Shown here: in pieces, positions 1 to 64,000 of the stretch | Position numbering within the stretch: the stretch's first letter is position 1 | Layout: each line of letters opens with the position of its first letter | From: Actinomycetota bacterium | GTDB lineage: Bacteria; Actinomycetota; Rubrobacteria; Rubrobacterales; Rubrobacteraceae | DNA length: 64,000 nucleotides | NCBI GenBank assembly: GCA_902810695.1 | Contig: CADDYV010000005.1 | Span: 1 to 64,000, forward strand | Direction: 5' to 3' | Position numbers and translations under genes: made by a program | Notes under the pieces: model-generated | Told to the model about the DNA's origin: nothing | The model's database searches: none | What the model saw: the letters and a program-made list of their open reading frames with translations, nothing else

Positions 1-263
1 GTGAAAATCCCGGTTATCGTGGGATCTGTACCCCGCTGGCACAGGGATCGTCGCGATAGCTACAAACTATCATATATCAGTGATAGTAGGAGTGTGGTGA
101 TCAAAGTTACAAAACTTAGTGGGAAGGTCATAAAAAAGCGTAAAGCGCCGGTGCACGACTCAGCCGCTTCAAGGCATCTACTTCCGAGTTTGCACTAGCG
201 TTTGTGTGCATCGTTTCAATGTTGTTGAACGAGTGCTACAATCCTTTGGAAAGGGGTTTTCGC
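1..263. other. Intergenic sequence at window start
   Basis: I see no convincing gene here. An open frame runs from the first base to about 198, but its product is highly basic and it has no visible ribosome site, so it is probably chance. A small dyad (ACTATCA at 66-72, TGATAGT at 81-87, 8 nt spacer) sits in an AT-rich patch and may be a regulatory site for the gene that starts at 264. Confidence 0.3.
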
Positions 264-587
264 ATGGACTACACAACCAGGATGCCCCAGGGCGCGGTTC
301 TCGAAGCGGCACATACCTACTTCGCCACACGTTGGCCTTATGGCGGGCGTTGCGAGCGACATGGAAGCTCCGTGAGTTGTACTGTAAAGCCACACAGAAA
401 CCTCTACGAGTTGCTTGTGTGGATAATAGCCATCGGTGAAGTATCCCGGCACACCCAGACCACGGAGCTAATCACCCGCTCTGCAGAGGGCAGGACGCAT
501 GTCAAGATCTTCTCTGATGTACCCGAACATGCTGCGGTACTTGAGGCGTGGGCGCAAGAAGAGCTAGGAGTTGTCCGGCTCAGCTAG
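264..587 (+). CDS. Hypothetical protein, 107 aa
   Basis: I do not recognise this protein. The frame stays open further upstream, but the ATG at 264 is preferred because a purine-rich GGAAAGGGG lies just before it. It is soluble in character with one hydrophobic stretch near residues 48-57 (LYELLVWIIA), two cysteines near residue 30, and an acidic C-terminus. It stands alone ahead of a 334-base gap. Codon use is less strongly G/C-biased than in the metabolic genes further on, so it could be acquired or fast-evolving. Confidence 0.5.
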   Translation: MDYTTRMPQGAVLEAAHTYFATRWPYGGRCERHGSSVSCTVKPHRNLYELLVWIIAIGEVSRHTQTTELITRSAEGRTHVKIFSDVPEHAAVLEAWAQEELGVVRLS

Positions 588-921
588 CTTCTCGTAGGCT
601 TCTTTGAGGTCATCGAAACGCTCGTGTTCATATCGCTCAACAGGGGCTCCGGGTGCCTGTAACACGGAAATGTCCAGAAATGTGTAGGCCGGAATACATA
701 GAGATTTGTACAGGTTTTCCGGGACGGCGGAAGCTCCGCGCCAGACTGCGTACACATTCTCACACATAGACTTGTACACAGATATGTACATTTTTGCACG
801 AACTACCCGAAGTTCGCTTCTGAGGGGTGTATAGTTATCTGAGAAACTACCCGTGGGCGACTCTCATGCGTGCCGATTCTCGTGCTGGCCGTTCCGCGAG
901 AGAGGAACACAAAGAGAGATC
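588..921. other. Intergenic region rich in TGTACA-like repeats
   Basis: This 334-base gap holds no confident gene. A 75-codon minus-strand frame (564-791) was considered, but it has no ribosome site and its start lies inside the repeats described separately at 694-799. The stretch is AT-richer than its surroundings and probably carries the control region of the gene at 922. Confidence 0.4.
694..799. promoter_or_regulatory. Repeated operator-like motifs upstream of the receiver-like gene
   Basis: Two imperfect copies of ACATAGA-N(1-3)-TTGTACA lie at 696-712 and 764-778. They are followed by a TGTACA at 785-790 and by the 12-mer ACATTTTTGCAC at 788-799. A near-identical 12-mer and a related ACATAGA dyad occur upstream of the LuxR-type regulator (2054-2093). 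The repeats are seen directly; a role as binding sites for a shared regulator is inference. Confidence 0.4.
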
Positions 922-1263
922 GTGCGAATCCTGGTTACTGTTGCGCCCCAGATGTACCGCGAGGCGCTGGCGCTCGCCATTCACCGGGAACGCCCCCATG
1001 TAGAGGTTATGCTGGCTCCCCCGGAGGCTCTCGATGGGGAGGTCCGGCGTTTTCGTCCACACCTGATGGTGCGTGACGATAGAGACGGAGCCCCGCCAGA
1101 GGTGCTGGAGAACGCCGTGTGCTGGATCGAGGTGCTCTTCAGCAACGGCCTGGACGCGAAGATCAACCTCGATGGCCACACCTCGACGGTGAAGGACATC
1201 TGCATAAACGACCTGCTGGCGGTGGTGGACGAAGTACAGAAGTTGATCCCGGAAGAACGGTAA
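922..1263 (+). CDS. Receiver-like (pseudo-receiver) protein, 113 aa
   Basis: The protein opens like a response-regulator receiver: strand one RILVTVAPQMYREALALAI resembles the RVLLADDHxMFREGLxxLL pattern of NarL/LuxR receivers. The paired acidic residues are missing (VAPQ instead of ADDH), and no DNA-binding domain follows. Later parts (RPHLMVRDD, near residue 51) keep the shape of the phosphoacceptor strand. The GTG at 922 is chosen because receivers normally begin at this strand and AGAGAG precedes it; an upstream ATG at 853 would add 23 unrelated residues. It may modulate the neighbouring LuxR-type regulator, which runs convergent to it, but that is inference. Confidence 0.55.
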   Translation: MRILVTVAPQMYREALALAIHRERPHVEVMLAPPEALDGEVRRFRPHLMVRDDRDGAPPEVLENAVCWIEVLFSNGLDAKINLDGHTSTVKDICINDLLAVVDEVQKLIPEER

Positions 1264-1287
1264 GGTGAGCGTGTTCCAGCCGGGACT

Positions 1288-1962
1288 TTACGCCTCCTCT
1301 TCGCTCTCGGTGATGTCGCTGATGGTGATCCACTCGTCCTGCAAGGCTTTCCTGGCGGCCTCGCTGCGGGAACTGACGTTCATCTTGCGATAGGTGTCGG
1401 AAAGGTGGCGGCTGACGGTGCCCTCGGCTATGTGGAGGCGGGTGGCTATCTGCTGGTTGGAAAGGCCGCGAGCCGCCAGGAGCAGGATCTCTAGCTGGCG
1501 GGCGGAGAGTACACCTCCCGAGCCTTCCACCGACTCCTCCAGTGCCTCCCGGGGCATGCCCACCACCATGTCTCTCGCCCCCGGATCGAAGACAGCGGCG
1601 CGCACCGCGCCGATGAGTTGTCTCGAAGAGGAGCTCTTTAGCACATAGGCACTGGCCCCCAGCCTCAACAGCTCCCGCATCAGACGCGGCTCCTCGAACA
1701 TGGTTACGATGACCACCTTTGGCCGCGGCGATATCTCGCGCATCCGCCTCAAGGTATCCCGGGCCTTCTCCAGTGGCATCTGTACCTGCATGATCACCAC
1801 GTCGGGCTTCTTCTCCTGGGCCAGGGCTATGGCTCCACCGTCATTGGAGGTCTCCCCAACCACTTCCAGTCCGCCGTAAGAAGCAAGAAGCCTTGCCAGT
1901 CCCTCGCGGAACATGGTGTGGTCATCTGCCAGAAGCACCCTTGTGGGGCTCTCTCCTGTCAT
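1288..1962 (-). CDS. LuxR/NarL-type response regulator with non-phosphorylatable receiver
   Basis: 224 aa. An N-terminal receiver (about residues 8-125) is followed by a C-terminal LuxR helix-turn-helix (about 155-215, starting LSARQLEILLLAARGLSNQQ and including GTVSRHLSDTYRKM). The acidic pair D13-D14, a Thr in IVTMF and a Lys in YVLK are all present. The phosphoacceptor position reads VIMQVQMP, so residue 59 is Gln (codon CAG) where Asp is expected. The domain probably cannot be phosphorylated in the usual way and may act constitutively or through another signal. The ATG at 1962 has AAGAGG just upstream; an earlier in-frame start at 2010 adds 16 residues that do not belong to the domain. 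Confidence 0.85.
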   Translation of the reverse strand: MTGESPTRVLLADDHTMFREGLARLLASYGGLEVVGETSNDGGAIALAQEKKPDVVIMQVQMPLEKARDTLRRMREISPRPKVVIVTMFEEPRLMRELLRLGASAYVLKSSSSRQLIGAVRAAVFDPGARDMVVGMPREALEESVEGSGGVLSARQLEILLLAARGLSNQQIATRLHIAEGTVSRHLSDTYRKMNVSSRSEAARKALQDEWITISDITESEEEA

Positions 1963-2053
1963 CGCCTCTTGAGTTGTGCCGAGCGTACCAGGCTCTCGAT
2001 GGCCGTCCACAAAGAGCCATCTCCTCTTCCGTGATCAGTGAACTGAGGATATT

Positions 2054-2093
2054 CTACATAGAAATATGTAGCTCGATGCACACATTTATGCAC
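2054..2093. promoter_or_regulatory. Operator-like dyad and shared 12-mer upstream of the LuxR-type regulator
   Basis: A perfect dyad lies at 2054-2071: arms CTACATA and TATGTAG around GAAA. It is followed by ACATTTATGCAC at 2082-2093. Both elements resemble the repeats at 694-799. They lie about 90-130 bases upstream of the chosen start of the regulator gene, so autoregulation is plausible. Confidence 0.4.
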
Positions 2094-2243
2094 AACTTAG
2101 GGTCCTATTAGGCTACAGACCTTCCCCGAAGGGTCCCAGAGGATTATAAAGGTCCTGTCGCAGCGGTGAAGGCTGCGTTGGGGAGAGCAGCCATGATCAC
2201 CCCTCCTATGGCTGTTCTCCTCATGGTCTCCAGGGGAGATGGA

Positions 2244-2621
2244 ATGGTGCCAAACAATGTGATGGCGCGAGAGCAGCACCCGCCTGCCGCTTACTGGCTG
2301 ATCGTCGAGAGCAACGACGGGCAGGAGGCGATGCTCACCGTGGACCTCGACGACCACACAGAGGCGCTGGCAGTCTTCGGCTCCCAGGAAGAAGCGGAGA
2401 TGTTTCTGCATCTCGGGACATCACAGACAAGATGGCGGCTCAGGAAGACTACCGCAGGAGAGCTTGTCTCGATACTTTTCACATTCTGGACGGACCTCGG
2501 GTTTGTGGTCCTCGACCCGCTACCGGAGTTGATCTCTGAGGGGGTGGTTGGTTTGGTGAGGCTGAGCCGGGAGGACTTCATTGACCACCTCATCGGGAGC
2601 GTGGAGACCCTCGTTCCGTGA
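2244..2621 (+). CDS. Hypothetical protein, 125 aa
   Basis: I do not recognise a named family. The protein is soluble and mixed alpha/beta in character, with acidic segments such as VDLDDHTEALAVFGSQEEAE, which resembles small proteins that carry an EAE-type helix after a beta hairpin. The frame is open from 2166, but the ATG at 2244 is preferred because CAGGGGAGA lies 6-10 bases before it. The stop overlaps the start of the next gene (GTGA), so the two are probably made together. Confidence 0.6.
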   Translation: MVPNNVMAREQHPPAAYWLIVESNDGQEAMLTVDLDDHTEALAVFGSQEEAEMFLHLGTSQTRWRLRKTTAGELVSILFTFWTDLGFVVLDPLPELISEGVVGLVRLSREDFIDHLIGSVETLVP

Positions 2622-2809
2622 GCCAGGAAGCGGAGGTTGCGGAGAAGACCCACGCACCAATTCCAGGGCTCCCATCAGGTTATATTCTGGACGAATCGGA
2701 CCCGGACGTTTTTGTCCTGCGAAGGCCGGACGGCTCCTTTCTGGCGGCGTTCAGCGCCCTGGGCGCGACGGAGGAGAGTATCCAGCAGGCTGCGGTGGAG
2801 GATCTCTAG
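2618..2809 (+). CDS. Small hypothetical protein, 63 aa
   Basis: The GTG start overlaps the stop of the upstream gene by four bases, which points to coupled translation. The product is acidic and soluble, with a short beta-like core (DVFVLRRPDGSFLAAFSALG) and an AxEESIQQAAxEDL helical tail. This resembles small uncharacterised actinobacterial proteins. No catalytic motif is visible, and I assign no function. Confidence 0.6.
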   Translation: MSQEAEVAEKTHAPIPGLPSGYILDESDPDVFVLRRPDGSFLAAFSALGATEESIQQAAVEDL

Positions 2810-3098
2810 CTGCAGGAACGAGAGTTACCTGCGGTGCCGGTGATCTCCTATCCAGAACGTAGAGAGCTCCCCTTATTGGAGATGAGATCTCTTCTGAGCA
2901 GGTAGAGGTTGTGAGGGGAAGCCGGACCGTCGGGACGAGCTTCATCCATAACTGGCCGACGAGCCTTTCTTGCTCTCTCTGCTCTGCAATCGCTTCTGGG
3001 GGCATCGAAAAGTTCGCTAAGAGCCAGGGCTCAAGGAGAATCGCCAGGTTCCTGCTAAGATAGCTGCGCCGGAAATGTAACTGAGGAGAGGAGGGGCA

Positions 3099-3923
3099 TT
3101 GAAGCTGGTTACGTACTCAACCGCCGAAGGTGGACCGAATATCGGATACGTGGAGGACGGGCGGGTAACGCCGCTCGGCGGTTCCGACATGATCGAGTAC
3201 ATCGAGCACGGGCGCAGTGCCGAGAGACAGCCGGGCGGGGAGAGCCTGGCGCTCGAAGACGTGAGGTTGCACGCTCCCGTGCCGCGTCCGCAGAAGGTCA
3301 TCGCCATCGGGCTCAACTACGAGGACCACGCCGCCGAGACCGGGGCGGAGATCCCCGAGAAGCCGATCGTCTTCGCCAAGTACCCCAACACCGTCATCGG
3401 ACCCGGTGAGCCCATCCGCATCCCGCCCATAACCAGGCAGGCCGACTACGAGGCGGAGCTTGCGGTCGTGATCGGGCGCGAGGCCAAGAACGTCTCCGAG
3501 TCGGAGGCGCTGGAGTACGTCTTCGGGTACATGAACTCCAACGATGTGTCCTCGCGCGATCTGCAGTTCTCCGAGGGGGGCCAGTGGACGCGGAGCAAGT
3601 CGCTCGACACCTTCGCTCCCATAGGTCCGTACATCGTTACTCGCGACGAGATTCCCGACCCGCAGAACCTCTCCATCCGCGCGATCTTGAACGGAAAAGT
3701 CATGCAGGACAGCAACACCTCAAGGATGATCTTCTCGGTCGCCGAACTCGTTTCTTTTCTGAGCACGGGCATGACGCTGATGCCGGGCGACATCATCATG
3801 ACCGGAACCCCTCCCGGAGTCGGGATGGCGCGCGACCCGCAGGTCTGGCTCAAGGATGGAGATGAGATCACCATCGAGATCGAGGGCCTGGGCAGCCTCA
3901 CCAACCCGGTCAAAGCCGGCTGA
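3099..3923 (+). CDS. Fumarylacetoacetate hydrolase (FAH) family protein
   Basis: 274 aa, normal for the bacterial FAH-fold hydrolases/isomerases/decarboxylases that act on 2-oxo diacids or acylpyruvates with a bound Mg2+ or Mn2+. Family motifs are clear: VIAIGLNYEDHAAE, KYPNTVIGP, the metal-binding segment DYEAELAVVIGR, NSNDVSSRDLQ, RSKSLDTFAPIGP and GDIIMTGTPPGVG. The start is TTG at 3099, backed by a strong GAGGAGAGGAGGGG site. The stop overlaps the ATG of the FAD-linked oxidase (TGATG). The exact substrate cannot be read from the sequence; aromatic or 2-hydroxyacid catabolism fits the neighbour. Confidence 0.88.
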   Translation: MKLVTYSTAEGGPNIGYVEDGRVTPLGGSDMIEYIEHGRSAERQPGGESLALEDVRLHAPVPRPQKVIAIGLNYEDHAAETGAEIPEKPIVFAKYPNTVIGPGEPIRIPPITRQADYEAELAVVIGREAKNVSESEALEYVFGYMNSNDVSSRDLQFSEGGQWTRSKSLDTFAPIGPYIVTRDEIPDPQNLSIRAILNGKVMQDSNTSRMIFSVAELVSFLSTGMTLMPGDIIMTGTPPGVGMARDPQVWLKDGDEITIEIEGLGSLTNPVKAG

Positions 3924-5293
3924 TGGACCTAGCCTCAGCTCTGGAAGACATCCTTCCAGAGGACAGAATCTCCGCCGCCAGCGAGGAGATAGAACGTCAC
4001 GCCGGGGGCATCTTTACCTACCACGCGCCGCACCAGCCGGACGTTGTGGTGTTCCCGGAGAGCAGGGAAGAAGTCGTGGAGGTCCTGCGCTTTGCGAGCG
4101 GGCGCGGTGTCCCTGTGGTTCCTTACGGGCGAGGCAGCAGCCTGGAGGGACACGCGATCCCGACCCGCGGGGGCATCAGCCTGGATTTTCGCCGGATGAA
4201 TCACATCGTGGGGCTTCGCCCCGATGACTTCGTGGCCCGTGGGGAGCCGGGCCTTACCCACGGCGGGCTGAACGCGGCGCTAAAAGAACACGGGCTCTTC
4301 TTCCCGGTGGACCCGGGCTGGGATGCTTCTTTAGGCGGGATGACGGCTACCAACGCGAGCGGCACCAACGCCGTCCGCTACGGCGCGATGCGCGACCAGG
4401 TTCTCGGGCTCGAAGTGGTGCTCGCCGATGGGACCCTCATGCGTACGGGCGGGATGGCGATGAAATCCTCCGCCGGATATAACCTGACCGCGCTGTTCGT
4501 CGGCTCCGAGGGGACGCTGGGGGTTTTTACCGAGATCACACTTCGGCTCCAGGCCATCCCCGAAAAGGCGGTTGCTGCCAGGGCTGTCTTCCCGGACATC
4601 GAGCGGGCCGGTCGGGCGGCGGTGGCCGTGATCCGGTCCGGCATGCTCGTCGGGCGCGTCGAGTTGGTGGACGAGCGCACCATCGGCGCGGTCAACGCTT
4701 ACAAGGGCACGGACTACACCGTTTCCCCCACGCTCTTCCTGGAGTTCAGCGGAAGCGAGGCGGCAGTCGAGAGCGACGCGCGCAAAGCGCAAAGAATCTG
4801 CGGGTCCGAAGGCTGCCAGAGCTTCGAGTCCGAAGAGGATGAGGCCGCGAGGGAGAAGCTTTGGGAGGCGCGGCACGAGGCGGCGCTCGCCGTGAAACAA
4901 CTCAACCCGGACAAGATGCCCATGACTACGGACGTGTGCGTTCCCGTATCCAGCCTGCCGGGTGCTCTGAGAGAGGCGCGCCGGACGATAGAGTCATACG
5001 GTCTTGAGGGAGCCATACTCGGGCACGTCGGCGACGGCAACTACCACGCCGTATTCGCGGTTGATCCGGATGACGCGGAGGATATGGAGCGGACGGAGAA
5101 GGTCAACGCGGAGATCGTGGGCTACGCCCTCGCGCGCGGGGGGACCTGCACCGGCGAGCACGGCATCGGTTTCGGCAAAACGAAGTACCTGGAACAGGAA
5201 CACGGCGACTCACTCCCGTTCATGCGGCAGATCAAACATCTCGCTGACCCCAGGAACATCCTCAACCCCGGCAAGCTCTTCTCGGATGCGTGA
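3923..5293 (+). CDS. FAD-linked oxidase, GlcD / D-lactate dehydrogenase type
   Basis: 456 aa. An N-terminal PCMH-type FAD-binding domain carries VPYGRGSSLEGHAIPTRGG and NASGTNAVRYGAMRDQVLGL. A C-terminal FAD-oxidase domain ends in GGTCTGEHGIGFGKTKYL and DPRNILNPGKLF, both typical of glycolate oxidase subunit GlcD and D-lactate dehydrogenases. It should oxidise a 2-hydroxy acid to a 2-oxo acid and pass electrons to a membrane carrier or partner flavoprotein. It overlaps the FAH-family gene by one base, so the pair forms a small 2-hydroxy/2-oxo acid operon. The electron partner (GlcE/GlcF) is absent from the window. Confidence 0.88.
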   Translation: MDLASALEDILPEDRISAASEEIERHAGGIFTYHAPHQPDVVVFPESREEVVEVLRFASGRGVPVVPYGRGSSLEGHAIPTRGGISLDFRRMNHIVGLRPDDFVARGEPGLTHGGLNAALKEHGLFFPVDPGWDASLGGMTATNASGTNAVRYGAMRDQVLGLEVVLADGTLMRTGGMAMKSSAGYNLTALFVGSEGTLGVFTEITLRLQAIPEKAVAARAVFPDIERAGRAAVAVIRSGMLVGRVELVDERTIGAVNAYKGTDYTVSPTLFLEFSGSEAAVESDARKAQRICGSEGCQSFESEEDEAAREKLWEARHEAALAVKQLNPDKMPMTTDVCVPVSSLPGALREARRTIESYGLEGAILGHVGDGNYHAVFAVDPDDAEDMERTEKVNAEIVGYALARGGTCTGEHGIGFGKTKYLEQEHGDSLPFMRQIKHLADPRNILNPGKLFSDA

Positions 5294-5524
5294 GCTAGAA
5301 GAGGATCATTTACGTGGTCAATGATCTTTGAGTGGTGAGGACTCTGGCTCCTTTTATGGCTTTTCTATCCGGGACTACGACTGCACTTGTGATTTTGCCT
5401 GTTGGATTGTCTCTCCGTGGGGAGTGCCTTTGGCGTGGATCTGCGATGCGCTCGCCGCCGGGTTCTACGGGTTTGCGCTCCTGGAGATAGGGGAGCGCGC
5501 CAGACGCCAAATTCCGGTTAGAAT

Positions 5525-5935
5525 ATGGATACTATGGAACGCACGATAAGGGTGGTGGTGGCGAAAGTCGGCCTCGACGGGCACGACCGGGGAGCCAAGA
5601 TAATAGCCCGCGCCCTGCGCGACGCGGGGATGGAGGTCATCTACACGGGGTTGCACCAGACGCCGGAGCAGGTCGTGGAGACGGCCATCCAGGAGGACGT
5701 TGACGCCATAGGCATCTCCATTCTCTCCGGAGCGCACATGACCCTGATTCCGAGGGTGATCGAGCTTCTAAAAGAAAACGACGCCACCGACATCCTGGTC
5801 TTCTGCGGTGGCACCATACCGAAAAGCGACATCCCAAAGCTCAAGGAGCTCGGTGTCGGCGAGGTCTTCACGCCCGGAACGCCGACCAAAAGGGCTGTAG
5901 AGTACGTCCGGCAGGCCGTGCCGGCGAGAAGCTAG
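5525..5935 (+). CDS. Stand-alone cobalamin (B12)-binding protein, mutase small-domain type
   Basis: 136 aa, almost exactly the C-terminal B12 domain of methylmalonyl-CoA mutase. It opens [19 protein letters not shown], with the DxHxxG signature whose His is the lower ligand to cobalt. It continues with [18 protein letters not shown] and FCGGTIP, which line the nucleotide tail. No catalytic TIM-barrel subunit lies next to it, so it must pair with a mutase subunit elsewhere (methylmalonyl-, isobutyryl- or 2-hydroxyisobutyryl-CoA mutase type). The cobalamin riboswitch and B12 importer at 40-44 kb fit a B12-dependent lifestyle. An alternative start is the ATG at 5534. Confidence 0.85.
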
Positions 5936-5936
5936 T

Positions 5937-5990
5937 CAGCCATCAGTGGTCAGCAAATGAGAAGCTGAAAGCTGAATGCTAATAGCGCCG
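5937..5990. repeat. Degenerate AGCTGAA-type repeat between genes
   Basis: The gap holds loosely repeated units such as TCAGCCATCAG, GTGGTCAGC, AGCTGAAAGCTGAATGCTAA. The low-complexity pattern looks like a dispersed intergenic repeat rather than coding DNA. Whether it recurs in the genome cannot be seen from one window. Confidence 0.35.
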
Positions 5991-6008
5991 ACCGAAGGGA
6001 GGCTAACT

Positions 6009-6782
6009 TTGGATTTCGTGAGGGTGGAGCGGGAGGGCGACGTCGCCGTCCTGACCATTGATCGCCAGGAGAAGCTCAATGCCCTGAACCCGCAGGTCAC
6101 GGAGGAGATAGGGCAGGCGCTGCTGGATCTGGAGTCGGAGGAGTTGCGCGCGATCATCGTTACTGGAGCGGGAGAGAGGGCGTTCGTCGCCGGGGCGGAC
6201 ATCGCCGCGATGAACGAGATGAGTCCTCTCGAAGCCAAACGTTTCGCCGAGATCAGCAACGCTTCGATGGCGCTCTTGGACCGGAGTCCCATTCCTACCA
6301 TAGCCGCCGTGAACGGTTACGCGCTGGGTGGTGGATGCGAGGTGGCCCTGGCGTGCGACATTCGGGTTGCCGCCGAGAATGCTTCCTTCGGTTTCCCGGA
6401 GGTGGGGCTCGGGATACTGCCCGGCATGGGCGGAACCCAGAGACTTCCGCGCCTGATCGGACCGGCACTTGCCAAGGAGCTTATCTTTACCGGACGGCGC
6501 ATAAGCGCAGAGGAGGCGAAGGATATCGGGCTGGTAAACCGCGTCGTGCCGCAGGGGGAGGCGCTGAGTGCGGCGAAGGATATCGCAGCAGAGATCTCTG
6601 CCAACGGTCCCCTCGCCGTCCGGCACGCCAAGGCCGCCGCGAACCGCTCGCTAGACGTGGACCTGGTAAGCGGCCTGGAGTACGAAACGGACCAGTTCAG
6701 CCTGCTCTTCTCGACGGAAGACGCGAAAGAAGGCATGGGAGCCTTCATCGAGAAACGCAAACCGCAGTTCAAGGGGCAATAA
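6009..6782 (+). CDS. Enoyl-CoA hydratase (crotonase family)
   Basis: 257 aa, the usual length. It adds water to trans-2-enoyl-CoA in beta-oxidation. The oxyanion-hole segments are GERAFVAGADIAAM and NGYALGGGCEVALACDIR. Both catalytic Glu positions are kept (GGGCEVAL and FPEVGLGILPGMGGTQRL), so true hydratase activity is likely. TTG at 6009 is chosen because AAGGGAGG ends six bases before it; the ATG at 5976 lacks a ribosome site and adds 11 odd residues. The stop overlaps the presumed ATA start of the thioesterase gene. Confidence 0.9.
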   Translation: MDFVRVEREGDVAVLTIDRQEKLNALNPQVTEEIGQALLDLESEELRAIIVTGAGERAFVAGADIAAMNEMSPLEAKRFAEISNASMALLDRSPIPTIAAVNGYALGGGCEVALACDIRVAAENASFGFPEVGLGILPGMGGTQRLPRLIGPALAKELIFTGRRISAEEAKDIGLVNRVVPQGEALSAAKDIAAEISANGPLAVRHAKAAANRSLDVDLVSGLEYETDQFSLLFSTEDAKEGMGAFIEKRKPQFKGQ

Positions 6783-7180
6783 TCCACGAGACGACCTTCC
6801 GCGCCCGCTACTCGGAGACGGACGCGCAGGGCATTGTAAACAACGCCGCCTACCTCTCCTACTTCGAGGTCGGGCGCGTCGAGTGGCTGCGCGACGCCGG
6901 AATCTCCTACAGAGAGCTGGAAAAGCACGGCTACGGCTTCGTGGTCGTGGAGGTCCACGTTTGCTACAGGAAAGCGGCATTTTTCGACGACGAGATAACC
7001 CTCCGTACGGAGCTGGCGGAGGTAAACAAAGCTTCGCTGCGCTTCGAGTACACCCTGCTGCGCGGTGAGGAGGTGATCGCCACGGGCTACACCCGCCACG
7101 GGTGTGTGGAACTTTCGGGCGGACGCGCTGTCCGCATCCCGAAAGACGTACTGCGGGTTCTGAAGAGCGAGGAAGTCTAG
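6779..7180 (+). CDS. Acyl-CoA thioesterase, 4-hydroxybenzoyl-CoA thioesterase (hot-dog) family
   Basis: About 133 aa. The sequence RARYSETDAQGIVNNAAYLS, followed by YFEVGRVEWLRDAG, is the YbgC/4HBT signature; the Asp in ETDAQG is catalytic. It should release free acid from an acyl-CoA. The frame has no ATG, GTG or TTG near the conserved N-terminus. Homologues begin M-I-x-E-T-x-F, and here that position is ATA at 6779, four bases before the end of the upstream stop and just after AAGGGG. I therefore annotate an ATA start with an ATAA overlap; a canonical start would have to lie deep inside the hydratase gene. The domain call is sure, the start is not. Confidence 0.75.
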   Translation: MIHETTFRARYSETDAQGIVNNAAYLSYFEVGRVEWLRDAGISYRELEKHGYGFVVVEVHVCYRKAAFFDDEITLRTELAEVNKASLRFEYTLLRGEEVIATGYTRHGCVELSGGRAVRIPKDVLRVLKSEEV

Positions 7181-7209
7181 CTTCGGTTTCGCATAAAATT
7201 TCCTTCTTT

Positions 7210-7236
7210 TGTCACACTGGGCTTCGCGATCTCGTC
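7210..7236 (+). promoter_or_regulatory. ECF41-type promoter
   Basis: TGTCACA at 7210-7216 and CGTC at 7233-7236, 16 bases apart, match the -35 and -10 elements known for ECF41 sigma factors. The site lies 36 bases before the first gene of the operon that encodes an ECF41 sigma factor, so autoregulation is expected. The match is seen in the sequence; activity is inference. Confidence 0.7.
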
Positions 7237-7272
7237 TTATCTATGACAGGCTAAGATGAGAGAGCGAGGCGG

Positions 7273-7722
7273 ATGATGCGCAGAATAGCCCTGTACGGAA
7301 CGCTTGTGGTGGCGATGGTTACGGTGGGAAACTTGCTGCACGGGATCTCCCATGCCGAACATGAGGTGCCGCTGGCGGCGTGGCAGCAGGCTTACGTGTT
7401 CCTGATTATCTTCCTGGCCCCGATCGTGGCGGCGGTACTACTCTGGAGCCGGTTTCGCCGGGCGGGGGCGTGGCTGCTTCTCGTTTCGATGACGGGGTCT
7501 CTCATCTTCGGGGTCGCCTACCATTTCCTGATCCCCGGCCCGGACAACGCTTTCACCCTGCAACAGGGGGCGTGGCTAACAGCTTTTCAGGCGTCCGCCG
7601 CGCTGCTGGTACTTCTGGACGGTCTTGGATGCCTGACCGGGTTATGGGCTTTGGGCAGGCTTTCGCAGGCTACGGCTGAGTCGAAATCTGCCAGCAGTTT
7701 GAGAAGAACGGAGTTGCGATGA
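7273..7722 (+). CDS. Small integral membrane protein, 149 aa
   Basis: Four hydrophobic segments are visible (about residues 5-23, 42-60, 67-87 and 103-125), with short loops and a Ser/Arg-rich C-terminal tail. It has a conserved-looking HGISHAEHE loop after the first segment. It is the first gene after the ECF41-type promoter, and its stop overlaps the sigma-factor start (ATGA). It could be a membrane partner of the stress response, but no function is known to me. Confidence 0.7.
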   Translation: MMRRIALYGTLVVAMVTVGNLLHGISHAEHEVPLAAWQQAYVFLIIFLAPIVAAVLLWSRFRRAGAWLLLVSMTGSLIFGVAYHFLIPGPDNAFTLQQGAWLTAFQASAALLVLLDGLGCLTGLWALGRLSQATAESKSASSLRRTELR

Positions 7723-8591
7723 TCCGGGACGAGACCTTCGATGAATACCGGCCTCTCTTGTTCTCCATCGCCTACCGGATGCTCGGCAGCGTCCATGACG
7801 CCGAAGACGTGGTACAGGAGGCGTTCGTGCGCTGGCAGAAGGTTGCTGATGAGGAGGTGAGATCCCCTAAGTCTTACCTCTCGTCCGTCGTCACCCGCCT
7901 GTGCATAGACCAGCTACGCTCCGCCCGGATGCGCCGCGAGGAGTACGTGGGTCCGTGGCTGCCGGAGCCGCTGACGGTGGAGCCTGCAACCGATGCGGCG
8001 GTCCTCGACGAAACGCTCTCGATGGCGTTTCTGGTGTTACTGGAGAGCCTCTCTCCGGTAGAACGGGCGGTATTCTTGCTGCGAGAAGTCTTCGATTACG
8101 ACTACGCCGAGATCTCACGGATAGTCGGCAAGAGCGAGGCTAACTGCCGTCAGATCTCACGCCGCGCGAGGCAGGCGGTGGCCGCGCGCCGTCCGCGCTT
8201 CGACCACTCGCCCGAACAGGAAGAGAGGCTGGTAGAGCAGTTTATCGAGACCTGCATGAGCGGCGACATGGAGGGCCTGCTTAAGATGATGTCCGAGGAC
8301 ATAACCCTCTGGACGGACGGCGGCGGCAGGGTGCGCGCCGCGCGCAATCCCATCTATGGCTCCGACAGGGTGGCCCGCTTCCTGTCAGGAATAATTGCCA
8401 GGGCTCCGGAAGGACTCACCATCCGCCGGGCCAGGGTCAACGGCCAGCCCGGTATCGTCAGCTATTACGCCGACGGAAGCCCCCAGGGCGCGGCGACCTT
8501 CGATATATCCGGGGGACGTATCGTGGCCATCCGCCTCGTGGTCAACCCGGAGAAGCTCGGAAACATACCGCCATTACAGGAGGTCGAATGA
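7719..8591 (+). CDS. sigJ: ECF41-group RNA polymerase sigma factor (SigJ-like)
   Basis: 290 aa. Region sigma-2 (about 7-75, with DAEDVVQEAFVRW) and sigma-4 (about 110-165, with LSPVERAVFLLREVFDYDYA and EANCRQISRRARQ) are followed by a SnoaL-like C-terminal domain (about 170-290). Hallmarks of group ECF41 are present: WLPEP at 80-84 in the linker, the DGGG segment in the SnoaL domain, and NPEKL at 276-280 near the end. In this group the fused domain replaces an anti-sigma factor, and the usual target is the neighbouring carboxymuconolactone decarboxylase, oxidoreductase or epimerase gene. Here the next genes are an oxidoreductase and a carboxymuconolactone-decarboxylase-like protein, as expected. 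Confidence 0.92.
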   Translation: MIRDETFDEYRPLLFSIAYRMLGSVHDAEDVVQEAFVRWQKVADEEVRSPKSYLSSVVTRLCIDQLRSARMRREEYVGPWLPEPLTVEPATDAAVLDETLSMAFLVLLESLSPVERAVFLLREVFDYDYAEISRIVGKSEANCRQISRRARQAVAARRPRFDHSPEQEERLVEQFIETCMSGDMEGLLKMMSEDITLWTDGGGRVRAARNPIYGSDRVARFLSGIIARAPEGLTIRRARVNGQPGIVSYYADGSPQGAATFDISGGRIVAIRLVVNPEKLGNIPPLQEVE

Positions 8592-8983
8592 TGATAGTGC
8601 CAAAGCTGGTGCTCGAACCGTTTGTCAACCAGTGGGCGGTTTTGCTTACTACCTACAAACGCGATGGGACTCCGGTGAGTACGCCGGTCAGCATTGTCGT
8701 GGAAGGAGATCGCGCCTTCATCCGGACCTGGGATACGGCGTGGAAGTTCAGGCGCATCCGCAACAACCCGGAGGTCGAAATCGCACCTTCCACCGCGGGA
8801 GGCAAACCCACCGGACCAGCGATCCGGGCTTACGCCAGAGTGCTCACCGGCGAGGAGTCGGCTCGTGCTGGAAGGCTCCTCACCCGCAAATATCCCATCC
8901 TGCACGGTTTCCTCGTCCCGCTGATCCACCGCCTGCGCCGTAACAGGACCGTGCATATCGAGCTGAGGCCGCTCGGCGACTAG
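8588..8983 (+). CDS. PPOX-class (F420/FMN split-barrel) oxidoreductase
   Basis: 131 aa. The pattern NQWAVLLTTYKRDGTPVSTP, then FIRTWDTAWKFRRIRNNPEV and then IELRPL, is the pyridoxamine-phosphate-oxidase-like fold of the F420-dependent group. It binds F420 or a flavin and reduces small organic substrates; the substrate is unknown. Its ATG overlaps the end of the sigma-factor gene, placing it in the ECF41 operon. It corresponds to the oxidoreductase type of ECF41 target. Confidence 0.82.
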   Translation: MMIVPKLVLEPFVNQWAVLLTTYKRDGTPVSTPVSIVVEGDRAFIRTWDTAWKFRRIRNNPEVEIAPSTAGGKPTGPAIRAYARVLTGEESARAGRLLTRKYPILHGFLVPLIHRLRRNRTVHIELRPLGD

Positions 8984-8998
8984 AAGAGGAGGAGTGTC

Positions 8999-9556
8999 GT
9001 GGGAATGAACAAGCTACTTGCCCCCATCAAGGTCTTCGCCAGGACCCGCTACGATCGGGTTCCGGACTCGTTGCGCTTGCTGATCAAGAGGCCCGCTATC
9101 CTGGCGGCCGAAGGGACCTACGAGACCGCACTCCTGGTGAGCGGACGGATGAATGGCCGCATCAAAGCACTCGCTACGCTCAAGGCAAGCTCACTCATCG
9201 GGTGCCCCTTCTGAATGGACATCGGCTCTGCCGTGGGCAGAGAGCTGGGTGTAACCGAAGAGCAGCTACGCGATCTACCGCGCTACCGCGAGAGCGAAGC
9301 GTTCTCGGAGGAGGAGCGGCTGGCGATCTCGCTCGCAGAGGAGATGGTCAAAACGCCTGTGGAGATCCCACCAGAACTCTCGGAGAAGCTGCGCCAGCAC
9401 TTCGATGAAGCTCAACTCGTCGAACTGGCAGCGACCATCGCGCGGGAAAACCACCGGGCTCGCTTCAACCGCGTGTTCGGGGTGCGTCCGGTTGGCTTCT
9501 CCAAAGGAGATTTCTGCGTGTTGCCCGAGAGGCCGAAAGAAGAGATTTCTCGATAA
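8999..9556 (+). CDS. AhpD/carboxymuconolactone-decarboxylase-like protein with in-frame UGA, candidate selenoprotein
   Basis: 185 aa if the TGA at 9212-9214 is read through. The two halves are in the same frame with no indel: the first ends KASSLIGCPF and the second begins MDIGSAVGRELGVTEEQL. In this family the joined site is a CxxC redox motif (CPFC-DIG), so the UGA (codon 72) replaces exactly the second cysteine and gives C69-P-F-U72. A stable hairpin follows at the spacing expected of a bacterial SECIS element. The 113 codons after the TGA keep family sequence, normal codon use and an intact end, which argues against simple decay. It closes the ECF41 operon, where such a protein is the typical target. 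Predicted role: peroxide or thiol redox chemistry. Alternative: a recent nonsense mutation. Start GTG 8999 follows AGGAGGAG; ATG 9005 is possible. Confidence 0.7.
9212..9246 (+). promoter_or_regulatory. UGA codon and SECIS-like hairpin
   Basis: After the TGA at 9212-9214 comes a perfect 7-bp stem, CTCTGCC (9226-9232) with GGCAGAG (9236-9242), closed by a GTG loop. The stem extends by G9225-C9245 and G9224-U9246 across a two-base bulge. The loop starts 18 bases after the UGA and its first base is G; both fit the general bacterial SECIS pattern as I recall it. The fold was read by eye, not computed. Confidence 0.55.
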
Positions 9557-9736
9557 GCGCATCCGAAATCCCCGGAGCGGGCGGCCGTCCGCGGGCCCAA
9601 AGAGTTGCTGGGGTTTGCTTGAAAACGGATCTCGCTCGCAAGTCCCAGTGTTTTTGAGACTTTAGTCTGATGCCATTTGCTTCTCTGCTGCGTAACCATA
9701 TGTCGTAGGCCGTAAGCGAAGAAAAGGAGAGAAAAA

Positions 9737-10162
9737 ATGGCCGACAAAATGCTCAACTACAGCCCGGGGGATGGGCATAGCGGGATCGTTGGTATGAGCA
9801 GCCGGGACGAGAGGTTATGGTCGAGTCTGGCCCACCTGAGCATCCTCGCGAACCTGTTTACCGGATTCTTGGGGCCGGTGATCGCGCTCGTCATCTGGCT
9901 GGTCTACAGGGATCGGTCGGAGAAGGTAGCTTTTCAGGCGATGCAGGCGTTCTGGTACCAGGTGGCGTGGCTCGTCATCCTCGCCGTGGGGTGGACCATT
10001 ACCGGGTTCTTGATGGCTATCCTGATCGGCTTCCTGCTCGCGCCGGTGATGATCGTGGCAACGGTCTTCCCGTTTGCGCACGCCGCATACGCCGCGTACA
10101 AGGTCAACAAGGGAGAGGACTTCCGCTACCCCCTGATCGCCGATCTCATCGAGGGCAACTAG
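9737..10162 (+). CDS. DUF4870 (Tic20-like) membrane protein
   Basis: 141 aa. The [17 protein letters not shown] opening, [20 protein letters not shown], then [11 protein letters not shown] is the DUF4870 pattern. Three to four membrane segments are visible (about 29-53, 74-95 and 95-117). It ends with the family's [19 protein letters not shown]. The function of the family is not settled. A good ribosome site (AAAAGGAGAG) precedes the ATG, and an intrinsic terminator follows, so it is a single-gene transcript. Confidence 0.85.
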
Positions 10163-10200
10163 GCAGTTGTTCTTTCCGTCGTGCGGCTCCGGTCCTCGAA

Positions 10201-10221
10201 AGAGGCCGGGGCCTCTTTTTT
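10201..10221 (+). terminator. Intrinsic terminator after the DUF4870 gene
   Basis: AGAGGC and GCCTCT pair perfectly around CGGG, followed directly by a run of T. It lies about 40 bases after the stop codon. Confidence 0.85.
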
Positions 10222-10392
10222 GGACATATGACTCTGGTATGGTCCTTTTCCTTACCCCAAATCCGCCTTTGGTCTGATGTCTTTCGGGGAGGCAGTGCGT
10301 ATCCTTGTCCCTGCAAACCATATGAAGGGAGAGATGTGTTTAAAGCGTTGAAGAAGTCTACGAGCACCGGGCCGCACCCTACCGAGGGGCTG

Positions 10393-11085
10393 ATGATCGA
10401 AGCCTTAGAGGTGCACAAGGTCTACGAGGGTGAGGTGAAGGTTCAGGCGCTCAGGGGAGTAAACCTCGCCATCCGCAAGGGAGAGATGGTGGCGATCATG
10501 GGTCCCTCCGGCTGCGGCAAAACCACCCTGCTGAACAGCCTCTCCGGGCTGGACGACATTACTTCCGGGGAGGTTTTTATCGCGGGACAGCCGCTGAGCA
10601 AGATGTCGGATAGAAAGCGCACCCGCTTTAGAGCGGAGGAGATGGGCTTTATCTTCCAGTCCTACAACCTGATCCCCGTCCTCTCGGGCGTAGAGAACGT
10701 CGAACTGCCGCTGCTGGTCTCCGGCGTGAAGCCCAGAAAAGCGCGTGCCCGCGCCATCTCGACGCTTGAACTGGTCGGCATTCCCGAACTCGCGCACAAG
10801 CGTCCGGCGGAGATGAGCGGCGGCCAGCAGCAGCGGGTAACGGCGGCACGAGCCCTGGTCAACGAACCGACCATCGTGTGGGCCGACGAGCCGACCGGCG
10901 CTTTAGACTCCGAGACTTCGGAGGAGATCATGGACCTCCTGTGCCGCCTCAACGAGGAGCAGAAGCAGACCTTCGTGCTCGTAACCCACGATCCCACGGT
11001 CGCCCACAGGGCCCACCGCATCATCCGTATGCGTGACGGCCTGATCGAGCACGACGAGCCGAACGGGAAGGGAGTCTCCGGGTGA
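10393..11085 (+). CDS. ABC transporter ATPase, MacB/LolD type
   Basis: 230 aa. Walker [11 protein letters not shown]-loop [11 protein letters not shown], signature MSGGQQQRV, Walker B with [12 protein letters not shown] and the H-loop THDP are all present. The DEPTGALD and [16 protein letters not shown] wording places it with the MacB/LolD/FtsE exporters that act with FtsX-type permeases. Its stop overlaps the permease start by four bases (GTGA). The ATG at 10393 matches where homologues begin; a GTG at 10336 with AGGGAG before it could add 19 residues. Confidence 0.88.
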
Positions 11086-14072
11086 CGAAGCTCTTCGGCG
11101 TGCCGATAGACCAGCTAATGACCGTACTGCTCGCCGTATTCGGCATCGGGGCTGCGGTCCTGGTCGTCTCGGCGCTGCGCAACCGCACCGCCTTCAAGAT
11201 GGGCGTCAGGAACATCCCCCGCCGCAAGAGCCAGACCGTCCTCATAGTGCTGGGTCTGATGCTCGCGACGCTCCTGTTCTCGGCGTCGTTTACGACCGGC
11301 GACACCCTGACCAACTCCATCCGCATGGCGGCGCTGAAAGGCATCGGGCAGGTGGACGTAACGGTCAAAGCCAAAAACACGGATTCTTCTGCGGGCGCTC
11401 CGATGGGTATTGCGCCGGGCAGCCGGCAGAAGTATTTCGACCAGAGTCTCGCGGGCAAGGTGCGCGACCGGCTCTCGCAAGATAAAAACGTGGCGGGCGT
11501 GGCTCCCCTGGCCGTCGAGACCGCCCCGGTCGCGGCCTCGGGCAAGAAGCTGAGCGAGCCGCAGACCGACATCCTCGGCATTGATGGGAAGGCCATGCGC
11601 GGCTTCGACCGGCTGACCACCTCTTCCGGCAGCACGCTCTCCGTGAGCGACCTCTCGAAGAATCAGGTCTACATAAGCAGCGAAGAGGCGAAGAAGCTCG
11701 GCGTCGGGCGCGGGGATGAGGTCAAAGCCTACCTGGGGAGCAAACCCCAGAAGTTCGGAGTCGCGGGCGTCTACGAGAAGGGAGCGAACCCCGCCTCGGA
11801 GACCTCGCTCGTCATGCCGCTTGAGCGGTTGCAGAAGATCACCGGCAACGAGGGCCGGATCAACGAGATCCTCATCACCCACAAGGGACCTGCCGTCGAG
11901 GGCGGCGCGCACACCAAAGCTACCCTCGCCGAACTGAAGCCGCTCTTGAAGCAGCACGACCTCAAGGCCGACCCCGTCAAGAAGGACACGCTCAAGCAGG
12001 CCGACAAGTCGGGGGCGAGCTTCTCCAACATCTTCTTGATGTTCGGGCAATTCTCGGTGGCCGCCGGGGTTTTGCTCATATTCCTGATCTTCGTGATGCT
12101 CGCCGCCGAGCGCAAGCATGAACTGGGGATCGCACGCGGGGTCGGGATGCAGCGGTCGCACCTGATCCGGATGTTCGCCTTCGAGGGAGCACTCTACGCG
12201 CTTCTCGCCTCCGCGGTGGGGAGCCTGCTCGGGATAGGGGTAGGCTGGGGGATGGTGAAGATTATCGGCGCAGCCTTCGCCCAGATGGACTTCAAGGTCG
12301 TCTTCGCCACCAGCCCCCAGAACGTGATAATCGCCTTTACTTTAGGGATGGTGCTCACCTTCGCCGTGGTCCTCATCTCTTCGTGGCGCGTGAGCCGGCT
12401 GAACGTCATCCGGGCCATCCGCGACATCCCGGAGCCTCAGAACAGGCGCGGGGGCATCAAGGGACTTTTGTTCGCGATACTCCTGATCTCGCTTGGCGCT
12501 CTTATGCTGGATCAGAGCTTCGCGGCGGAGAAGATGGTCCTGTACATGGGTGGGATATCGCTCCTCATAATTGGGGCGGCGCTCGCCTTGAGGCGCTTCA
12601 GGCTGCCGGACAGGGTGGCCTTCACGCTCGCCGGAGCGGGGCTTCTTTTCCTCTGGCTCGCTCCGGTAAAGATCGCGCCGGATAACATGTCGCAGGGCAT
12701 AGAGATGTTCTTCCTCTCGGGGATCATGATCGTCATCGGGGCGGTGTGGATTTTGATCTACAACGCCGACATCCTGCTTGCCGCGGTGGTAGCGACCTTC
12801 GGGCGGATCAGAGGTCTCCCGCCGGTCCTCAAGACCGCGGTGAAGTACCCGATGCAGAGCCGCTTCCGCACGGGCATGACGCTCGCGATGTTCTCGCTGG
12901 TCGTCTTCACCATCGTAGTTATGGGCTACATCACGGGCGGGCTGAGCAGCGTCTGGGATAACCCGAATCGTCTCTCCGGCGGCTTCGATCTCCGGGCGAG
13001 CACCGGCTACACCAACCCCATCTCCAACATGAACGCCGCTCTCAAGAACACCAAAGGCATAAACTCGAACGAGTTCACCGCCGTCGGAAGCCTCTCAAAC
13101 CTGCCGGTCAAGGCAAAACAGGACGGAAAGAGCGGGAAGCTCGCGGGCATTGATCTGCAGGGCGTAGACAGAGGCTACGCGGACAACGTCAGCTACGGTT
13201 TTGCAATGAAGACCAAAGGCTACAGTTCGGCGCGCGAGGTGTGGCGGGCGCTGGAGAGCAGACCCGATACGGTGGTGGTCGCCGCGAACCTGGTACCTTC
13301 CAGGTCCAACTTCGGGGCGGGTGACCAGAAGCCTCCCTTCAGCTTCAAGGGCTTCTACCAGGAGCAGAAGCGGCTGCCGGATAACGTGTACGTGCGGGTA
13401 AAGAACCCCCAGACCGGCGAGACCGAGAGGCTGCACGTGATCGGGGTCCTCAACCAGACCGCCGCCTACGCGGGTGAGATGATGACCTCGCAGAAGACGC
13501 TGGATAAGGTGGCGGACGCTCCCGTCCCCGCGCAGAGCTACATGTTCCGTCTGAAGGACGGTGCAAACGCCGGGGCTGCGGCCAAGAAGCTCGAAAAAGC
13601 CTTCCTCGCGAACGGTCTGCAGGCCGAGGTTACGGCGAAGGAGATCCACCAGCAGGCCGGGACGAGCCTTATCCTGAACAACCTGCTCACCGGCTTCATG
13701 GGCCTGGGGCTTCTGGTGGGTATCGCCGCCCTGGGCGTCATCGCCGCACGATCGGTGGTCGAGAGGCGACAGCAGATCGGAGTCCTGAGGGCCGTGGGCT
13801 TCCAGCGGGGCCAGGTCAGGTTCGCGTTCCTGCTGGAGTCCTCGTTCATCTCGCTCTTGGGGATCGCGACGGGCATCGCCCTGGGAGTCGGGCTCTCCGG
13901 CACCATCATCGAGAACATGGCCAAAAGCGTTCCCGGAGTAACCTACCAGGCTCCCTGGACCATGATCGGGATAGTCATAGTGGTGGCTTACGGGGCTTCG
14001 CTCCTGACCACCTTCCTGCCCGCCCGCCAGGCATCGAAGGTCTACCCAGCAGAGGCGCTGCGCTACGAGTAG
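11082..14072 (+). CDS. FtsX-like ABC transporter permease, 996 aa
   Basis: A large permease with two FtsX domains. After a first membrane span (about 10-30) and [20 protein letters not shown] comes an extracytoplasmic MacB-type domain (about 55-300). A three-span FtsX block with [20 protein letters not shown] follows (about 315-440), then several hydrophobic spans (about 460-570), a second extracytoplasmic region (about 640-860), and a final FtsX block with [20 protein letters not shown]. It pairs with the overlapping ATPase gene. Such systems move lipids, peptides or lipoproteins outward or work mechanically on the envelope; the cargo is unknown here. Confidence 0.88.
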
Positions 14073-14098
14073 AACGTAAATCCAGCCCGTCTTTTCCG

Positions 14099-14128
14099 GA
14101 AGGTCCGCTTTGCGCGGGCCTTCTTTCT
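14099..14128. terminator. Terminator between convergent genes
   Basis: A 10-bp stem (GAAGGTCCGC with GCGGGCCTTC, one G-T pair) with a 5-base loop is followed by TTTCT. It ends the exporter operon and overlaps the stop of the opposing methyltransferase gene by two bases. Confidence 0.8.
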
Positions 14129-14597
14129 AGATCCAGCGCCGCACCCTGGACTTGTAGGCCAGGTATTCCTCGCCGAATTTTCTCTCCAGGTATCGTTCTT
14201 CACGGGCGATCACGCCGTACCGAATCACGAGCAGCACCACCGGGAGCAGGAGGATGGACCAGAGGGAGTTGCGGAGGGTGGAGATGCCCGCGTAGATCAT
14301 CGCGAGCGAGAGGTATCCGGGGTTGCGGGTGTAGCGGAACGGGCCGTCAGTAACGACTCTGGAGACCGGCTTTTGCGGGCTGACCGGGGTGTCGGCCTCG
14401 CGCATCGTCCGGTTGAACCAGACCGCGAGAGCGATCCCAGCGCCGAGAACGGGCCATCCGGCAAGTCGTGAGGACCGGTTCGGCAGGAACGGGGCCGGGA
14501 ACTTCCTATTCAATCTCAGACCCAGGATCAGGGGGAACAGGTAGATCAGGGGCGGCGGCGCGATGACGCTGGCGTTGTCCTTGCCTTCGTCGGTCAT
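14127..14597 (-). CDS. Isoprenylcysteine carboxyl methyltransferase-like (ICMT/PEMT) membrane protein
   Basis: 156 aa with three to four membrane spans. The conserved C-terminal block GPFRYTRNPGYLSLAMIYAG, then EERYLERKFGEEYLAYKSRV, is the signature of the phospholipid/isoprenylcysteine methyltransferase superfamily, which uses S-adenosylmethionine. The true substrate in bacteria is usually unknown. The ATG has AAGGAG just upstream, and the gene follows the SDR gene by 27 bases, so it may be the last member of the long minus-strand operon. Confidence 0.78.
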   Translation of the reverse strand: MTDEGKDNASVIAPPPLIYLFPLILGLRLNRKFPAPFLPNRSSRLAGWPVLGAGIALAVWFNRTMREADTPVSPQKPVSRVVTDGPFRYTRNPGYLSLAMIYAGISTLRNSLWSILLLPVVLLVIRYGVIAREERYLERKFGEEYLAYKSRVRRWI

Positions 14598-14624
14598 ACT
14601 CGTTCTCCTTGCTGACTCTAAGGT

Positions 14625-15371
14625 TTATCTGGGGGCCATGCGGATAGCGCCGTCGAGCCGGATGACCTCGCCGTTTAGCATCTCGTTCTCGATAATGTGC
14701 CGCGAGAGAGAGGCGTACTCTTCCGGCTTTCCGAGGCGTGAGGGGAAAGGGACCTGCTTCCCGAGCGACTCCCTGGCCTCTTCCGGGAGCCCGGCCATCA
14801 TCGGGGTGTCGAAGATGCCCGGCGCGATGGCCGCGACCCGGATCCCCCACCGCGCCAGCTCGCGGGCTATCGGGAGGGTCATGGAGACGACCCCGCCCTT
14901 CGAGGCCGAGTAGGCGACCTGCCCGATCTGACCCTCGAACGCCGCCACGCTGGCGGTGTTGACGATCACACCCCGCTCGCCGTCCCCGGTTGGATCGTTG
15001 TGCTGCATTGCAGCCGCGGCGAGCCTTATCGCGTTGAACGTCCCGATGAGGTTGACCTGCACTACCTTCGAGAACGAACCGAGGTCGTGCGGCCCCTCTT
15101 TACCCAGAACCCTCTTTCCGATGGCGATCCCGGCGCAGTTGATGAGCCCGTGCAATGCCCCGAACTCGCCGGTTGCGGTCTCTACGGCGGCCTGCGTGCT
15201 CTTCTCGTCGGTAACGTCGGTCTTCGCGAAGCGGACGTTCTTTCCGGTAGGTTCGCCCTTCAGGTCCGCGATCACGACGTTCCCGCCGTTTTCGGTGAGC
15301 ATCCGCGCGGTGGCCGCGCCGAGCCCCGATCCCCCGCCGGTTACCAGGAATGTACTGCCGCTTATCTGCAT
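14625..15371 (-). CDS. SDR-family 3-hydroxyacyl-CoA dehydrogenase
   Basis: 248 aa. NAD(P) motif [21 protein letters not shown], the active-site Ser in [15 protein letters not shown] and the YSASKGG block are complete. The wording matches the HSD10 / 3-hydroxy-2-methylbutyryl-CoA dehydrogenase group, which oxidises 3-hydroxyacyl-CoA in fatty-acid or branched-chain breakdown. The ATG at 15371 overlaps the thiolase stop (TGATG), so the two act in sequence: dehydrogenase then thiolase. The frame is open for 16 more codons upstream, but these lie inside the thiolase gene. Confidence 0.88.
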
Positions 15372-16528
15372 CAAATACGCTCCACAATGGTTGCCGTAGA
15401 CATACCATGACCTATGCACATGACCTGAAGTCCGATCTGCCCGTCGGTGGCTTCGAGCCCGGCGAGCATCTTCGACATCAAGCCCGCGCCTGTCGCGCCG
15501 AGAGGGTGGCCGTGGGCGATGGCCCCACCCCAGGGATTAACCTTCTCCATATCGGGTTCGAGTTCGCTCGCCCACGCGAGGACGACGGTGGCGAAGGCTT
15601 CGTTTATCTCGATCCAGTCCAGGTCCTGGATGGAGAGGTTGGCTTTCTTCAGGGCGAGCCGCGTCGCCGGGATGACGCCGGTTAGCTGCATGGTCGGGTC
15701 GCTTCCGACGACCACGCGGGCCAGGAAGCGGGCGCGCGGCTTGAGGCCCTCTGCTTCGGCAACCTCGCGGTCGGCGACGAGCACAGCCGAGGCGCCGTCG
15801 GAGATCTGGCTGGAGTTACCCGCCGTTACGACGCCCTTGCCTTCGGGCCGGAAGGCGGTCTGCAGGGACGCCATCTTCTCCGGGTCTACTACCCCCCGGA
15901 TGCCCTCGTCGGTTGTAAACTCGGCGGGGTTGCCCTCCGGGTCGAGCCCTTTGGTGGGCAGGATCTCCCGGTTCTTACCCGCGCGGGAGGCTTCGCTCGC
16001 GCGGCGATGGCTCTCGGCGGAGAGCAGGTCGGCGTCCTCGCGCCCGATCTTCCACGCCTCGGCGATCCTCTCTGCGCTCTCGCCCTGGTGGATGAGCTCG
16101 CGTTTTTCCCGCAGATCCGGGTTCAGCTTCTCGAAGCCGCCCCCGATGTCGCTGAACATCGGCGCGCGGGTCATGCCCTCGACGCCGCAGCCGATGGCGT
16201 AGCGCGCGTCGCCTGCAGCGATCGCCTGGGCGGCAAAGTGGACAGCCTGCTGGCTGGAGCCGCACATCCGGTTGAGCGTTACGGCAGGGACCGTATCCGG
16301 CAGGCCCGCGAGCATGACCGCGAGCCGCCCCACGTTCGCGCCCTGCTCCCCGGCCTGGGTCACACATCCGGTTATCACATCTTCCACGTCATCCGGTTGT
16401 ATGCCCGCACGTCCGATGATCCCTTCCAGGACGTGGGCGAGCAGGCTGTCCGGCCTGACTTCGCGGAAGGCGCCGTCGCGCCTCCCGAACGGGGTGCGTA
16501 CCGCTTCCAGGATTACCGGTTCTGCCAT
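15371..16528 (-). CDS. Acetyl-CoA C-acyltransferase (thiolase)
   Basis: 385 aa, normal for thiolases. The acylated Cys sits in [15 protein letters not shown]. The C-terminal catalytic His and Cys are in [12 protein letters not shown] and [11 protein letters not shown]. It splits 3-ketoacyl-CoA with CoA, the last step of beta-oxidation. It follows the CocE-type hydrolase by 11 bases and overlaps the SDR. The ribosome site AAAGGAGAA precedes the ATG. Confidence 0.92.
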
Positions 16529-16539
16529 ATTCTTCTCCT

Positions 16540-18330
16540 TTAGTTCTCCACCACGGTGAGTGTAATACGGCTGGGGTGCTCGGGATCGTGGAAGATACGC
16601 TGCCGGGCGACCGCCGCGCGCGAGGAGTGGGCGCCGCTCTCGCCAGTGTTGAGGTTCCGGTCCCAGCGCGGGAAGCAGCTAGAGGTGACCTCCACCCGAA
16701 TCCGGTGTCCGGCCTTGAAGGTGTTCCCGGTGGCCCACAGGTCTATGGCGTACTCGTAGACCTCATCCGGTTTTATCGGTGAGGGTTCGACGGGGCTCAC
16801 GACTCCGGGAGCAGGGTAGCTCTCGCGGGCGCTCGCCCGGATGATGCCATCGGTGATGCCGATCGCACGCCCGTCCGGGTGCACGTCCACCAGCCGCGCA
16901 ACGAAGTCCGTGTCCGGCGCCGAGGAAGCGGCGAAGAGCGTAACGTGGACCGCTCCGAGGACAGTGTAGTCTTCGCCCAGCGGCTCGCTCGTGTAGCAGA
17001 GCACGTCCGGACGGTCCTCGTTGGAGCCCTGGTCCCTCGCGCCCGCGCGGTAGACCTGGGGCATCAGGATCGCCCCTCCGAGGGTTGGCATGGGGTTCTG
17101 GGGATCGTAATCGTACTCGTCATGTGCCTGGGGGTCAGGCTTCTCGCGGGCGAGCGTACCGTCGCCGGAGCGGGTGTTGGCGTTTCCGCCGCTCCCGAAG
17201 TACCAGTGCTCCTCGCGCGAGCCGGGAGGCGGCCACTCCTCGTAGCCGCGCCAGCGGTTCTCGCCCATGACGAAGACCTCGACGGGCGGTCGGTCGGCCA
17301 GGGCTTCCTCGTCACCCTTGAGGGTGGCGTCGAACCAGCGGAGATGGTAGTCGGTGAGATCTCCACGGTAGTTGAGAAAGATGCCCGAGCTTCCGATGCC
17401 GAAGTCCAGGTCCCCGAAGGTGCTCCCGAAGTCGCCGTGGGTCCACGGTCCGACGAGAAGGCGCGGGGGCCTCATGCCCTTGCGCTGCGCGACCTGCTTC
17501 ATCGCCTCATACTGTCGCAGAGTCTCCCCGAGAAACACGTCGTACCAGCCCCCGATGTGCAGGGTGGAAGCCTCGATCTCATCATAGCGACCGTCTATGT
17601 TCACGTACGCCCAGACCTTGTCGTCTACCCGGCTCTCGAACCCGCCGCGCATGAACGGTACGAGGTCATCGGGGTCGGGGATGTCCGTGAGCGGCAGGAT
17701 ATCGTAGCCGCCGCCCGCCTGGATGGTGTCTATGAGGCCGACGAGCGCGGGGAGTTTTTGAGCCAGTTGGCCGGGATCCTGCCGGTACCGGCGGAACAGA
17801 ATATCGGGGGCGATGGCGGTGTGCGCCCAGTGGTTCATGATGCCGAGCTCCTGGGCCCCGCCGCGCATCTGGACGCCGTTCAGGTGGTTGCCCCAGGTGA
17901 TGCCGGGGACCATGCTCTTGAGCGAGGGTGGCTGCGTTACGGCGGCCTGCCACTGGGTCTTGCCGTAGTAGGACAATCCGAACATTCCCACACTGCCGTT
18001 GGAGCCGGAGAGCTTCGCGGCCCACTCGACCGTGTCGTGGCCATCCTCGAACTCGTGGATGAAGGGGGAGAACTCGCCTTCGGAGGCGAAGCGTCCCCGC
18101 ACATCCTGGACGATGACGATGTAGCCGTGCTGGGCTGCCCGTACCGGGTCGAGGAACGCCGTGTAGGACGGGATGTCTTTGCCGTAGGGCAGCCGGGTCA
18201 GGAGCACCGGGTAGGAGCCGACTGCGGCCTCGCCGCCCGGACGGTAGACGTTCGCCATGAGCGTCGTGCCGTCGCGCATGGTGGCGGGGACGTTTTTCTG
18301 GACTGTAACCTTTTGCGTGATAAGCGGCAT
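16540..18330 (-). CDS. CocE/NonD family hydrolase (X-Pro dipeptidyl-peptidase S15 type)
   Basis: 596 aa. An N-terminal alpha/beta-hydrolase domain has the nucleophile Ser in [10 protein letters not shown], Asp in [10 protein letters not shown] and His in [11 protein letters not shown]-terminal jelly-roll domain contains [31 protein letters not shown] and [10 protein letters not shown]. Family members include cocaine esterase, glutaryl-7-ACA acylase and ester hydrolases; the substrate is unknown here. The ATG at 18330 has GGAAGGGGG before it (a TTG one codon earlier is possible). Its place between acyl-CoA ligase and thiolase genes suggests it frees an acid that then enters CoA metabolism. Confidence 0.88.
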
Positions 18331-18368
18331 CAATCCCCCTTCCAGGATCTCGGACCGTGTAACTTATT

Positions 18369-19937
18369 CTATTGCTTTGCGGATGCCTTGCCCGCGAAGC
18401 GCTCGCGCAGCTCTCGCTTGAGGATTTTGCCGGACGCGTTGCGGGGCAGATCGTCCACGAAGTAGACGCGCTTGGGGACTTTGAAGGGAGCAAGCTGCTC
18501 GCGGGCGCGTTGCTTGATCTCCTCGGCGAGCGCGTCGCTACCTTCCATCCCTTCCTTGAGGGCGACGACGGCGCTGACGGCCTCGATCCACTTCTCGTCC
18601 GGCAGGCCGATGACCGCCACCTCGGAGACCGCCTCGTGGTCGTAGAGGGCGTCCTCGACCTCTCGCCCGGAGACCTGGATGCCGCCGGTGTTGATAACGT
18701 CCTTCACCCGATCCACGACGTAGAGGTAACCTTCCTCATCGAAGTAGCCCAGGTCTCCGGAGTGGAACCAGCCGCCCTCGAAAGCCTCTCCGGTCTCTTC
18801 GGGCTTGTCCCAGTAGCCGACCATGAGATGCGGGGAACGGTGGACGATCTCGCCGGTCTTGCCCGGCGGTGCGTCGTTCAACTCAAGGTCCACGACGCGC
18901 GTCTGTACCAGCAGCACCGGACGCCCGACGGAGGCCAGCCTGTTCTCTTCGAGTTCATCAGGCCGCAGGACGGTTGCGAGAGGTGCGATCTCGCTCTGCC
19001 CGTAGCAGTTGTAGAGCCTGGAGGCGGGGAGCCTCCTGCGCAACTCCCGCAGCACCGGGACCGGCATGGTCGAGGCCCCGTACTGGAGATTCTTGAGGCT
19101 GGAGAGATCGTGTTCGTCGAAAGCCGGGTGGCGCAGGAAGGAGATCCAGACCGTAGGCGGGGCGAACATGGAGTTGATCTGCTCGCGCTCGATCAGGGCG
19201 CAGCACTGCTGCGGCTCCGGGGCAGCGACGATGTAATTTGTGCCGCCCACCAGCATCAGCGGCATGAGAAAGACGTGCATCTGGGCGGAGTGGTACAGCG
19301 GCAGCGCCGCCAGCGCCCGGTCCGTCGAGCGAAACTCCAGCGCCTCGATGCAGCTCATGTACTCCGAGAGCAGCGCCCGGTGGGTCATCATCGCGCCCTT
19401 CGGAGCGGCGGTCGTCCCGGAGGTGTACAGAAGCTGTACGACATCCGTCTCCTCCAGGTCCACGCCCGGTTCGCTCGCGTCGTCGCTCTGCGCCAGGTCC
19501 AGAACGTCGGGTTCTTCTCCGCCGTGCAGCGTGCCCAGAATTTTCGCTTCTGTCCGCTCCCGGATATCTTCGACCGCTCCGGCGAGCGCGGGATCGTAGA
19601 AGAGTGCTTTGGAGCCGGACTGGTCGAGTATGTAGAGGAGTTCGCCCCCGGTGAGGGCGTAGTTTACGGGGACGTGGATCAGGCCGGCGCGGACGCAGGC
19701 GAGCCAGAGGATCACGTACGCATCCGAATTGCGCCCGTAGGCCGCCACCCGCTCGCCTTTTGCGAGCCCGAGATTCAGCAGGGCGTTCGCCGTCCGGTTT
19801 GCTGCCTCATCGAGTTCCGCGAAACTCCAGCGCCTTTCGCCGAAGATGATGGCGCCTTTTGAGTGGTTGCGGGCGGCGGATCGGGAGAGGGCGTCGCCTA
19901 TCGTGTTGCGGATGCTGCGTGTGATCTCCGGCTGCAT
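18369..19937 (-). CDS. Acyl-CoA synthetase (AMP-binding)
   Basis: 522 aa. P-loop LLYTSGTTAAPKGAMMTH, YNCYGQSE, GDLGYFDEEGYLYVVDRVKD and the catalytic Lys in SGKILKRELRERF define an ANL-family acid:CoA ligase. It activates a carboxylic acid through an acyl-AMP. The length and INTGGIQVSGREVE block suit medium/long-chain or aromatic acids, but the substrate is unresolved. It lies 9 bases after the next ligase gene and 38 bases before the CocE-type hydrolase gene in the same operon. Confidence 0.88.
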   Translation of the reverse strand: MQPEITRSIRNTIGDALSRSAARNHSKGAIIFGERRWSFAELDEAANRTANALLNLGLAKGERVAAYGRNSDAYVILWLACVRAGLIHVPVNYALTGGELLYILDQSGSKALFYDPALAGAVEDIRERTEAKILGTLHGGEEPDVLDLAQSDDASEPGVDLEETDVVQLLYTSGTTAAPKGAMMTHRALLSEYMSCIEALEFRSTDRALAALPLYHSAQMHVFLMPLMLVGGTNYIVAAPEPQQCCALIEREQINSMFAPPTVWISFLRHPAFDEHDLSSLKNLQYGASTMPVPVLRELRRRLPASRLYNCYGQSEIAPLATVLRPDELEENRLASVGRPVLLVQTRVVDLELNDAPPGKTGEIVHRSPHLMVGYWDKPEETGEAFEGGWFHSGDLGYFDEEGYLYVVDRVKDVINTGGIQVSGREVEDALYDHEAVSEVAVIGLPDEKWIEAVSAVVALKEGMEGSDALAEEIKQRAREQLAPFKVPKRVYFVDDLPRNASGKILKRELRERFAGKASAKQ

Positions 19938-19946
19938 GGCCCGCCC

Positions 19947-21572
19947 TTACTTTTCTGCCAGAGTGTAGTCCTTGAACTGCTCGCGCAGCTTCATCTTGAG
20001 GAATTTGCCGGTTGCGGTGCGCGGAATCGCTTCCACGAACTCCACCGCGTCCGGGAGCTGCCACCTGGCGAAGTGCGGCGCTATGTGGGCGATGATATCC
20101 TCCGCCGTTGCGCTCCTGCCCTCCTTCAGCACGACCACGGCCAGGGGTCGCTCCTGCCACTTCTCGTCGGGAATGGCGATCACGGCTGCCTCGGCTACCG
20201 CCTCATGCGACATAATCGCATTCTCCAGGGCTACGGAGCTGATCCACTCCCCACCGGATTTTATGAGGTCCTTGGAGCGGTCCTGGATCTCCAGGTAGCC
20301 GTTTTGGTCTATGGTCACGATGTCGCCGGTCCTGAACCAGCCGTCCTCGGTGAACTTCTCGGAACCATCTTCTGCTTTGAAGTACGCCCTCGCCACCCAG
20401 GGGCCCCGGATCTCCAGCTCTCCCATCGTCTCTCCGTCCCACGGTACAAAACCCTCGTCCCCGCGAGCCCGGATCTCGATGAAAGGAGATGGCGTGCCCT
20501 GCTTGGCCCGTATCCGGTACTTCTCGTCTTCGGGGAGGTCGTCCATCCAGCTTCGCAGGATGCTGGCCGATCCCACGGGGGTCGTCTCGGTCATGCCCCA
20601 GGCGTGCACCACGTTCAGCCCGTGGCGCTCCTGGTAGGCCCGGATCAAACCCTCCGGCGCGGCGGATCCCCCGATGTCTATGGCCCGTATCGCCGAGAGG
20701 TCGTAAGCTCCTGGGTTTTCATCCAGCTTGCGCAGGACGCCGAGAAAGACCGTGGGCACCCCAGCGGTTACGGTAACACCCTCATCCTGGAACTCTTCCA
20801 GCAGGCTCTCCGGGTCCAGGTGCGGCCCTGGCAGGACCTGTTTGGACCCCACCAGGGTAGAGACGAACGGCAAGCCCCAGGCATTGACGTGGAACATCGG
20901 GACCACCGGCAGCACCACGTCCCGCTCGCAGATCCCGAACAGATCGGTCATCCCCAGGGACATCGAGTGCAGGCAGATCGCGCGGTGCGAGTACAGGGCT
21001 CCCTTGGGACGCCCGGTGGTGCCCGAGGTGTAGCACATCGCCGCGGCGTCCCGCTCGTCTGGGTCCGGGTACTCGAACTCGCTCTCGTCGGCGCTCTCGA
21101 GCAGCTCTTCGTAGCTCTGCGTGCCCTCCGGAGCCGGACTGTCGTCGTAAGTGAAGGCGAACACGCGCTCCAGGTTTACTTCGTCCTTGAAGCTATCGAG
21201 CACCTTTACCAGAGTTTCGTCTACCAGGAGCACCCTGTCTTCTGCGTTGTTTACGATGTAGGCGAGGTCTTCTGCGGAGAGGCGGGGGTTGAGGGTGTGG
21301 AGAACGAGGCTCGCGCAGGGAATGCCGAAGTAGGCTTCGAGATGCTGGTAGGTGTTCCAGCCGAGGGTCGCTACCCGGTCGCCATCCTGCAGCCCGAGCT
21401 TCTTGAGAGCTATGGCGAGCTTCTTGGCGCGCCTCGCGAAGTCCGCGTAGGTGTAGCGGTGGAAGCTTTTGTCGGGCTTGCGGGTAACGATCTCTTTCGG
21501 ACCGTAGAGTGCATCGGCCCGCTTGAGTATGGCGGGCAGGGTGAGCTGGTAGTCCATCATGAGGCCCTTCAT
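19947..21572 (-). CDS. Long-chain fatty-acid-CoA ligase (AMP-binding)
   Basis: 541 aa. It has MCYTSGTTGRPKGALYSHR, HAWGMTETTPVGS, RTGDIVTIDQNGYLEIQDRS and TATGKFLKMKLREQF. The LNPRLSAEDLAYIVNNAEDR and MFHVNAWGLPF blocks are typical of the fatty-acyl-CoA synthetase subgroup that includes medium/long-chain enzymes. The ATG at 21572 overlaps the stop of the CoA-transferase gene (ATGA). It is not a recent copy of the neighbouring ligase; the two differ throughout. Confidence 0.88.
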   Translation of the reverse strand: MKGLMMDYQLTLPAILKRADALYGPKEIVTRKPDKSFHRYTYADFARRAKKLAIALKKLGLQDGDRVATLGWNTYQHLEAYFGIPCASLVLHTLNPRLSAEDLAYIVNNAEDRVLLVDETLVKVLDSFKDEVNLERVFAFTYDDSPAPEGTQSYEELLESADESEFEYPDPDERDAAAMCYTSGTTGRPKGALYSHRAICLHSMSLGMTDLFGICERDVVLPVVPMFHVNAWGLPFVSTLVGSKQVLPGPHLDPESLLEEFQDEGVTVTAGVPTVFLGVLRKLDENPGAYDLSAIRAIDIGGSAAPEGLIRAYQERHGLNVVHAWGMTETTPVGSASILRSWMDDLPEDEKYRIRAKQGTPSPFIEIRARGDEGFVPWDGETMGELEIRGPWVARAYFKAEDGSEKFTEDGWFRTGDIVTIDQNGYLEIQDRSKDLIKSGGEWISSVALENAIMSHEAVAEAAVIAIPDEKWQERPLAVVVLKEGRSATAEDIIAHIAPHFARWQLPDAVEFVEAIPRTATGKFLKMKLREQFKDYTLAEK

Positions 21573-22444
21573 TGCATCTCCTCCTTCTTCGAGTTTTCAT
21601 GTGGGTCGTAAACTGCGGCCACGGGCAACCCGCGTTCGGCTGCCCATCTTTCCCAGTCTTTTGCCGTCTTTCTGAGGAATATCTTCTGGAGATCCTCCTT
21701 GGCTGCGTTTCGCAGCCTGAGTTCGTGCAGCAGGCTTTGCCAGAAGTGCTCTTCGAGGGCTGCAACGGCGATCCAGCCATCCGAGGCGCGATAGAGGTTG
21801 TAGCCGGGCAATCCTCCCCCGAGCGGGGCGCCGGGACGTGTGATCCCGAACCCGAGCGGCTCCGCGAAGGTTTCTGCGACCCGTGCCAGGGAGACCTGCG
21901 CGTAGCCGGCGTCCTGGCCTCGCTCGCGACCGAGGAGCAGGGCCAGGGCGCAACTTACTGCCCGTTCGGCCCCGGCGAGGTCCGCGAGCAGGGTGCGCGG
22001 AAGCTCCGGGGGAGAGAGCAGTCCCAGGTCCGCCAGGTACGTCAGGTCGTGGCCCGGCACCTCTTCCTCCGGCGGCGGATACCCGATTATCGCGACCTGC
22101 GACAGGTGAGGGTACGAAGAATGCAGCTTCTCCCAGCCGAGTCCCAGGCGCTCCAGGGCTGCGGGACGGCTGGAGGTGAGCAGGAGGTCGGTATGCTCCA
22201 GGTAACTCTCCAGACGCGAGCGATCTCCGGGCTCTTTGAGGTTCAGCCTGATAATTTTCTGATCTGTGGAGAGGGCTTTGTACCAGGGCGGGTTCGAGTT
22301 GGAGAGCGGGTCGCCGCCCGGCGGCTCTACCTTCGTCACCGAGGCTCCCATCTCGCGGAGCCTGCGCGCCGCAGCCGGCCCTGGAACGTTCACGCAGAGC
22401 GTGAGTACATGAATGCCGGTAAGCGGTAGGGAGTCTTCTGTCAT
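21569..22444 (-). CDS. Class III CoA transferase / acyl-CoA racemase-like, short form
   Basis: 291 aa. The N-terminal fold (VPGPAAARRLREMGASVTKVEPPGGDPL) and GHDLTYLADLG match alpha-methylacyl-CoA racemases, in which the His of this motif is catalytic; LLADLAGAERA fits the partner Asp. It is about 70-100 residues shorter than CaiB/BaiF or AMACR proteins (about 360-400), so part of the C-terminal or linker region is missing. It heads the minus-strand acyl-CoA operon. Racemase activity on 2-methyl branched acyl-CoA would fit the beta-oxidation neighbours, but transferase activity cannot be excluded. Confidence 0.78.
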   Translation of the reverse strand: MTEDSLPLTGIHVLTLCVNVPGPAAARRLREMGASVTKVEPPGGDPLSNSNPPWYKALSTDQKIIRLNLKEPGDRSRLESYLEHTDLLLTSSRPAALERLGLGWEKLHSSYPHLSQVAIIGYPPPEEEVPGHDLTYLADLGLLSPPELPRTLLADLAGAERAVSCALALLLGRERGQDAGYAQVSLARVAETFAEPLGFGITRPGAPLGGGLPGYNLYRASDGWIAVAALEEHFWQSLLHELRLRNAAKEDLQKIFLRKTAKDWERWAAERGLPVAAVYDPHENSKKEEMQ

Positions 22445-22652
22445 TCGCTTGCTACCGGTGCGGGCGCATCTCTCTGAATCTCCCGTCGGGAATGCGCCGC
22501 TGTTTACCTTTCACCCCGAGATGCCTTTCCTGCAAGGACGCGGTAAAAACGATGTTAGCATTCACAATGTTAGGGAGCAACTTGAGCCGGACAGTAGGCG
22601 AATATGGTCCGACTATCGTAAAATTTCATAAAGAGAGGTAGAGGAGGTTTTA

Positions 22653-22802
22653 TTGGGTTCTGAGATCACCCAGTTCATATTGGCGCTGGTGCTGTTCGCG
22701 ATCATCTTGATAGGCTCTTACTGGTTCGTCGTGTTCGCTCCAAAGCCGAAGAGAAACAACCCCCGGAATCCCGATGATGGACGCCCCGGGCCGAGAGATT
22801 AA
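22653..22802 (+). CDS. Small single-span membrane protein, 49 aa
   Basis: A TTG start follows a strong GAGGAGG site at 22641-22647. The product has one hydrophobic helix (about residues 7-30, FILALVLFAIILIGSYWF) and a basic, Pro/Asn/Asp-rich tail. It lies 5 bases before the Rrf2 regulator gene, so the two are probably one transcript. I know no function for it. Confidence 0.55.
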   Translation: MGSEITQFILALVLFAIILIGSYWFVVFAPKPKRNNPRNPDDGRPGPRD

Positions 22803-22807
22803 GTAGA

Positions 22808-23269
22808 TTGCAGGTTTCGGCGAAAGCGGACTACGCGCTGAGAGCAGCAGTGGAGCTGGCGCTGGCGGCAGATTCCGGGAAGCCGCTGAAGGGAGAGCAG
22901 ATCTCCGAGAGCCAGGGGATACCGCGCAAGTTCCTGGAAAATATTCTGCTGGATCTCAAGCACTCCGGGATCGTGCGGACCCAGCGCGGGGCCTCGGGCG
23001 GCTACTGGCTGGCGCAGCCCGCAGATGAGATCAAACTGGCCGATGTGATCCGGGCGGTCGAGGGGCCGCTGGCGAATGTCCGGGGAGAGTGGCCGGAGAA
23101 CGTCAAGTACGAAGGGGTCGCAAAACCGCTGCAGGAAGTCTGGATCGCGGTTCGCGCCAACCTCCGCGCCGTCCTGGAGACGGTAACGCTCGCCGACCTG
23201 GTTAAAGAGGAGCTCCCCGAGTCCGTGACAAAGCTGACCCAGGCCCCCGAAGCCTGGGTCCACCACTAG
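22808..23269 (+). CDS. Rrf2-family transcriptional regulator without cluster cysteines
   Basis: 153 aa. The winged-helix start SAKADYALRAAVELALA, then QISESQGIPRKFLENILLDL and RGASGGYWLAQP, is the Rrf2 signature. The protein contains no cysteine at all, so it cannot bind an iron-sulfur cluster as IscR or NsrR do. In that it resembles CymR, the Cys-independent regulator of sulfur assimilation. Its position next to cysC and sat, convergent with them, makes control of sulfur genes a sensible inference. The TTG start at 22808 has only a weak ribosome site and may rely on coupling to the small gene upstream. Confidence 0.85.
   Translation: MQVSAKADYALRAAVELALAADSGKPLKGEQISESQGIPRKFLENILLDLKHSGIVRTQRGASGGYWLAQPADEIKLADVIRAVEGPLANVRGEWPENVKYEGVAKPLQEVWIAVRANLRAVLETVTLADLVKEELPESVTKLTQAPEAWVHH
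23236..23260. terminator. Hairpin in the last codons of the Rrf2 gene
   Basis: GACCCAGGC (23236-23244) pairs perfectly with GCCTGGGTC (23252-23260) around a 7-base loop. It lies just before the Rrf2 stop and 16 bases beyond the stop of the convergent cysC gene. No T run follows, so it may be a weak or factor-assisted terminator, or protect the cysC messenger end. Confidence 0.45.
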
Positions 23270-23275
23270 CTCTCT

Positions 23276-23857
23276 CTAGGCCCTATCGAAGTCCCGTATC
23301 TCTGCCGGGGTTTTCAGGTATCCCAGAAACTCCAGCTTCTCGATGACTTTCTGGGCGCTCTCCTGGGGCTCTTCCTCGCTGGTCTTGAGGTGTAGCTCCG
23401 GGGCGGCGGGCGGCTCGTAGGGGTCCGAGACGCCGGTGAACTGCTCGATCTCGCCGGCGAACGCTTTTTTGTAGAGGCCCTTGACATCCCGCTCGGCGCA
23501 TACCTCCAGCGGGGCGTCCACGTAGACTTCGATGAAGTCTATTATCCTGCGCCGCACCTGGTCGCGGGCCTCTTTGTAGGGTGATATCGCGGAGACTATC
23601 ACCGCGACCCCGTTGCGGGTCAAGAGGTTCGCCACGAATCCGATGCGCAGGACGTTTATAATGCGGTCCTCGCGCGAGAACCCGAGGCCCTTGGAGAGGT
23701 TGGTACGAACGATGTCGCCGTCCAGAACCTCGACCCTTCGGCCCCTCGCTTTGAGCTCGTGCTCGACGATCTCGGAGATCGTGGTCTTGCCGGCGCCGGA
23801 GAGCCCCGTGAACCACAGGGTGAAACCCCGCTCCTCATCTATCCAGCTTCTGTACAT
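23276..23857 (-). CDS. cysC: Adenylylsulfate kinase
   Basis: 193 aa. It phosphorylates APS to PAPS. Walker A is [29 protein letters not shown], then [14 protein letters not shown], then ISPYKEARD and [23 protein letters not shown] are all APS-kinase signatures. It follows sat by 23 bases in the same direction. The product PAPS is the donor for the sulfotransferase encoded just upstream in the operon. Confidence 0.95.
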
Positions 23858-23880
23858 AGAGCTTTCCTTTTCCTGCTTCT

Positions 23881-25065
23881 TTACTGGTTATTCTTGTGCT
23901 GCTTCAGACCCTCGATGAGGACCTCGACGACTTCGGGGCGCGAGAACTCCGGCGGCGGATACTCGCCCCGGGCAAGCATCCCACGCACCTTCGTGCCGCT
24001 GAAGAACACGTGGGCGTCGGTGTCGTGCGGGCAGGTCTTGGTGGTCGCCATCCCGCCGCAGTTGAGGCAGAAGAAGGCGTGCTCGAAGAAGAGCGGCGTT
24101 ATGCCCAGCTCGTCCTGGTCGAACTCGTTGAAGATGTGCTGGGCGTCGTAGGTCCCGTAGTAGCTGCCCACGCCCGCGTGGTCGCGCCCGACGATGAAAT
24201 GGGTGCAGCCGTAGTTCTTGCGGCAGAGGGCGTGGAAGACGGCCTCTCTGGGTCCCGCGTAGCGCATCGCCGCCGGGAAGACGGCTAGCACAGTCCGGTT
24301 CTTGGGGTAGTAACGCTCCAGTAGCGTTTTATACGAACGCATCCTCACCGCCGCCGGTATGTCATCGGCCTTGGTCTCTCCGACCAGCGGGTTCAAGAGG
24401 AGCCCGTCAACCGTCTCGAGCGCGCTCTTCTGGATGTACTCGTGGGCGCGGTGGACGGGGTTGCGGGTCTGGAAGCCAACCACCCGCCGCCAGCCTTTCT
24501 CCCGGAAGATCGCCCGGAGCTCGTGCGGCTCGTAATATTGCTCGGGGAAGGGCCTGGTGTTGGGCTCCTCTACCAGGAGCGTGATCTCGCCGCCGAGGAG
24601 CAGATCCCCCTGCTTGTAGAGGTTGGCGACCCCGGGATGCTTCTCTTCGGTGGTGCGGTAGACCTCCCTGGCCTCGCGCTCCTTGTCGTAGGAGTAGATC
24701 TCCTCTACCAGCATGCTGGCGACGACGCGACCGTTGGCGTCGGCGAGCGCTACTTCAGCGCCTTCCCGCACTCCATTTAGCTCCTGCTCGTTCGCCGAGA
24801 GGGTGATGGGCAGGCTCCAGGGAAGGCCGCTCGCGAGGCGCATGTCCTCGACCACGCTGTCGTAGTCCCTCTTTACCATGAAGCCCGTGAGCGGGCTGAA
24901 GACGCCGGTCGAGATCATCTCTAGATCGGAGATATTGCGCGCTCCCAGGGTTACCCTGGGCAGCCCTTCGGCCTCTTTGAGACGCTCTTCGCGCTCCTCC
25001 TGGGCGACCCTGCGGTCTACCAGGACGCCTCCATGCGGTGCTATGGGATCAGTCTCGGTCAGCAC
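23881..25065 (-). CDS. sat: Sulfate adenylyltransferase (ATP sulfurylase), monomeric Sat type
   Basis: 394 aa. It makes APS from sulfate and ATP. Signatures are [30 protein letters not shown] (with the QxRNPxHxxHE catalytic site), [32 protein letters not shown] and [16 protein letters not shown] zinc-type Cys set ([15 protein letters not shown]) lies near the C-terminus, as in the bacterial/archaeal form. The start is the GTG at 25065, 8 bases after GCAGGAGG; the frame is open 10 codons further but that region contains the ribosome site. Confidence 0.95.
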
Positions 25066-25139
25066 AGATATATCCTCCTGCAAAGTTACGATCACTTACA
25101 AAACACATTACCACCATTTTTTTGCACTATCTAGAGCAG

Positions 25140-25865
25140 TCAGCCTGCTCCTTTGATGGTGTTGGCGGCTAGCTGATAATAGTAGGGCAGGCAGTATTCG
25201 TAGACATTCTGCAATTCTTCGGGCAGTTCGGGGTCCTTGCGCTGGGCTGGATTGATGCCGGTGCTCTTCTGGGCTTTTTCGTGCCATTCATCCCACTGTT
25301 CCCACTCCGGGACTTGCTCCTCCTCCCACGAGAGGGCGTCGGAGTGGTAGGAGACGCCCACATACTCGCAGTAGGCCGCCAGTATGCTCTCCGGGTCCTC
25401 GCTGAAGTTCATGGCGTCTACCACTACGGTGTCCTCGCCTTCATCCCGGACGAGACGGAAGAGGCGGTAGATCTGCTCGTATCCGGTTTCTTCAAGGGTG
25501 AAGTCGGGCCACATGCGGTGCAGGGAGCTGATCACGTACTTGGGGTCCCGGATTATGAAGGTGTTGACGAAATGCGAGACGAACTCCCGGCTCATGAACC
25601 CCCGGACGTGATACGCCATGTCCTTGACGAACACACGCTTCTCGCGCGGCTTCAGAATGTCGGCCAGCACGCTGCGGTAGTTGTACCGGGCCTCGGGCCT
25701 GGCGTCCTTGTACCGGTCGCTGCGGCGCTCCTCGCTGTAGTAGTAAGAGGCGGAGAAAGGCTCGTGGAAGACCTCAAAGTCATCCCTCTCCACAAAAACC
25801 CGCTCAAAAGCGGTGGATATGGACCTGGGAACCGCCCACAGCGCGATCGGTTTCTCGTGTCTCAT
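25140..25865 (-). CDS. PAPS-dependent sulfotransferase family protein
   Basis: 241 aa. The N-terminal ALWAVPRSISTAFERVF corresponds to the 5'-phosphosulfate loop and FIIRDPKYVISSLHRMW to the 3'-phosphate-binding segment of sulfotransferases. It should move sulfate from PAPS to a hydroxyl or amine of a small molecule or glycan; the acceptor is unknown. The ATG at 25865 has CAGGAGAG before it. It lies 74 bases upstream of sat in the same direction, so supply (Sat, CysC) and use of PAPS seem linked. Confidence 0.8.
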   Translation of the reverse strand: MRHEKPIALWAVPRSISTAFERVFVERDDFEVFHEPFSASYYYSEERRSDRYKDARPEARYNYRSVLADILKPREKRVFVKDMAYHVRGFMSREFVSHFVNTFIIRDPKYVISSLHRMWPDFTLEETGYEQIYRLFRLVRDEGEDTVVVDAMNFSEDPESILAAYCEYVGVSYHSDALSWEEEQVPEWEQWDEWHEKAQKSTGINPAQRKDPELPEELQNVYEYCLPYYYQLAANTIKGAG

Positions 25866-26012
25866 TCTCTCTCCTGATCGCAATACGACAACCTATGATA
25901 CACGCATCTATACGCGGGGATTCAAAACCCAGAACTACTCTCAAGACCCAGCAGCATCCCACACCCACTCCTGCATTTGACTTCCTGTCCAGCACATAGT
26001 AATATCCCGCGA

Positions 26013-26041
26013 ACTTTGTCAATGGAAAATATAGACAAAGT
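26013..26041. promoter_or_regulatory. Perfect dyad upstream of the TauE-type permease gene
   Basis: ACTTTGTC (26013-26020) and GACAAAGT (26034-26041) form perfect 8-bp arms around 13 bases, ending 23 bases before the permease start. The region is AT-rich and is likely the promoter. A regulator binding site is inference; the nearby Rrf2 protein is a candidate. Confidence 0.5.
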
Positions 26042-26064
26042 AGATAAAACAGGCAAGCTACGAA

Positions 26065-26967
26065 ATGGGGGATTTCGCTGCGGTGCGCAGAATATTACTC
26101 TTGGCGGTAGCGGGGCTGTTCGCGCAATTGGTGGATGGTTCACTGGGGATGTCTTACGGGACCTCGTCAACGACTTTGCTGCTAGCGTTCGGGGTTGCGC
26201 CTGCGCTGGCTTCGGCGAGCGTTCACATCTCGGAGGTGGCGACGACGTTCGCTTCGGGGGTTTCGCATTCGAGGTTCGGCAATGTGGACTGGGGCAAGGT
26301 GCTCTGGATGGCGGTGCCTGGAGCGGCGGGCGCATTCCTGGGCGCCGTGGCGTTGAGCTACATTTCGGCGGATGCAACCGAGCCGGTGGTGGCGGCGTTT
26401 TTGTTCCTACTCGGGGTGTACATACTCTCCAGGTTCGGGTTCAGGAGGAAGGAGAAGCCGGTCGAGGTCCGTCCCATTCCCGCGAAGTTCCTCATGCCTC
26501 TGGGGCTTGTGGCTGGATTCTTCGACGCGTTCGGCGGGGGCGGTTGGGGTCCGATCGGCTCCTCGACGCTGCTATCTTCCGGGAAGATGGAGCCGCGCAA
26601 GGTAGTGGGGACCGTGGATACCAGCGAGTTCGTGGTTACCCTGGCCGGGTCTGTCGGGTTTTTGATCTCTTTGAGCTTCGCGAATATTCCCTGGAAAATA
26701 GTGGGGGCTCTGCTCTTGGGCGGGATCGTTGCGGCCCCGATCGCAGCCTGGGTGGTGAAGCACCTGCCGGCGCGCGTGATGGGGACGCTGGTTGCCGGCA
26801 TCATCCTGGTCACCAACGCGCAGACCTTCCTCGGAGCCATCGGGTTCAGCGGAGTTTTCGCCAGCATCATATATGCGGCCATCGTCGTGGTGTGCCTGGC
26901 GGCGCTCGTATTCGCCGTCGCGAAACTCCGGCAGGATAGGAAATCGGCGGAAGAACAGCCAGCGTAA
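26065..26967 (+). CDS. TauE/SafE (TSUP) family anion permease
   Basis: 300 aa with about eight membrane spans. The first repeat has GLFAQLVDGSLGMSYGTSST; the second has GFFDAFGGGGWGPIGSSTLL, the repeated family motif. Members carry sulfite, sulfate, sulfoacetate or other sulfur-containing anions across the membrane. Its place beside sat, cysC and a sulfotransferase suggests sulfate uptake or sulfite release. Start at ATG 26065; no strong ribosome site is seen. Confidence 0.85.
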   Translation: MGDFAAVRRILLLAVAGLFAQLVDGSLGMSYGTSSTTLLLAFGVAPALASASVHISEVATTFASGVSHSRFGNVDWGKVLWMAVPGAAGAFLGAVALSYISADATEPVVAAFLFLLGVYILSRFGFRRKEKPVEVRPIPAKFLMPLGLVAGFFDAFGGGGWGPIGSSTLLSSGKMEPRKVVGTVDTSEFVVTLAGSVGFLISLSFANIPWKIVGALLLGGIVAAPIAAWVVKHLPARVMGTLVAGIILVTNAQTFLGAIGFSGVFASIIYAAIVVVCLAALVFAVAKLRQDRKSAEEQPA

Positions 26968-27006
26968 TCCGAAAACGCGCACCGGCGCGAAAGAACCATC
27001 ATACGA

Positions 27007-27038
27007 GGCGGGGGCCGGGTCCGGTCCCCGCCATTTTT
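27007..27038 (+). terminator. Intrinsic terminator after the permease gene
   Basis: GGCGGGG (27007-27013) pairs with CCCCGCC (27026-27032), with further G-C pairs possible inside the loop, followed by ATTTTT. Confidence 0.8.
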
Positions 27039-27115
27039 CTGTCTCGGCAGGCTTTCTCTGTTCTGTGGATCGCGGTTAACATAACGCGGTAGCGAGAGTG
27101 CAGGGAAGGAGGAAG

Positions 27116-27721
27116 ATGAGACGGGTTGAGTTTTTCTACGATCTGGTGAGCCCGTACTCGTATCTGGCGTTCACGCAACTCGGGAGGATCTGCGAGGAGC
27201 ACGGGGCGGATCTGGTTCTCAAGCCGATGTTACTGGGAGCGGTGCACAAGGCTGCGGAGATCAAAGCTCCCGTAGAAAGCCCCGCCAAGGCCCGCTACCA
27301 GATACAGGACATCCGCCGCTGGGCCGAGCATTACGGAGTACCCCTGGACTTCCCGGAGCCTTTCCCTTTCCGGTCTCTCAAGACGATGCGGGCGGCTGTC
27401 TACTGTGAAAGGCTGGGCAAGCTCCCGGACTTCACCCGCGAGGCGTTCGCCCTGTACTGGGCGGAGGGCGGCGCCCCGAAAGGACTGGAAGAAGCCGACG
27501 AGGATGGTCCGTTGAGCGAAGTTGCGCGGAGAATCGGTGAGGAGCAACGCAGACTACTCGAAGGCGCTTCTCTCTCAGAGACGAAGGAGGCGCTGAAGTC
27601 CGCAACCTACGAGGCGCTCGAGCGCGGGGTGTTCGCAGCCCCGACCTTCTTCGTCTCCGGCGAGATGTTCTGGGGCAACGACCGGCTGCAATTCGTGGAG
27701 ATGACTCTGGCCGCAGGCTGA
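27116..27721 (+). CDS. 2-hydroxychromene-2-carboxylate isomerase (DsbA-like, kappa GST)
   Basis: 201 aa. The opening VEFFYDLVSPYSYLAFTQL is the family mark; a Ser (SPYS) takes the place of the DsbA CxxC for glutathione-type chemistry. PLDFPEPFPFRSLKTMRA and GVFAAPTFFVSGEMFWGNDR with a cis-Pro complete the fold. Known members isomerise naphthalene-pathway intermediates or act in other ring-cleavage or detoxification steps. The ATG at 27116 has AAGGAGG just before it, preferred over an upstream frame opening at 27098. Confidence 0.88.
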   Translation: MRRVEFFYDLVSPYSYLAFTQLGRICEEHGADLVLKPMLLGAVHKAAEIKAPVESPAKARYQIQDIRRWAEHYGVPLDFPEPFPFRSLKTMRAAVYCERLGKLPDFTREAFALYWAEGGAPKGLEEADEDGPLSEVARRIGEEQRRLLEGASLSETKEALKSATYEALERGVFAAPTFFVSGEMFWGNDRLQFVEMTLAAG

Positions 27722-27817
27722 AGGTGTCGGCGTGACGACGGGACCCAATGAAGGCTGGTTTTTGAATGATCCGCAGATCATATACTTGAGCTAAACTTGG
27801 AAGAGGAAGGAGGAGAG

Positions 27818-28603
27818 ATGTATGACATTTCCGCAACGCCGCTCCCGTCCACTGTAAGGCTGGATCTAAGCGGGCGTAGCGCATTGGTCACCGGAGCGGC
27901 GAGTGGTATCGGGAAGGCGTGCGCGGAGAGGCTGGCGCGGGCCGGGGCGAGCGTCGCCGTGCTGGACATAAACGGCGATGCTGTCCGGCAGGTTGCCGCT
28001 GGATTCGGCGGGAAGGCCATTGAGGTGGACCTCTCGGATCCCGCTGCTCTCGACGATCTCGATATCGAGGCAGACATCGTGGTAAACAACGCCGGACTGC
28101 AGCACGTGGCGCCGGTCGAGGAATTTCCGCCCGAGCGCTTCTCCCAAATCGTTCGAGTCATGCTGGAAGCACCGTTCAGGCTCGTGCAGAAGGCGATTCC
28201 GGGGATGTACGAGCGGGGATGGGGGCGCATCATCAACATCTCCAGCGTGCACGGGCTGGTGGCCTCGGAGTACAAGTCAGCGTACGTGGCCGCCAAGCAC
28301 GGTCTCGAAGGGCTCTCGAAGGTGATCGCGCTGGAAGGCGGTCCCAGAGGCGTTACCTCGAACTGCATCTGTCCGGCTTACGTCAGGACGCCGCTGGTGG
28401 AGGGCCAGATCTCCGACCAGGCCCGCCGGCACGGCATCCCGGAGAGCGAGGTTATAGAGAAGATAATGCTCACCGAGCCCGCGATCAAACGCCTCGTCGA
28501 ACCGGAAGAGGTCGCCGAGATGGCCGCCTTCCTCTGCTCACCGGCAGCATCGTTTATCAATGGGGCTTCTTTGACGATAGACGGCGGAGCGACGGTCCAC
28601 TAG
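27818..28603 (+). CDS. 3-hydroxybutyrate dehydrogenase (SDR)
   Basis: 261 aa. VTGAASGIGKACAERLA, VVNNAG, ISSVHGLVASEYKSAYVAAK and CICPAYVRTPLVEGQI match D-3-hydroxybutyrate dehydrogenases closely, including the SVHGLVAS segment. It oxidises 3-hydroxybutyrate to acetoacetate with NAD. The next gene activates acetoacetate with CoA, so the pair lets the cell use ketone bodies or stored polyhydroxybutyrate. Start ATG 27818 follows AGGAAGGAGGAG. Confidence 0.9.
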   Translation: MYDISATPLPSTVRLDLSGRSALVTGAASGIGKACAERLARAGASVAVLDINGDAVRQVAAGFGGKAIEVDLSDPAALDDLDIEADIVVNNAGLQHVAPVEEFPPERFSQIVRVMLEAPFRLVQKAIPGMYERGWGRIINISSVHGLVASEYKSAYVAAKHGLEGLSKVIALEGGPRGVTSNCICPAYVRTPLVEGQISDQARRHGIPESEVIEKIMLTEPAIKRLVEPEEVAEMAAFLCSPAASFINGASLTIDGGATVH

Positions 28604-28617
28604 GAGGAGATGCATTT

Positions 28618-30609
28618 ATGACCGAGACGGCAGCGGAAGGGACTCTACTCTGGGAACCTTCCAGGGAGTTTAAAGACAATGCCTATATAACCCGCTACAT
28701 GCGCTGGCTGAAGGAGAACAGGGATCTCTCCTTCGGCGACTACAACGAGTTGTGGCAGTGGTCGGTGGAGGACCTGGAGGGCTTCTGGGCGAGTATCTGG
28801 GAGTTCTGCGACATCAGGGCGTCGAAGCCATACGAGAGGGTCCTGGGCAGGCGCGAGATGCCCGGCGCGGAGTGGTTTCCGGGAGCGGAGCTCAACTACG
28901 CCGAGCACATCTTCAAGAACGCGCGCCCCGATGAGCCCGCCCTCATCTCGCAGTCCGAGCTGCGTCCGCTCTCGGAGATGGGCTGGCAGGAGCTTCGCGA
29001 GAAGACCGCAGCGCTGGCGGCGGCCCTCAAGGAGATAGGCGTCGGGCGGGGAGACCGGGTGGTCGCCTACCTGCCGAATATTCCGGAGGCGATCATCGGG
29101 CTGCTCGCCGCCGCTTCGATAGGCGCGGTGTGGTCGAGCTGCTCGCCGGACTTCGGAGCGGGCAGCGTGATAGACCGCTTCAAGCAGATCGAGCCGAAAG
29201 TTCTTCTGGCCGTGGACGGCTACCGCTACGGCGGAAAGGACTACGACCGCACGCAGATAGTTGCGAAGCTCCAGCAGGAGATCCAGACGCTAGAGAAGAC
29301 CGTCATCCTGCCCTACCTGAGCCGGGAGCCGGATATAAGTTCCCTGAGCAACATCGTCTTCTGGGATGAGCTTCTTGAGGAGCACGAGGGCGCGGAGCTG
29401 GCCTTCGAACAGGTGCCGTTCGACCATCCTCTGTGGGTGCTCTACTCTTCGGGGACGACCGGGCTCCCGAAGGCGATCGTGCAGGGACAGGGGGGCATCC
29501 TCATAGAGCATCTCAAGAAGCTCAAGATGCACATGAACTCCGGTCCCGGAGACCGCTTCTTCTGGTTCACCACTACCGGCTGGATGATGTGGAACGTGGT
29601 CGTCGGGGGCCTGCTCGGCGGGGCTACAGCGCTCCTGTACGACGGCAACCCCGGATACCCGGACATGAATACCCTGTGGAAGTTCGCCGCCGAGACCCGC
29701 ATGAGTGTCTTCGGTACCAGCGCGAGCTACATTACCGCCTGCGCGAAGTCTGGTGTAGAGCCAGGCCGCGACTTCGACCTCTCGAACCTCAAGGCCATCG
29801 GCTCCACGGGCTCTCCCCTGCCGCCGGAGGGCTTCGAGTGGGTCTACGAGCACGTAAAGAAGGATCTGTGGCTCTTCTCCACCAGCGGCGGGACGGATCT
29901 CTGCACGGCGTTTGTCGGGGGGTGCCCGCTCTTGCCGGTGAGGGCCGGGGAACTACAGTGCCGCTCCCTGGGGGCGAACGTCCAGGCTTTTGATGAGGAA
30001 GGCAATCACCTCATAGACGAAGTGGGAGAACTGGTAATCACCGAGCCGATGCCCTCGATGCCCCTGTACTTGTGGGGAGACGAGAGCGGAGAGCGCTACA
30101 GGGAAAGCTACTTCTCGATGTATCCCGGAATCTGGCGGCACGGGGACTGGATCAAGATCAAAGAAAACGGTTCGTGCGTAATCTACGGGCGCTCGGACTC
30201 GACCATAAACCGCGGCGGCATCCGGATGGGGACGGCAGAGATCTACTCCGCCGTAGAGGGCGTTTCCGATGTCCTCGACTCGCTGGTGGTGGACGTTCAA
30301 AGATCCGATGGATCAGCCTACATGCCGCTCTTCGTCGTCCTCGACAGGGGCAGGGAGCTCGACGAAACACTCGCCTCAGAGATAAAACGGCGCATCCGCG
30401 AGTATTGTTCGCCGCGCCACGTTCCGAACGATATCATCGCCGTACCCGAGATCCCGAAGACCCTGAACGGCAAGAAGCTGGAAGTCCCTGTAAAAAAGAT
30501 CCTTTCCGGTACCGCACCCGAAAAAGCGGCGAGCAAGGACTCTTTGAGCAACCCGCGCTCGCTGGAGGTCTTCGTCGAGTTCGCCGAGAGATTCGGAGCC
30601 AGGGCGTAA
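28618..30609 (+). CDS. Acetoacetate-CoA ligase
   Basis: 663 aa, the normal length for acetoacetyl-CoA synthetase. ANL-family motifs: WVLYSSGTTGLPKAIVQGQG, TTTGWMMWNVVVGGLLGGA, STSGGTDLCTAFVGG, GRSDSTINRGGIRMGTAEIY and the catalytic Lys in LNGKKLEVPVKKIL. It forms acetoacetyl-CoA from acetoacetate, ATP and CoA, following the dehydrogenase 14 bases upstream. The ATG at 28618 has GGAGGAGA 7 bases before it. Confidence 0.93.
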   Translation: MTETAAEGTLLWEPSREFKDNAYITRYMRWLKENRDLSFGDYNELWQWSVEDLEGFWASIWEFCDIRASKPYERVLGRREMPGAEWFPGAELNYAEHIFKNARPDEPALISQSELRPLSEMGWQELREKTAALAAALKEIGVGRGDRVVAYLPNIPEAIIGLLAAASIGAVWSSCSPDFGAGSVIDRFKQIEPKVLLAVDGYRYGGKDYDRTQIVAKLQQEIQTLEKTVILPYLSREPDISSLSNIVFWDELLEEHEGAELAFEQVPFDHPLWVLYSSGTTGLPKAIVQGQGGILIEHLKKLKMHMNSGPGDRFFWFTTTGWMMWNVVVGGLLGGATALLYDGNPGYPDMNTLWKFAAETRMSVFGTSASYITACAKSGVEPGRDFDLSNLKAIGSTGSPLPPEGFEWVYEHVKKDLWLFSTSGGTDLCTAFVGGCPLLPVRAGELQCRSLGANVQAFDEEGNHLIDEVGELVITEPMPSMPLYLWGDESGERYRESYFSMYPGIWRHGDWIKIKENGSCVIYGRSDSTINRGGIRMGTAEIYSAVEGVSDVLDSLVVDVQRSDGSAYMPLFVVLDRGRELDETLASEIKRRIREYCSPRHVPNDIIAVPEIPKTLNGKKLEVPVKKILSGTAPEKAASKDSLSNPRSLEVFVEFAERFGARA

Positions 30610-30622
30610 AGGAGGAGCAAGC

Positions 30623-31414
30623 ATGTACGAGACCATACTTCTGGAGCGAGACGGGGGTGTAGCAACCATCGCCTTGAACCGGCCCGATGTGCTCAACGCC
30701 TTCAACGGCCAGATGCACGAGGAGGTCCACGCGGCGCTGGAGGAGGTCGCCGGGGACGCGCGGGTCCGCTGTGTCGTCCTGCGGGGCGAGGGCCGGGGGT
30801 TCTCCGCCGGGGCGGACCTGAAGAGTGAGGACATCAGCCGAGAAGACGGCGAAGCTCCCGATCTCGGAGAGTACCTGCGCAGGACCTACAGCCGCACGAT
30901 CACCAGGATAGCCACGATGGAGAAGCCGGTGGTGGCCGCGCTGCACGGGCCGGTCTACGGGGCCGGGGTTGGCGTCGCCCTGGCCTGCGACATGCGCATC
31001 GCCGCCGAGGGCGCGAAGTTCTCCATAGCTTTCATCAAGATCGGGCTGATGCCCGACGCCGGGGTCTCGTTCTTCCTGCCTCGTGTGATCGGTCTGGGGC
31101 GGGCGATGGAGATGGCTATGCTCGGAGATCCGGTTGACGCGCAGGAAGCCCACCGCATCGGGCTCGTCAACAAGATTGTCCCCGACGACGCTATCCGGGA
31201 CGAAGCCGTGGCTCTGGCGGGCCGCCTCGCGCAGATGCCCACCCGCGCGCTCGCCCACGTCAAGAAATCGCTGTACGCCAGCTTCGAGAGCGACCTGCAG
31301 ACTGCTCTGGAGAGAGAAGCCGCCGGGCAGTTTATCTGTGGCCGCACCGCAGACCACAGGGAAGGCGTTGCAGCATTCTTCGAGAAACGCCAGCCAGGCT
31401 TTACCGGTCGTTAG
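30623..31414 (+). CDS. Enoyl-CoA hydratase/isomerase, PaaG-like
   Basis: 263 aa crotonase. Oxyanion-hole segments are GEGRGFSAGADLK and GPVYGAGVGVALACDMRIA. The two Glu residues of classical hydratases are not kept (GAGVGVALA, FIKIGLMPDAG), but an Asp in LMPDAG matches the isomerase Asp of PaaG-type enzymes, so double-bond isomerisation is more likely than hydration. It follows the acetoacetate ligase by 13 bases with AAAGGAGG before the ATG. Confidence 0.85.
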   Translation: MYETILLERDGGVATIALNRPDVLNAFNGQMHEEVHAALEEVAGDARVRCVVLRGEGRGFSAGADLKSEDISREDGEAPDLGEYLRRTYSRTITRIATMEKPVVAALHGPVYGAGVGVALACDMRIAAEGAKFSIAFIKIGLMPDAGVSFFLPRVIGLGRAMEMAMLGDPVDAQEAHRIGLVNKIVPDDAIRDEAVALAGRLAQMPTRALAHVKKSLYASFESDLQTALEREAAGQFICGRTADHREGVAAFFEKRQPGFTGR

Positions 31415-31548
31415 ACCGTGAAGAAAGTCGCCGTGATTGGTTTCGGCGACACGACTCCAGGAGGCGTCCGCTCTGGGTGATGGAGAGCGAGGGGATGATA
31501 ATCGGCTGGCTCTCCTTGAGCGACTTCTACCAGCGTGTTGCCGCATAG
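31414..31548 (+). pseudogene. Remnant of a GNAT (phosphinothricin acetyltransferase-like) gene
   Basis: A 44-codon open stretch in the frame starting at 31414 reads REESRRDWFRRHDSRRRPLW, then VMESEGMIIGWLSLSDFYQR. This closely resembles the middle of PAT-like GNAT acetyltransferases (E-S-R-x-W-F-x-x-H, then GWxSLSxFxxR). It has no start of its own and stops at 31546, before the acetyl-CoA-binding motif. It touches the last base of the enoyl-CoA hydratase gene and appears to be a leftover of a decayed gene. Confidence 0.5.
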
Positions 31549-31912
31549 ACGAACTGATGACAATATGGCCATATAATAGTTATTCCGAAGACTCTGACAG
31601 AAGATAGTCTCTGCCGCAGAGCGTGGGATGTCCAGGATCCAGGCCGCCCGCATCTTCTCTATGAGCCTCTCCTCGGGAAACACTATCTGAGCAAGGCTAA
31701 TCGCAGAAAGTCGCTGCTTCTGAAGAAGAGCCTTGGCCACCCTCCAGTAAGTTGGACGAGAAGCCCCTCAAATTTCTCCAAGAGGAGCTAAAGAAAACGC
31801 CACTAACGTTCCCAGAGATATAATATGCGAGCAGTGGAAGACGAGAGTGCCTCCAGGATCTCCTCATCGTTAGCTACGGAGAGGATGTGAGGAGGCAGAT
31901 CGGCCAACGCCA
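31549..31912. other. Apparently non-functional intergenic stretch
   Basis: No convincing gene is seen. A minus-strand frame (31411-31740) lacks recognisable domains and overlaps the GNAT remnant. On the plus strand, around 31751-31825, LDEKPLKFLQEELKKTPLTF is faintly like the N-terminal helix-turn-helix of IS630-type transposases and may be another decayed piece. AT content is higher than in flanking genes. Confidence 0.3.
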
Positions 31913-32128
31913 ATGAACTTAGTAGATGCTCCAGAACTGGTGACGGCGGCTGTCGCGGTCGCAGTGGTTGTCCTTGTGATCCGTTTTCAGATTATCTGTC
32001 TTGAAGATATCGCCCAAGCCGAAGAGTGGGAGGGGCGCTACTTCTCCAAGCAGGTGTGGACATTCATCATCTTCTTCTGGATTCCCCTTGGTGGCATCCT
32101 TTATATGATGGTGGGCAGGGAGCGCTGA
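31913..32128 (+). CDS. Small membrane protein with PLDc_N (cardiolipin synthase N-terminal-like) domain
   Basis: 71 aa with two membrane spans (about 10-30 and 49-66). The end WTFIIFFWIPLGGILYMMVG resembles the PLDc_N domain, found alone or before cardiolipin synthases. It lies 20 bases before the ABC ATPase gene in the same direction, as such small proteins often do near DrrAB-like exporters. Confidence 0.65.
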   Translation: MNLVDAPELVTAAVAVAVVVLVIRFQIICLEDIAQAEEWEGRYFSKQVWTFIIFFWIPLGGILYMMVGRER

Positions 32129-32148
32129 GCAGGCTGTAGACTATCGTA

Positions 32149-33108
32149 ATGGGCGCGAGGAGTCAACGCGGTGAGTGGGCATACGCCATCGAGGTTGCAC
32201 ACCTTCGCAAGAGCTATGGAGACACGGTCGCGGTTGACGACATCTCGTTCTCGGTGACCGATGGTGAGATCTTCGGCATCCTGGGTCCCAACGGCGCGGG
32301 CAAGACCACCACCGTTGAATGTATAGTTGGCCTTCGAGTACCTGATGCGGGGAAGATCAGTGTGATGGGCCTCGACCCACAGATCGATCGCGAGCTACTG
32401 CACACGATCGTCGGCGTACAACTACAGGCCAGCGCGCTGCCCGCCAAGCTCAGGGTTGGCGAGATCCTGGACCTGTACCGATCTTTCTACCGCGATCCTG
32501 CCGATGTCGAAGAGCTTATTGATGTTCTCGGGCTCGCTGACAAACGAAACGACTACTACCGCTCCCTTTCGGGTGGACAGAAACAGAGGCTCTCCATCGC
32601 CCTGGCCCTCGTCGGGCGGCCAAAGATAGCCGTTCTCGACGAACTGACGACCGGGCTCGATCCTCAGGCTCGCCGCGACACGTGGGGTCTCATCGAAGAA
32701 ATCCATGAGCGCGGGGTCACCATCGTCCTGGTGACCCACTACATGGACGAGGCCGAACGCCTCTGCGACCGAGTCGCCCTGTTCGACCGCGGACGGATCG
32801 CGGCCATCGGCAGCCCCAGGGAGCTGGCCGAGCAGGCGGGTGGAGGCAAGCACGTGCGTTTCGTGCCGTCTGCGCCTTTCGACGACCGGTTGCTCAGCGA
32901 GCTCCCCGAGGTGAGAAGCATCGAGCATCAAGGCGATCACGTCCTGGTCACCGGCTCGGGCGAGCTGGTAAACGCGGTGATCCTTACCCTGACCGCCGCC
33001 GGGGTTACCGCCCACGACGTGCAGCTCGGTTCCGCAACCCTCGAAGATGCCTTCGTGCGCCTCACCGGCCGCCACCTCCACGACGAGGACCAGGTGGTTC
33101 AACGATGA
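32149..33108 (+). CDS. ABC transporter ATPase, DrrA/CcmA-like
   Basis: 319 aa. Walker A GPNGAGKTT, signature LSGGQKQRLS, Walker B KIAVLDELTTGLDPQARRD and the H-loop THYMDEAER are present. The C-terminal 80-residue extension (GKHVRFVPSAPFDDRLLSEL onward) is typical of drug/antibiotic exporters such as DrrA. The gene ends in a four-base overlap with the permease (ATGA). Export of a small hydrophobic compound is likely; the cargo is unknown. Confidence 0.88.
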   Translation: MGARSQRGEWAYAIEVAHLRKSYGDTVAVDDISFSVTDGEIFGILGPNGAGKTTTVECIVGLRVPDAGKISVMGLDPQIDRELLHTIVGVQLQASALPAKLRVGEILDLYRSFYRDPADVEELIDVLGLADKRNDYYRSLSGGQKQRLSIALALVGRPKIAVLDELTTGLDPQARRDTWGLIEEIHERGVTIVLVTHYMDEAERLCDRVALFDRGRIAAIGSPRELAEQAGGGKHVRFVPSAPFDDRLLSELPEVRSIEHQGDHVLVTGSGELVNAVILTLTAAGVTAHDVQLGSATLEDAFVRLTGRHLHDEDQVVQR

Positions 33109-33884
33109 GTGCACGCTGGACGCTGTTTCCCGAGAGGACCCCACGCTCGGCGTTCGGCAAGCTCGTCCTCAACGAGTTCCGGCTGGCCTGGAGACAGCCG
33201 GGCGGGTGGGTCTTCGGTCTCGGGCTCCCACTGCTGCTGACGGTGATCTTCGGGAGCATTCCGAAGCTCCAGAAGCACCACGAGACGCTGGGAGGTCTCA
33301 CCTACTTCGATGTCTACATCCCGATCCTCATCGCCCTGGCGATCGCCGTGCTAGGGCTCGTGAGCCTGCCGGTGCCTCTTGCGACGTATCGGGAACAGGG
33401 CATACTGCGCCGGCTCTCGACCACCCCGGTGTCCCCTATCTGGGTCTTGGGCGCGCAGTTGATCGTCAACCTCTGCCTGGCCGCAACGGCCATCATCCTC
33501 ATCATGGTGGTCGGCACCGCCGGATTCGGTCTGGAGGCACCGGCGAGCCTTGGGGGCTTCGTTGTCGCAGTCGTGCTCTCGGTCGTTGCGATCTTCGGCC
33601 TCGGGCTCCTGATCGCCGGCGTTGCGCGAACCGGTACCGGCGCCCAAGTATTGGGGGCGGCGAGCTTCTTTCCTCTGATGTTCTTTGCCGGGCTGTGGGT
33701 GCCGCGCCAGGTGATGCCGACGGCGCTGCGCGACATAAGCAACCTGACGCCTCTCGCGGCCTCGGTGGAGGTGATCCAACACTCAATACAGAGCGGTTTC
33801 CCATCTGGCACCCCGCTACTCGTCCTCGCGGCGTACGCCGTTCTATTCTGCTGGCTTGCCGTTCGCTTCTTCAGATGGGAATAG
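33105..33884 (+). CDS. ABC-2 type permease, DrrB-like
   Basis: 259 aa with six hydrophobic spans (first about 33-50, last about 236-255). YREQGILRRLSTTPVSPIWV and FFPLMFFAGLWVPRQVMP are ABC-2 permease signatures. It forms the membrane half of the exporter with the overlapping ATPase. Confidence 0.88.
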   Translation: MSARWTLFPERTPRSAFGKLVLNEFRLAWRQPGGWVFGLGLPLLLTVIFGSIPKLQKHHETLGGLTYFDVYIPILIALAIAVLGLVSLPVPLATYREQGILRRLSTTPVSPIWVLGAQLIVNLCLAATAIILIMVVGTAGFGLEAPASLGGFVVAVVLSVVAIFGLGLLIAGVARTGTGAQVLGAASFFPLMFFAGLWVPRQVMPTALRDISNLTPLAASVEVIQHSIQSGFPSGTPLLVLAAYAVLFCWLAVRFFRWE

Positions 33885-33892
33885 GAGCGGGG

Positions 33893-34735
33893 GTGTGCGA
33901 CTCGTTTGATAATGGTATTGTGCCCGACGACATCGAGTTCGATCCAGGTCTGTATCGCGGGACGGCCCTCTACTACGACCGCTTCCGCGTTGGATATCCG
34001 CGAGCCATGGTGGACGATCTCCTTGCTCGGGCGAAGCTGAGCGGCCACGGCCGGCTTCTGGATATCGCCTGCGGTACGGGTCAGATCACGTTCGCGATGC
34101 TCCGCTATTTTGCGGAGGTGTGGGCGGTAGATCAGGAACACGACATGATCGAGGTAGTGCGCGAGAAGGCAGCGGCGTCTGGAATAGGCCGTGTCCGGGC
34201 GGTGGTCTCGGCTGCGGAAGATTTTGACGCCGAGGCGGAATCATTTGAGTTGGTGGCGATAGGAAACGCCTTTCACCGCCTCCGGCGCGAGACGGTTGCC
34301 GCAAATACTCTGCGTTGGCTGCAGCCGGGTCGGTGCCTCGTGCTGCTGTGGGCCAACTCACCCTGGACCGGCGAGGAGGACTGGCAGAAGGCGCTGTCGA
34401 CAACGCTGGAGAGGTGGAAGACCAGAATGGGTGCGCACAGGCGAGTTCCGGCAGGGTGGGAGCGGACCCGCAGGGAACGGCCGGATCTGGCCGTCCTGGA
34501 GGAGGCAGGGTTCGAGCCGGTCGGCTCCTACCGCTTTCCCACCGATCACGAGTGGACAACCGAGGCGCTGATCGGATTCGTGTACTCGACTTCCTTTCTA
34601 CCGCGTGCTGTCCTGGGTGATCTCGCGGATGACTTTGAAGCTGACCTGCGCCGCGAGATGAGCGGCTACGAGGCGGCCGGCGGACTGCGCGAGACGATTG
34701 ACTTCGCTTACGAGTTCGCCCGCCGACCGATCTAG
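33893..34735 (+). CDS. Class I SAM-dependent methyltransferase
   Basis: 280 aa. Motif I is LLDIACGTGQITFAML, followed by VWAVDQEHDMIEVVRE (motif post-I) and FELVAIGNAFHRLRR. The AFHR wording resembles small-molecule methyltransferases of the UbiE/type-11 group. GTG 33893 is chosen because GGAG ends five bases before it; ATG 33875, inside the permease gene, would add six residues. It follows the exporter genes directly, so it may modify the same compound or a target that confers resistance. Confidence 0.78.
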   Translation: MCDSFDNGIVPDDIEFDPGLYRGTALYYDRFRVGYPRAMVDDLLARAKLSGHGRLLDIACGTGQITFAMLRYFAEVWAVDQEHDMIEVVREKAAASGIGRVRAVVSAAEDFDAEAESFELVAIGNAFHRLRRETVAANTLRWLQPGRCLVLLWANSPWTGEEDWQKALSTTLERWKTRMGAHRRVPAGWERTRRERPDLAVLEEAGFEPVGSYRFPTDHEWTTEALIGFVYSTSFLPRAVLGDLADDFEADLRREMSGYEAAGGLRETIDFAYEFARRPI

Positions 34736-34909
34736 CGTCTGACTGCTACCCGCCGCACAACGATCCAGTCACGGGGCAAACCCACGCTGGCACCCACAGA
34801 TGACATGCCGTCGAACGACGGTGATCGTACACGTGATGGCTCCGAGGCATCTCGACCCAGCGCCGGCTCTTGCTTCAGAGAGCTATTCGTTGTATCTTCG
34901 GTTTTTAGC

Positions 34910-35935
34910 CTAACGTTCCAGCGTCGCCTCCGCGCGGGCAGCCTCACGCACGGGTTGCGGGTCGAAGAGGTTCCTCGGGTTCTCGACGAAGATCGTCTCT
35001 ATCTGCTGGTCGGTAACGCCCGCCTGCTTGAGCTTGGGGACGATGTTCTCGAAGAGGTGGGTCGGGTGCCAGTTGGCGAGCAGTTGCGCGACGCTGTCCG
35101 GCATGACGAGCGGGCGCCCGAGCCAGAGGTTCACGGTGTCGTGAGAGAGCAGGATGCGGTCCGTGTAGCCCAGACCCAGGAGCCCGATCAGGGTCGCCGT
35201 CCGCGCCTCGTCCATTGGCGCGCCGACGATGCCCTGGATGCCGAAGCGGTCGAAGGCGACGTTGACCCCGTGCTCCAGCGTGGCGAGGTGGTAGGCGACA
35301 TCGGTGTTGCCGTCCATGTGCCCGATCTGGCACTTCCTCGGGTCTGCACCCTCGGAGATTAGCAGCTGCGCCTGCTCGGGGCCCATCGTACCCTCCTGGG
35401 TGTGGGTGATGATGGGGATGCCCGTCTCGCGCTGGGCCTTCGCGCCGCAGCGGAAGAACATAGACTCGTAGTCGGTGATCACATCCTTGCTGCTCGCCAG
35501 CTTGATGACACCGGCCTTGATGTCCGTCCCGCCGATGCCTTCGGTGATCTCCTTTATGAACATCTCGAAGATTTCATCTTCCGCCGGTCCCAGAGCCGCA
35601 CGGAACTTGAAGTAGGCGGGCGCTCCTTCGCCTTCGTAGTAGTAGCCGGTCGAGCAGACGATCTGGATGTCTCCGCGCTCGGAGATCTCACGCAGGATTT
35701 CCGGGTCGCGCCCGCACTCGTTGGGCGTGGCGTCAACGACGGTCCTGACGCCGTGGGCCTTGACCTTCTCGGCCACGTCGAGTCCGACCCGTATGGCTTC
35801 CTCGCGGTCGAACTTGCCAAACGTTACGTCTCCCTGGTATCCGGGATACCCGAAGAAGAAGTGCTCGTGCACCAGGGTCTTCCCCAAATCGTCCGAGGAA
35901 ATAGGCCCGGTTACTGTATTTACCGTGGTCGCCAT
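34910..35935 (-). CDS. Phosphotriesterase-family metal hydrolase (lactonase-like)
   Basis: 341 aa. Metal ligands fit the amidohydrolase pattern: LVHEHFFFG (HxH), the carbamylated Lys region GVIKLASS, PIITHTQEG, IGHMDGN and ILLSHD. The C-terminal IETIFVENPRNLFD is typical of PTE-like lactonases. Likely it opens lactones or hydrolyses esters rather than synthetic phosphotriesters. The ATG at 35935 has a strong AAAGGAGGT site; the open frame upstream is chance. It is divergent from the acyl-CoA ligase gene, with 138 bases between. Confidence 0.9.
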   Translation of the reverse strand: MATTVNTVTGPISSDDLGKTLVHEHFFFGYPGYQGDVTFGKFDREEAIRVGLDVAEKVKAHGVRTVVDATPNECGRDPEILREISERGDIQIVCSTGYYYEGEGAPAYFKFRAALGPAEDEIFEMFIKEITEGIGGTDIKAGVIKLASSKDVITDYESMFFRCGAKAQRETGIPIITHTQEGTMGPEQAQLLISEGADPRKCQIGHMDGNTDVAYHLATLEHGVNVAFDRFGIQGIVGAPMDEARTATLIGLLGLGYTDRILLSHDTVNLWLGRPLVMPDSVAQLLANWHPTHLFENIVPKLKQAGVTDQQIETIFVENPRNLFDPQPVREAARAEATLER

Positions 35936-36073
35936 GTGGCTACCTCCTTTCCCAACTCCACCAGAAAAGATTCTGGCACGCAACCCCGCCATCGGCAAGG
36001 CGGTTGCCGCCCGGTTCGAGGGCGTATACCATCTTTTGGAGGGGATTTGGCCTTCAGGAAAGGGGTAACAGAT

Positions 36074-37744
36074 ATGGTGGAGAGCCATTTCGAGTTCTGG
36101 CCGAACCGGCTGCCGCACTCGCTGACGCTGCCGGAGACAAGCGTTTTCTACAACCTGGAAGTCTCCGCGAAGCGTTACCCACAGAAGACGGCCATCTTCT
36201 ACTACGGGTCGGATATCTCCTACCGGAGGTTGCACGAGGAAGCGGAGCGTATGGCCGGGTATCTACAGGGCGAACTCGGAGTCTCGAAGGGCGATAGGGT
36301 ACTCCTGTACATGCAGAACAGCCCCCAGTTCGTCGTGGCTTTTTACGCGATCCTGCGGCTCGGGGCCGTCGTGGTGCCCGTCAACCCGATGCTCGTTACC
36401 GAGGAGCTAAAGCACTACGCGGAGGACAGTGGGGCTAAGGTCGCCTTCGCGGGCCAAGAGCTGTACCCCAGGATCTCACCGCTCGTGGACGAAGGTATCC
36501 TGGAGCGCGTCGTGGTCGCCGCCTACTCAGACTACCTGGAGCGGGAGACGGACCTGGCCCTGCCAGAAGCCGTAGCGGCTCCGGCGGAGAATTTAGAAGG
36601 GACCGTGCTCTGGCGGGATGCGCTGGCAGAAGGAAAGTCTCCAGGTCCGATAGCGGCAGGTCCCGAAGACATGGCGCTCCTGCCGTACACGTCCGGGACG
36701 ACGGGTGCTCCGAAGGGATGCGTGCACACCCACGGGACGCTGCAGGCAACGCTGGTAGGAGCCGCGGTGTGGAACTCCGTTACGCAGGACGCGGTGGCGT
36801 TGTGCACGTTGCCGCTCTTCCACGTAACCGGAATGCAGCACAGCATGAACGCCCCGATCTATGCCGGCAGTACCGTCGTGGTCATGACCCGCTGGGATAG
36901 GGAGGTGGCGGCCCGGCTCATCGAGCGGCACCGCTGCACACACTGGACCAACATCAGCACGATGGTCGTGGATCTCCTCGCCGATCCCGGGATCGAGGAC
37001 CGCGACCTCTCCTCGCTGGTACTCGTGGGCGGCGGGGGAGCCTCGCTCCCGGCGGCGGTTGGCGAGAAGCTTCACGAGCTCGCCGGGCTTCGCTACGCCG
37101 AAGGCTACGGCCTCTCCGAGACGATTTCCCAGACGCACGTAAATCCCCCGGACCGGCCCAAGCTGCAATGCCTGGGCATCCCCTCATTCGACGTGGACGC
37201 CCGTGTCGTAGACCCGGAGAGCCTGGAAGAGTTAGGGCCGGGGCAGGAGGGAGAGATCGTGGTCAGCGGCCCGCAGGTCTTCAAGGGGTACTGGAAGCGG
37301 CCGGAGGCGGACGAGGAAGCTTTCTTCGAGCGGGACGGCAAGCGTTTCTTCCGCACCGGGGATATGGGCTACTACGACGAGGAAGGCTACTTCTTCATGG
37401 TGGACCGCCTGAAGCGCATGATAAACGCCGGAGGCTACAAGGTGTGGCCGGCGGAGGTCGAGTCCATTCTCTACCGGCACCCGGCGATCCAGGAGGCGTG
37501 CGTGATCCGGGTTCCCGACCCGCGCCGGGGTGAGACCGTCAAGGCCGTCGTCGTGCTGCGCGAGGATGCACGCGGCAAGGTCTCCGAGGAGGAGATCATC
37601 GAGTGGTCGAAGGAGCAGATGGCGGCGTACAAGTACCCGCGGCTGGTGGAGTTCGCGGACGCCCTGCCCAGGAGCGGCTCCGGCAAGATCCTCTGGCGCG
37701 AGTTGCAGGAGCAGGAGGAGCGGAAAGCCGCTCATACTGGGTGA
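36074..37744 (+). CDS. Acyl-CoA synthetase (AMP-binding)
   Basis: 556 aa. LPYTSGTTGAPKGCVHTH, EGYGLSETISQTH, RTGDMGYYDEEGYFFMVDRL and the catalytic Lys in SGKILWRELQE are present. The N-terminus SHFEFWPNRLPHSLTLPETS matches long-chain fatty-acid-CoA ligases of this subgroup. The ATG at 36074 has GGAAAGGGG before it. It is followed after 39 bases by a zinc alcohol dehydrogenase, suggesting the two process one substrate. Confidence 0.88.
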   Translation: MVESHFEFWPNRLPHSLTLPETSVFYNLEVSAKRYPQKTAIFYYGSDISYRRLHEEAERMAGYLQGELGVSKGDRVLLYMQNSPQFVVAFYAILRLGAVVVPVNPMLVTEELKHYAEDSGAKVAFAGQELYPRISPLVDEGILERVVVAAYSDYLERETDLALPEAVAAPAENLEGTVLWRDALAEGKSPGPIAAGPEDMALLPYTSGTTGAPKGCVHTHGTLQATLVGAAVWNSVTQDAVALCTLPLFHVTGMQHSMNAPIYAGSTVVVMTRWDREVAARLIERHRCTHWTNISTMVVDLLADPGIEDRDLSSLVLVGGGGASLPAAVGEKLHELAGLRYAEGYGLSETISQTHVNPPDRPKLQCLGIPSFDVDARVVDPESLEELGPGQEGEIVVSGPQVFKGYWKRPEADEEAFFERDGKRFFRTGDMGYYDEEGYFFMVDRLKRMINAGGYKVWPAEVESILYRHPAIQEACVIRVPDPRRGETVKAVVVLREDARGKVSEEEIIEWSKEQMAAYKYPRLVEFADALPRSGSGKILWRELQEQEERKAAHTG

Positions 37745-37783
37745 GGTTTTTGTGCTGATGTATTACCGTTTGGAGGAGTAGAG

Positions 37784-38839
37784 ATGGCGATAGCTTCTAG
37801 CATGAAGGCGGCCCGCTTCTACGAGGCGGGCGAGCCCTTGCGGATCGAAGAGATACCCGTGCCGGAGATCCGCGAGGACGAGGCCCTGGTGCAGATCAAA
37901 GCCGCCGGGATCTGCGGCTCGGATGTCCACATAGTGTTCGAGGGGATCACACCCACGGCGTTCAAACCCATAACCCTGGGGCATGAGCCCTGCGGGGTCG
38001 TGGCCGCCACGGGCGCGAGGGTCGAGGGGTGGGAGCCGGGAGACCGGGTCTCCGTTACGCCGTTTTACTTCTGCGGCTCCTGCCGCAACTGCCTCCTCGG
38101 GCACGCCGAGGTCTGCTACGAGAGGAAGGTCGTGGGCATCCAGGCGGAGGGCGCTCTGGCCGAGTACATGGTGATCCCGGCCAAGAACCTCATCCGGCTC
38201 CCCGACAACGTGCCGTTTACCGTGGGTGCGATCATTACCGACGCCGTCGCCACACCTTTCCATACGCTCGTGGACCGGGCAGCCCTGAAAGCCGGAGAGT
38301 CCATCGCCATCTACGGCGCCGGGGGGCTCGGCTTGCACGCGGTCCAGATCGCAAGGCTGGTGGGGGCGAAGCAGATCTTCGTCATAGATGTCCGTCAGGA
38401 GCAGCTCGAACGGGCCAGAAGGGCCGGTGCCGACGTGGCGATAAACCCCCGCGATACTTCCCCGGTCGAGACCGTGCTGGAGGCTACGGGTGGCATCGGG
38501 GTAGACGTGGCAGCCGAGTTCGTGGGGTTCAAACAGACGATAGCGCAGGCCGTCGAATCGGTGGTGCCGGGCGGACGGGTCGTCGTAGCAGGGTTGGGAG
38601 CAGACCCCATAACCATTCTGCCCCCGACGGTATTCGTGAGGAAGCAGATATCCTTCCTCGGCTCCTACGGGTTTACCAAGCGGAACATAGAGCAGCTACT
38701 GGAGCTTGCCGCCGCCGGAAGGTTGAGCCTGGAGAGCTCGATCACGCACACCTTCCCTCTGGAAGAGGTGAACACGGCCCTGAAGTACCTGCACGAGAAG
38801 ATAGAAGACCCCATCCGGGTGGCCGTAACGCTCCCGTAG
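37784..38839 (+). CDS. Zinc-dependent alcohol dehydrogenase (MDR family)
   Basis: 351 aa. Catalytic zinc ligands lie in AAGICGSDVH and GHEPCG. Structural zinc ligands are in FCGSCRNCLLGHAEVC. The NAD-binding motif is YGAGGLGLHAVQIA. The sequence is of the polyol/threonine/butanediol dehydrogenase type; the substrate cannot be fixed from sequence. The ribosome site is GGAGGAG. Confidence 0.88.
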   Translation: MAIASSMKAARFYEAGEPLRIEEIPVPEIREDEALVQIKAAGICGSDVHIVFEGITPTAFKPITLGHEPCGVVAATGARVEGWEPGDRVSVTPFYFCGSCRNCLLGHAEVCYERKVVGIQAEGALAEYMVIPAKNLIRLPDNVPFTVGAIITDAVATPFHTLVDRAALKAGESIAIYGAGGLGLHAVQIARLVGAKQIFVIDVRQEQLERARRAGADVAINPRDTSPVETVLEATGGIGVDVAAEFVGFKQTIAQAVESVVPGGRVVVAGLGADPITILPPTVFVRKQISFLGSYGFTKRNIEQLLELAAAGRLSLESSITHTFPLEEVNTALKYLHEKIEDPIRVAVTLP

Positions 38840-38842
38840 CAC

Positions 38843-39292
38843 CTACTGCTCTTCTAACTCCGGGCTGCGACGGCCGAGCAGGGCGTAGAACAGGGCCCCG
38901 CCCTCGCTCTCGACGCGCAGATGACCACCGCTCGCCAGCTCGGAGAGCATCCGGTCGGCTTCCTTTACCGTGAGCGAGGTGTTCATCGCCGCTTCGGCGG
39001 GGGTGATGCTGCCGCCGTTATCCCGGATGGCCGAGAGCAACTCGCGTTCCTTGTTGGCTGGCGGAGGAATCGTCCCTCTTTCGGCGCGTCGCTGGTGCTG
39101 CAGGTCGTTGACCCCCTTGCCGAGCAGGGCGGCTGCGGCTATCACGAAAGGAAAACCCGCCGCTGGTGTTCCAGCAGTAGCGATTATGAGCCCGGTAACC
39201 ACCACGAAGGCGGCTCCCAAGATCAGGTAGAGGTAGGGTTTGCGCTCCTCGCAGTCCGGCTCTTCCTGCTCACGCCGCTCTACTTTGCTCAT
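38843..39292 (-). CDS. Membrane-anchored winged-helix-like protein, 149 aa
   Basis: Two adjacent hydrophobic spans (about 19-40 and 42-58) precede a cytoplasmic C-terminal segment, NKERELLSAIRDNGGSITPA and TVKEADRMLSELASGGHLRV, which reads like a small winged helix of the kind fused to membrane domains. No function is known to me. Its stop lies three bases from the stop of the convergent alcohol dehydrogenase gene. Confidence 0.7.
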   Translation of the reverse strand: MSKVERREQEEPDCEERKPYLYLILGAAFVVVTGLIIATAGTPAAGFPFVIAAAALLGKGVNDLQHQRRAERGTIPPPANKERELLSAIRDNGGSITPAEAAMNTSLTVKEADRMLSELASGGHLRVESEGGALFYALLGRRSPELEEQ

Positions 39293-39438
39293 CCTGTGAA
39301 TTCCTTACCTCGGAAGGTCTGTTGCCGGGTGCATCCAAAGCCCGCGTCTGCAAAACATTCTAATTGTTGCAAACGCTTCTAACAAGCGTGCTCTCGCGCT
39401 ATCCGGTGTGGCCGCTGCGGTTTGTCAGCGTCGCTGCG

Positions 39439-40071
39439 TTACATCCTGCCACGCTTGGTCGCCGAGACCGCTGCGACCACCGGGAGCCCGAAGAGGGCTT
39501 TGAGGATGGTCTCCCAGCCATCGGGTGAGAGCCCGGCCGCGCGGAGCATCCGCTCGACCTTAGCTCGCGTACGGAACCTGCCGTGCAGCTTCATCGGGAG
39601 GAGCATGATCCGCAGCCAGGAAACGGCGAATATGTCCGTCAGGACGAGAGAGCCGCCCGGCGCGAGCACCCGTCCGATCTCACCGAGCCCCGCTTGCTGG
39701 TCCTCCCAGTGGTGGAAGGACACGGTGCTGAGGACCAGGTCGAACTCCCCATCGCCGAACGGCAGGCTCTCGACCGGGGCGCACACGAAGCTCGCTGGCA
39801 GATTGTCCTTCATCGCTTCTCTGGCCGCCTCGACCATGCCGGGCGCGGGGTCGGCTCCGACCAGTTCGGCATCGGGGAAGTGGTTTGCGGCCTGGCGCAG
39901 CAGGGTTCCCGTGCCGCAGCCCACGTCGAGAATGCGGCGTGGCTGTGGCGCTACGCGAGATGCAAACCGCAGGGTTGCTTCGTGCACCGGCTCGAAGAAT
40001 GTTGGCTGCAGCCGGGATTTGTCGTAGGTTGGCGCCCACTTATCGAAACGCTTGATGTGCCGGTTGCCCAT
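39439..40071 (-). CDS. Class I SAM-dependent methyltransferase (type 11)
   Basis: 210 aa. ILDVGCGTGTLLRQA (motif I), ELVGADPAPGMVEAAREA and FDLVLSTVSFHHWEDQ with LAPGGSLVLTDIF place it in the UbiE-like group. Its ATG overlaps the stop of the PadR regulator gene (TAATG), so regulator and enzyme are made together. The substrate is unknown. Confidence 0.85.
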   Translation of the reverse strand: MGNRHIKRFDKWAPTYDKSRLQPTFFEPVHEATLRFASRVAPQPRRILDVGCGTGTLLRQAANHFPDAELVGADPAPGMVEAAREAMKDNLPASFVCAPVESLPFGDGEFDLVLSTVSFHHWEDQQAGLGEIGRVLAPGGSLVLTDIFAVSWLRIMLLPMKLHGRFRTRAKVERMLRAAGLSPDGWETILKALFGLPVVAAVSATKRGRM

Positions 40072-40586
40072 TACTGAACCTCCCCCGCGAGATCGGAGAT
40101 CCAGGCCAGCTCGTGCTCGATCCTGCTTCGGTGGAACTCGACGACCCTCGCGGCGTAGGGGTGCCCGCTGCTTTCGGCCCGCGGTTCCATCTCCTCGGAA
40201 TGCTTCATGTGCTCCTCTAAAAACTTCCGCCTGGCTTCCAGGATTTTCCTTCTGTCCTCGGGATTCAGGCTGTCGAAGAAAGCTACCCTTATCATGAACT
40301 CGGCGTCGTTCCGGGCCATCTCGGGAGTGAACTCCCTGAGCATCTCGCCCAGGATCTCCTCTCCCATCTCCGTCGCCCGGTAGACATGCCTGTCGGGCTT
40401 ACCATCCTGGCGGACGATCTCCTTCTCGACCGCACCCATCTCCTCGAACCGCCGCAGAGCCGGATACAGGAGGTTGTTGTTGATCGCGAACGCACCCCCC
40501 AATACCCTCTCGACGCCCTTCTTGATCTGGTAGCCGTAAGAGGGGCGCGCGACCAGAGCACTCAGGATCAAAATGTCCACGTACAT
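40071..40586 (-). CDS. PadR-family transcriptional regulator
   Basis: 171 aa. The N-terminal winged helix LILSALVARPSYGYQIKKGV, then NNNLLYPALRRFEEMGAVEK and DRHVYRATEMGEEIL, is the PadR pattern. A C-terminal helical dimerisation tail of the AphA/Vir type follows. PadR proteins repress by binding a dyad near their own promoter, and a good dyad lies just upstream. It is transcribed with the methyltransferase. Confidence 0.9.
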   Translation of the reverse strand: MYVDILILSALVARPSYGYQIKKGVERVLGGAFAINNNLLYPALRRFEEMGAVEKEIVRQDGKPDRHVYRATEMGEEILGEMLREFTPEMARNDAEFMIRVAFFDSLNPEDRRKILEARRKFLEEHMKHSEEMEPRAESSGHPYAARVVEFHRSRIEHELAWISDLAGEVQ

Positions 40587-40602
40587 CTGAGGCCTTTCTT
40601 TG

Positions 40603-40636
40603 ATAGGTTAAATTAACTAGAGTTATATTAACCTAT
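40603..40636. promoter_or_regulatory. Dyad operator candidate for the PadR gene
   Basis: ATAGGTTAA (40603-40611) and TTAACCTAT (40628-40636) are perfect 9-bp arms separated by 16 AT-rich bases. It lies 17-50 bases upstream of the PadR start, covering the likely promoter. Autoregulation is inferred from PadR biology. Confidence 0.6.
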
Positions 40637-40664
40637 AAAATACTGGAAAGCAAGGAGTGCGCTT

Positions 40665-40885
40665 GGTGAGGGTTTGGGTTATGCTTGGCTCGAAAAGAAA
40701 AATGGGGCGCGGTGTACAGGGAAGCCGGTGAGAGTCCGGCGCGGTCCCGCCACTGTGAGCGGCGAAGTCGTGTCCCGTCCTGGGGAGCGTTGAGGCTCCC
40801 GGTCACTGGGGTTTGGCTCCGGGAAGGCTGCGGGACATCCGGCGTTCGAGCCGCGAGCCAGGAGACCTGCCGCGTGCCGGGCCCG
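40665..40885 (+). promoter_or_regulatory. Cobalamin (B12) riboswitch
   Basis: The conserved core is clear: GGGAAGCCGGTGAGAGTCCG, CGCGGTCCCGCCACTGTGAG and, at 40858-40872, CAGGAGACCTGCC (the B12 box). The outer limits are approximate. It precedes the B12 importer genes. When cobalamin binds, expression of the importer should fall; the region 40886-40999 would hold the expression platform and the ribosome site. Confidence 0.95.
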
Positions 40886-40999
40886 AATCGGCTCTTCGAG
40901 GAAGGAGTAGGGGATGTCGAGCGCGAGTGGTTCTTAGGCTCCCGGAGATTATCAGGATGGGGGAGTTGGTCTTTCGTGGAGATCCGGGGGTTTATTCTT

Positions 41000-41971
41000 A
41001 TGCGCCTTTTGCGGGAAAAATTGGGTGTGTTGCTCGCCGTGTTGCTGGTGCTGGCGCTATCGGCCTGCGGCTCATCCGGCGGAGCGGGGAAGGGAGGCGG
41101 TACTCAGACAACCGGCGGGGCGACTCACATACAGGTGTCATCGGGGTATCCGGTTACGGTTACGGACGATCTGGGGCGAAAGGTAACGATAAAGTCCAGA
41201 CCAAAGCAGATCGGCTCGATGGCCCCGAGCGTTACGGAGACGCTTTTCGCCGTGGGCGCGGGGAACCGGGTGGTGGGGGTAACTACAGCCGATGACTACC
41301 CGCCGCAGGTCAGGCACATCGCGAAGATCGGCAACTACCAAGGCGTCAACGCCGAGAAGGTCGCCTCGCTCAAGACGGATGTGCTGTTCGTGTCCTTCGC
41401 GACGAGCAGGCAGGACGCCGCGAGCCTCCAGCGCAAGACCGGAGCCAGGGTGGTCGTGATCAACCCGCAGAGCGTCAAGGGGGCGATAGACAGCATCGGG
41501 ACGGTCGGCAAGGTGGTCGGCGAGAAGAAAAAGGCTCAGGTGGTCGAGGAGCGGCTCAGGGGTGAGTTGAAGCAGATCCAACATAAGGTTGCAGGCAAGC
41601 CCAGACCAACGGTCTTCTACGAGGTCGGCTACAACCCGCTCTACACCGCCGGTCCCGGCAATTTTATTGACGATGAGATCCGGCTGGCCGGCGGCAAAAA
41701 CATCGCAGCCGACGCCAAAAGCTCCTATCCGCAGTACTCCAAGGAAGAGCTGATCAAAAAAGACCCGAATTACTACCTGGTGGGCAGCGGCTCGGGGGAT
41801 ACTGTGGCGAAGGTGAAGAAGAGGCCGGGCTACTCCTCGCTCAAGGCGGTTAAAGAAGGGCACGTCTACATGGTCAACGATGACCTCGTCAGCCGTCCGG
41901 GGCCTAGGATCGTCGAGGGGATACGCGAGATAGCGGAGAAGATACACCCGGATGCGTTCAAGGGTAAGTAG
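41000..41971 (+). CDS. btuF: Cobalamin ABC transporter, substrate-binding lipoprotein
   Basis: 323 aa. The signal peptide ends in a lipobox (LALSACGSS), so the protein is anchored outside the membrane. A periplasmic-binding fold of the BtuF/FhuD kind follows, with SMAPSVTETLFAVGAGNRVV and SLKTDVLFVSFATSR. The riboswitch upstream fixes the likely ligand as cobalamin or a precursor. ATG 41000 gives a standard signal peptide; a GTG at 40977 is possible. The 3' end overlaps btuC by 20 bases. Confidence 0.9.
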   Translation: MRLLREKLGVLLAVLLVLALSACGSSGGAGKGGGTQTTGGATHIQVSSGYPVTVTDDLGRKVTIKSRPKQIGSMAPSVTETLFAVGAGNRVVGVTTADDYPPQVRHIAKIGNYQGVNAEKVASLKTDVLFVSFATSRQDAASLQRKTGARVVVINPQSVKGAIDSIGTVGKVVGEKKKAQVVEERLRGELKQIQHKVAGKPRPTVFYEVGYNPLYTAGPGNFIDDEIRLAGGKNIAADAKSSYPQYSKEELIKKDPNYYLVGSGSGDTVAKVKKRPGYSSLKAVKEGHVYMVNDDLVSRPGPRIVEGIREIAEKIHPDAFKGK

Positions 41972-42968
41972 CGGGCAGGGAATCTGGATCTTCGGCTCCC
42001 TGATCGCCGTGCTCGGTGTCGGGGTGATTTCTCTGGGGATAGGTCCGGCCTGGCTCGCGCCCGCGGAGGTGATCCGGACGCTCGCGGGCGGTGGTACTCA
42101 AGTCTCGCGGGCTATCGTTTTCGAGATACGCCTTCCGAGAATAATTCTCGGGGCGCTGGTAGGGGGCGCTCTGGGGGTGAGCGGGGCGGCGATGCAAGGG
42201 CTTTTCAGAAACCCGATGGCCGACCCCTACATCGTGGGCGTCTCGCCAGGAGCGGCTCTGGGCGCGGTGGTCGCCATCGCTACCGGCGTCTCCGCAGGGT
42301 TCGCGGGTCTCTCCGCCGTACCGATCGCCGCCTTTCTCGGGGGGATGGGGGCGGCGGCCTCGGTTGTCGCGCTGGCCCGCCGGGGCGGGAGGTTCCCGGT
42401 TACGGACCTTCTGCTGGTCGGGCTCGCCGTGGGAGCGTTCGCGGCGGCGGTCTACTCGTTCATCATCCTCACCTTGAACCCTAACAAAGTCTCCTCGGTG
42501 CTCTTCTGGCTTCTGGGGTCGCTCGCTCCGGCGGACTGGAGCAGAGTCGTTGCTGCGCTGCCGTATCTGGTTGTGGCTACTTTTGGGCTTCTGCTCTTGA
42601 GCCGCGAGCTGGACGTGTTCTCTCTGGGGGAGGAGCAGGCCGGGTATCTGGGCATCAGGGTCGAGCGGCTGAAGCTTCTGGCGGTGGCTTTCGCGGCGCT
42701 CGCGGCGGCGGCGGCGGTCGCGGTGAGCGGTGTGATCGGGTTCGTCGGCCTGATCGTACCTCACGTCGCCCGGCTTTTTGCGGGGCCTCGCCACGTTCTG
42801 CTCCTCCCTGTCTCGGGGCTGTGGGGCGCGGCGTTTCTGATGCTCGCCGATGACGCCGCCCGCACCATCCTCTCCGCCGAAGAGATACCGGTTGGCATCA
42901 TAACCGCCCTCTGCGGCGCGCCGTTCTTTCTCTACCTCCTGAACCGGAGCCGCAAGCGTGGCCTCTGA
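41952..42968 (+). CDS. btuC: Cobalamin ABC transporter permease (FecCD family)
   Basis: 338 aa with about ten membrane spans. [40 protein letters not shown] and [20 protein letters not shown] are FecCD/BtuC signatures. It lies between the binding protein and the ATPase genes, overlapping both. Confidence 0.93.
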
Positions 42969-44268
42969 GATCGTTCTGGAGATCCAGGGTCTTAGGGTCG
43001 GCTATCGTGCCGCCGACGTGCTCCGCGGCGTAACCCTGGAGGTACCGAAGGGTTCCTTCCTCGGCATCGTCGGGCCGAACGGGAGCGGGAAGAGCACGCT
43101 GCTGAGAACGATCGCCCGCGCGTTGAAGCCGCGGAGCGGAACCGTACTCCTCGAAGGTCGCAAGACCACAAGCTGGAAGCCCAAAGAGTTTGCCCGGAGG
43201 CTCGCGGTAGTCTCTCAGGAAGGAACCCCGGCCTTCGACTACACCGCCTACGAGGTGGTGGCGATGGGCCGGACGCCCTATGAAGGTCGCCTCACGTCGG
43301 ACAGGAAGAGCCCGGAGGCCGTCGAGAACGCGATGCAGACGGTAGACGTCTGGGGTCTGCGGGAGAGGAGGATGGGCGAGCTCTCCGGCGGGGAGCGCCA
43401 GCTAGTCTCCCTGGCGCGCGCTCTCGCGCAGGAGCCCGAGGTGATGCTCTTGGACGAGCCCACCAACCACCTCGACATCCGCCACCAGGTCGCGTTTATA
43501 GAGGTGTTGCGACATCTGAACTCAAACGGCGTAACCGTCCTGATGGTCGTTCACGACCTGAACCTGGCAGCCCGCTATGCCCGGAGGGTGGTGGTCATGC
43601 GTGAAGGGTATATCTTCGCCGCCGGTCCACCGAGCGTTGCGCTCGATCCCGCAGTGATCCGGGAGGTCTTCGGAGCCGAGGTGGAGGTTTCGATCTCACC
43701 GCGCACCGGGGTGTTGCAGATACAGCCTGTGAGCGGCGTGCCCACCCCGCGTCCTGGCGCGCCGGAGGTGCATGTGATCTGCGGCGGAGGTTCCGGCTCG
43801 GTCCTGATGCGCCGCCTGAGCGAGGAAGGGATGGCGTTCTCTGCCGGCGTGCTGGGGTTGGGAGACACCGACCACGCCGTCGCCCGCTCTCTGGAAGCCA
43901 GCGTTATCGAGGAGGAATCCTTCGCACCCATCTCCGATGACGCTCACAAACGCAACCTCGAAGCCGCGCGGGCGGCGAAGCTCGTCGTAGTCTGCAACAT
44001 GCCGGTGGGGAGAGGAAACCTGCGCAACCTCGAAGCCGCCGCCAGGGCTCAGGAGAGCGGGGTTCCCGTCGTCCTTTTGCACGATGGGCTTCCTATCTGG
44101 GCCGAAAAACGCGACTATACTGGCGGGGTAGCCACCGCGATGCTCGACCGCCTCGTGTCCCAGGGAGTTCAGGCAGCAGGCTCCGCGGATGAGGTTTTGG
44201 ACATCTGGCGTGAGAAAGAAGAGCTGGCGGCTTCCGCCAGCACGCGGCAGAGAAAACCCTCACTCTAG
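42958..44268 (+). CDS. btuD: Cobalamin ABC transporter ATPase with extra C-terminal domain
   Basis: 436 aa. The ATPase (about 1-255) has Walker A GPNGSGKST, signature LSGGERQLVSLARALA and Walker B VMLLDEPTNHLD. Usual BtuD/FecE proteins end near 260. Here about 170 more residues follow, opening PTPRPGAPEVHVICGGGSGS and including VLGLGDTDHAVARSLEAS and LVVVCNMPVGRGNLRNLEAA. This extra part looks like a nucleotide- or cobamide-binding alpha/beta domain of unknown role. It starts with GTG and overlaps btuC. Confidence 0.9.
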   Translation: MASEIVLEIQGLRVGYRAADVLRGVTLEVPKGSFLGIVGPNGSGKSTLLRTIARALKPRSGTVLLEGRKTTSWKPKEFARRLAVVSQEGTPAFDYTAYEVVAMGRTPYEGRLTSDRKSPEAVENAMQTVDVWGLRERRMGELSGGERQLVSLARALAQEPEVMLLDEPTNHLDIRHQVAFIEVLRHLNSNGVTVLMVVHDLNLAARYARRVVVMREGYIFAAGPPSVALDPAVIREVFGAEVEVSISPRTGVLQIQPVSGVPTPRPGAPEVHVICGGGSGSVLMRRLSEEGMAFSAGVLGLGDTDHAVARSLEASVIEEESFAPISDDAHKRNLEAARAAKLVVVCNMPVGRGNLRNLEAAARAQESGVPVVLLHDGLPIWAEKRDYTGGVATAMLDRLVSQGVQAAGSADEVLDIWREKEELAASASTRQRKPSL

Positions 44269-44342
44269 CCAGACTTTGCCACCGATCAACACCCTAACCG
44301 CCACTTCAGAAACATGAAAACCGTAAACGAAACTGTGAAAAT

Positions 44343-44390
44343 CGTCAACGAATATTGACAAACCCTGCTGCGTCAATTATAGTTGACGCA
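44343..44390 (+). promoter_or_regulatory. Leaderless promoter with two CGTCAA-N6-TTGAC(A/G) operators
   Basis: A consensus promoter is visible: TTGACA at 44355-44360, 17 bases, TATAGT at 44378-44383. Transcription would begin about seven bases later, at the A of the ATG (44390), with no room for a ribosome site. Two dyads with the same half-sites overlap it: CGTCAA (44343-44348) with TTGACA (44355-44360), and CGTCAA (44371-44376) with TTGACG (44383-44388), each with a 6-base spacer and centres 28 bases apart. The second extends to 8-bp arms (TGCGTCAA/TTGACGCA). Confidence 0.75.
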
Positions 44391-44647
44391 TGAACGAGAA
44401 GGCGAGAACACAGGTTGGTGGGCCGGATGATCCGCGAGAGGGGCTGGAAGCGGTGGTCGCCTTGAGGCGGATGCTGGAGGCGCTGGAGGCGGCGCAGGTG
44501 GAGAATGCCATTGTTGCCGGGTGGTCGTGGGCGCAGGTTGCCGAGGTTTTGGGGGTGAGCAAGCAGGCGGTACACAAGAAGCATGCCGGGCGGATCAGGG
44601 ACAAGTATCCCGGAGAGCAGCCGGGAAGAAAGAACAGAGGGGTGTGA
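44390..44647 (+). CDS. Helix-turn-helix protein, 85 aa, partner of a Clp_N protein
   Basis: A helical N-terminus is followed by a clear HTH, WSWAQVAEVLGVSKQAVHKK, and a basic tail. It should bind DNA as a dimer. Its messenger appears leaderless, and two matching dyads overlap its promoter, so it probably controls itself and the next gene. It overlaps the Clp_N gene by one base (TGATG). Such HTH/Clp_N pairs occur in other actinobacteria. Confidence 0.8.
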   Translation: MNEKARTQVGGPDDPREGLEAVVALRRMLEALEAAQVENAIVAGWSWAQVAEVLGVSKQAVHKKHAGRIRDKYPGEQPGRKNRGV

Positions 44648-45153
44648 TGTTCGAACGTTTCGTCAGGGAGGCTCGCGGGTGCGTGGTGGCCGCTGTCGAA
44701 GAGGCCAGGATGCTGGGCCACGACTCGGTGGGCGATGAGGATCTTCTGTTGGGGATTCTACGTGCGGACGAGGGAATCGCTGCTGAGGCGCTCTCCTCGC
44801 TTGGGATAACGCTGGAGGCTGCGCGGGAGGAGTCTGAGGCAATGCTTTCCGGTGCGCTCGCTTCGATCGGGATATCTCTGGAAGAGGTGCGCAGGGAGGC
44901 GGGAGATGCGTTCGACATGCGACTGCCGGACGACCGTCGGATCCCACTCTCTCCACAGGCAAAGAAAGTTATGGAGCGGGCATTAAGAGAGGCGCGGCGG
45001 CTGGGGGACAACTACCTCGGCACCGAGCATATCCTGCTGGGGATACTGCGCAATGAATCCGGAATGGCCGTCAGGATACTGGAGCGCATGGGCATCTCGC
45101 CGGAGATGCTGGAGGACCGGCTGTACCAGATGCGCGGGCGGGCAGCCGGCTAG
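44647..45153 (+). CDS. Clp N-terminal (Clp_N) repeat protein without ATPase domains
   Basis: 168 aa. Two Clp_N repeats are visible (about 4-75 and 95-165): RMLGHDSVGDEDLLLGIL and RRLGDNYLGTEHILLGILRN are the family repeat. ClpC/ClpB use this domain to receive adaptors and substrates, but no AAA+ part follows here. It may compete for, or present, substrates to the main Clp machine, or sense a signal for the HTH protein with which it is cotranscribed. Confidence 0.88.
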   Translation: MFERFVREARGCVVAAVEEARMLGHDSVGDEDLLLGILRADEGIAAEALSSLGITLEAAREESEAMLSGALASIGISLEEVRREAGDAFDMRLPDDRRIPLSPQAKKVMERALREARRLGDNYLGTEHILLGILRNESGMAVRILERMGISPEMLEDRLYQMRGRAAG

Positions 45154-45191
45154 TGGACAGCCTGCCGTCCCGAGGTCTTGTATGATAGAAG

Positions 45192-45992
45192 ATGCCTTTG
45201 AGTGGAACATCCAGCAACGAGAAGCCCGCGAAAAGACTCCGGGTTTTGATGAGCCGGGGGGAGATATCACCTGATATCCTCTCCGGATCTACCGCTGTCG
45301 TTCTGGATGTTTTCCTGGCGACCACGACCCTGCTGACGATCCTGGAGAACGGTGCGCGCCAGGTGTTTCCCGTCTCCAGCCTGGAAGAAGCAGAAAGCAT
45401 CGGCGAAAAGCTCGACGCTTCCCGGATGTTGCGCGGCGGCGAGCAGGACGCCCGGCGGATAGAGGGCTACGACCTCGGCCCTCTGCCGGAGGAGTATCCG
45501 CCCGAGGTTGTAGCAAACAAAGATGTGATCCTCGTAACCACCAACGGCACCAGGGCCATCTCCGACGCCTCATGCGCCGATAGAGTTCTGATCTGCTGCC
45601 TGCGCAACGCCCCGGCGGTCGCCCGCTACCTCAAGGGTTGCGAAACGGACTACATCTGTCTGGTGTGCGCCGGGTCTCTGGGACGCTTCAGCACGGAAGA
45701 TTTCCTCGGTGCGGCCACGATTCTCTCGCACATGGACCTCGAAGGCTGGCGGCTGAACGACGCGGCCTGGCTGGCGAGGGATTTCGCGGAGCGTCACCGT
45801 GGCGAGACCCTGGAGGTGCTAAAACAGGGGCGTGCGGGACGGTGGTTCGTCGAGCACGCTCGGACAGGGACGCTGGAGTTCGTCGGAGATGTGGGCGCGA
45901 GCGATCTGGTTCCGGAGGTCAAAGACGGCGTGCTCCGCCGCGTGGAGGAGAGCGCCTACCGTCCGACGACAAATGTACCCGGAGCGAATTAG
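45192..45992 (+). CDS. ComB-like 2-phosphosulfolactate phosphatase family protein
   Basis: 266 aa. VVLDVFLATTTLLTILENGA, LRGGEQDARRIEGYDLGPLP and VTTNGTRAISDA match the ComB family; ComB removes phosphate from 2-phosphosulfolactate in coenzyme M or sulfolactate synthesis. In bacteria without coenzyme M the role is uncertain; a related phosphatase function is likely. The ATG has only a weak GAAG before it. It is followed by the APH-like gene after 15 bases. Confidence 0.8.
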   Translation: MPLSGTSSNEKPAKRLRVLMSRGEISPDILSGSTAVVLDVFLATTTLLTILENGARQVFPVSSLEEAESIGEKLDASRMLRGGEQDARRIEGYDLGPLPEEYPPEVVANKDVILVTTNGTRAISDASCADRVLICCLRNAPAVARYLKGCETDYICLVCAGSLGRFSTEDFLGAATILSHMDLEGWRLNDAAWLARDFAERHRGETLEVLKQGRAGRWFVEHARTGTLEFVGDVGASDLVPEVKDGVLRRVEESAYRPTTNVPGAN

Positions 45993-46007
45993 AGGGGGCA
46001 TTTCAGT

Positions 46008-47063
46008 ATGTCAGAGACCATACCGATTCGCGAGGGCGAGGAGTTCGACAGGGAAGCGGTCGAACGCTACCTGAGGGAGAAGATCGAGGGCCTGCCGGAA
46101 GGAGAACTGGAGGTGCGGCAGTTTCCTTCGGGAGCTTCCAACCTCACCTACCTTCTGAAGATCGGGGACTGGGAAGGCGTGCTGCGCCGTCCCCCTCTGG
46201 GACCCGTGCCGCCCAAGGCCCACGATATGGGACGCGAGTCGCACCTGCTCATGCGCCTCCACCCCTCTTTTCCGCTCGCCCCGAAGCCCTACTTTTTCTG
46301 CGACGACGAGTCGGTCATAGGCGCGCCCTTCTACGTCATGGAGCGCAGGCGCGGCGTGGTCATAGACGACTCCTTCCCGGAGGGTGTAGAGCCTAACCGC
46401 GAGCTGTGCCAGGGGATATCGGAGATGGTCGTGAGGACTCTCGTGGAGCTTCACGGCGTTGATCTTCAAAAGTCCGGCCTCGCAGATATAGGAAAACCGG
46501 AGGGCTTTCTGGAGCGCCAGACGAAGGGCTGGATCGGCCGCTACGACCGGGCTAAGACCGAGGAGATACCGGAGGTCGAGCCTCTCACCCGCTGGCTCGC
46601 CGAAAACGTCCCCGAAAGCCCGCCGCCGACCATCATCCACAACGACTACAAGCTCAACAACCTCGTGTTGAATCCCGACGACCCAACCGAGGTGAGGGCA
46701 GTTCTCGACTGGGAGATGGCGACGGTGGGAGATCCGCTCTTCGACCTGGCGGTCTCGCTCTCCTACTGGGTACAGGAGGACGATCCGCCGGAGCTGAAAG
46801 AGGTGCTTCCGACCGTAACCGACACGCCGGGGTTTTTGAGCCGCGAGGAGTTCATGGACCTCTATGCCAGAGAGAGCGGGCGCGACCTCTCGGATATGCA
46901 CTGGTACGTGACGTTCGGGTACTTCAAGCTGGCCGTCATCCTGCAGCAGATCTATGCCCGCTGGTACAAAGGACAGACCAGAGACGAGCGATTCGCCACC
47001 TTCGACAGGAGGGTCAAAAACCTGATCCTGCACGCCAGAGCCCTCTCCGAAGAAGCAGTTTGA
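46008..47063 (+). CDS. APH-family kinase (ACAD10/11 N-terminal or LvaA type)
   Basis: 351 aa. The nucleotide/sugar-kinase fold shows FPSGASNLTYLLKIGDWEGV, GPVPPKAHDMGRESHLLMRL, the catalytic loop IIHNDYKLNNLVL and the metal site LDWEMATVGDPLFDLA. This wording is that of the kinase domain of ACAD10/ACAD11 and of LvaA, which phosphorylate 4-hydroxyacyl-CoA for its breakdown, rather than of antibiotic kinases. The thioesterase and SDR downstream fit acyl-CoA chemistry. Confidence 0.85.
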   Translation: MSETIPIREGEEFDREAVERYLREKIEGLPEGELEVRQFPSGASNLTYLLKIGDWEGVLRRPPLGPVPPKAHDMGRESHLLMRLHPSFPLAPKPYFFCDDESVIGAPFYVMERRRGVVIDDSFPEGVEPNRELCQGISEMVVRTLVELHGVDLQKSGLADIGKPEGFLERQTKGWIGRYDRAKTEEIPEVEPLTRWLAENVPESPPPTIIHNDYKLNNLVLNPDDPTEVRAVLDWEMATVGDPLFDLAVSLSYWVQEDDPPELKEVLPTVTDTPGFLSREEFMDLYARESGRDLSDMHWYVTFGYFKLAVILQQIYARWYKGQTRDERFATFDRRVKNLILHARALSEEAV

Positions 47064-47077
47064 AGGAAGGAGCAGGT

Positions 47078-47524
47078 TTGGAGAACGTCGGACACGCCTT
47101 GAATAATGAGCAATTATCCAAGCTAACACGTTACTTCGAGGAGTCGGTAACCTTCTCGAAGCACATGGGCTGCAAGGTGAAGGAGGTGGAGCCGGGACGC
47201 TCGGTGCTGTACGTGGACGTCGCAGACATACACATGAACGGCAACGGCACGCTCCACGGCGGCGTCTACTCCTCGCTGATAGACAACGCGATGGGGCTCG
47301 CGGTCTCCGCACTCGTCGGTTTCAGGACGGCCACCATATCCCTGAACGTCAGCTTCCTCGGCGCGGTGCGGGAGGGGCGTATCACCTGCCGCAGCGAGGT
47401 CGTCCACCGCAGCCGCCGCCTCGCCACCGCGGAGGCCAAAGTCTACGGCGACAATGAGGAACTGGTGGCTCTGGGGACCGGAACCTTCCGCGTCTTCGAG
47501 AAGCGCGGAGACCCGATAGTCTAG
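47078..47524 (+). CDS. PaaI-type acyl-CoA thioesterase (hot-dog fold)
   Basis: 148 aa. HMNGNGTLHGGVYSSLIDNA is the PaaI/YdiI signature, and TISLNVSFLGAVREGRITCR completes the fold. It hydrolyses acyl-CoA esters, often as a relief valve in aromatic or fatty-acid breakdown. The TTG at 47078 is preferred because GGAAGGAGCAGG lies just before it; a TTG at 47060 overlaps the previous stop but lacks a site. Confidence 0.88.
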   Translation: MENVGHALNNEQLSKLTRYFEESVTFSKHMGCKVKEVEPGRSVLYVDVADIHMNGNGTLHGGVYSSLIDNAMGLAVSALVGFRTATISLNVSFLGAVREGRITCRSEVVHRSRRLATAEAKVYGDNEELVALGTGTFRVFEKRGDPIV

Positions 47525-47540
47525 GAAAGGGGGCTCTACG

Positions 47541-48317
47541 GTGAACACGCTGGATCTCTTCCGGCTCGACGGCAGGACAGCGATAGTTACCGGCGGTGGC
47601 CGAGGCCTGGGGCGGTACATGGCCGAAGCCCTCTCCGACGCCGGAGCCTCCGTCGTCCTGTGCGCCCGCAAGATAGAGCCTCTGGAAGAAGTGCGCCAGG
47701 AGATAAAGGCTCGCGGCGGCAGGGCGCTCGCCCTCACGTGTGACGTTACCGAGCCCGAGGAAGTGGAGAAGGTCGTCGCGGCGGCGGAGGAGGAGTTCGG
47801 GAGCCTGGATGTACTGGTCAACAACAGCGGGGCGACGTGGGGAGCGCCCGCCACCGAGATGCCCCTGGACAAATTTGATCGGGTAATACGGGTCAACGTG
47901 CGGGGGACGTTCCTGATGTCCCAGGCGGTCGGGCGGCGCATGATCGAGCGCGGCTCCGGCGGGACCATCATCAACATCTCCAGCGTGGCCGGGCTCGTCG
48001 GCGGGCGACCGGACTACATGCAGACCATCGGCTACAACTCCAGCAAGGGCGCTATTATCTCGATGACCCGGGATCTGGCGACGAGTTGGGCGAAGCACGG
48101 CATCACCGTAAACGCCATAGCCCCCGGATGGTTCCCGACCAAGATGTCCCGCGGCCTGATGGAGAAGTTCGAGGAAAAAATGCTCGCGGATATACCCCTC
48201 GGCCGCTTCGGTAATCCCGAGGACTTGAAGGGCGTCGTCGTGTTCCTCGCCTCGCCTGCAGCATCTTACATGACCGGCCAGACCATCGTTGTAGACGGCG
48301 GAGCAACGGCCTGGTAG
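47541..48317 (+). CDS. SDR-family oxidoreductase
   Basis: 258 aa. VTGGGRGLGRYMAEALSDAG, LVNNSGATWG, ISSVAGLVGGRPDYMQTIGY and NSSKGAIISMTRDLA hold the cofactor and catalytic residues. It resembles gluconate 5-dehydrogenase and 3-ketoacyl reductases of the classical SDR group. The GTG start follows AAAGGGGG. It is the last gene of the 45-48 kb run. Confidence 0.88.
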   Translation: MNTLDLFRLDGRTAIVTGGGRGLGRYMAEALSDAGASVVLCARKIEPLEEVRQEIKARGGRALALTCDVTEPEEVEKVVAAAEEEFGSLDVLVNNSGATWGAPATEMPLDKFDRVIRVNVRGTFLMSQAVGRRMIERGSGGTIINISSVAGLVGGRPDYMQTIGYNSSKGAIISMTRDLATSWAKHGITVNAIAPGWFPTKMSRGLMEKFEEKMLADIPLGRFGNPEDLKGVVVFLASPAASYMTGQTIVVDGGATAW

Positions 48318-48334
48318 CGCAGTAGAATGAGTGT

Positions 48335-48754
48335 GTGCTCCGGCGCTACTACGGGAGAAACCTGCGCACCGTGGTCGGAGCGAGCGACGCGCCATACGGC
48401 TACACGGTAACGACGTGGACCTCGGGTGCCTTGCTGATCCACGCCCAGGGACTGCCCGACATCCTGCAGGTGATGCTGTTCATGATAGGGGCTGTGGTGG
48501 GCTACGCTCTGGTCAGCGTGATCGCCTTCGGCGGGCTCGGCTCCCGCCTCAAAGAGCAGCCGCGTAACTCCGCGCTTTGGGGCAACCTGCACTTCTTCTC
48601 GATAGGGTTTGCGATCGGGGCTTCCTGCCTGTCTTCGCACCTGATACAAGACATCCTCGCCTGGCCCACAACGAGCTTCCTCGCTACGGTCGTCTACCTG
48701 CTGGTCCTGGGACTGGAGTTCGCCGCCGCCGATGAGCGCACCCCGGAGGAATGA
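48335..48754 (+). CDS. Integral membrane protein, 139 aa
   Basis: Three to four hydrophobic spans are seen (about 27-40, 44-67, 83-103 and 111-130). NLHFFSIGFAIGASCLSSHL suggests a family motif, but I do not recognise it. The GTG start at 48335 lies 18 bases after the SDR stop with no strong ribosome site, so the start is uncertain. Confidence 0.6.
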   Translation: MLRRYYGRNLRTVVGASDAPYGYTVTTWTSGALLIHAQGLPDILQVMLFMIGAVVGYALVSVIAFGGLGSRLKEQPRNSALWGNLHFFSIGFAIGASCLSSHLIQDILAWPTTSFLATVVYLLVLGLEFAAADERTPEE

Positions 48755-49049
48755 GATTTTCGTAAAACTCGTGGGCCGGTAAAGATGAACGAGGGGACGC
48801 TCGAATTCCTGCCAGAGGGGTAAAACCGGTTTTATAGCTCCAGCAGCCTCGGGGGCATTGCATCGATCGAAAATAGTTACCCATAGTTCTGACAAATTAC
48901 AGAAAAATCACCCATTTGGGTGATGTACCAGGCTCCTGCGGATGGCATAGTGATGTTAGCAAAAACTGCTACAAGGCTCCAGCGGGGAAAGGAGAGCGAT
49001 ATATAAGGGATCTACACACTTCCATGTTTGCAAGAGGTTTGCGCGACCC
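48755..49049. other. AT-rich intergenic control region
   Basis: No gene is seen. The centre is AT-rich and holds the perfect palindrome at 48908-48923 and a second ACCCAT (48877-48882), about 30 bases upstream. It marks the border between the metabolic genes and the accessory-like stretch that follows. Confidence 0.4.
48908..48923. promoter_or_regulatory. Perfect palindrome, probable operator
   Basis: TCACCCA (48908-48914) and TGGGTGA (48917-48923) flank TT. No T run follows and the flanks are AT-rich, so a protein-binding site is more likely than a terminator. The half-site ACCCAT also occurs at 48877-48882. Confidence 0.5.
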
Positions 49050-49379
49050 GTGGTAAGCGAGACCGATGAGCCGGAAGCGACATCCGGGCATTACCAGGAA
49101 GTTCTTTCGTGGGAAAACCTGGCGTTGGTAGACGAGCTTTTTGCCGCCGACCATATTCGGCACGACCCCGGCTTTTCCGGAGATCAAACCCGGTCCAAAT
49201 CTATACATCAACCGGTGCAAAGGAGGCACCATTTGTTCGCGCGAGTGAGCACGTACCAGGGAGACCCCGCCCTGATAGACGAGGGGATGCGCTACACCAT
49301 CGAGCATGTATTGCCGAAAGCGCAACGGAGAAGGTCGGAGCTTAACCCGGCGGCTTTGAAAGCGGCCTTCGGGAGGTGA
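49050..49379 (+). pseudogene. Hybrid remnant: SnoaL-like start joined to a monooxygenase-like piece
   Basis: One open frame (109 codons) joins two unrelated fragments. Residues 14-45 (HYQEVLSWENLALVDELFAA, then DHIRHDPGF) read like the start of a SnoaL/ester-cyclase protein. Residues 62 onward (FARVSTYQGDPALIDEGMRY, then TIEHVLPKA) read like the start of a small ABM-type protein, and have their own AAAGGAGG site and TTG at 49233. Neither domain is complete. This looks like two decayed genes fused by deletion. Confidence 0.45.
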
Positions 49380-49443
49380 GTGGAGCACGATATCGGACCA
49401 TCGGACCAACAGCAAAGAGCAACGCAAAGGAGGAGTACTGCAC

Positions 49444-49809
49444 ATGACCGAGCAGATTGCCGGCAGGCTCGATTTCGAGGTCCTGCGCCACGCTATAGAG
49501 GAAAGCGACTTCGAGGCACTTACCGGCCTTTACGCCGACGACGCCGAGTTGCGCATGGTCAACAAGAACTGCCCGCCGAGCATGTCGTCTCTGCTGCGCG
49601 GCAAGGCGGCGATCGCCGATCTGCTGCACGACATCTGCGGGCGGGAGATGACCCACCACGTTGAAGATGAAGTCATTGGCGAAGATCGCGTCGCGTTCAA
49701 CGAAGTATGCGAGTACCCGGACGGGGTCAAGGTTCTCGGCGCGACAACCATGGACTTGCGCGACGGAAAAATCGTACGACAGCTCAATGTCGAGGTCTGG
49801 GACGAGTAG
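49444..49809 (+). CDS. NTF2/SnoaL-like protein, 121 aa
   Basis: HAIEESDFEALTGLYADDAE and RGKAAIADLLHDICGREMTH with DGKIVRQLNVEVWDE show the SnoaL-like cone fold. Members bind or isomerise small hydrophobic molecules; the function is unknown. The ATG has AAAGGAGG before it. It lies 63 bases before the first DUF2182 gene and may be the first gene of that cluster. Confidence 0.78.
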   Translation: MTEQIAGRLDFEVLRHAIEESDFEALTGLYADDAELRMVNKNCPPSMSSLLRGKAAIADLLHDICGREMTHHVEDEVIGEDRVAFNEVCEYPDGVKVLGATTMDLRDGKIVRQLNVEVWDE

Positions 49810-49872
49810 TTCAGAAACGATGCGAAAGCTGTTTCGGCGAACGATCGGGGAGATTTCGTCAGGGAGGATGTA

Positions 49873-50634
49873 ATGGAACACGCCAGCGCATTTACGCCCA
49901 CGGTCCTGCAGAGGTGGAGCAGGCGAGAGAACCTGTTGCCGGCTGCTTTCCTCGTGGTGCTGGCGGCAGCGGGCTGGGGTTATACCATCTACCAGGCGCG
50001 AGCCATGGCGGACATGGGCGAGGTTGGGGGATTGGCCGTTTTCCTGCTGGGGTGGGCCGCGATGATGGTCGCGATGATGCTTCCGGCCACGCTTCCCCTG
50101 ATCCTGCTCTACCGCACCATCTCCCGCAAGCGTTCGGGAGCGGCGATGAGGCGGGTCGGCGTGGTGGCCCTGCTCGCCGGTTACGTCGTAATCTGGACGG
50201 CAGCAGGGCTGCCCGTCTACGCCTACAGCCTCCTGATGGAAGGGATGAGCCCGATACTCGCGGCTTTGCCGGGCCTGCTCCTGATCGCCGGTGGTGTCTA
50301 CCAGTTCACGGCGCTCAAACGCGGATGCCACGTGCGCTGCAGCAGCCCGCTCTTCTTTCTGATGCAGAAGTGGCGCCCGGGCGCAACTGGCGCGTTGCGG
50401 CTGGGGGTGTTGCACGGCTTCGATTGTCTGGGTTGTTGCGCGGGTTTGATGGCCGGGCTGGTCGCCCTGGGCACCATGAATATCGCCTGGATGCTCACGG
50501 CTGCCGCCACCATCTTCGTCGAAAAAACGCTGCCCGGCAGCCATCGAGTCGCGCGTCCTTTGGGGGTTCTGATGGTCGCGGGCGGCATGTGGTTCCTGGG
50601 GACGGCACTCTCCGGCGGAATGACAGCCATGTAA
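49873..50634 (+). CDS. DUF2182 membrane protein (first copy)
   Basis: 253 aa with about six to seven membrane spans. Family features are WAAMMVAMMLPATLPLILLY, GVYQFTALKRGCHVRCSSP and GVLHGFDCLGCCAGLMAGLV. The Cys pair after the LK motif and the HGxxCxGCC segment look like a metal or thiol site inside the membrane, and the Met-rich first span (MMVAMML) is also metal-like. No function has been assigned that I know of. It is followed by three DUF1326 genes and a second DUF2182 gene. Confidence 0.88.
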   Translation: MEHASAFTPTVLQRWSRRENLLPAAFLVVLAAAGWGYTIYQARAMADMGEVGGLAVFLLGWAAMMVAMMLPATLPLILLYRTISRKRSGAAMRRVGVVALLAGYVVIWTAAGLPVYAYSLLMEGMSPILAALPGLLLIAGGVYQFTALKRGCHVRCSSPLFFLMQKWRPGATGALRLGVLHGFDCLGCCAGLMAGLVALGTMNIAWMLTAAATIFVEKTLPGSHRVARPLGVLMVAGGMWFLGTALSGGMTAM

Positions 50635-50664
50635 CTGGATGCAGAGAAAGGGGTAGAGAAATAC

Positions 50665-51321
50665 ATGGAAGCTGATGCAAGCAACGTTCCCGAATGGCAT
50701 GTTGCGGGAGACTGGTTCGACGTTTGCAGGTGCGACATCCCCTGTCCGTGCGAGTTCGCCCAGGCTCCGACGGACAACTGGTGCCAGGGTGTTCTCGCCT
50801 GGCATATCCGTGAAGGACATTATGGGGACGTTGCGCTCGACGGTCTCAGCGTGATCGCGGTAGGTGAATTCGAGGGGAACCTCTGGGCCGGGGAGACCAA
50901 GGCAACGTTTGGCATGTTTCTCGATGAGCGGGCCGACGAGCGGCAGCGCGAAGCGTTGCAGATGATCTTCGGCGGGCAGGCAGGCGGTTTCCCGGCGCAG
51001 TTCGCCCAGTTCATCGGAGAGATACGCGGAATGGAGTTCGCGCCCATAGAGTTCGAGGTCGCCGACGACCTGTCCTACTGGCGGGCGACGATTCCGGATA
51101 GAGTCGAGGCGGCGGCGGAGGCGCTGAGCGGACCGATGACGCCGGAGGGACAGCTCGTGCAGTTGCTCAACCCTCCAGGTAGTGAGGTGGGACCAGGGCA
51201 GGTAGCCACCTGGGGCAGGGCGACCGCCGATCGTGCGGAGGCCTTCGGATGGAGCTTCGAGTGGGATGGCAAGTCCAGCAAGCATATCCCCTTCGACTGG
51301 AGTGGCCCGGGACAGGGTTGA
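50665..51321 (+). CDS. DUF1326 protein (first copy)
   Basis: 218 aa, soluble, no signal peptide. The N-terminal cysteine motif is CRCDIPCPCEF followed by another Cys (NWCQG) and a His (AWHI). This C-x-C-x3-C-P-C pattern is the family mark and suggests binding of a metal ion. The rest is a beta-rich domain with an acidic tail. It lies 30 bases after the DUF2182 gene, with GAAAGGGG upstream. Confidence 0.88.
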   Translation: MEADASNVPEWHVAGDWFDVCRCDIPCPCEFAQAPTDNWCQGVLAWHIREGHYGDVALDGLSVIAVGEFEGNLWAGETKATFGMFLDERADERQREALQMIFGGQAGGFPAQFAQFIGEIRGMEFAPIEFEVADDLSYWRATIPDRVEAAAEALSGPMTPEGQLVQLLNPPGSEVGPGQVATWGRATADRAEAFGWSFEWDGKSSKHIPFDWSGPGQG

Positions 51322-51359
51322 TTTGAGCGGGAACGTCTTTCGCAGAAAGGAAGAGACAA

Positions 51360-51968
51360 ATGGCGTGGCAGCTTGAAGGAACCTACTTCGAGAACTGTTC
51401 CTGCGACATGGTGTGCCCGTGCACTACTTCGGGGCTAACGATGCCGGCTGACCAGGAACGCTGCCGGGTGGTGCTGGTTTTCCACATTGACTCCGGTCAG
51501 ATCGAGGGCGTGGACGTGAGTGATCTTACTGTGGCCGTGCTCGCCGACACGCCCCAGGTCATGGCCGACGGCAACTGGCGGGTCGGGATGTTCATGGACG
51601 AAGCGGCTTCCCAGGAGCAAGCCGACAAGCTCGGGGCCGTTTTCTCCGGGCAGTTGGGCGGTCCAATGGAGCTTCTCGCGCCTCTGATCGGGGAGATGCT
51701 GGGCGTAGAGGTGGCGGCCATCGAGTACGCGGACGATGGTCGCCGACATCGGGTGAAGATCGGGGACTTTGCGGAGATCGAGGTCGAAGACTTCGTGCCG
51801 CCGCAGACTCCTGAGGGTGAGGTTTCCAGACTCACGGGGATGTTCCACCCGGCTAACTCGACGCTGACCATCGCCCGGGCGACTACCTCTCAGGTGAACG
51901 CCTTCGGACTGGAGTTCTCCAACACAGAGAAGAACGGGCACTCCGCGCCTTTTACCTGGGCGGCATAG
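51360..51968 (+). CDS. DUF1326 protein (second copy)
   Basis: 202 aa. The start MAWQLEGTYFENCSCDMVCP continues PCTTSG and a further Cys (ERCRVV), then His (VFHID), so it has the same C-x-C-x3-C-P-C set as its neighbours. It is closer to the third copy than to the first. AAAGGAAG precedes the ATG. It lies 38 bases after the first copy. Confidence 0.88.
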   Translation: MAWQLEGTYFENCSCDMVCPCTTSGLTMPADQERCRVVLVFHIDSGQIEGVDVSDLTVAVLADTPQVMADGNWRVGMFMDEAASQEQADKLGAVFSGQLGGPMELLAPLIGEMLGVEVAAIEYADDGRRHRVKIGDFAEIEVEDFVPPQTPEGEVSRLTGMFHPANSTLTIARATTSQVNAFGLEFSNTEKNGHSAPFTWAA

Positions 51969-52070
51969 GAAATTGCCAGGGATGTATCGAAGCCTATAGA
52001 AAGGAGGGCTTAGCGATTAGAGATCGCGCCGAGCAAGAGAAGGTTTAACGACTAATTGGAAGGAACTAAA

Positions 52071-52691
52071 GTGGCGTATCAATTGGAAGGGCGCTTGCTG
52101 GAGGTCTGTAGCTGCAACGTGCTCTGTCCTTGCTGGATCGGAGAGGACCCCGACGGTGGCACCTGCGACTCGGTGTTGGCGTACCACTTCGATAAAGGAA
52201 CAATAGACGGCGTGGACGTTTCGGGGCGAACTTTTGTGGGCATCGCCTATATCCCCGGCAACGTGCTCAGCGGCAACTGGAAGGTCGCCGGCTTCATAGA
52301 CGACGGGGCCACCGACGAGCAGCAGGAGGCGATCCTGAACGTCTTCACTGGCAAGCTCGGCGGCCCGGTGGCGGATCTCGCGCAGCTCATCGGCGAGGTG
52401 GTCGCGGTGGAGCGGGCCCCCATCACCTTTACCGTCGAGGAGGGCAAGGGAACGCTCAGGGTCGGCTCGGGAATGAACCCCATCATCGAGACGGACATGG
52501 CCTCTTACATGGGAGCTACCGGAAAACCTACTACGTTGCAGGAGACGGTGTTCTCCACGATCCCGGGCTCGCCTGCCTACGTGAGCAAGGCCACAAGATT
52601 TCTGCGTAACTCCTCGGACTATGGGCTCAGGGACATAAACCTGGAGGGCCACAACGCCATCCAGGGCCACTTCAATTTCGAGGCCGCCTGA
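52071..52691 (+). CDS. DUF1326 protein (third copy)
   Basis: 206 aa. MAYQLEGRLLEVCSCNVLCP continues with PCWIGE, a Cys in GGTCDSV and His in AYHFDKG. GTG 52071 is chosen because it gives the same first residues as the second copy and has GGAAGGA 8 bases before it; the TTG at 52056 adds five residues. The C-terminal half (EEGKGTLRVGSGMNPIIETD) differs from the other copies. Confidence 0.88.
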   Translation: MAYQLEGRLLEVCSCNVLCPCWIGEDPDGGTCDSVLAYHFDKGTIDGVDVSGRTFVGIAYIPGNVLSGNWKVAGFIDDGATDEQQEAILNVFTGKLGGPVADLAQLIGEVVAVERAPITFTVEEGKGTLRVGSGMNPIIETDMASYMGATGKPTTLQETVFSTIPGSPAYVSKATRFLRNSSDYGLRDINLEGHNAIQGHFNFEAA

Positions 52692-52764
52692 GAAGAGGGG
52701 ATCGGGGCGGGGTCCAAAACCGGCTCCGCCCCCGATCGAACTGTAAAGAAAGGTCTCGGGATCC

Positions 52765-53568
52765 ATGTGGACCGCACCGCGCAACTACCATAACCGGATC
52801 TTCTTTATCCTCGTGGCGGCGCTTATCGCCCTGGCGTGGCTGGCGCTCTGGGTCTGGAGCGCCTCTCCCTACGCCCCCTACCTCGACCACGAGGAGTTGG
52901 GACATCTCGTCCTCGGCAGCATAGGTGAGCACTTCGTGCTGGAGTACGCCTTGCTCCTGGCCCTCTTCGCATTTGGCTGGACTCTGATGATAGTCGCCAT
53001 GATGCTGCCTACCAGCCTGCCTCTCATCCTGCTGTTTTATCGCCTGACCAGTCGGCGTTCCAACAGTCGGCTGCTGGTGTTCCTGCTCATCGTCGGCTAC
53101 CTTGGCGTCTGGACGCTCTTCGGTGGGCTGGCTTTCTTTAATGACCTCTTCATACACGAGATGGTGGAGCACACCGCTTGGCTTGAGGCTAATGCCTGGA
53201 TCATAGGCGCAGGTACCGTAACGCTTGCGGGGATCTACCAGTTCACGCCGCTTAAGTACAAGTGCCTGGATAAATGCCGCTCTCCCCTGAGCTTCATCAC
53301 GGAGCACTGGAGAGGAAAGCGCGAAGCCTCTCATGCCTTCCGGCTGGGGGTGCGCCACGGGCTGTTCTGTCTGGGGTGCTGCTGGTCTCTGATGCTGGTC
53401 ATGTTCGCGGTTGGAGCCGGAAGCCCCGGCTGGATGCTGGCTCTGGGAGCGGTAATGGCAACAGAGAAGAACGTGAGCTGGGGTAGAAGGATCAGCGCCC
53501 CGCTAGGTGTGCTCTTGCTGGGGTGGGGAGCGGCGATTGCCTTCGGTGTCGCGCCGGCTTTGCACTAA
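52765..53568 (+). CDS. DUF2182 membrane protein (second copy)
   Basis: 267 aa with about seven membrane spans. It repeats the features of the first copy: LMIVAMMLPTSLPLILLFYR, YQFTPLKYKCLDKCRSPLSF and VRHGLFCLGCCWSLMLVMFA. It differs by an N-terminal extension and a longer loop with two His (DHEELGHL). Placed after the DUF1326 genes, it closes the cluster. The two copies are diverged enough to be old paralogues that may handle different partners. Confidence 0.88.
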   Translation: MWTAPRNYHNRIFFILVAALIALAWLALWVWSASPYAPYLDHEELGHLVLGSIGEHFVLEYALLLALFAFGWTLMIVAMMLPTSLPLILLFYRLTSRRSNSRLLVFLLIVGYLGVWTLFGGLAFFNDLFIHEMVEHTAWLEANAWIIGAGTVTLAGIYQFTPLKYKCLDKCRSPLSFITEHWRGKREASHAFRLGVRHGLFCLGCCWSLMLVMFAVGAGSPGWMLALGAVMATEKNVSWGRRISAPLGVLLLGWGAAIAFGVAPALH

Positions 53569-53666
53569 CTCCGGGATCAGATTCCCTCTACCATGAGTGA
53601 AAGAGAGCAAAAATTACATTCACGCTGAGCACAGACGATATCTTCGTTGTTCCGCCGGAGTTAACC

Positions 53667-54155
53667 TTGCGGGAGGCGGTTCCCACCCTGTCCCGCCTGG
53701 TGAGGGACCGCGGCTTCCTGGACTCTCACATCCTGCCTCTTTTGCAAGAGACGGAAGGAGCCGGGGAATGGTACGTGGCCTACCGTCACGGCGACCGCTC
53801 GCATACGCTGCAAGTCTTTGCCTGGCTTCCGGGTTCTGCGACTCGAATTCACGACCATACCTCCTGGGGAGCCTTTTGCGGCGTTGTGGGGGCCGTTCTG
53901 GAAGAACGTTACGAGCGCCTCGACGACGGTTCCCTGCCGGATCATGCCCGCTTGAGGAAACTCTGGCAGCGTGAATGGAGGAGGGGAGATGGGATCTCGA
54001 CCGTGCTGCCGTATGAGGACGGCATCCACCGGATGAGTAACCCGACCGGAGAGCTGGCTATCTCGGTGCACCTTTACGGTCCCAGATTCGGGGAGATAGA
54101 TGGGCGGGACTACGACCCTTCCCGAGACTACGTCTGCGACCGGCTGGAAGATTGA
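53667..54155 (+). CDS. Cysteine dioxygenase-like cupin (start uncertain, probable frameshift)
   Basis: 162 aa from the TTG at 53667. The cupin motif ATRIHDHTSWGAFCGVVGAV with VLEERYERLDDG and GIHRMSNPTGELAISVHLYG matches cysteine dioxygenase/3-mercaptopropionate dioxygenase relatives, which use an Fe bound by three His. The open frame extends upstream to 53601 and reads ITFTLSTDDIFVVPPELTLR, which looks native, but has no start codon. An ATG at 53593 opens MSEREQK in another frame; one more A in the A5 run at 53609-53613 would join them. So the true protein is probably about 25 residues longer. Confidence 0.75.
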   Translation: MREAVPTLSRLVRDRGFLDSHILPLLQETEGAGEWYVAYRHGDRSHTLQVFAWLPGSATRIHDHTSWGAFCGVVGAVLEERYERLDDGSLPDHARLRKLWQREWRRGDGISTVLPYEDGIHRMSNPTGELAISVHLYGPRFGEIDGRDYDPSRDYVCDRLED

Positions 54156-54191
54156 TGGATGTGGTAACGGCTCAAGACTCGCACCCGGTGC

Positions 54192-54245
54192 TGGGACCCG
54201 GACAACTTCTTCCACACGAACCAGAACATAAAACCGGCGGTGTGA
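54192..54245 (+). pseudogene. C-terminal remnant of a BBE-type flavoenzyme gene
   Basis: The stretch reads WDPDNFFHTNQNIKPAV then stop. This is almost the same as the C-terminus of the complete flavoenzyme downstream (WDPQNLFRLNQNIRPEE). Nothing upstream in frame belongs to the family, so only the tail of a former gene survives. Confidence 0.65.
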
Positions 54246-54265
54246 GCTAAAGACAGGAGAAGCAG

Positions 54266-54703
54266 ATGTCGGTTGAGAGAAACAAAGAGACTTTCCGGCG
54301 CTACATCGAGGAGGTCTGGATCGGGGGCAACCTCGATGTTGCGGACGAGGTCTTCGCCGGGAAGTACCTCGCGCACCAGTCTGACGGCTCCGTACTGGAG
54401 CGGGGTCCTGAAGACGTCAAGAGGTTCGTCAGCGAGTGGCGTTCCGCATTCTCCGATGTAGTGAACACCATCGAGGACATGATCGGAGAGGGAGATAAGG
54501 TCGTAACGCGCTGGATGATGCGAGCGACCCACTCGGGCGATTTCCGGGGCATTGCCGCCACGGGTAACCGCATCACGGTAACCGGGATCGGCATCTTCCG
54601 CTTCTCGGATGGGAAGGTCGTGGAGAGCTGGGACAGCCTCGATCAGCTAGGCATGATACGGCAGCTCGGCGTCCTCGCCGAACCGGAGCATACGGTGCAG
54701 TAA
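54266..54703 (+). CDS. SnoaL-like polyketide cyclase / ester cyclase family protein
   Basis: 145 aa. NKETFRRYIEEVWIGGNLDV and EVFAGKYLAHQSDGSVLERG, followed by KRFVSEWRSAFSDVVNTIED and DGKVVESWDSLDQLGMIRQL, is the common SnoaL-like ester-cyclase pattern. The substrate is unknown. AGGAGAAG precedes the ATG. It sits between a flavoenzyme remnant and the complete flavoenzyme gene. Confidence 0.85.
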   Translation: MSVERNKETFRRYIEEVWIGGNLDVADEVFAGKYLAHQSDGSVLERGPEDVKRFVSEWRSAFSDVVNTIEDMIGEGDKVVTRWMMRATHSGDFRGIAATGNRITVTGIGIFRFSDGKVVESWDSLDQLGMIRQLGVLAEPEHTVQ

Positions 54704-54755
54704 CACTCGACAACACGCAACCGGCTAGCTGGTGCTAGCCAGAAAGGACAAGTCC

Positions 54756-56168
54756 ATGTCAGACGTGACAATTGCCGACCCTTTGGAATCGGCCATTGCG
54801 GAGCTGCGAGCCGGGATGCGGGGGGAACTGATCGGCCCTTCGGACGAGGGCTACGAGGCCGCGCGCAGGGTCTACAACGGGATGATCGACCGGCGGCCTG
54901 CGCTCATCGCGCGCCCTACCGGCGCCGCCGATGTGATCGAGGCCGTGAAGGTAGCGCGGGAGAGCAGCTTGCCCCTGGCGGTCCGCTGCGGCGGCCATAG
55001 CATAGCCGGCAACAGCGTCTGCGACGATGGGCTGGTGATCGACCTCTCGCGCATGAAGGGCGTGCGGGTAGACCCCATGGCACGCACCGCCCGCGCCAAT
55101 GCCGGCGTCCTCTGGGGCGAGTTCGACCGCGAGGCCCAGGTGTTCGGGCTCGCCACGCCGGGTGGCAGGGTCACCACCACCGGCCTGGGCGGCTTCACGC
55201 TTGGCGGTGGCTACGGCTGGCTCTCCCCCAAGTTTGGCCTGACCTGCGACAATCTCCTCTCCGCCGATGTCGTCACCGCTGATGGCCAGATGGTGACGGT
55301 GAGCGAGCGCGAGAACGCCGACCTCTTCTGGGGCCTGCGCGGGGGAAGCGGCAACTTCGGCGTCGTCACCTCGTACGAGTTCCGCCTCTACCCGCTGGGT
55401 CCGCTGGTGATGGGCGGGTTGCTCCTGCACTCGATCGATCGCGGGCAGGAGGTCGCCCGCGCCTACCGTGATTGCGTGGAGTCGGCGCCCGATGAGCTGG
55501 CAACCGCCATCGCGGTGCTGATGGCGCCGCCTGCCCCCTTCGTGCCGCAGCACCTGCAGGGTAAGCCCGTCTTCGGCATCGTCGTGCTCTACGCAGGCGC
55601 GGCCGAGGAGGCCGAGGCAGTGGTGGAGCCGTTGAAGCGGCTCGGGCCGCCAGCGGTGGATCTCGTCCAGCCAATGCCCTACACCGCCTTCCAGGCGCTG
55701 CTCGACCCGACCGCGCCCTGGGGACTGCACGTGTACACCCGTGCCCTGCACTTGCAGGGCCTGAGCGACGGGGCCATTGACACTTTCCTCGAGTATGGCA
55801 CCGAGATCGCCGCCACCTCCCCCTGGAGCCAGATGATTATCTTCCGCCACGGCGGCGCGGTGTCCCGCGTCCCCGAAGACGCAACCGCCTTCAGCCACCG
55901 CAGTACGGCCTACATGGCCCACCCTATAGCCGGCTGGGAAGACCCTGCCGACACCGAGAGGCATCTCGATTGGATAAGGCGCTTCTCCGCGGCGATGCAG
56001 ACGTTCACGACCGGGGGCGTCTATCTGAACCTGGAGGGGGATGAAGGCGAGGACAAGGTGCGCGCCAACTTCAGCGCGGAGAAGTACGCGAAGCTGGCGG
56101 CCCTGAAGGCGAAGTGGGACCCGCAGAACCTTTTCCGCCTCAACCAGAACATAAGACCTGAAGAGTAA
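54756..56168 (+). CDS. FAD-linked oxidoreductase, berberine-bridge (BBE) type
   Basis: 470 aa. The FAD domain includes RPTGAADVIEAVKVARESSL and VRCGGHSIAGNSVCDDGLVI; the His in GGHS is the usual 8-alpha attachment site. GGFTLGGGYGWLSPKFGLTC and LFWGLRGGSGNFGVVTSYEF follow, and the BBE tail WDPQNLFRLNQNIRP ends the protein. The Cys that gives a second covalent bond in some members appears absent (VTTTGLGG). Such enzymes oxidise sugars, alkaloids or polyketides with O2. ATG 54756 has AAAGGA 8 bases before it; the earlier frame opening at 54732 adds eight residues. Confidence 0.9.
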   Translation: MSDVTIADPLESAIAELRAGMRGELIGPSDEGYEAARRVYNGMIDRRPALIARPTGAADVIEAVKVARESSLPLAVRCGGHSIAGNSVCDDGLVIDLSRMKGVRVDPMARTARANAGVLWGEFDREAQVFGLATPGGRVTTTGLGGFTLGGGYGWLSPKFGLTCDNLLSADVVTADGQMVTVSERENADLFWGLRGGSGNFGVVTSYEFRLYPLGPLVMGGLLLHSIDRGQEVARAYRDCVESAPDELATAIAVLMAPPAPFVPQHLQGKPVFGIVVLYAGAAEEAEAVVEPLKRLGPPAVDLVQPMPYTAFQALLDPTAPWGLHVYTRALHLQGLSDGAIDTFLEYGTEIAATSPWSQMIIFRHGGAVSRVPEDATAFSHRSTAYMAHPIAGWEDPADTERHLDWIRRFSAAMQTFTTGGVYLNLEGDEGEDKVRANFSAEKYAKLAALKAKWDPQNLFRLNQNIRPEE

Positions 56169-56267
56169 GCAGAGAGGAGGTCTACAGCACCGAACATACC
56201 CAATCGTACCGTTTTCTCGAATTCGACCAGAACGCAGAGAGAGGAGACTCGGGAGGTAAGAGATCAG

Positions 56268-56501
56268 GTGCAGAGCGGATTTACTGAGAGGTTCGTGGTC
56301 AGGCACTGCCTGACCTTTCCCAAGTGGAGGTTTTACGTGGGGGGACGGCAGATCTGCGCGGTGGACTTCGAGCCCGGCGGGCTTGGTTTGGCCGGTACCC
56401 TCTTGCGGTCCGGGTGTCTGCTTCCCCCTTACGGGAGAATCGAGTTCGTCGAGGTAGACGCGCCACCGGGAAAGGAGGAGAGGTTGGAGAGACAGGCATG
56501 A
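56268..56501 (+). CDS. Hypothetical protein, 77 aa (uncertain)
   Basis: The frame has G/C-rich third codon positions and a plausible protein (FPKWRFYVGGRQICAVDFEP), but no family is recognised. The GTG start has GGGAGG 12-15 bases upstream, which is loose. It could be a real small gene or a leftover of the surrounding rearranged DNA. Confidence 0.35.
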   Translation: MQSGFTERFVVRHCLTFPKWRFYVGGRQICAVDFEPGGLGLAGTLLRSGCLLPPYGRIEFVEVDAPPGKEERLERQA

Positions 56502-56554
56502 TGAGCGCGTAAAAGCGCGATGGGTCTCGGGATAGAGAGAAAGGAGAGAACGCG

Positions 56555-56806
56555 ATGAGCCTGAAGCAGCTTGGAGCTTCCCGGAGCGAGACGTTTGCGG
56601 AGGAAGACGGACGTGTGCTCATCGAGACCCCTGAAGGGCCGCGCCACGTGGGGCATGAGCACTTCTGGGAGCGCGCCTTCTCGCGCAGCCAGTTCGTCGG
56701 GGCAGCGGGTGCGCTCGCGCTCGGCTCGGGTATTTTCACCCTGGCGCTAGCCGGAGCCGCGGTCTGCCGATGCTCACCGCGAACGTTCCAGGAACTCAAT
56801 TACTAA
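56555..56806 (+). pseudogene. Truncated gene: N-terminus with Tat-like signal
   Basis: A strong AGAAAGGAG site precedes the ATG. The first 60 residues look native: an acidic N-terminus, then HEHFWERAFSRSQFVGAAGA and ALALGSGIFTLALAGA, which resembles the twin-arginine signal of Rubrobacter-type secreted proteins (SRxQFxGAAGALALGSG) with only one Arg kept. The sequence then runs into DNA that is the 3' end of the opposing hydrolase gene and stops. The secreted part of the protein is gone. Confidence 0.5.
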
Positions 56807-57589
56807 CGTATTGAACTCCTCGGGCCGCTCTATGTTCGGCAGGTGGGCGGTACCGTGCATTATGGCCTTCTCTGCTCTCGGCACTTCCCGGGTGAGCAAG
56901 TCCGCTGCTGCAAGGATCTCGGGGTGGTCTAGGTCGCCGACTATGACGAGGGTGGGAGCCTGGATCTCATCCAGACGGCCCACCGCGGGAGGCTCCAGCG
57001 GCCTCTCGTCGCCCAGCCCCGACGCCTCATTTCTCAGCGCGATCAGGTTCATTTCGTGCACGAGGTCGCGCACGGCAGGATCCACCACGTCCGGCTCGCG
57101 ATGAGGACCGTCCACCCACACCTGGACCTCCAGTTCGGAGAGGTGCTCCAGGTCCCCGATCTCATCAGCGGCCACCATCTCCTCCCACTCTTTAGGAGGC
57201 TCGGTGTCGGGATCGAAGCCGCCCACCGGAGCCCCCAACAGGACGAGGGCCTCGACCCTGCCAGGGTTCTCCAGCGCGAAGTCAATGACGGTCTTGCCTC
57301 CCATGGAGCAGCCCACGAAGGACGCGCGCCCAACGCCCAGGGAGTCCAGCAGCCCGCAGAGGTCCTCGTGGTGGGAGAAGGGTCCCGCGACCATTGGGCT
57401 CTTGCCAAAGCCCCGCATGTCGTAGCGCACCACCCGGCGGTACTCGGAGAACGGCCCGACCTGAGGGGCCCACATCCTCATGTCGGCGATGCCGGCGTGG
57501 ACTAGGACCAGCAGCTCACCCTCACCGACGACCTCGTAGGCCAGCCGCGCCCCGTTGACGACAGCATCGCCCGCCTCCTTATCGTGCAT
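56774..57589 (-). CDS. Alpha/beta hydrolase
   Basis: 271 aa. LLVLVHAGIADMRMWAPQVG (oxyanion region), VVRYDMRGFGKSP, nucleophile Ser in FVGCSMGGKTVIDFA, Asp in VIVGDLDHPEI and His in MHGTAHLPNIERPE complete the triad. It is of the pimeloyl/3-oxoadipate enol-lactonase-like class; the substrate is unknown. ATG 57589 has GGAAGGGGAAA before it. The last 33 bases overlap the truncated Tat-like frame on the other strand. Confidence 0.88.
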   Translation of the reverse strand: MHDKEAGDAVVNGARLAYEVVGEGELLVLVHAGIADMRMWAPQVGPFSEYRRVVRYDMRGFGKSPMVAGPFSHHEDLCGLLDSLGVGRASFVGCSMGGKTVIDFALENPGRVEALVLLGAPVGGFDPDTEPPKEWEEMVAADEIGDLEHLSELEVQVWVDGPHREPDVVDPAVRDLVHEMNLIALRNEASGLGDERPLEPPAVGRLDEIQAPTLVIVGDLDHPEILAAADLLTREVPRAEKAIMHGTAHLPNIERPEEFNTLVIEFLERSR

Positions 57590-58013
57590 CGTTTCCCCTT
57601 CCAGTAATAGATGTTGCGTTTGTTGGACCCCGCTCCTCCTGTGCCCACGATGTGTGGCTGAGTTCGGCCTGTGGGAACGGGCACGAGAGAATGTCCTGGC
57701 TGTGCTTGCAGATCTATGGAATCTGGACGCACCGAGCACCCTAGAGAGGCACAACCCCAGTATAGGCTAGCTGCTGCGTCGGCTCTACGTCTGGCCCGGA
57801 TCATCAACAACCCGACAGAACCAACGCTCGCGGCTGATCGCCTGCTGCGCCGACATCGCTGACTCGACCAGAACATAAGGCCTGCGGTTAGAGGCTGAGT
57901 AGGACTTAGAGGGAACACGCTCAAGGAGAAGCGTACTTCCGGTAGACGGCTTCGATTCCGGGCGTACAATATTGTCTCGTGCCGGATCTACAGCACTTTG
58001 CGGAGGTGGTCTC
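57590..58013. other. Intergenic stretch with a flavoenzyme tail remnant
   Basis: No whole gene is seen in these 424 bases. Several short frames on both strands have atypical composition. The only recognisable piece is the remnant at 57863-57898. The promoter and the ribosome site GCGGAGGTGG of trmFO lie at the right end. Confidence 0.4.
57863..57898 (+). pseudogene. Second C-terminal remnant of a BBE-type flavoenzyme gene
   Basis: The 12 codons LDQNIRPAVRG-stop repeat the NQNI(R/K)PAV tail found at 54192-54245 and, as NQNIRP, at the end of the intact gene. At base level CCAGAACATAA is common to all three sites. Confidence 0.45.
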
Positions 58014-59336
58014 GTGCCCGATGTAACGGTCATAGGCGGCGGGCTCGCTGGAAGCGAAGCGGCCTGGCAGGCTGCCGAGGCGGGTTGCTCGGTCGAGCTG
58101 TGGGAGATGCGCCCGGCTAAGCAGACCCCGGCCCATCACACGGATCAGTTCGCCGAGCTTGTCTGTTCGAACTCGATGGGCAACCTCTCGCTCTCTACGG
58201 CGTCCGGGCTCCTGAAAGAGGAACTGAGACGCCTCGGCTCCGTCATCCTGCGCTGCGCCGACGCTAACAAGGTTCCGGCGGGCGGGGCTTTGGGGCTCGC
58301 CCGCGAGGACTTCTCGCGCGCCGTAACAGAAGCCGTCCACAGCCACCCGAACATCGAGGTGGTGCGTAAGGAAGCCACCGACATCCCACCCCACCCGACC
58401 ATCGTAGCCACCGGGCCCCTGACCTCGGATGCGCTGGCGGAGAAGATATCCGCTATTTCCGGGGAGAGACTCTACTTCTACGACGCCGCCTCCCCGATCC
58501 TCTTCCGCGAGTCTCTGGATGAGGAGAAGATCTACCTGGCCTCCCGCTACGGCAAAGGCGAGGCGGCGTACCTCAACTGCCCGATGAACGAGGAAGAATA
58601 TTACGCTTTCGTCGAAGCCCTGACCTCAGCAGAGCTGGCTCCCATAAAGGACTTCGAGGAGAACATGTACTTCGAGGGATGCCTGCCCGTCGAGGTCATA
58701 GCCTCTCGCGGCCCCGACACTTTGCGCTTCGGTCCGATGAAGCCGGTGGGGCTCCCGGATCCCAAGACCGGAGGAGAACCTTTCGCCGTTGTGCAACTCA
58801 GACAGGACGATGCAGAGGGACATCTGTTCAACATGGTCGGTTTTCAGACACGCCTCCGCTGGGGTGAACAGAAGCGGGTCTTCCGCATGATACCGGGCCT
58901 GGAGAACGCAGACTTCGCCCGCATGGGTGTTATGCATCGCAACACCTACCTCCGTGCGAACCATATTCTGGAAGCGACGATGCGCGTCCGCGCTGGCGAG
59001 CCGCTGTTCTTCGCCGGGCAACTCACCGGGGTCGAGGGCTACGTCGAGAGCACCGCGATGGGCTACATTGCTGGCACAAACGCGGCCCGCCTCGCTCGCG
59101 GAGAGGAGCCCATCGAAATGCCGCGCGGAACCATGATCGGGGCTCTCGCCCACTACATCACCACCAAAGACGGCACGCTCCAGCCCATCAACTCCAACTG
59201 GGGCCTCGTACCCTCCGCGCCAAAGAGGGAGAATGGGCGCCGCCTCAGCAAGCAGGAGCGCCGGGAGCGGCAAGCGCAAATGGCGCTCGGCGTGCTGGAA
59301 GAATTCCTCGGGGAGAGGATCGTGGTCGCCAGCTAG
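58014..59336 (+). CDS. trmFO: Methylenetetrahydrofolate-tRNA-(uracil-5-)-methyltransferase TrmFO
   Basis: 440 aa, the family length. It makes m5U54 in the T-loop of tRNA using methylenetetrahydrofolate and FAD. The FAD motif is [20 protein letters not shown]51 in [10 protein letters not shown] and the Cys in [10 protein letters not shown] are the catalytic pair. [20 protein letters not shown], then [17 protein letters not shown], is diagnostic. The GTG at 58014 has GGAGGTGG before it; the frame opening at 57972 has no support. Confidence 0.95.
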
Positions 59337-59672
59337 GGCGCTACCTGGAAACACGGGCTTTAGATCCCGGAAGCCATCTCAGAGATTTCCCGTGCAGTTC
59401 TGAGAGATAACCAGCCTGCCGCCAAAAATGGTCCATTTGGAGGATGTGCGGGGTTCGCTTCGCTGCTAGATTGTATTCATTACATGGTGGCGTGGCAAAG
59501 GCGAATATCATGCGTACTCGTTTGTGCGATCTGGCAGGGCATCGGGCACCAAAAGAGGAAGCCGATGTTCCAGGCGAAGTCGAGCGGGATATAGCGTTCT
59601 CTCACCTTGTATTCAATGAAGTGACGCACAAGTTATCCGCGAACCTGTGCAGACGCTACGTGATGGTAGAGG
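59337..59672. other. Intergenic stretch
   Basis: These 336 bases show no supported gene; a 79-codon frame at 59444 lacks a ribosome site and family resemblance. An imperfectly placed stem (TCTCAGA at 59377-59383 with TCTGAGA at 59399-59405) may be a weak transcript end after trmFO. Confidence 0.35.
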
Positions 59673-60212
59673 ATGAAACATAAAAAGGCTGGCTTTTTCC
59701 GCAGGTTTATGCGCGATCTGGCCGCGACCGCCCCAGTGTCGTGGTTTTTCGCCCGCGCCCTTCACCACGTAGACGGCTCCGTATTCCGCCTCACGGGAGG
59801 GAGGCATACCTTCGCGAGCCTCGTCTCCGGCTTGCCAGTCATCATGCTCACCACTACTGGAGCTAGAAGCGGGACGAGCCGCACGCTGCCAGTGCTGGGC
59901 CTCCCCGAGGGGGAGAGGATAGTGGTGATCGCCTCCAACTACGGGCAGCATAACCATCCGGCCTGGTATTACAACCTGCGCGCCCATCCCGGAGCCCAAA
60001 TTTCCATCGGTGGCGAGCACTGGAACGTCATCGCCCACGAAGCCGAAGGCTGTGAGCGGGAACGCCTCTGGCGGATGGGGCTGGAGATTTACCCTGGTTG
60101 GATCGACTACGAGCAGCGTGCCTCAAACCGGCACATCCCGGTCATGGTGCTCTCGCCGCAAAACCGGGACGAACAGCGGGAAGACAGAATCGAAAAATAC
60201 TACAGGTGGTGA
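59673..60212 (+). CDS. Deazaflavin (F420)-dependent nitroreductase family protein
   Basis: 179 aa. VDGSVFRLTGGRHTFASLVS, VIMLTTTGARSGTSRTLPVL and VVIASNYGQHNHPAWYYNLR are the Ddn-type signature (TTGRxSGxxRxxPL; NxGxxxHPxWYxNL). It uses F420H2 to reduce quinones or other small substrates and is often membrane-associated. The ATG lies directly after GTAGAGG, so the ribosome site is poorly spaced and the start is uncertain. Confidence 0.87.
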   Translation: MKHKKAGFFRRFMRDLAATAPVSWFFARALHHVDGSVFRLTGGRHTFASLVSGLPVIMLTTTGARSGTSRTLPVLGLPEGERIVVIASNYGQHNHPAWYYNLRAHPGAQISIGGEHWNVIAHEAEGCERERLWRMGLEIYPGWIDYEQRASNRHIPVMVLSPQNRDEQREDRIEKYYRW

Positions 60213-60306
60213 AGCCATGAAAGGATGGAAAGGAGGTGCATCAGGGATTCTATACAGCGATCAGGAAGCGGTGGGGCCTTGAGATGAAAGGAGATCGGAA
60301 CAAAAG

Positions 60307-60927
60307 ATGAGCCTTAGAAACAGGTATATGTTGCTCCTGTTGAGCGTCGCGCTCCTTGTAGGGGTGCTCGCTGCCGGGGCTGCACTTGCCCTGACAAAGA
60401 GTACATCCTTCACGATGGTGCGCTCCAGCGGAGCGGTAGCGGCGAATTGCCTCAAAGGTGCAAACGGCAAGGTTACTATACGCTCTCTGGGACCGGTTGA
60501 GGTCATGAACGTCTCCCTCAACAAGCTTCCCCCCAAGAAAGAGTTCGATCTGTTTGTAACCCAGCTTCCCAACACACCTTTCGGCGTCTCCTGGTATCAG
60601 GGGGATCTGAGGACAGACGGCAAGGGCCATGCTACGGGGCGCTTCATCGGACGCTTCAGTGTGGAGACCTTTGCTGTTGCTCCTGGCAGCGGGCCAGCTC
60701 CCAGGCCACACAAGAGTGGACCTTTCCCCGATGCATCGAGCAATCCGGCATTCGCACCGGTGCACACGTTCCACCTGGGGGTGTGGTTCAACTCGCCGAA
60801 AGCTGCTGCACAGGCGGGATGTCCGAATACGGTAACGCCTTTCAACGGGGTTCACCATGCGGGCGTCCAGGCTCTTAGCACCCGCAACTTCGGGGACCTG
60901 AACGGTCCCCTGCGCAGGATCAAGTAG
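60307..60927 (+). CDS. Secreted protein of unknown function, 206 aa
   Basis: A signal peptide (about 1-29, with YMLLLLSVALLVGVLAAGAA) precedes a beta-rich domain: NCLKGANGKVTIRSLGPVEV and FDLFVTQLPNTPFGVSWYQG, with DGKGHATGRFIGRF. Two cysteines (about 48 and 176) may form a disulphide outside the cell. Similar small exported proteins are common in Rubrobacter-type genomes but uncharacterised. AAAGGAGAT lies 12 bases before the ATG, and a strong terminator follows. Confidence 0.75.
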   Translation: MSLRNRYMLLLLSVALLVGVLAAGAALALTKSTSFTMVRSSGAVAANCLKGANGKVTIRSLGPVEVMNVSLNKLPPKKEFDLFVTQLPNTPFGVSWYQGDLRTDGKGHATGRFIGRFSVETFAVAPGSGPAPRPHKSGPFPDASSNPAFAPVHTFHLGVWFNSPKAAAQAGCPNTVTPFNGVHHAGVQALSTRNFGDLNGPLRRIK

Positions 60928-60948
60928 GCGACAACCTCGATCAGCGCC

Positions 60949-60981
60949 AGATACGGCCTGCTGAAGCAGGCCGTATCTTTT
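60949..60981. terminator. Strong bidirectional terminator
   Basis: A perfect 13-bp stem, AGATACGGCCTGC with GCAGGCCGTATCT, and a TGAA loop is followed by a T run. It lies between the convergent secreted-protein and ligase genes. Confidence 0.9.
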
Positions 60982-60999
60982 CCTGCGTAGAGCCGGGGA

Positions 61000-61956
61000 C
61001 TACAGCTTCGCCGGAGTTTCCTGATGGAGCGCCGCTTCCAGGATGGTTTCGACGAGCTCGTCGAAACCTATGCCGGCAGCCTCGGCTGCGAGCGGAAGCG
61101 TCGAGGTTTCGGTGAAACCGGGGATGGTCTTCACGTCGAGAACCCAGGGTGTATCTCCTTCCAGTACCATATCCACCCGCGCAACTCCCGAGCAGCCTAA
61201 AGTCCGGTAGGTGGTGAGCGCCGTCTCCTCGACGCGGGCGGCGGATTCGGGTGGGATCTCGGCGGGTATCGCGAAGTCGGTCGCGCCGGGGGTGTACTTG
61301 GCCTCAAAGTCGTAGCCATCCCCGCGCGGGCGTATCTCCACGAGCTCCAGAATTCGCGGGATCTCGCCCGCGGGCTCCAGTATGGGAGCCGCTATCTCGG
61401 TCCCGGAAACCCACCTCTCCAGCACGATCTTGGTGTCGTATCCGAAGGCTTCGTAGACGGCGTCGAGCAGTGCTTCGGGAGACTCTACTTTCGAGAGCCC
61501 GAGCCCCGAACCTTCCCGCGCGGGCTTGACGGCGAGAGGATAGCCTAAAGAGTCGGCTGCGGGTTCCAGGGCTGCCGCCGCGCCCATCTCGTGCATTGCG
61601 CGCCGGACGAACGTGCGAAACGGTGGGGTCGGGACCCCGACGGCAGAGAGCATGCGCTTGGCGTAGTCCTTGTCCGTGCAGCGGATGCTCGCGTGCGGAC
61701 CGCTGCCGGTGTACGGTATCCCCAGAGATTCGAGCAGCGCCTGCACCGTACCGTCCTCGCCTCCGACGCCGTGGAGGCACACGAAAGCGGCGTCCGGTGA
61801 GATCTCGATAAGCGACTTGGTGGTTTTCTCTTCTAGGTCCAGCTCGCGCACCTCGTGGCCGAGGCGTTCCAGGGCGTGGGCCACCCTCCGCCCCGTCATG
61901 ACGGAGACATCCCGCTCCATCGAGCGCCCGCCTCTGAGTACCACCAGATGAGCCAC
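61000..61956 (-). CDS. ddl: D-alanine-D-alanine ligase-like ATP-grasp enzyme
   Basis: 318 aa. LRGGRSMERDVSVMTGRRVA, FVCLHGVGGEDGTVQALLES, PYTGSGPHAS and AVKPAREGSGLGLSKV are Ddl motifs. The metal-binding end reads VLDVKTIPGFTETSTLPLAA, where most Ddl proteins have LEVNTIPG; the Asn ligand is Lys here. It most likely makes D-Ala-D-Ala for peptidoglycan, but altered activity or a related ligase role is possible. GTG 61956 has AGGAGAG before it and lies 9 bases after the aminotransferase stop. Confidence 0.8.
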   Translation of the reverse strand: MAHLVVLRGGRSMERDVSVMTGRRVAHALERLGHEVRELDLEEKTTKSLIEISPDAAFVCLHGVGGEDGTVQALLESLGIPYTGSGPHASIRCTDKDYAKRMLSAVGVPTPPFRTFVRRAMHEMGAAAALEPAADSLGYPLAVKPAREGSGLGLSKVESPEALLDAVYEAFGYDTKIVLERWVSGTEIAAPILEPAGEIPRILELVEIRPRGDGYDFEAKYTPGATDFAIPAEIPPESAARVEETALTTYRTLGCSGVARVDMVLEGDTPWVLDVKTIPGFTETSTLPLAAEAAGIGFDELVETILEAALHQETPAKL

Positions 61957-61965
61957 GATTCTCTC

Positions 61966-63261
61966 CTACCGGTTCTTGCTCGGGGCCTTGCGCGGGCTGC
62001 GCTGCGAGCCGCGCTCCAGGTCGCCGCGCAGCTCCATGCGGTCCCGGATCACCTCCGAGAGCAGCTCTATGCCGCGCCGGGTTCTCTCCGGCGTAAGGAA
62101 GGAGAAGTTCAGCCTCATGCAGTTCTTGCCCGACCCGTCGGCGAAGAATCCTTCGCCCGGCACGTAGGCGACGTTCTTCGCTACCGCCCGCGGCAACATC
62201 GCCGTCGCATCCAGGTACGCCGGGAGCGTGGCCCACACGAACAGCCCGCCCGCCGGGTGCGTCCAGTGGACCTCCTTCGGCATGAACTCCGCTAAAGCAT
62301 CGAGCATCGCGTCGCGCCGCTCCTTGTAGATAACGTTCAGGCGTTTCACGTAGCCTCTCCAGTCGGCGTTCTGGAAGTAGGTCGATATCAGCATCTGCGA
62401 GAGGTTGGAGGAGCAGAGGTCCGCGCCCTGCTTGCCAACGTTGATCTTGTGCAGAATCCCCGGCTGGGCGTGCACCCACCCGAGCCTCACGCCGGGCGCG
62501 AAGATCTTCGAGAAAGTCCCCAGGTACACCACCCGGTCCGCCTCTCCGGGTTCTTCCTGCTCCATCGAAGCGAGGGTGGGAAGAGAATCACCCTCAAAGC
62601 GGAGCATCCCATAGGGGTTGTCCTCGACGATGACGAGGTCGAACTCGCGCGCTATCTCCAGAAGCTCCCGGCGGCGTTCTGCGGCGAGCGTTACCCCGGC
62701 GGGGTTCTGGAAGTTGGGAACGGTGTAGATGAACTTGACGTAGACCCCCGATTTGCGCGCCCTGACGAGCGCCTCGCGGGCGGCGGAGGGGATCATGCCG
62801 CTGCGGTCCATAGGGACGTGGATCACCCTCGGCCGGTAAGAGGCGAAGGCGTTGAGCGCCCCTACATAGGTCGGACCTTCGCAGAGGATAGCGTCTCCCT
62901 CGTCGAGAAAGGTCTTGCCCAGGAGGTCGAGTCCCTGCTGGGCGCCGGTGGTTACGAAGATGTTCTCCTGGCGGGCGGAGGTGCCTTCGGCGGACATCAC
63001 GTCCACGATGATGTCCTTGATCTTCTCTAATCCCCCGGTCGGGCCATACTGCAGGGCCTTCGCGGAGTCGGCTGCTATGGCGGAGGATATCTCGCGAAAC
63101 GCCTCCGCCCCGAAGATGCTGGTGTCAGGGAAGCCCCCGGCGAGCGAGATAATGCCGGGCCTCGAAGAGACGTCCATCAGGTCGCGCACGGCGGAGCTGC
63201 GCATCCCCTTGACGCGGCGGGCGTATAAAAAGTCAAACCGGTCCAGATCTACCAGCGGCAC
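61966..63261 (-). CDS. PLP-dependent aminotransferase, class I (2-aminoadipate/aromatic type)
   Basis: 431 aa. FIYTVPNFQNPAGVTLAAER and VEDNPYGMLRFEGD, then the Schiff-base Lys in LGTFSKIFAPGVRLGW, match the LysN/ArAT-like fold-type I group. The N-terminus GIISLAGGFPDTSIFGAEAF is typical. It transfers an amino group from an amino acid to a 2-oxo acid. The tail (about 415-431) is basic and low in complexity. The GTG start has GAGGG upstream. It is cotranscribed with the Ddl-like gene. Confidence 0.88.
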   Translation of the reverse strand: MPLVDLDRFDFLYARRVKGMRSSAVRDLMDVSSRPGIISLAGGFPDTSIFGAEAFREISSAIAADSAKALQYGPTGGLEKIKDIIVDVMSAEGTSARQENIFVTTGAQQGLDLLGKTFLDEGDAILCEGPTYVGALNAFASYRPRVIHVPMDRSGMIPSAAREALVRARKSGVYVKFIYTVPNFQNPAGVTLAAERRRELLEIAREFDLVIVEDNPYGMLRFEGDSLPTLASMEQEEPGEADRVVYLGTFSKIFAPGVRLGWVHAQPGILHKINVGKQGADLCSSNLSQMLISTYFQNADWRGYVKRLNVIYKERRDAMLDALAEFMPKEVHWTHPAGGLFVWATLPAYLDATAMLPRAVAKNVAYVPGEGFFADGSGKNCMRLNFSFLTPERTRRGIELLSEVIRDRMELRGDLERGSQRSPRKAPSKNR

Positions 63262-63353
63262 CAGATCACCCTCTTCCCATCCTCACGAACGTTCGATGCC
63301 GATTATTATCGCGACTCTACCACAGAGGTTGAGACAATTGTAGACTCTCGCCC

Positions 63354-63905
63354 ATGAAGCCTATCTTTGTGACCTCGAACGAGAACAAACGCCGCGAGGC
63401 CGCCGCCATCCTGGGCCTCGAGCTGGAGCGCGCCGCCCCTGAAGTCACCGAGATACAGGCGCTAGATGTGGCCGAAGTCGCCGCCGCCAAAGCCCTCGCC
63501 GCCCGCGAAGCCCTGGACCGCCCGGCGCGTCTGGTTCTGGTGGAAGACTCCGGGCTCATCATCGAAGCTTGGCGGGGGCTTCCCGGAGCGTTCACCAAGT
63601 GGTTTCTGGCGAGCGTCGGCGTAGAGGGGATCTTGCGGATGCTCCGTTCAAATGGAGATCGCAACGCAAGGGCCGTCTGCGTCGTGGCCGTGGCGGATGA
63701 TGAGGGTTCGGTCCACAGTTTCCGGGGAGAAGTCGCTGGCTCTATCGCCCCCGAACCGCGAGGAGAGAGCGGGTTCGGGTGGGATCCGATCTTCATTCCC
63801 GAAGGCCAGCCTCTGACCTACGCCGAGATGGGGGAGAGCAAGAACGAAGACTCCCATCGCGCGCGGGCTTTCAGGGCCGTTCGGAAGTGGCTTGAAGGTA
63901 TGTGA
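63354..63905 (+). CDS. rdgB: XTP/dITP pyrophosphatase (RdgB/HAM1 family)
   Basis: 183 aa. It removes deaminated purine nucleotides (XTP, dITP) from the pool. SNENKRREAAAILG, the catalytic Asp in VLVEDSGLIIEAWRGLPGAF and GFGWDPIFIPEGQPLTYAEM are the family signature. No ribosome site precedes the ATG; TAGACT at 63341-63346 sits at the distance expected for a leaderless transcript, a weak inference. Confidence 0.92.
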   Translation: MKPIFVTSNENKRREAAAILGLELERAAPEVTEIQALDVAEVAAAKALAAREALDRPARLVLVEDSGLIIEAWRGLPGAFTKWFLASVGVEGILRMLRSNGDRNARAVCVVAVADDEGSVHSFRGEVAGSIAPEPRGESGFGWDPIFIPEGQPLTYAEMGESKNEDSHRARAFRAVRKWLEGM

Positions 63906-63992
63906 GCGTGGGATGAAACATGCGTACTTGGTGGGGAAGTTTGGTATTCTTTCGTTCAAAAGGTTGTACCTCTCAAAGGGAAGGGGCCGCTC

Positions 63993-64000
63993 ATGCCGGC
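63993..64000 (+). CDS. Start of a gene cut by the window end
   Basis: ATGCCGGC follows AAGGGAAGGGG with good spacing. Only two codons are inside the window, so nothing can be said of the product. Confidence 0.35.

Follow-up and report, generated by a model that had tools for sequence, protein, structure and literature searches.

AhpD-like selenoproteins in which selenocysteine (Sec) takes the second position of a CxxC motif, giving CxxU, are already established (PMC13188914, PMC2398784, PMC1794560), as the original prediction for the locus described here had stated. A separate literature concerns ECF41 sigma factors, which act on neighbouring COE genes (for carboxymuconolactone decarboxylase [CMD], oxidoreductase and epimerase proteins) via promoters of the form TGTCACA-N16-CGTC (PMC3426412), and whose signature motifs include a WLPEP linker and NPDKL (PMC3426412, PMC7730460). 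In the systems described, a CMD gene stands beside the gene for an ECF41 sigma factor and under an ECF41 promoter (PMC3426412).

A stretch of 64,000 nucleotides (the window) from a Rubrobacter-like member of the Actinomycetota was analysed. We consider it very likely that the gene at 8999–9556 (forward strand) encodes a selenoprotein whose Sec occupies residue 72 of an AhpD fold, and probable that this gene is a COE-type target of the ECF41 sigma factor encoded with it. The protein resembles the known CxxU selenoproteins (TIGR01926/PF02627/COG2128) in its CMD/AhpD fold and in the placing of its putative Sec at the second CxxC position. It differs from them in that its subfamily scores under the tested NCBIfam cut-offs, belongs to Rubrobacter-like Actinomycetota and has a link to an ECF41 operon. 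The literature searched does not describe COE proteins as selenoproteins. That search, for which most subscription journals were out of reach, found no link between ECF41 and a selenoprotein either. What is new here is the ECF41 regulatory context, AhpD-like CxxU selenoproteins being known already.

The ECF41 operon and its promoter

Four tightly spaced genes on the forward strand (7273–9556) make up the operon, and the selenoprotein gene closes it. The first (7273–7722) encodes a putative membrane protein of 149 aa that gave no family match in profile searches; it is also found in genomes G014 and G015, and in part in G035. The second (7719–8591) encodes a SigJ-like sigma factor of the ECF41 group with a C-terminal SnoaL-like domain, scoring above the SigX4 and SigJ cut-offs (TIGR02957, 384.4 bits, cut-off 323.25; NF007214, 347.8 bits, cut-off 271). 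This protein has a sigma2–sigma4 core, the SnoaL-like extension and the WLPEP linker; its motifs YVGPWLPEP and NPEKL compare with YVGPWLPEP and NPDKL in the ECF41 signature. The third gene (8588–8983) encodes an F420-dependent oxidoreductase of the PPOX class, Rv2061-like (TIGR03666, 135.5 bits, cut-off 84.9). The CMD gene, the ECF41 gene and the promoter are thus all present, as in the COE systems, with the PPOX gene between the sigma and CMD genes. Neither the operon nor its promoter had been part of the original prediction.

An exact match to the ECF41-type promoter consensus lies upstream of the operon at 7210–7236 (forward strand), 36 bases ahead of the operon's first start codon. It is the sole exact match in the 64 kb, where 0.01 would be expected. 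The motif also stands ahead of the operon in other genomes: G027, G028, G036 and G004 have it with either A or G at the seventh base, and G014 and G015 have C in place of the first T. On every orthologous contig of sufficient length, an ECF41 gene adjoins the selenoprotein gene or the Cys form that stands in for it. Several Cys homologues from other families in the phylum (L065, L066, L067, L069, L071) likewise have an ECF41 gene beside them. The presence of the sigma factor in the operon, the exact promoter and the conserved arrangement point to a Sec version of an ECF41 COE target.

The selenoprotein could be expressed independently of the neighbouring sigma factor, with the shared operon incidental, as the link between the two consists of a motif and gene order only. 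We regard this as unlikely: the promoter matches the consensus exactly, promoter and gene order are both conserved, ECF41 genes also adjoin the Cys homologues of other families, and the known ECF41 targets are COE genes (PMC3426412).

Elsewhere in the window, a cobalamin riboswitch (RF00174, 81.9 bits) was detected at 40693–40888 (forward strand).

The interrupted frame and the AhpD-like fold

The frame at 8999–9556, which would encode 185 aa, starts with GTG, ends with TAA (9554–9556) and has a single interruption, TGA at 9212–9214, in the motif GCPFU-MDIG. The GTG lines up with the ATG start of close orthologues and has a ribosome-binding site in common with them. Ordinary annotation would cut the gene short at the UGA. 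The original prediction had described two halves in one frame split by this TGA alone, an intact run of 113 codons after it, and a location at the second redox Cys. All of this was borne out: the frame is otherwise open, 113 sense codons lie beyond the TGA, and the TGA stands where the CxxC site (C69-P-F-U72) of a CMD/AhpD-family protein would have its second Cys, the first being encoded by TGC at 9203–9205 (forward strand). When homologues were aligned at residue 72, they had either UGA or a Cys codon there. The position is invariant, Sec or Cys (shown as C in the alignment) in all aligned members.

Orthologues were found in nine genomes of the class, including its own, at 68–84% identity and in several genera. 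Each of the nine has one UGA, always in the same alignment column, and none has a stop elsewhere in the gene. Pairwise dN/dS against the window gene was 0.11–0.17 after the UGA, as compared with 0.20–0.35 before it; the sequence beyond the UGA is under strong purifying selection at the protein level. Most orthologues and Cys homologues also share a third Cys close to the C-terminus (residue 173). The C-terminus of one orthologue (L022, in G014) diverges after GFSGGG and is without this Cys; a frameshift near its end is possible.

Profile searches placed the read-through protein in the CMD/AhpD-like family (PF02627, 34.3 bits, cut-off 23) and outside the peroxidase-related family TIGR01926 (25.2 bits, cut-off 81.8). 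The best NCBIfam match was NF053654, YciW-related (seleno)protein, over residues 29–162; at 101.9 bits, far under the cut-off of 310, membership of that family was ruled out. Among NCBIfam models the closest belong to (seleno)protein and AhpD-like families, and every one of them scored under cut-off. An AlphaFold2 model built with 22 family members (mean pLDDT 86.6, pTM 0.81) had as its best solved matches PA0269/AhpD of Pseudomonas aeruginosa (2ijc, 7xw1) and the debrominase Bmp8 (6ohi). Both have the same fold as the model, with TM-scores by target length of 0.89–0.93 and about 0.76, respectively. These are Cys enzymes of 19–28% identity, whereas the window protein would carry Sec. By analogy with AhpD, we take Sec72, which would replace the reactive Cys at the second CxxC position, to hold the nucleophile position, and Cys69 to be its resolving partner.

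Translation of two separate proteins, a 71-residue piece and a second product reinitiated at the ATG that directly follows the TGA in the window genome (9215–9217), is very improbable. Of eight distinct orthologues compared, four have CTG as the codon after the UGA, and in the structural model the split would cut the predicted active-site helix (H70–82) of one folded domain.

UGA-bearing relatives extend beyond these orthologues. A second AhpD-like group carries UGA in the motif NGC[VE]FUQDINAAV, followed by a similar hairpin (L028, L029, L030, L033, L035, L038, L043, L044); it had no match in the window's own genome, its members coming from other genomes of the class. In another AhpD-like frame (L040:1501–1953) the UGA is at the second CxxC position and the first Cys is replaced (NQAEYU-GPHH). 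A further relative (L068:1504–1977; GCPWULDFGSAL, 43% identity) belongs to another family of the phylum, in a genome that has selB. A contig search returned only two relatives, one a Sec orthologue (apparently the copy of G035) and the other a distant Cys homologue. In a tree of 32 sequences, the nine Sec orthologues of the window gene formed one group (support 100/99) apart from the Cys relatives, and the Sec labels required three changes in all. Sec in the two AhpD-like groups and in L068 may go back to one origin.

The hairpin and the Sec machinery

Published rules for bSECIS elements call for a loop of 3–9 nt, a stem of 4–16 bp, G in the first two loop positions, a distance of 16–37 nt from the UGA and an MFE of –7.5 or lower (PMC13188914). 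The sequence at 9226–9242 (forward strand), CUCUGCC-GUG-GGCAGAG, fits these rules, with a 7 bp stem, the loop GUG, a distance of 18 nt and a free energy of –10.0 kcal/mol. The 7-bp hairpin with a G-first loop that had been predicted is therefore real, but it does not begin 18 bases after the UGA as claimed: the stem starts at 11 nt and the loop at 18. As a measure of chance, a rule-fitting hairpin at least as stable follows only 40 of the 1412 TGA triplets present in the window, or 2.8%.

The bSECIS-like hairpin is conserved. Of 16 UGA sequences from the two AhpD-like groups, 14 have a hairpin that fits the rules at –8.7 kcal/mol or better, and hairpin cells were 93.8% paired across the 16. 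The fit was poor in two UGA sequences, L025, which needs a 2-nt bulge, and L043, which has one mismatch. One stem pair is altered on both sides between the groups (U-A/U-G to G-C); as it is the only such pair and separates two clades, it may represent a single evolutionary event. No rule-fitting hairpin was found in L027, the Cys homologue tested. The z-score of the 45-nt fold was only –1.84. Synonymous change in the stem was reduced only marginally (p = 0.048) and so was not used as support. Searches of the window with Rfam and ARAGORN gave no SECIS or tRNA match; for tRNA-Sec this is expected, because selC lies elsewhere in the genome.

The genome itself (3.59 Mb, 98% complete) has all four of the genes, selA, selB, selC and selD, that the original prediction had named as a check. 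Those for selA (519.8 bits) and selB (354.6 bits), both over cut-off, are neighbours, and tRNA-Sec (selC; 64.7 bits, over the gathering score) is directly downstream of selB, so that the three form one cluster. The selD gene is on another contig and carries an in-frame UGA of its own (AGUASKFAP), making SelD a second selenoprotein of this genome. Together, the sel genes, the hairpin and the alignment at residue 72 support, at the level of sequence, the predicted read-through with Sec. Neither of the findings named beforehand as speaking against it, a genome lacking selB and selC or relatives with damage elsewhere in the gene, turned up.

Searches of 40 genomes in the class detected selB in 30 of them, selC in 30 and selD in 32. 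Some gaps count against the Sec reading: neither selB nor selC was found in G031 (assembly 79% complete), nor selB in G003 (60% complete), nor selC in G027, which is listed as 96% complete in 220 contigs, so that fragmentation is a presumed cause only. Genome G004, which shares its genus with the Sec-bearing G003, has the Cys form of the gene in an ECF41 neighbourhood (L061/L027). There selB and selC were not found, although G004 has a UGA-containing selD and an AhpD gene of the second group, and the two may simply be missing from the assembly. The presence of selB was dropped as a marker of Sec versus Cys, since most of the Cys-form genomes tested in the phylum also have it.

Reading of the UGA as another amino acid (Trp or Cys), through a code change or suppression, would supply the readthrough that is required anyway. 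We give it almost no credence and consider a reassigned code effectively excluded, as UGA still terminates translation within this very operon: its first and second genes end in genuine TGA codons, in ATGA overlaps with the next start. Most orthologues of the selenoprotein gene themselves end in UGA, residue 72 is Cys in homologues and never Trp, and selA–D and the SECIS-like hairpin are in place. A pseudogene or artefact, in which a nonsense mutation or sequencing error split a CxxC protein, would show a similar one-stop interruption and could not be told apart from the window gene alone, but it has a negligible probability and is effectively excluded, being refuted by the UGA column conserved in nine genomes of several genera and by the strong purifying selection beyond it, with the complete Sec machinery of the genome also against it.

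Proposed mechanism and meaning

For a selenoprotein under ECF41 control, the following sequence of events can be proposed. A signal would free the ECF41 sigma factor from its own SnoaL-like domain, and the freed sigma factor would probably transcribe the operon from the promoter at 7210–7236, as the motif, the gene order and published ECF41 work suggest. SelB with Sec-tRNA, guided by the hairpin 11–28 nt after the UGA, would insert Sec at residue 72. Judged by its family, the protein would work most likely as a selenol/thiol peroxidase or reductase, with Sec72 carrying out peroxide or disulfide chemistry. According to work cited in PMC7730460, SigJ of M. tuberculosis, an ECF41 member, is linked to H2O2 sensitivity, which would fit a redox role.

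As the sigma factor and its putative Sec target would be transcribed together, the selenium supply could decide between active enzyme and a 71-residue stub. That selenium status feeds the ECF41 regulon in this way, making the operon a selenium-gated redox response, is a doubtful extension of the proposal.

Little is understood of what ECF41 COE proteins do. The occurrence of Sec at the second CxxC position in one lineage suggests that this residue is the catalytic nucleophile, and suggests redox chemistry for the COE class of ECF41 targets. The Sec and Cys forms that occur under one sigma system lend themselves to a natural comparison.
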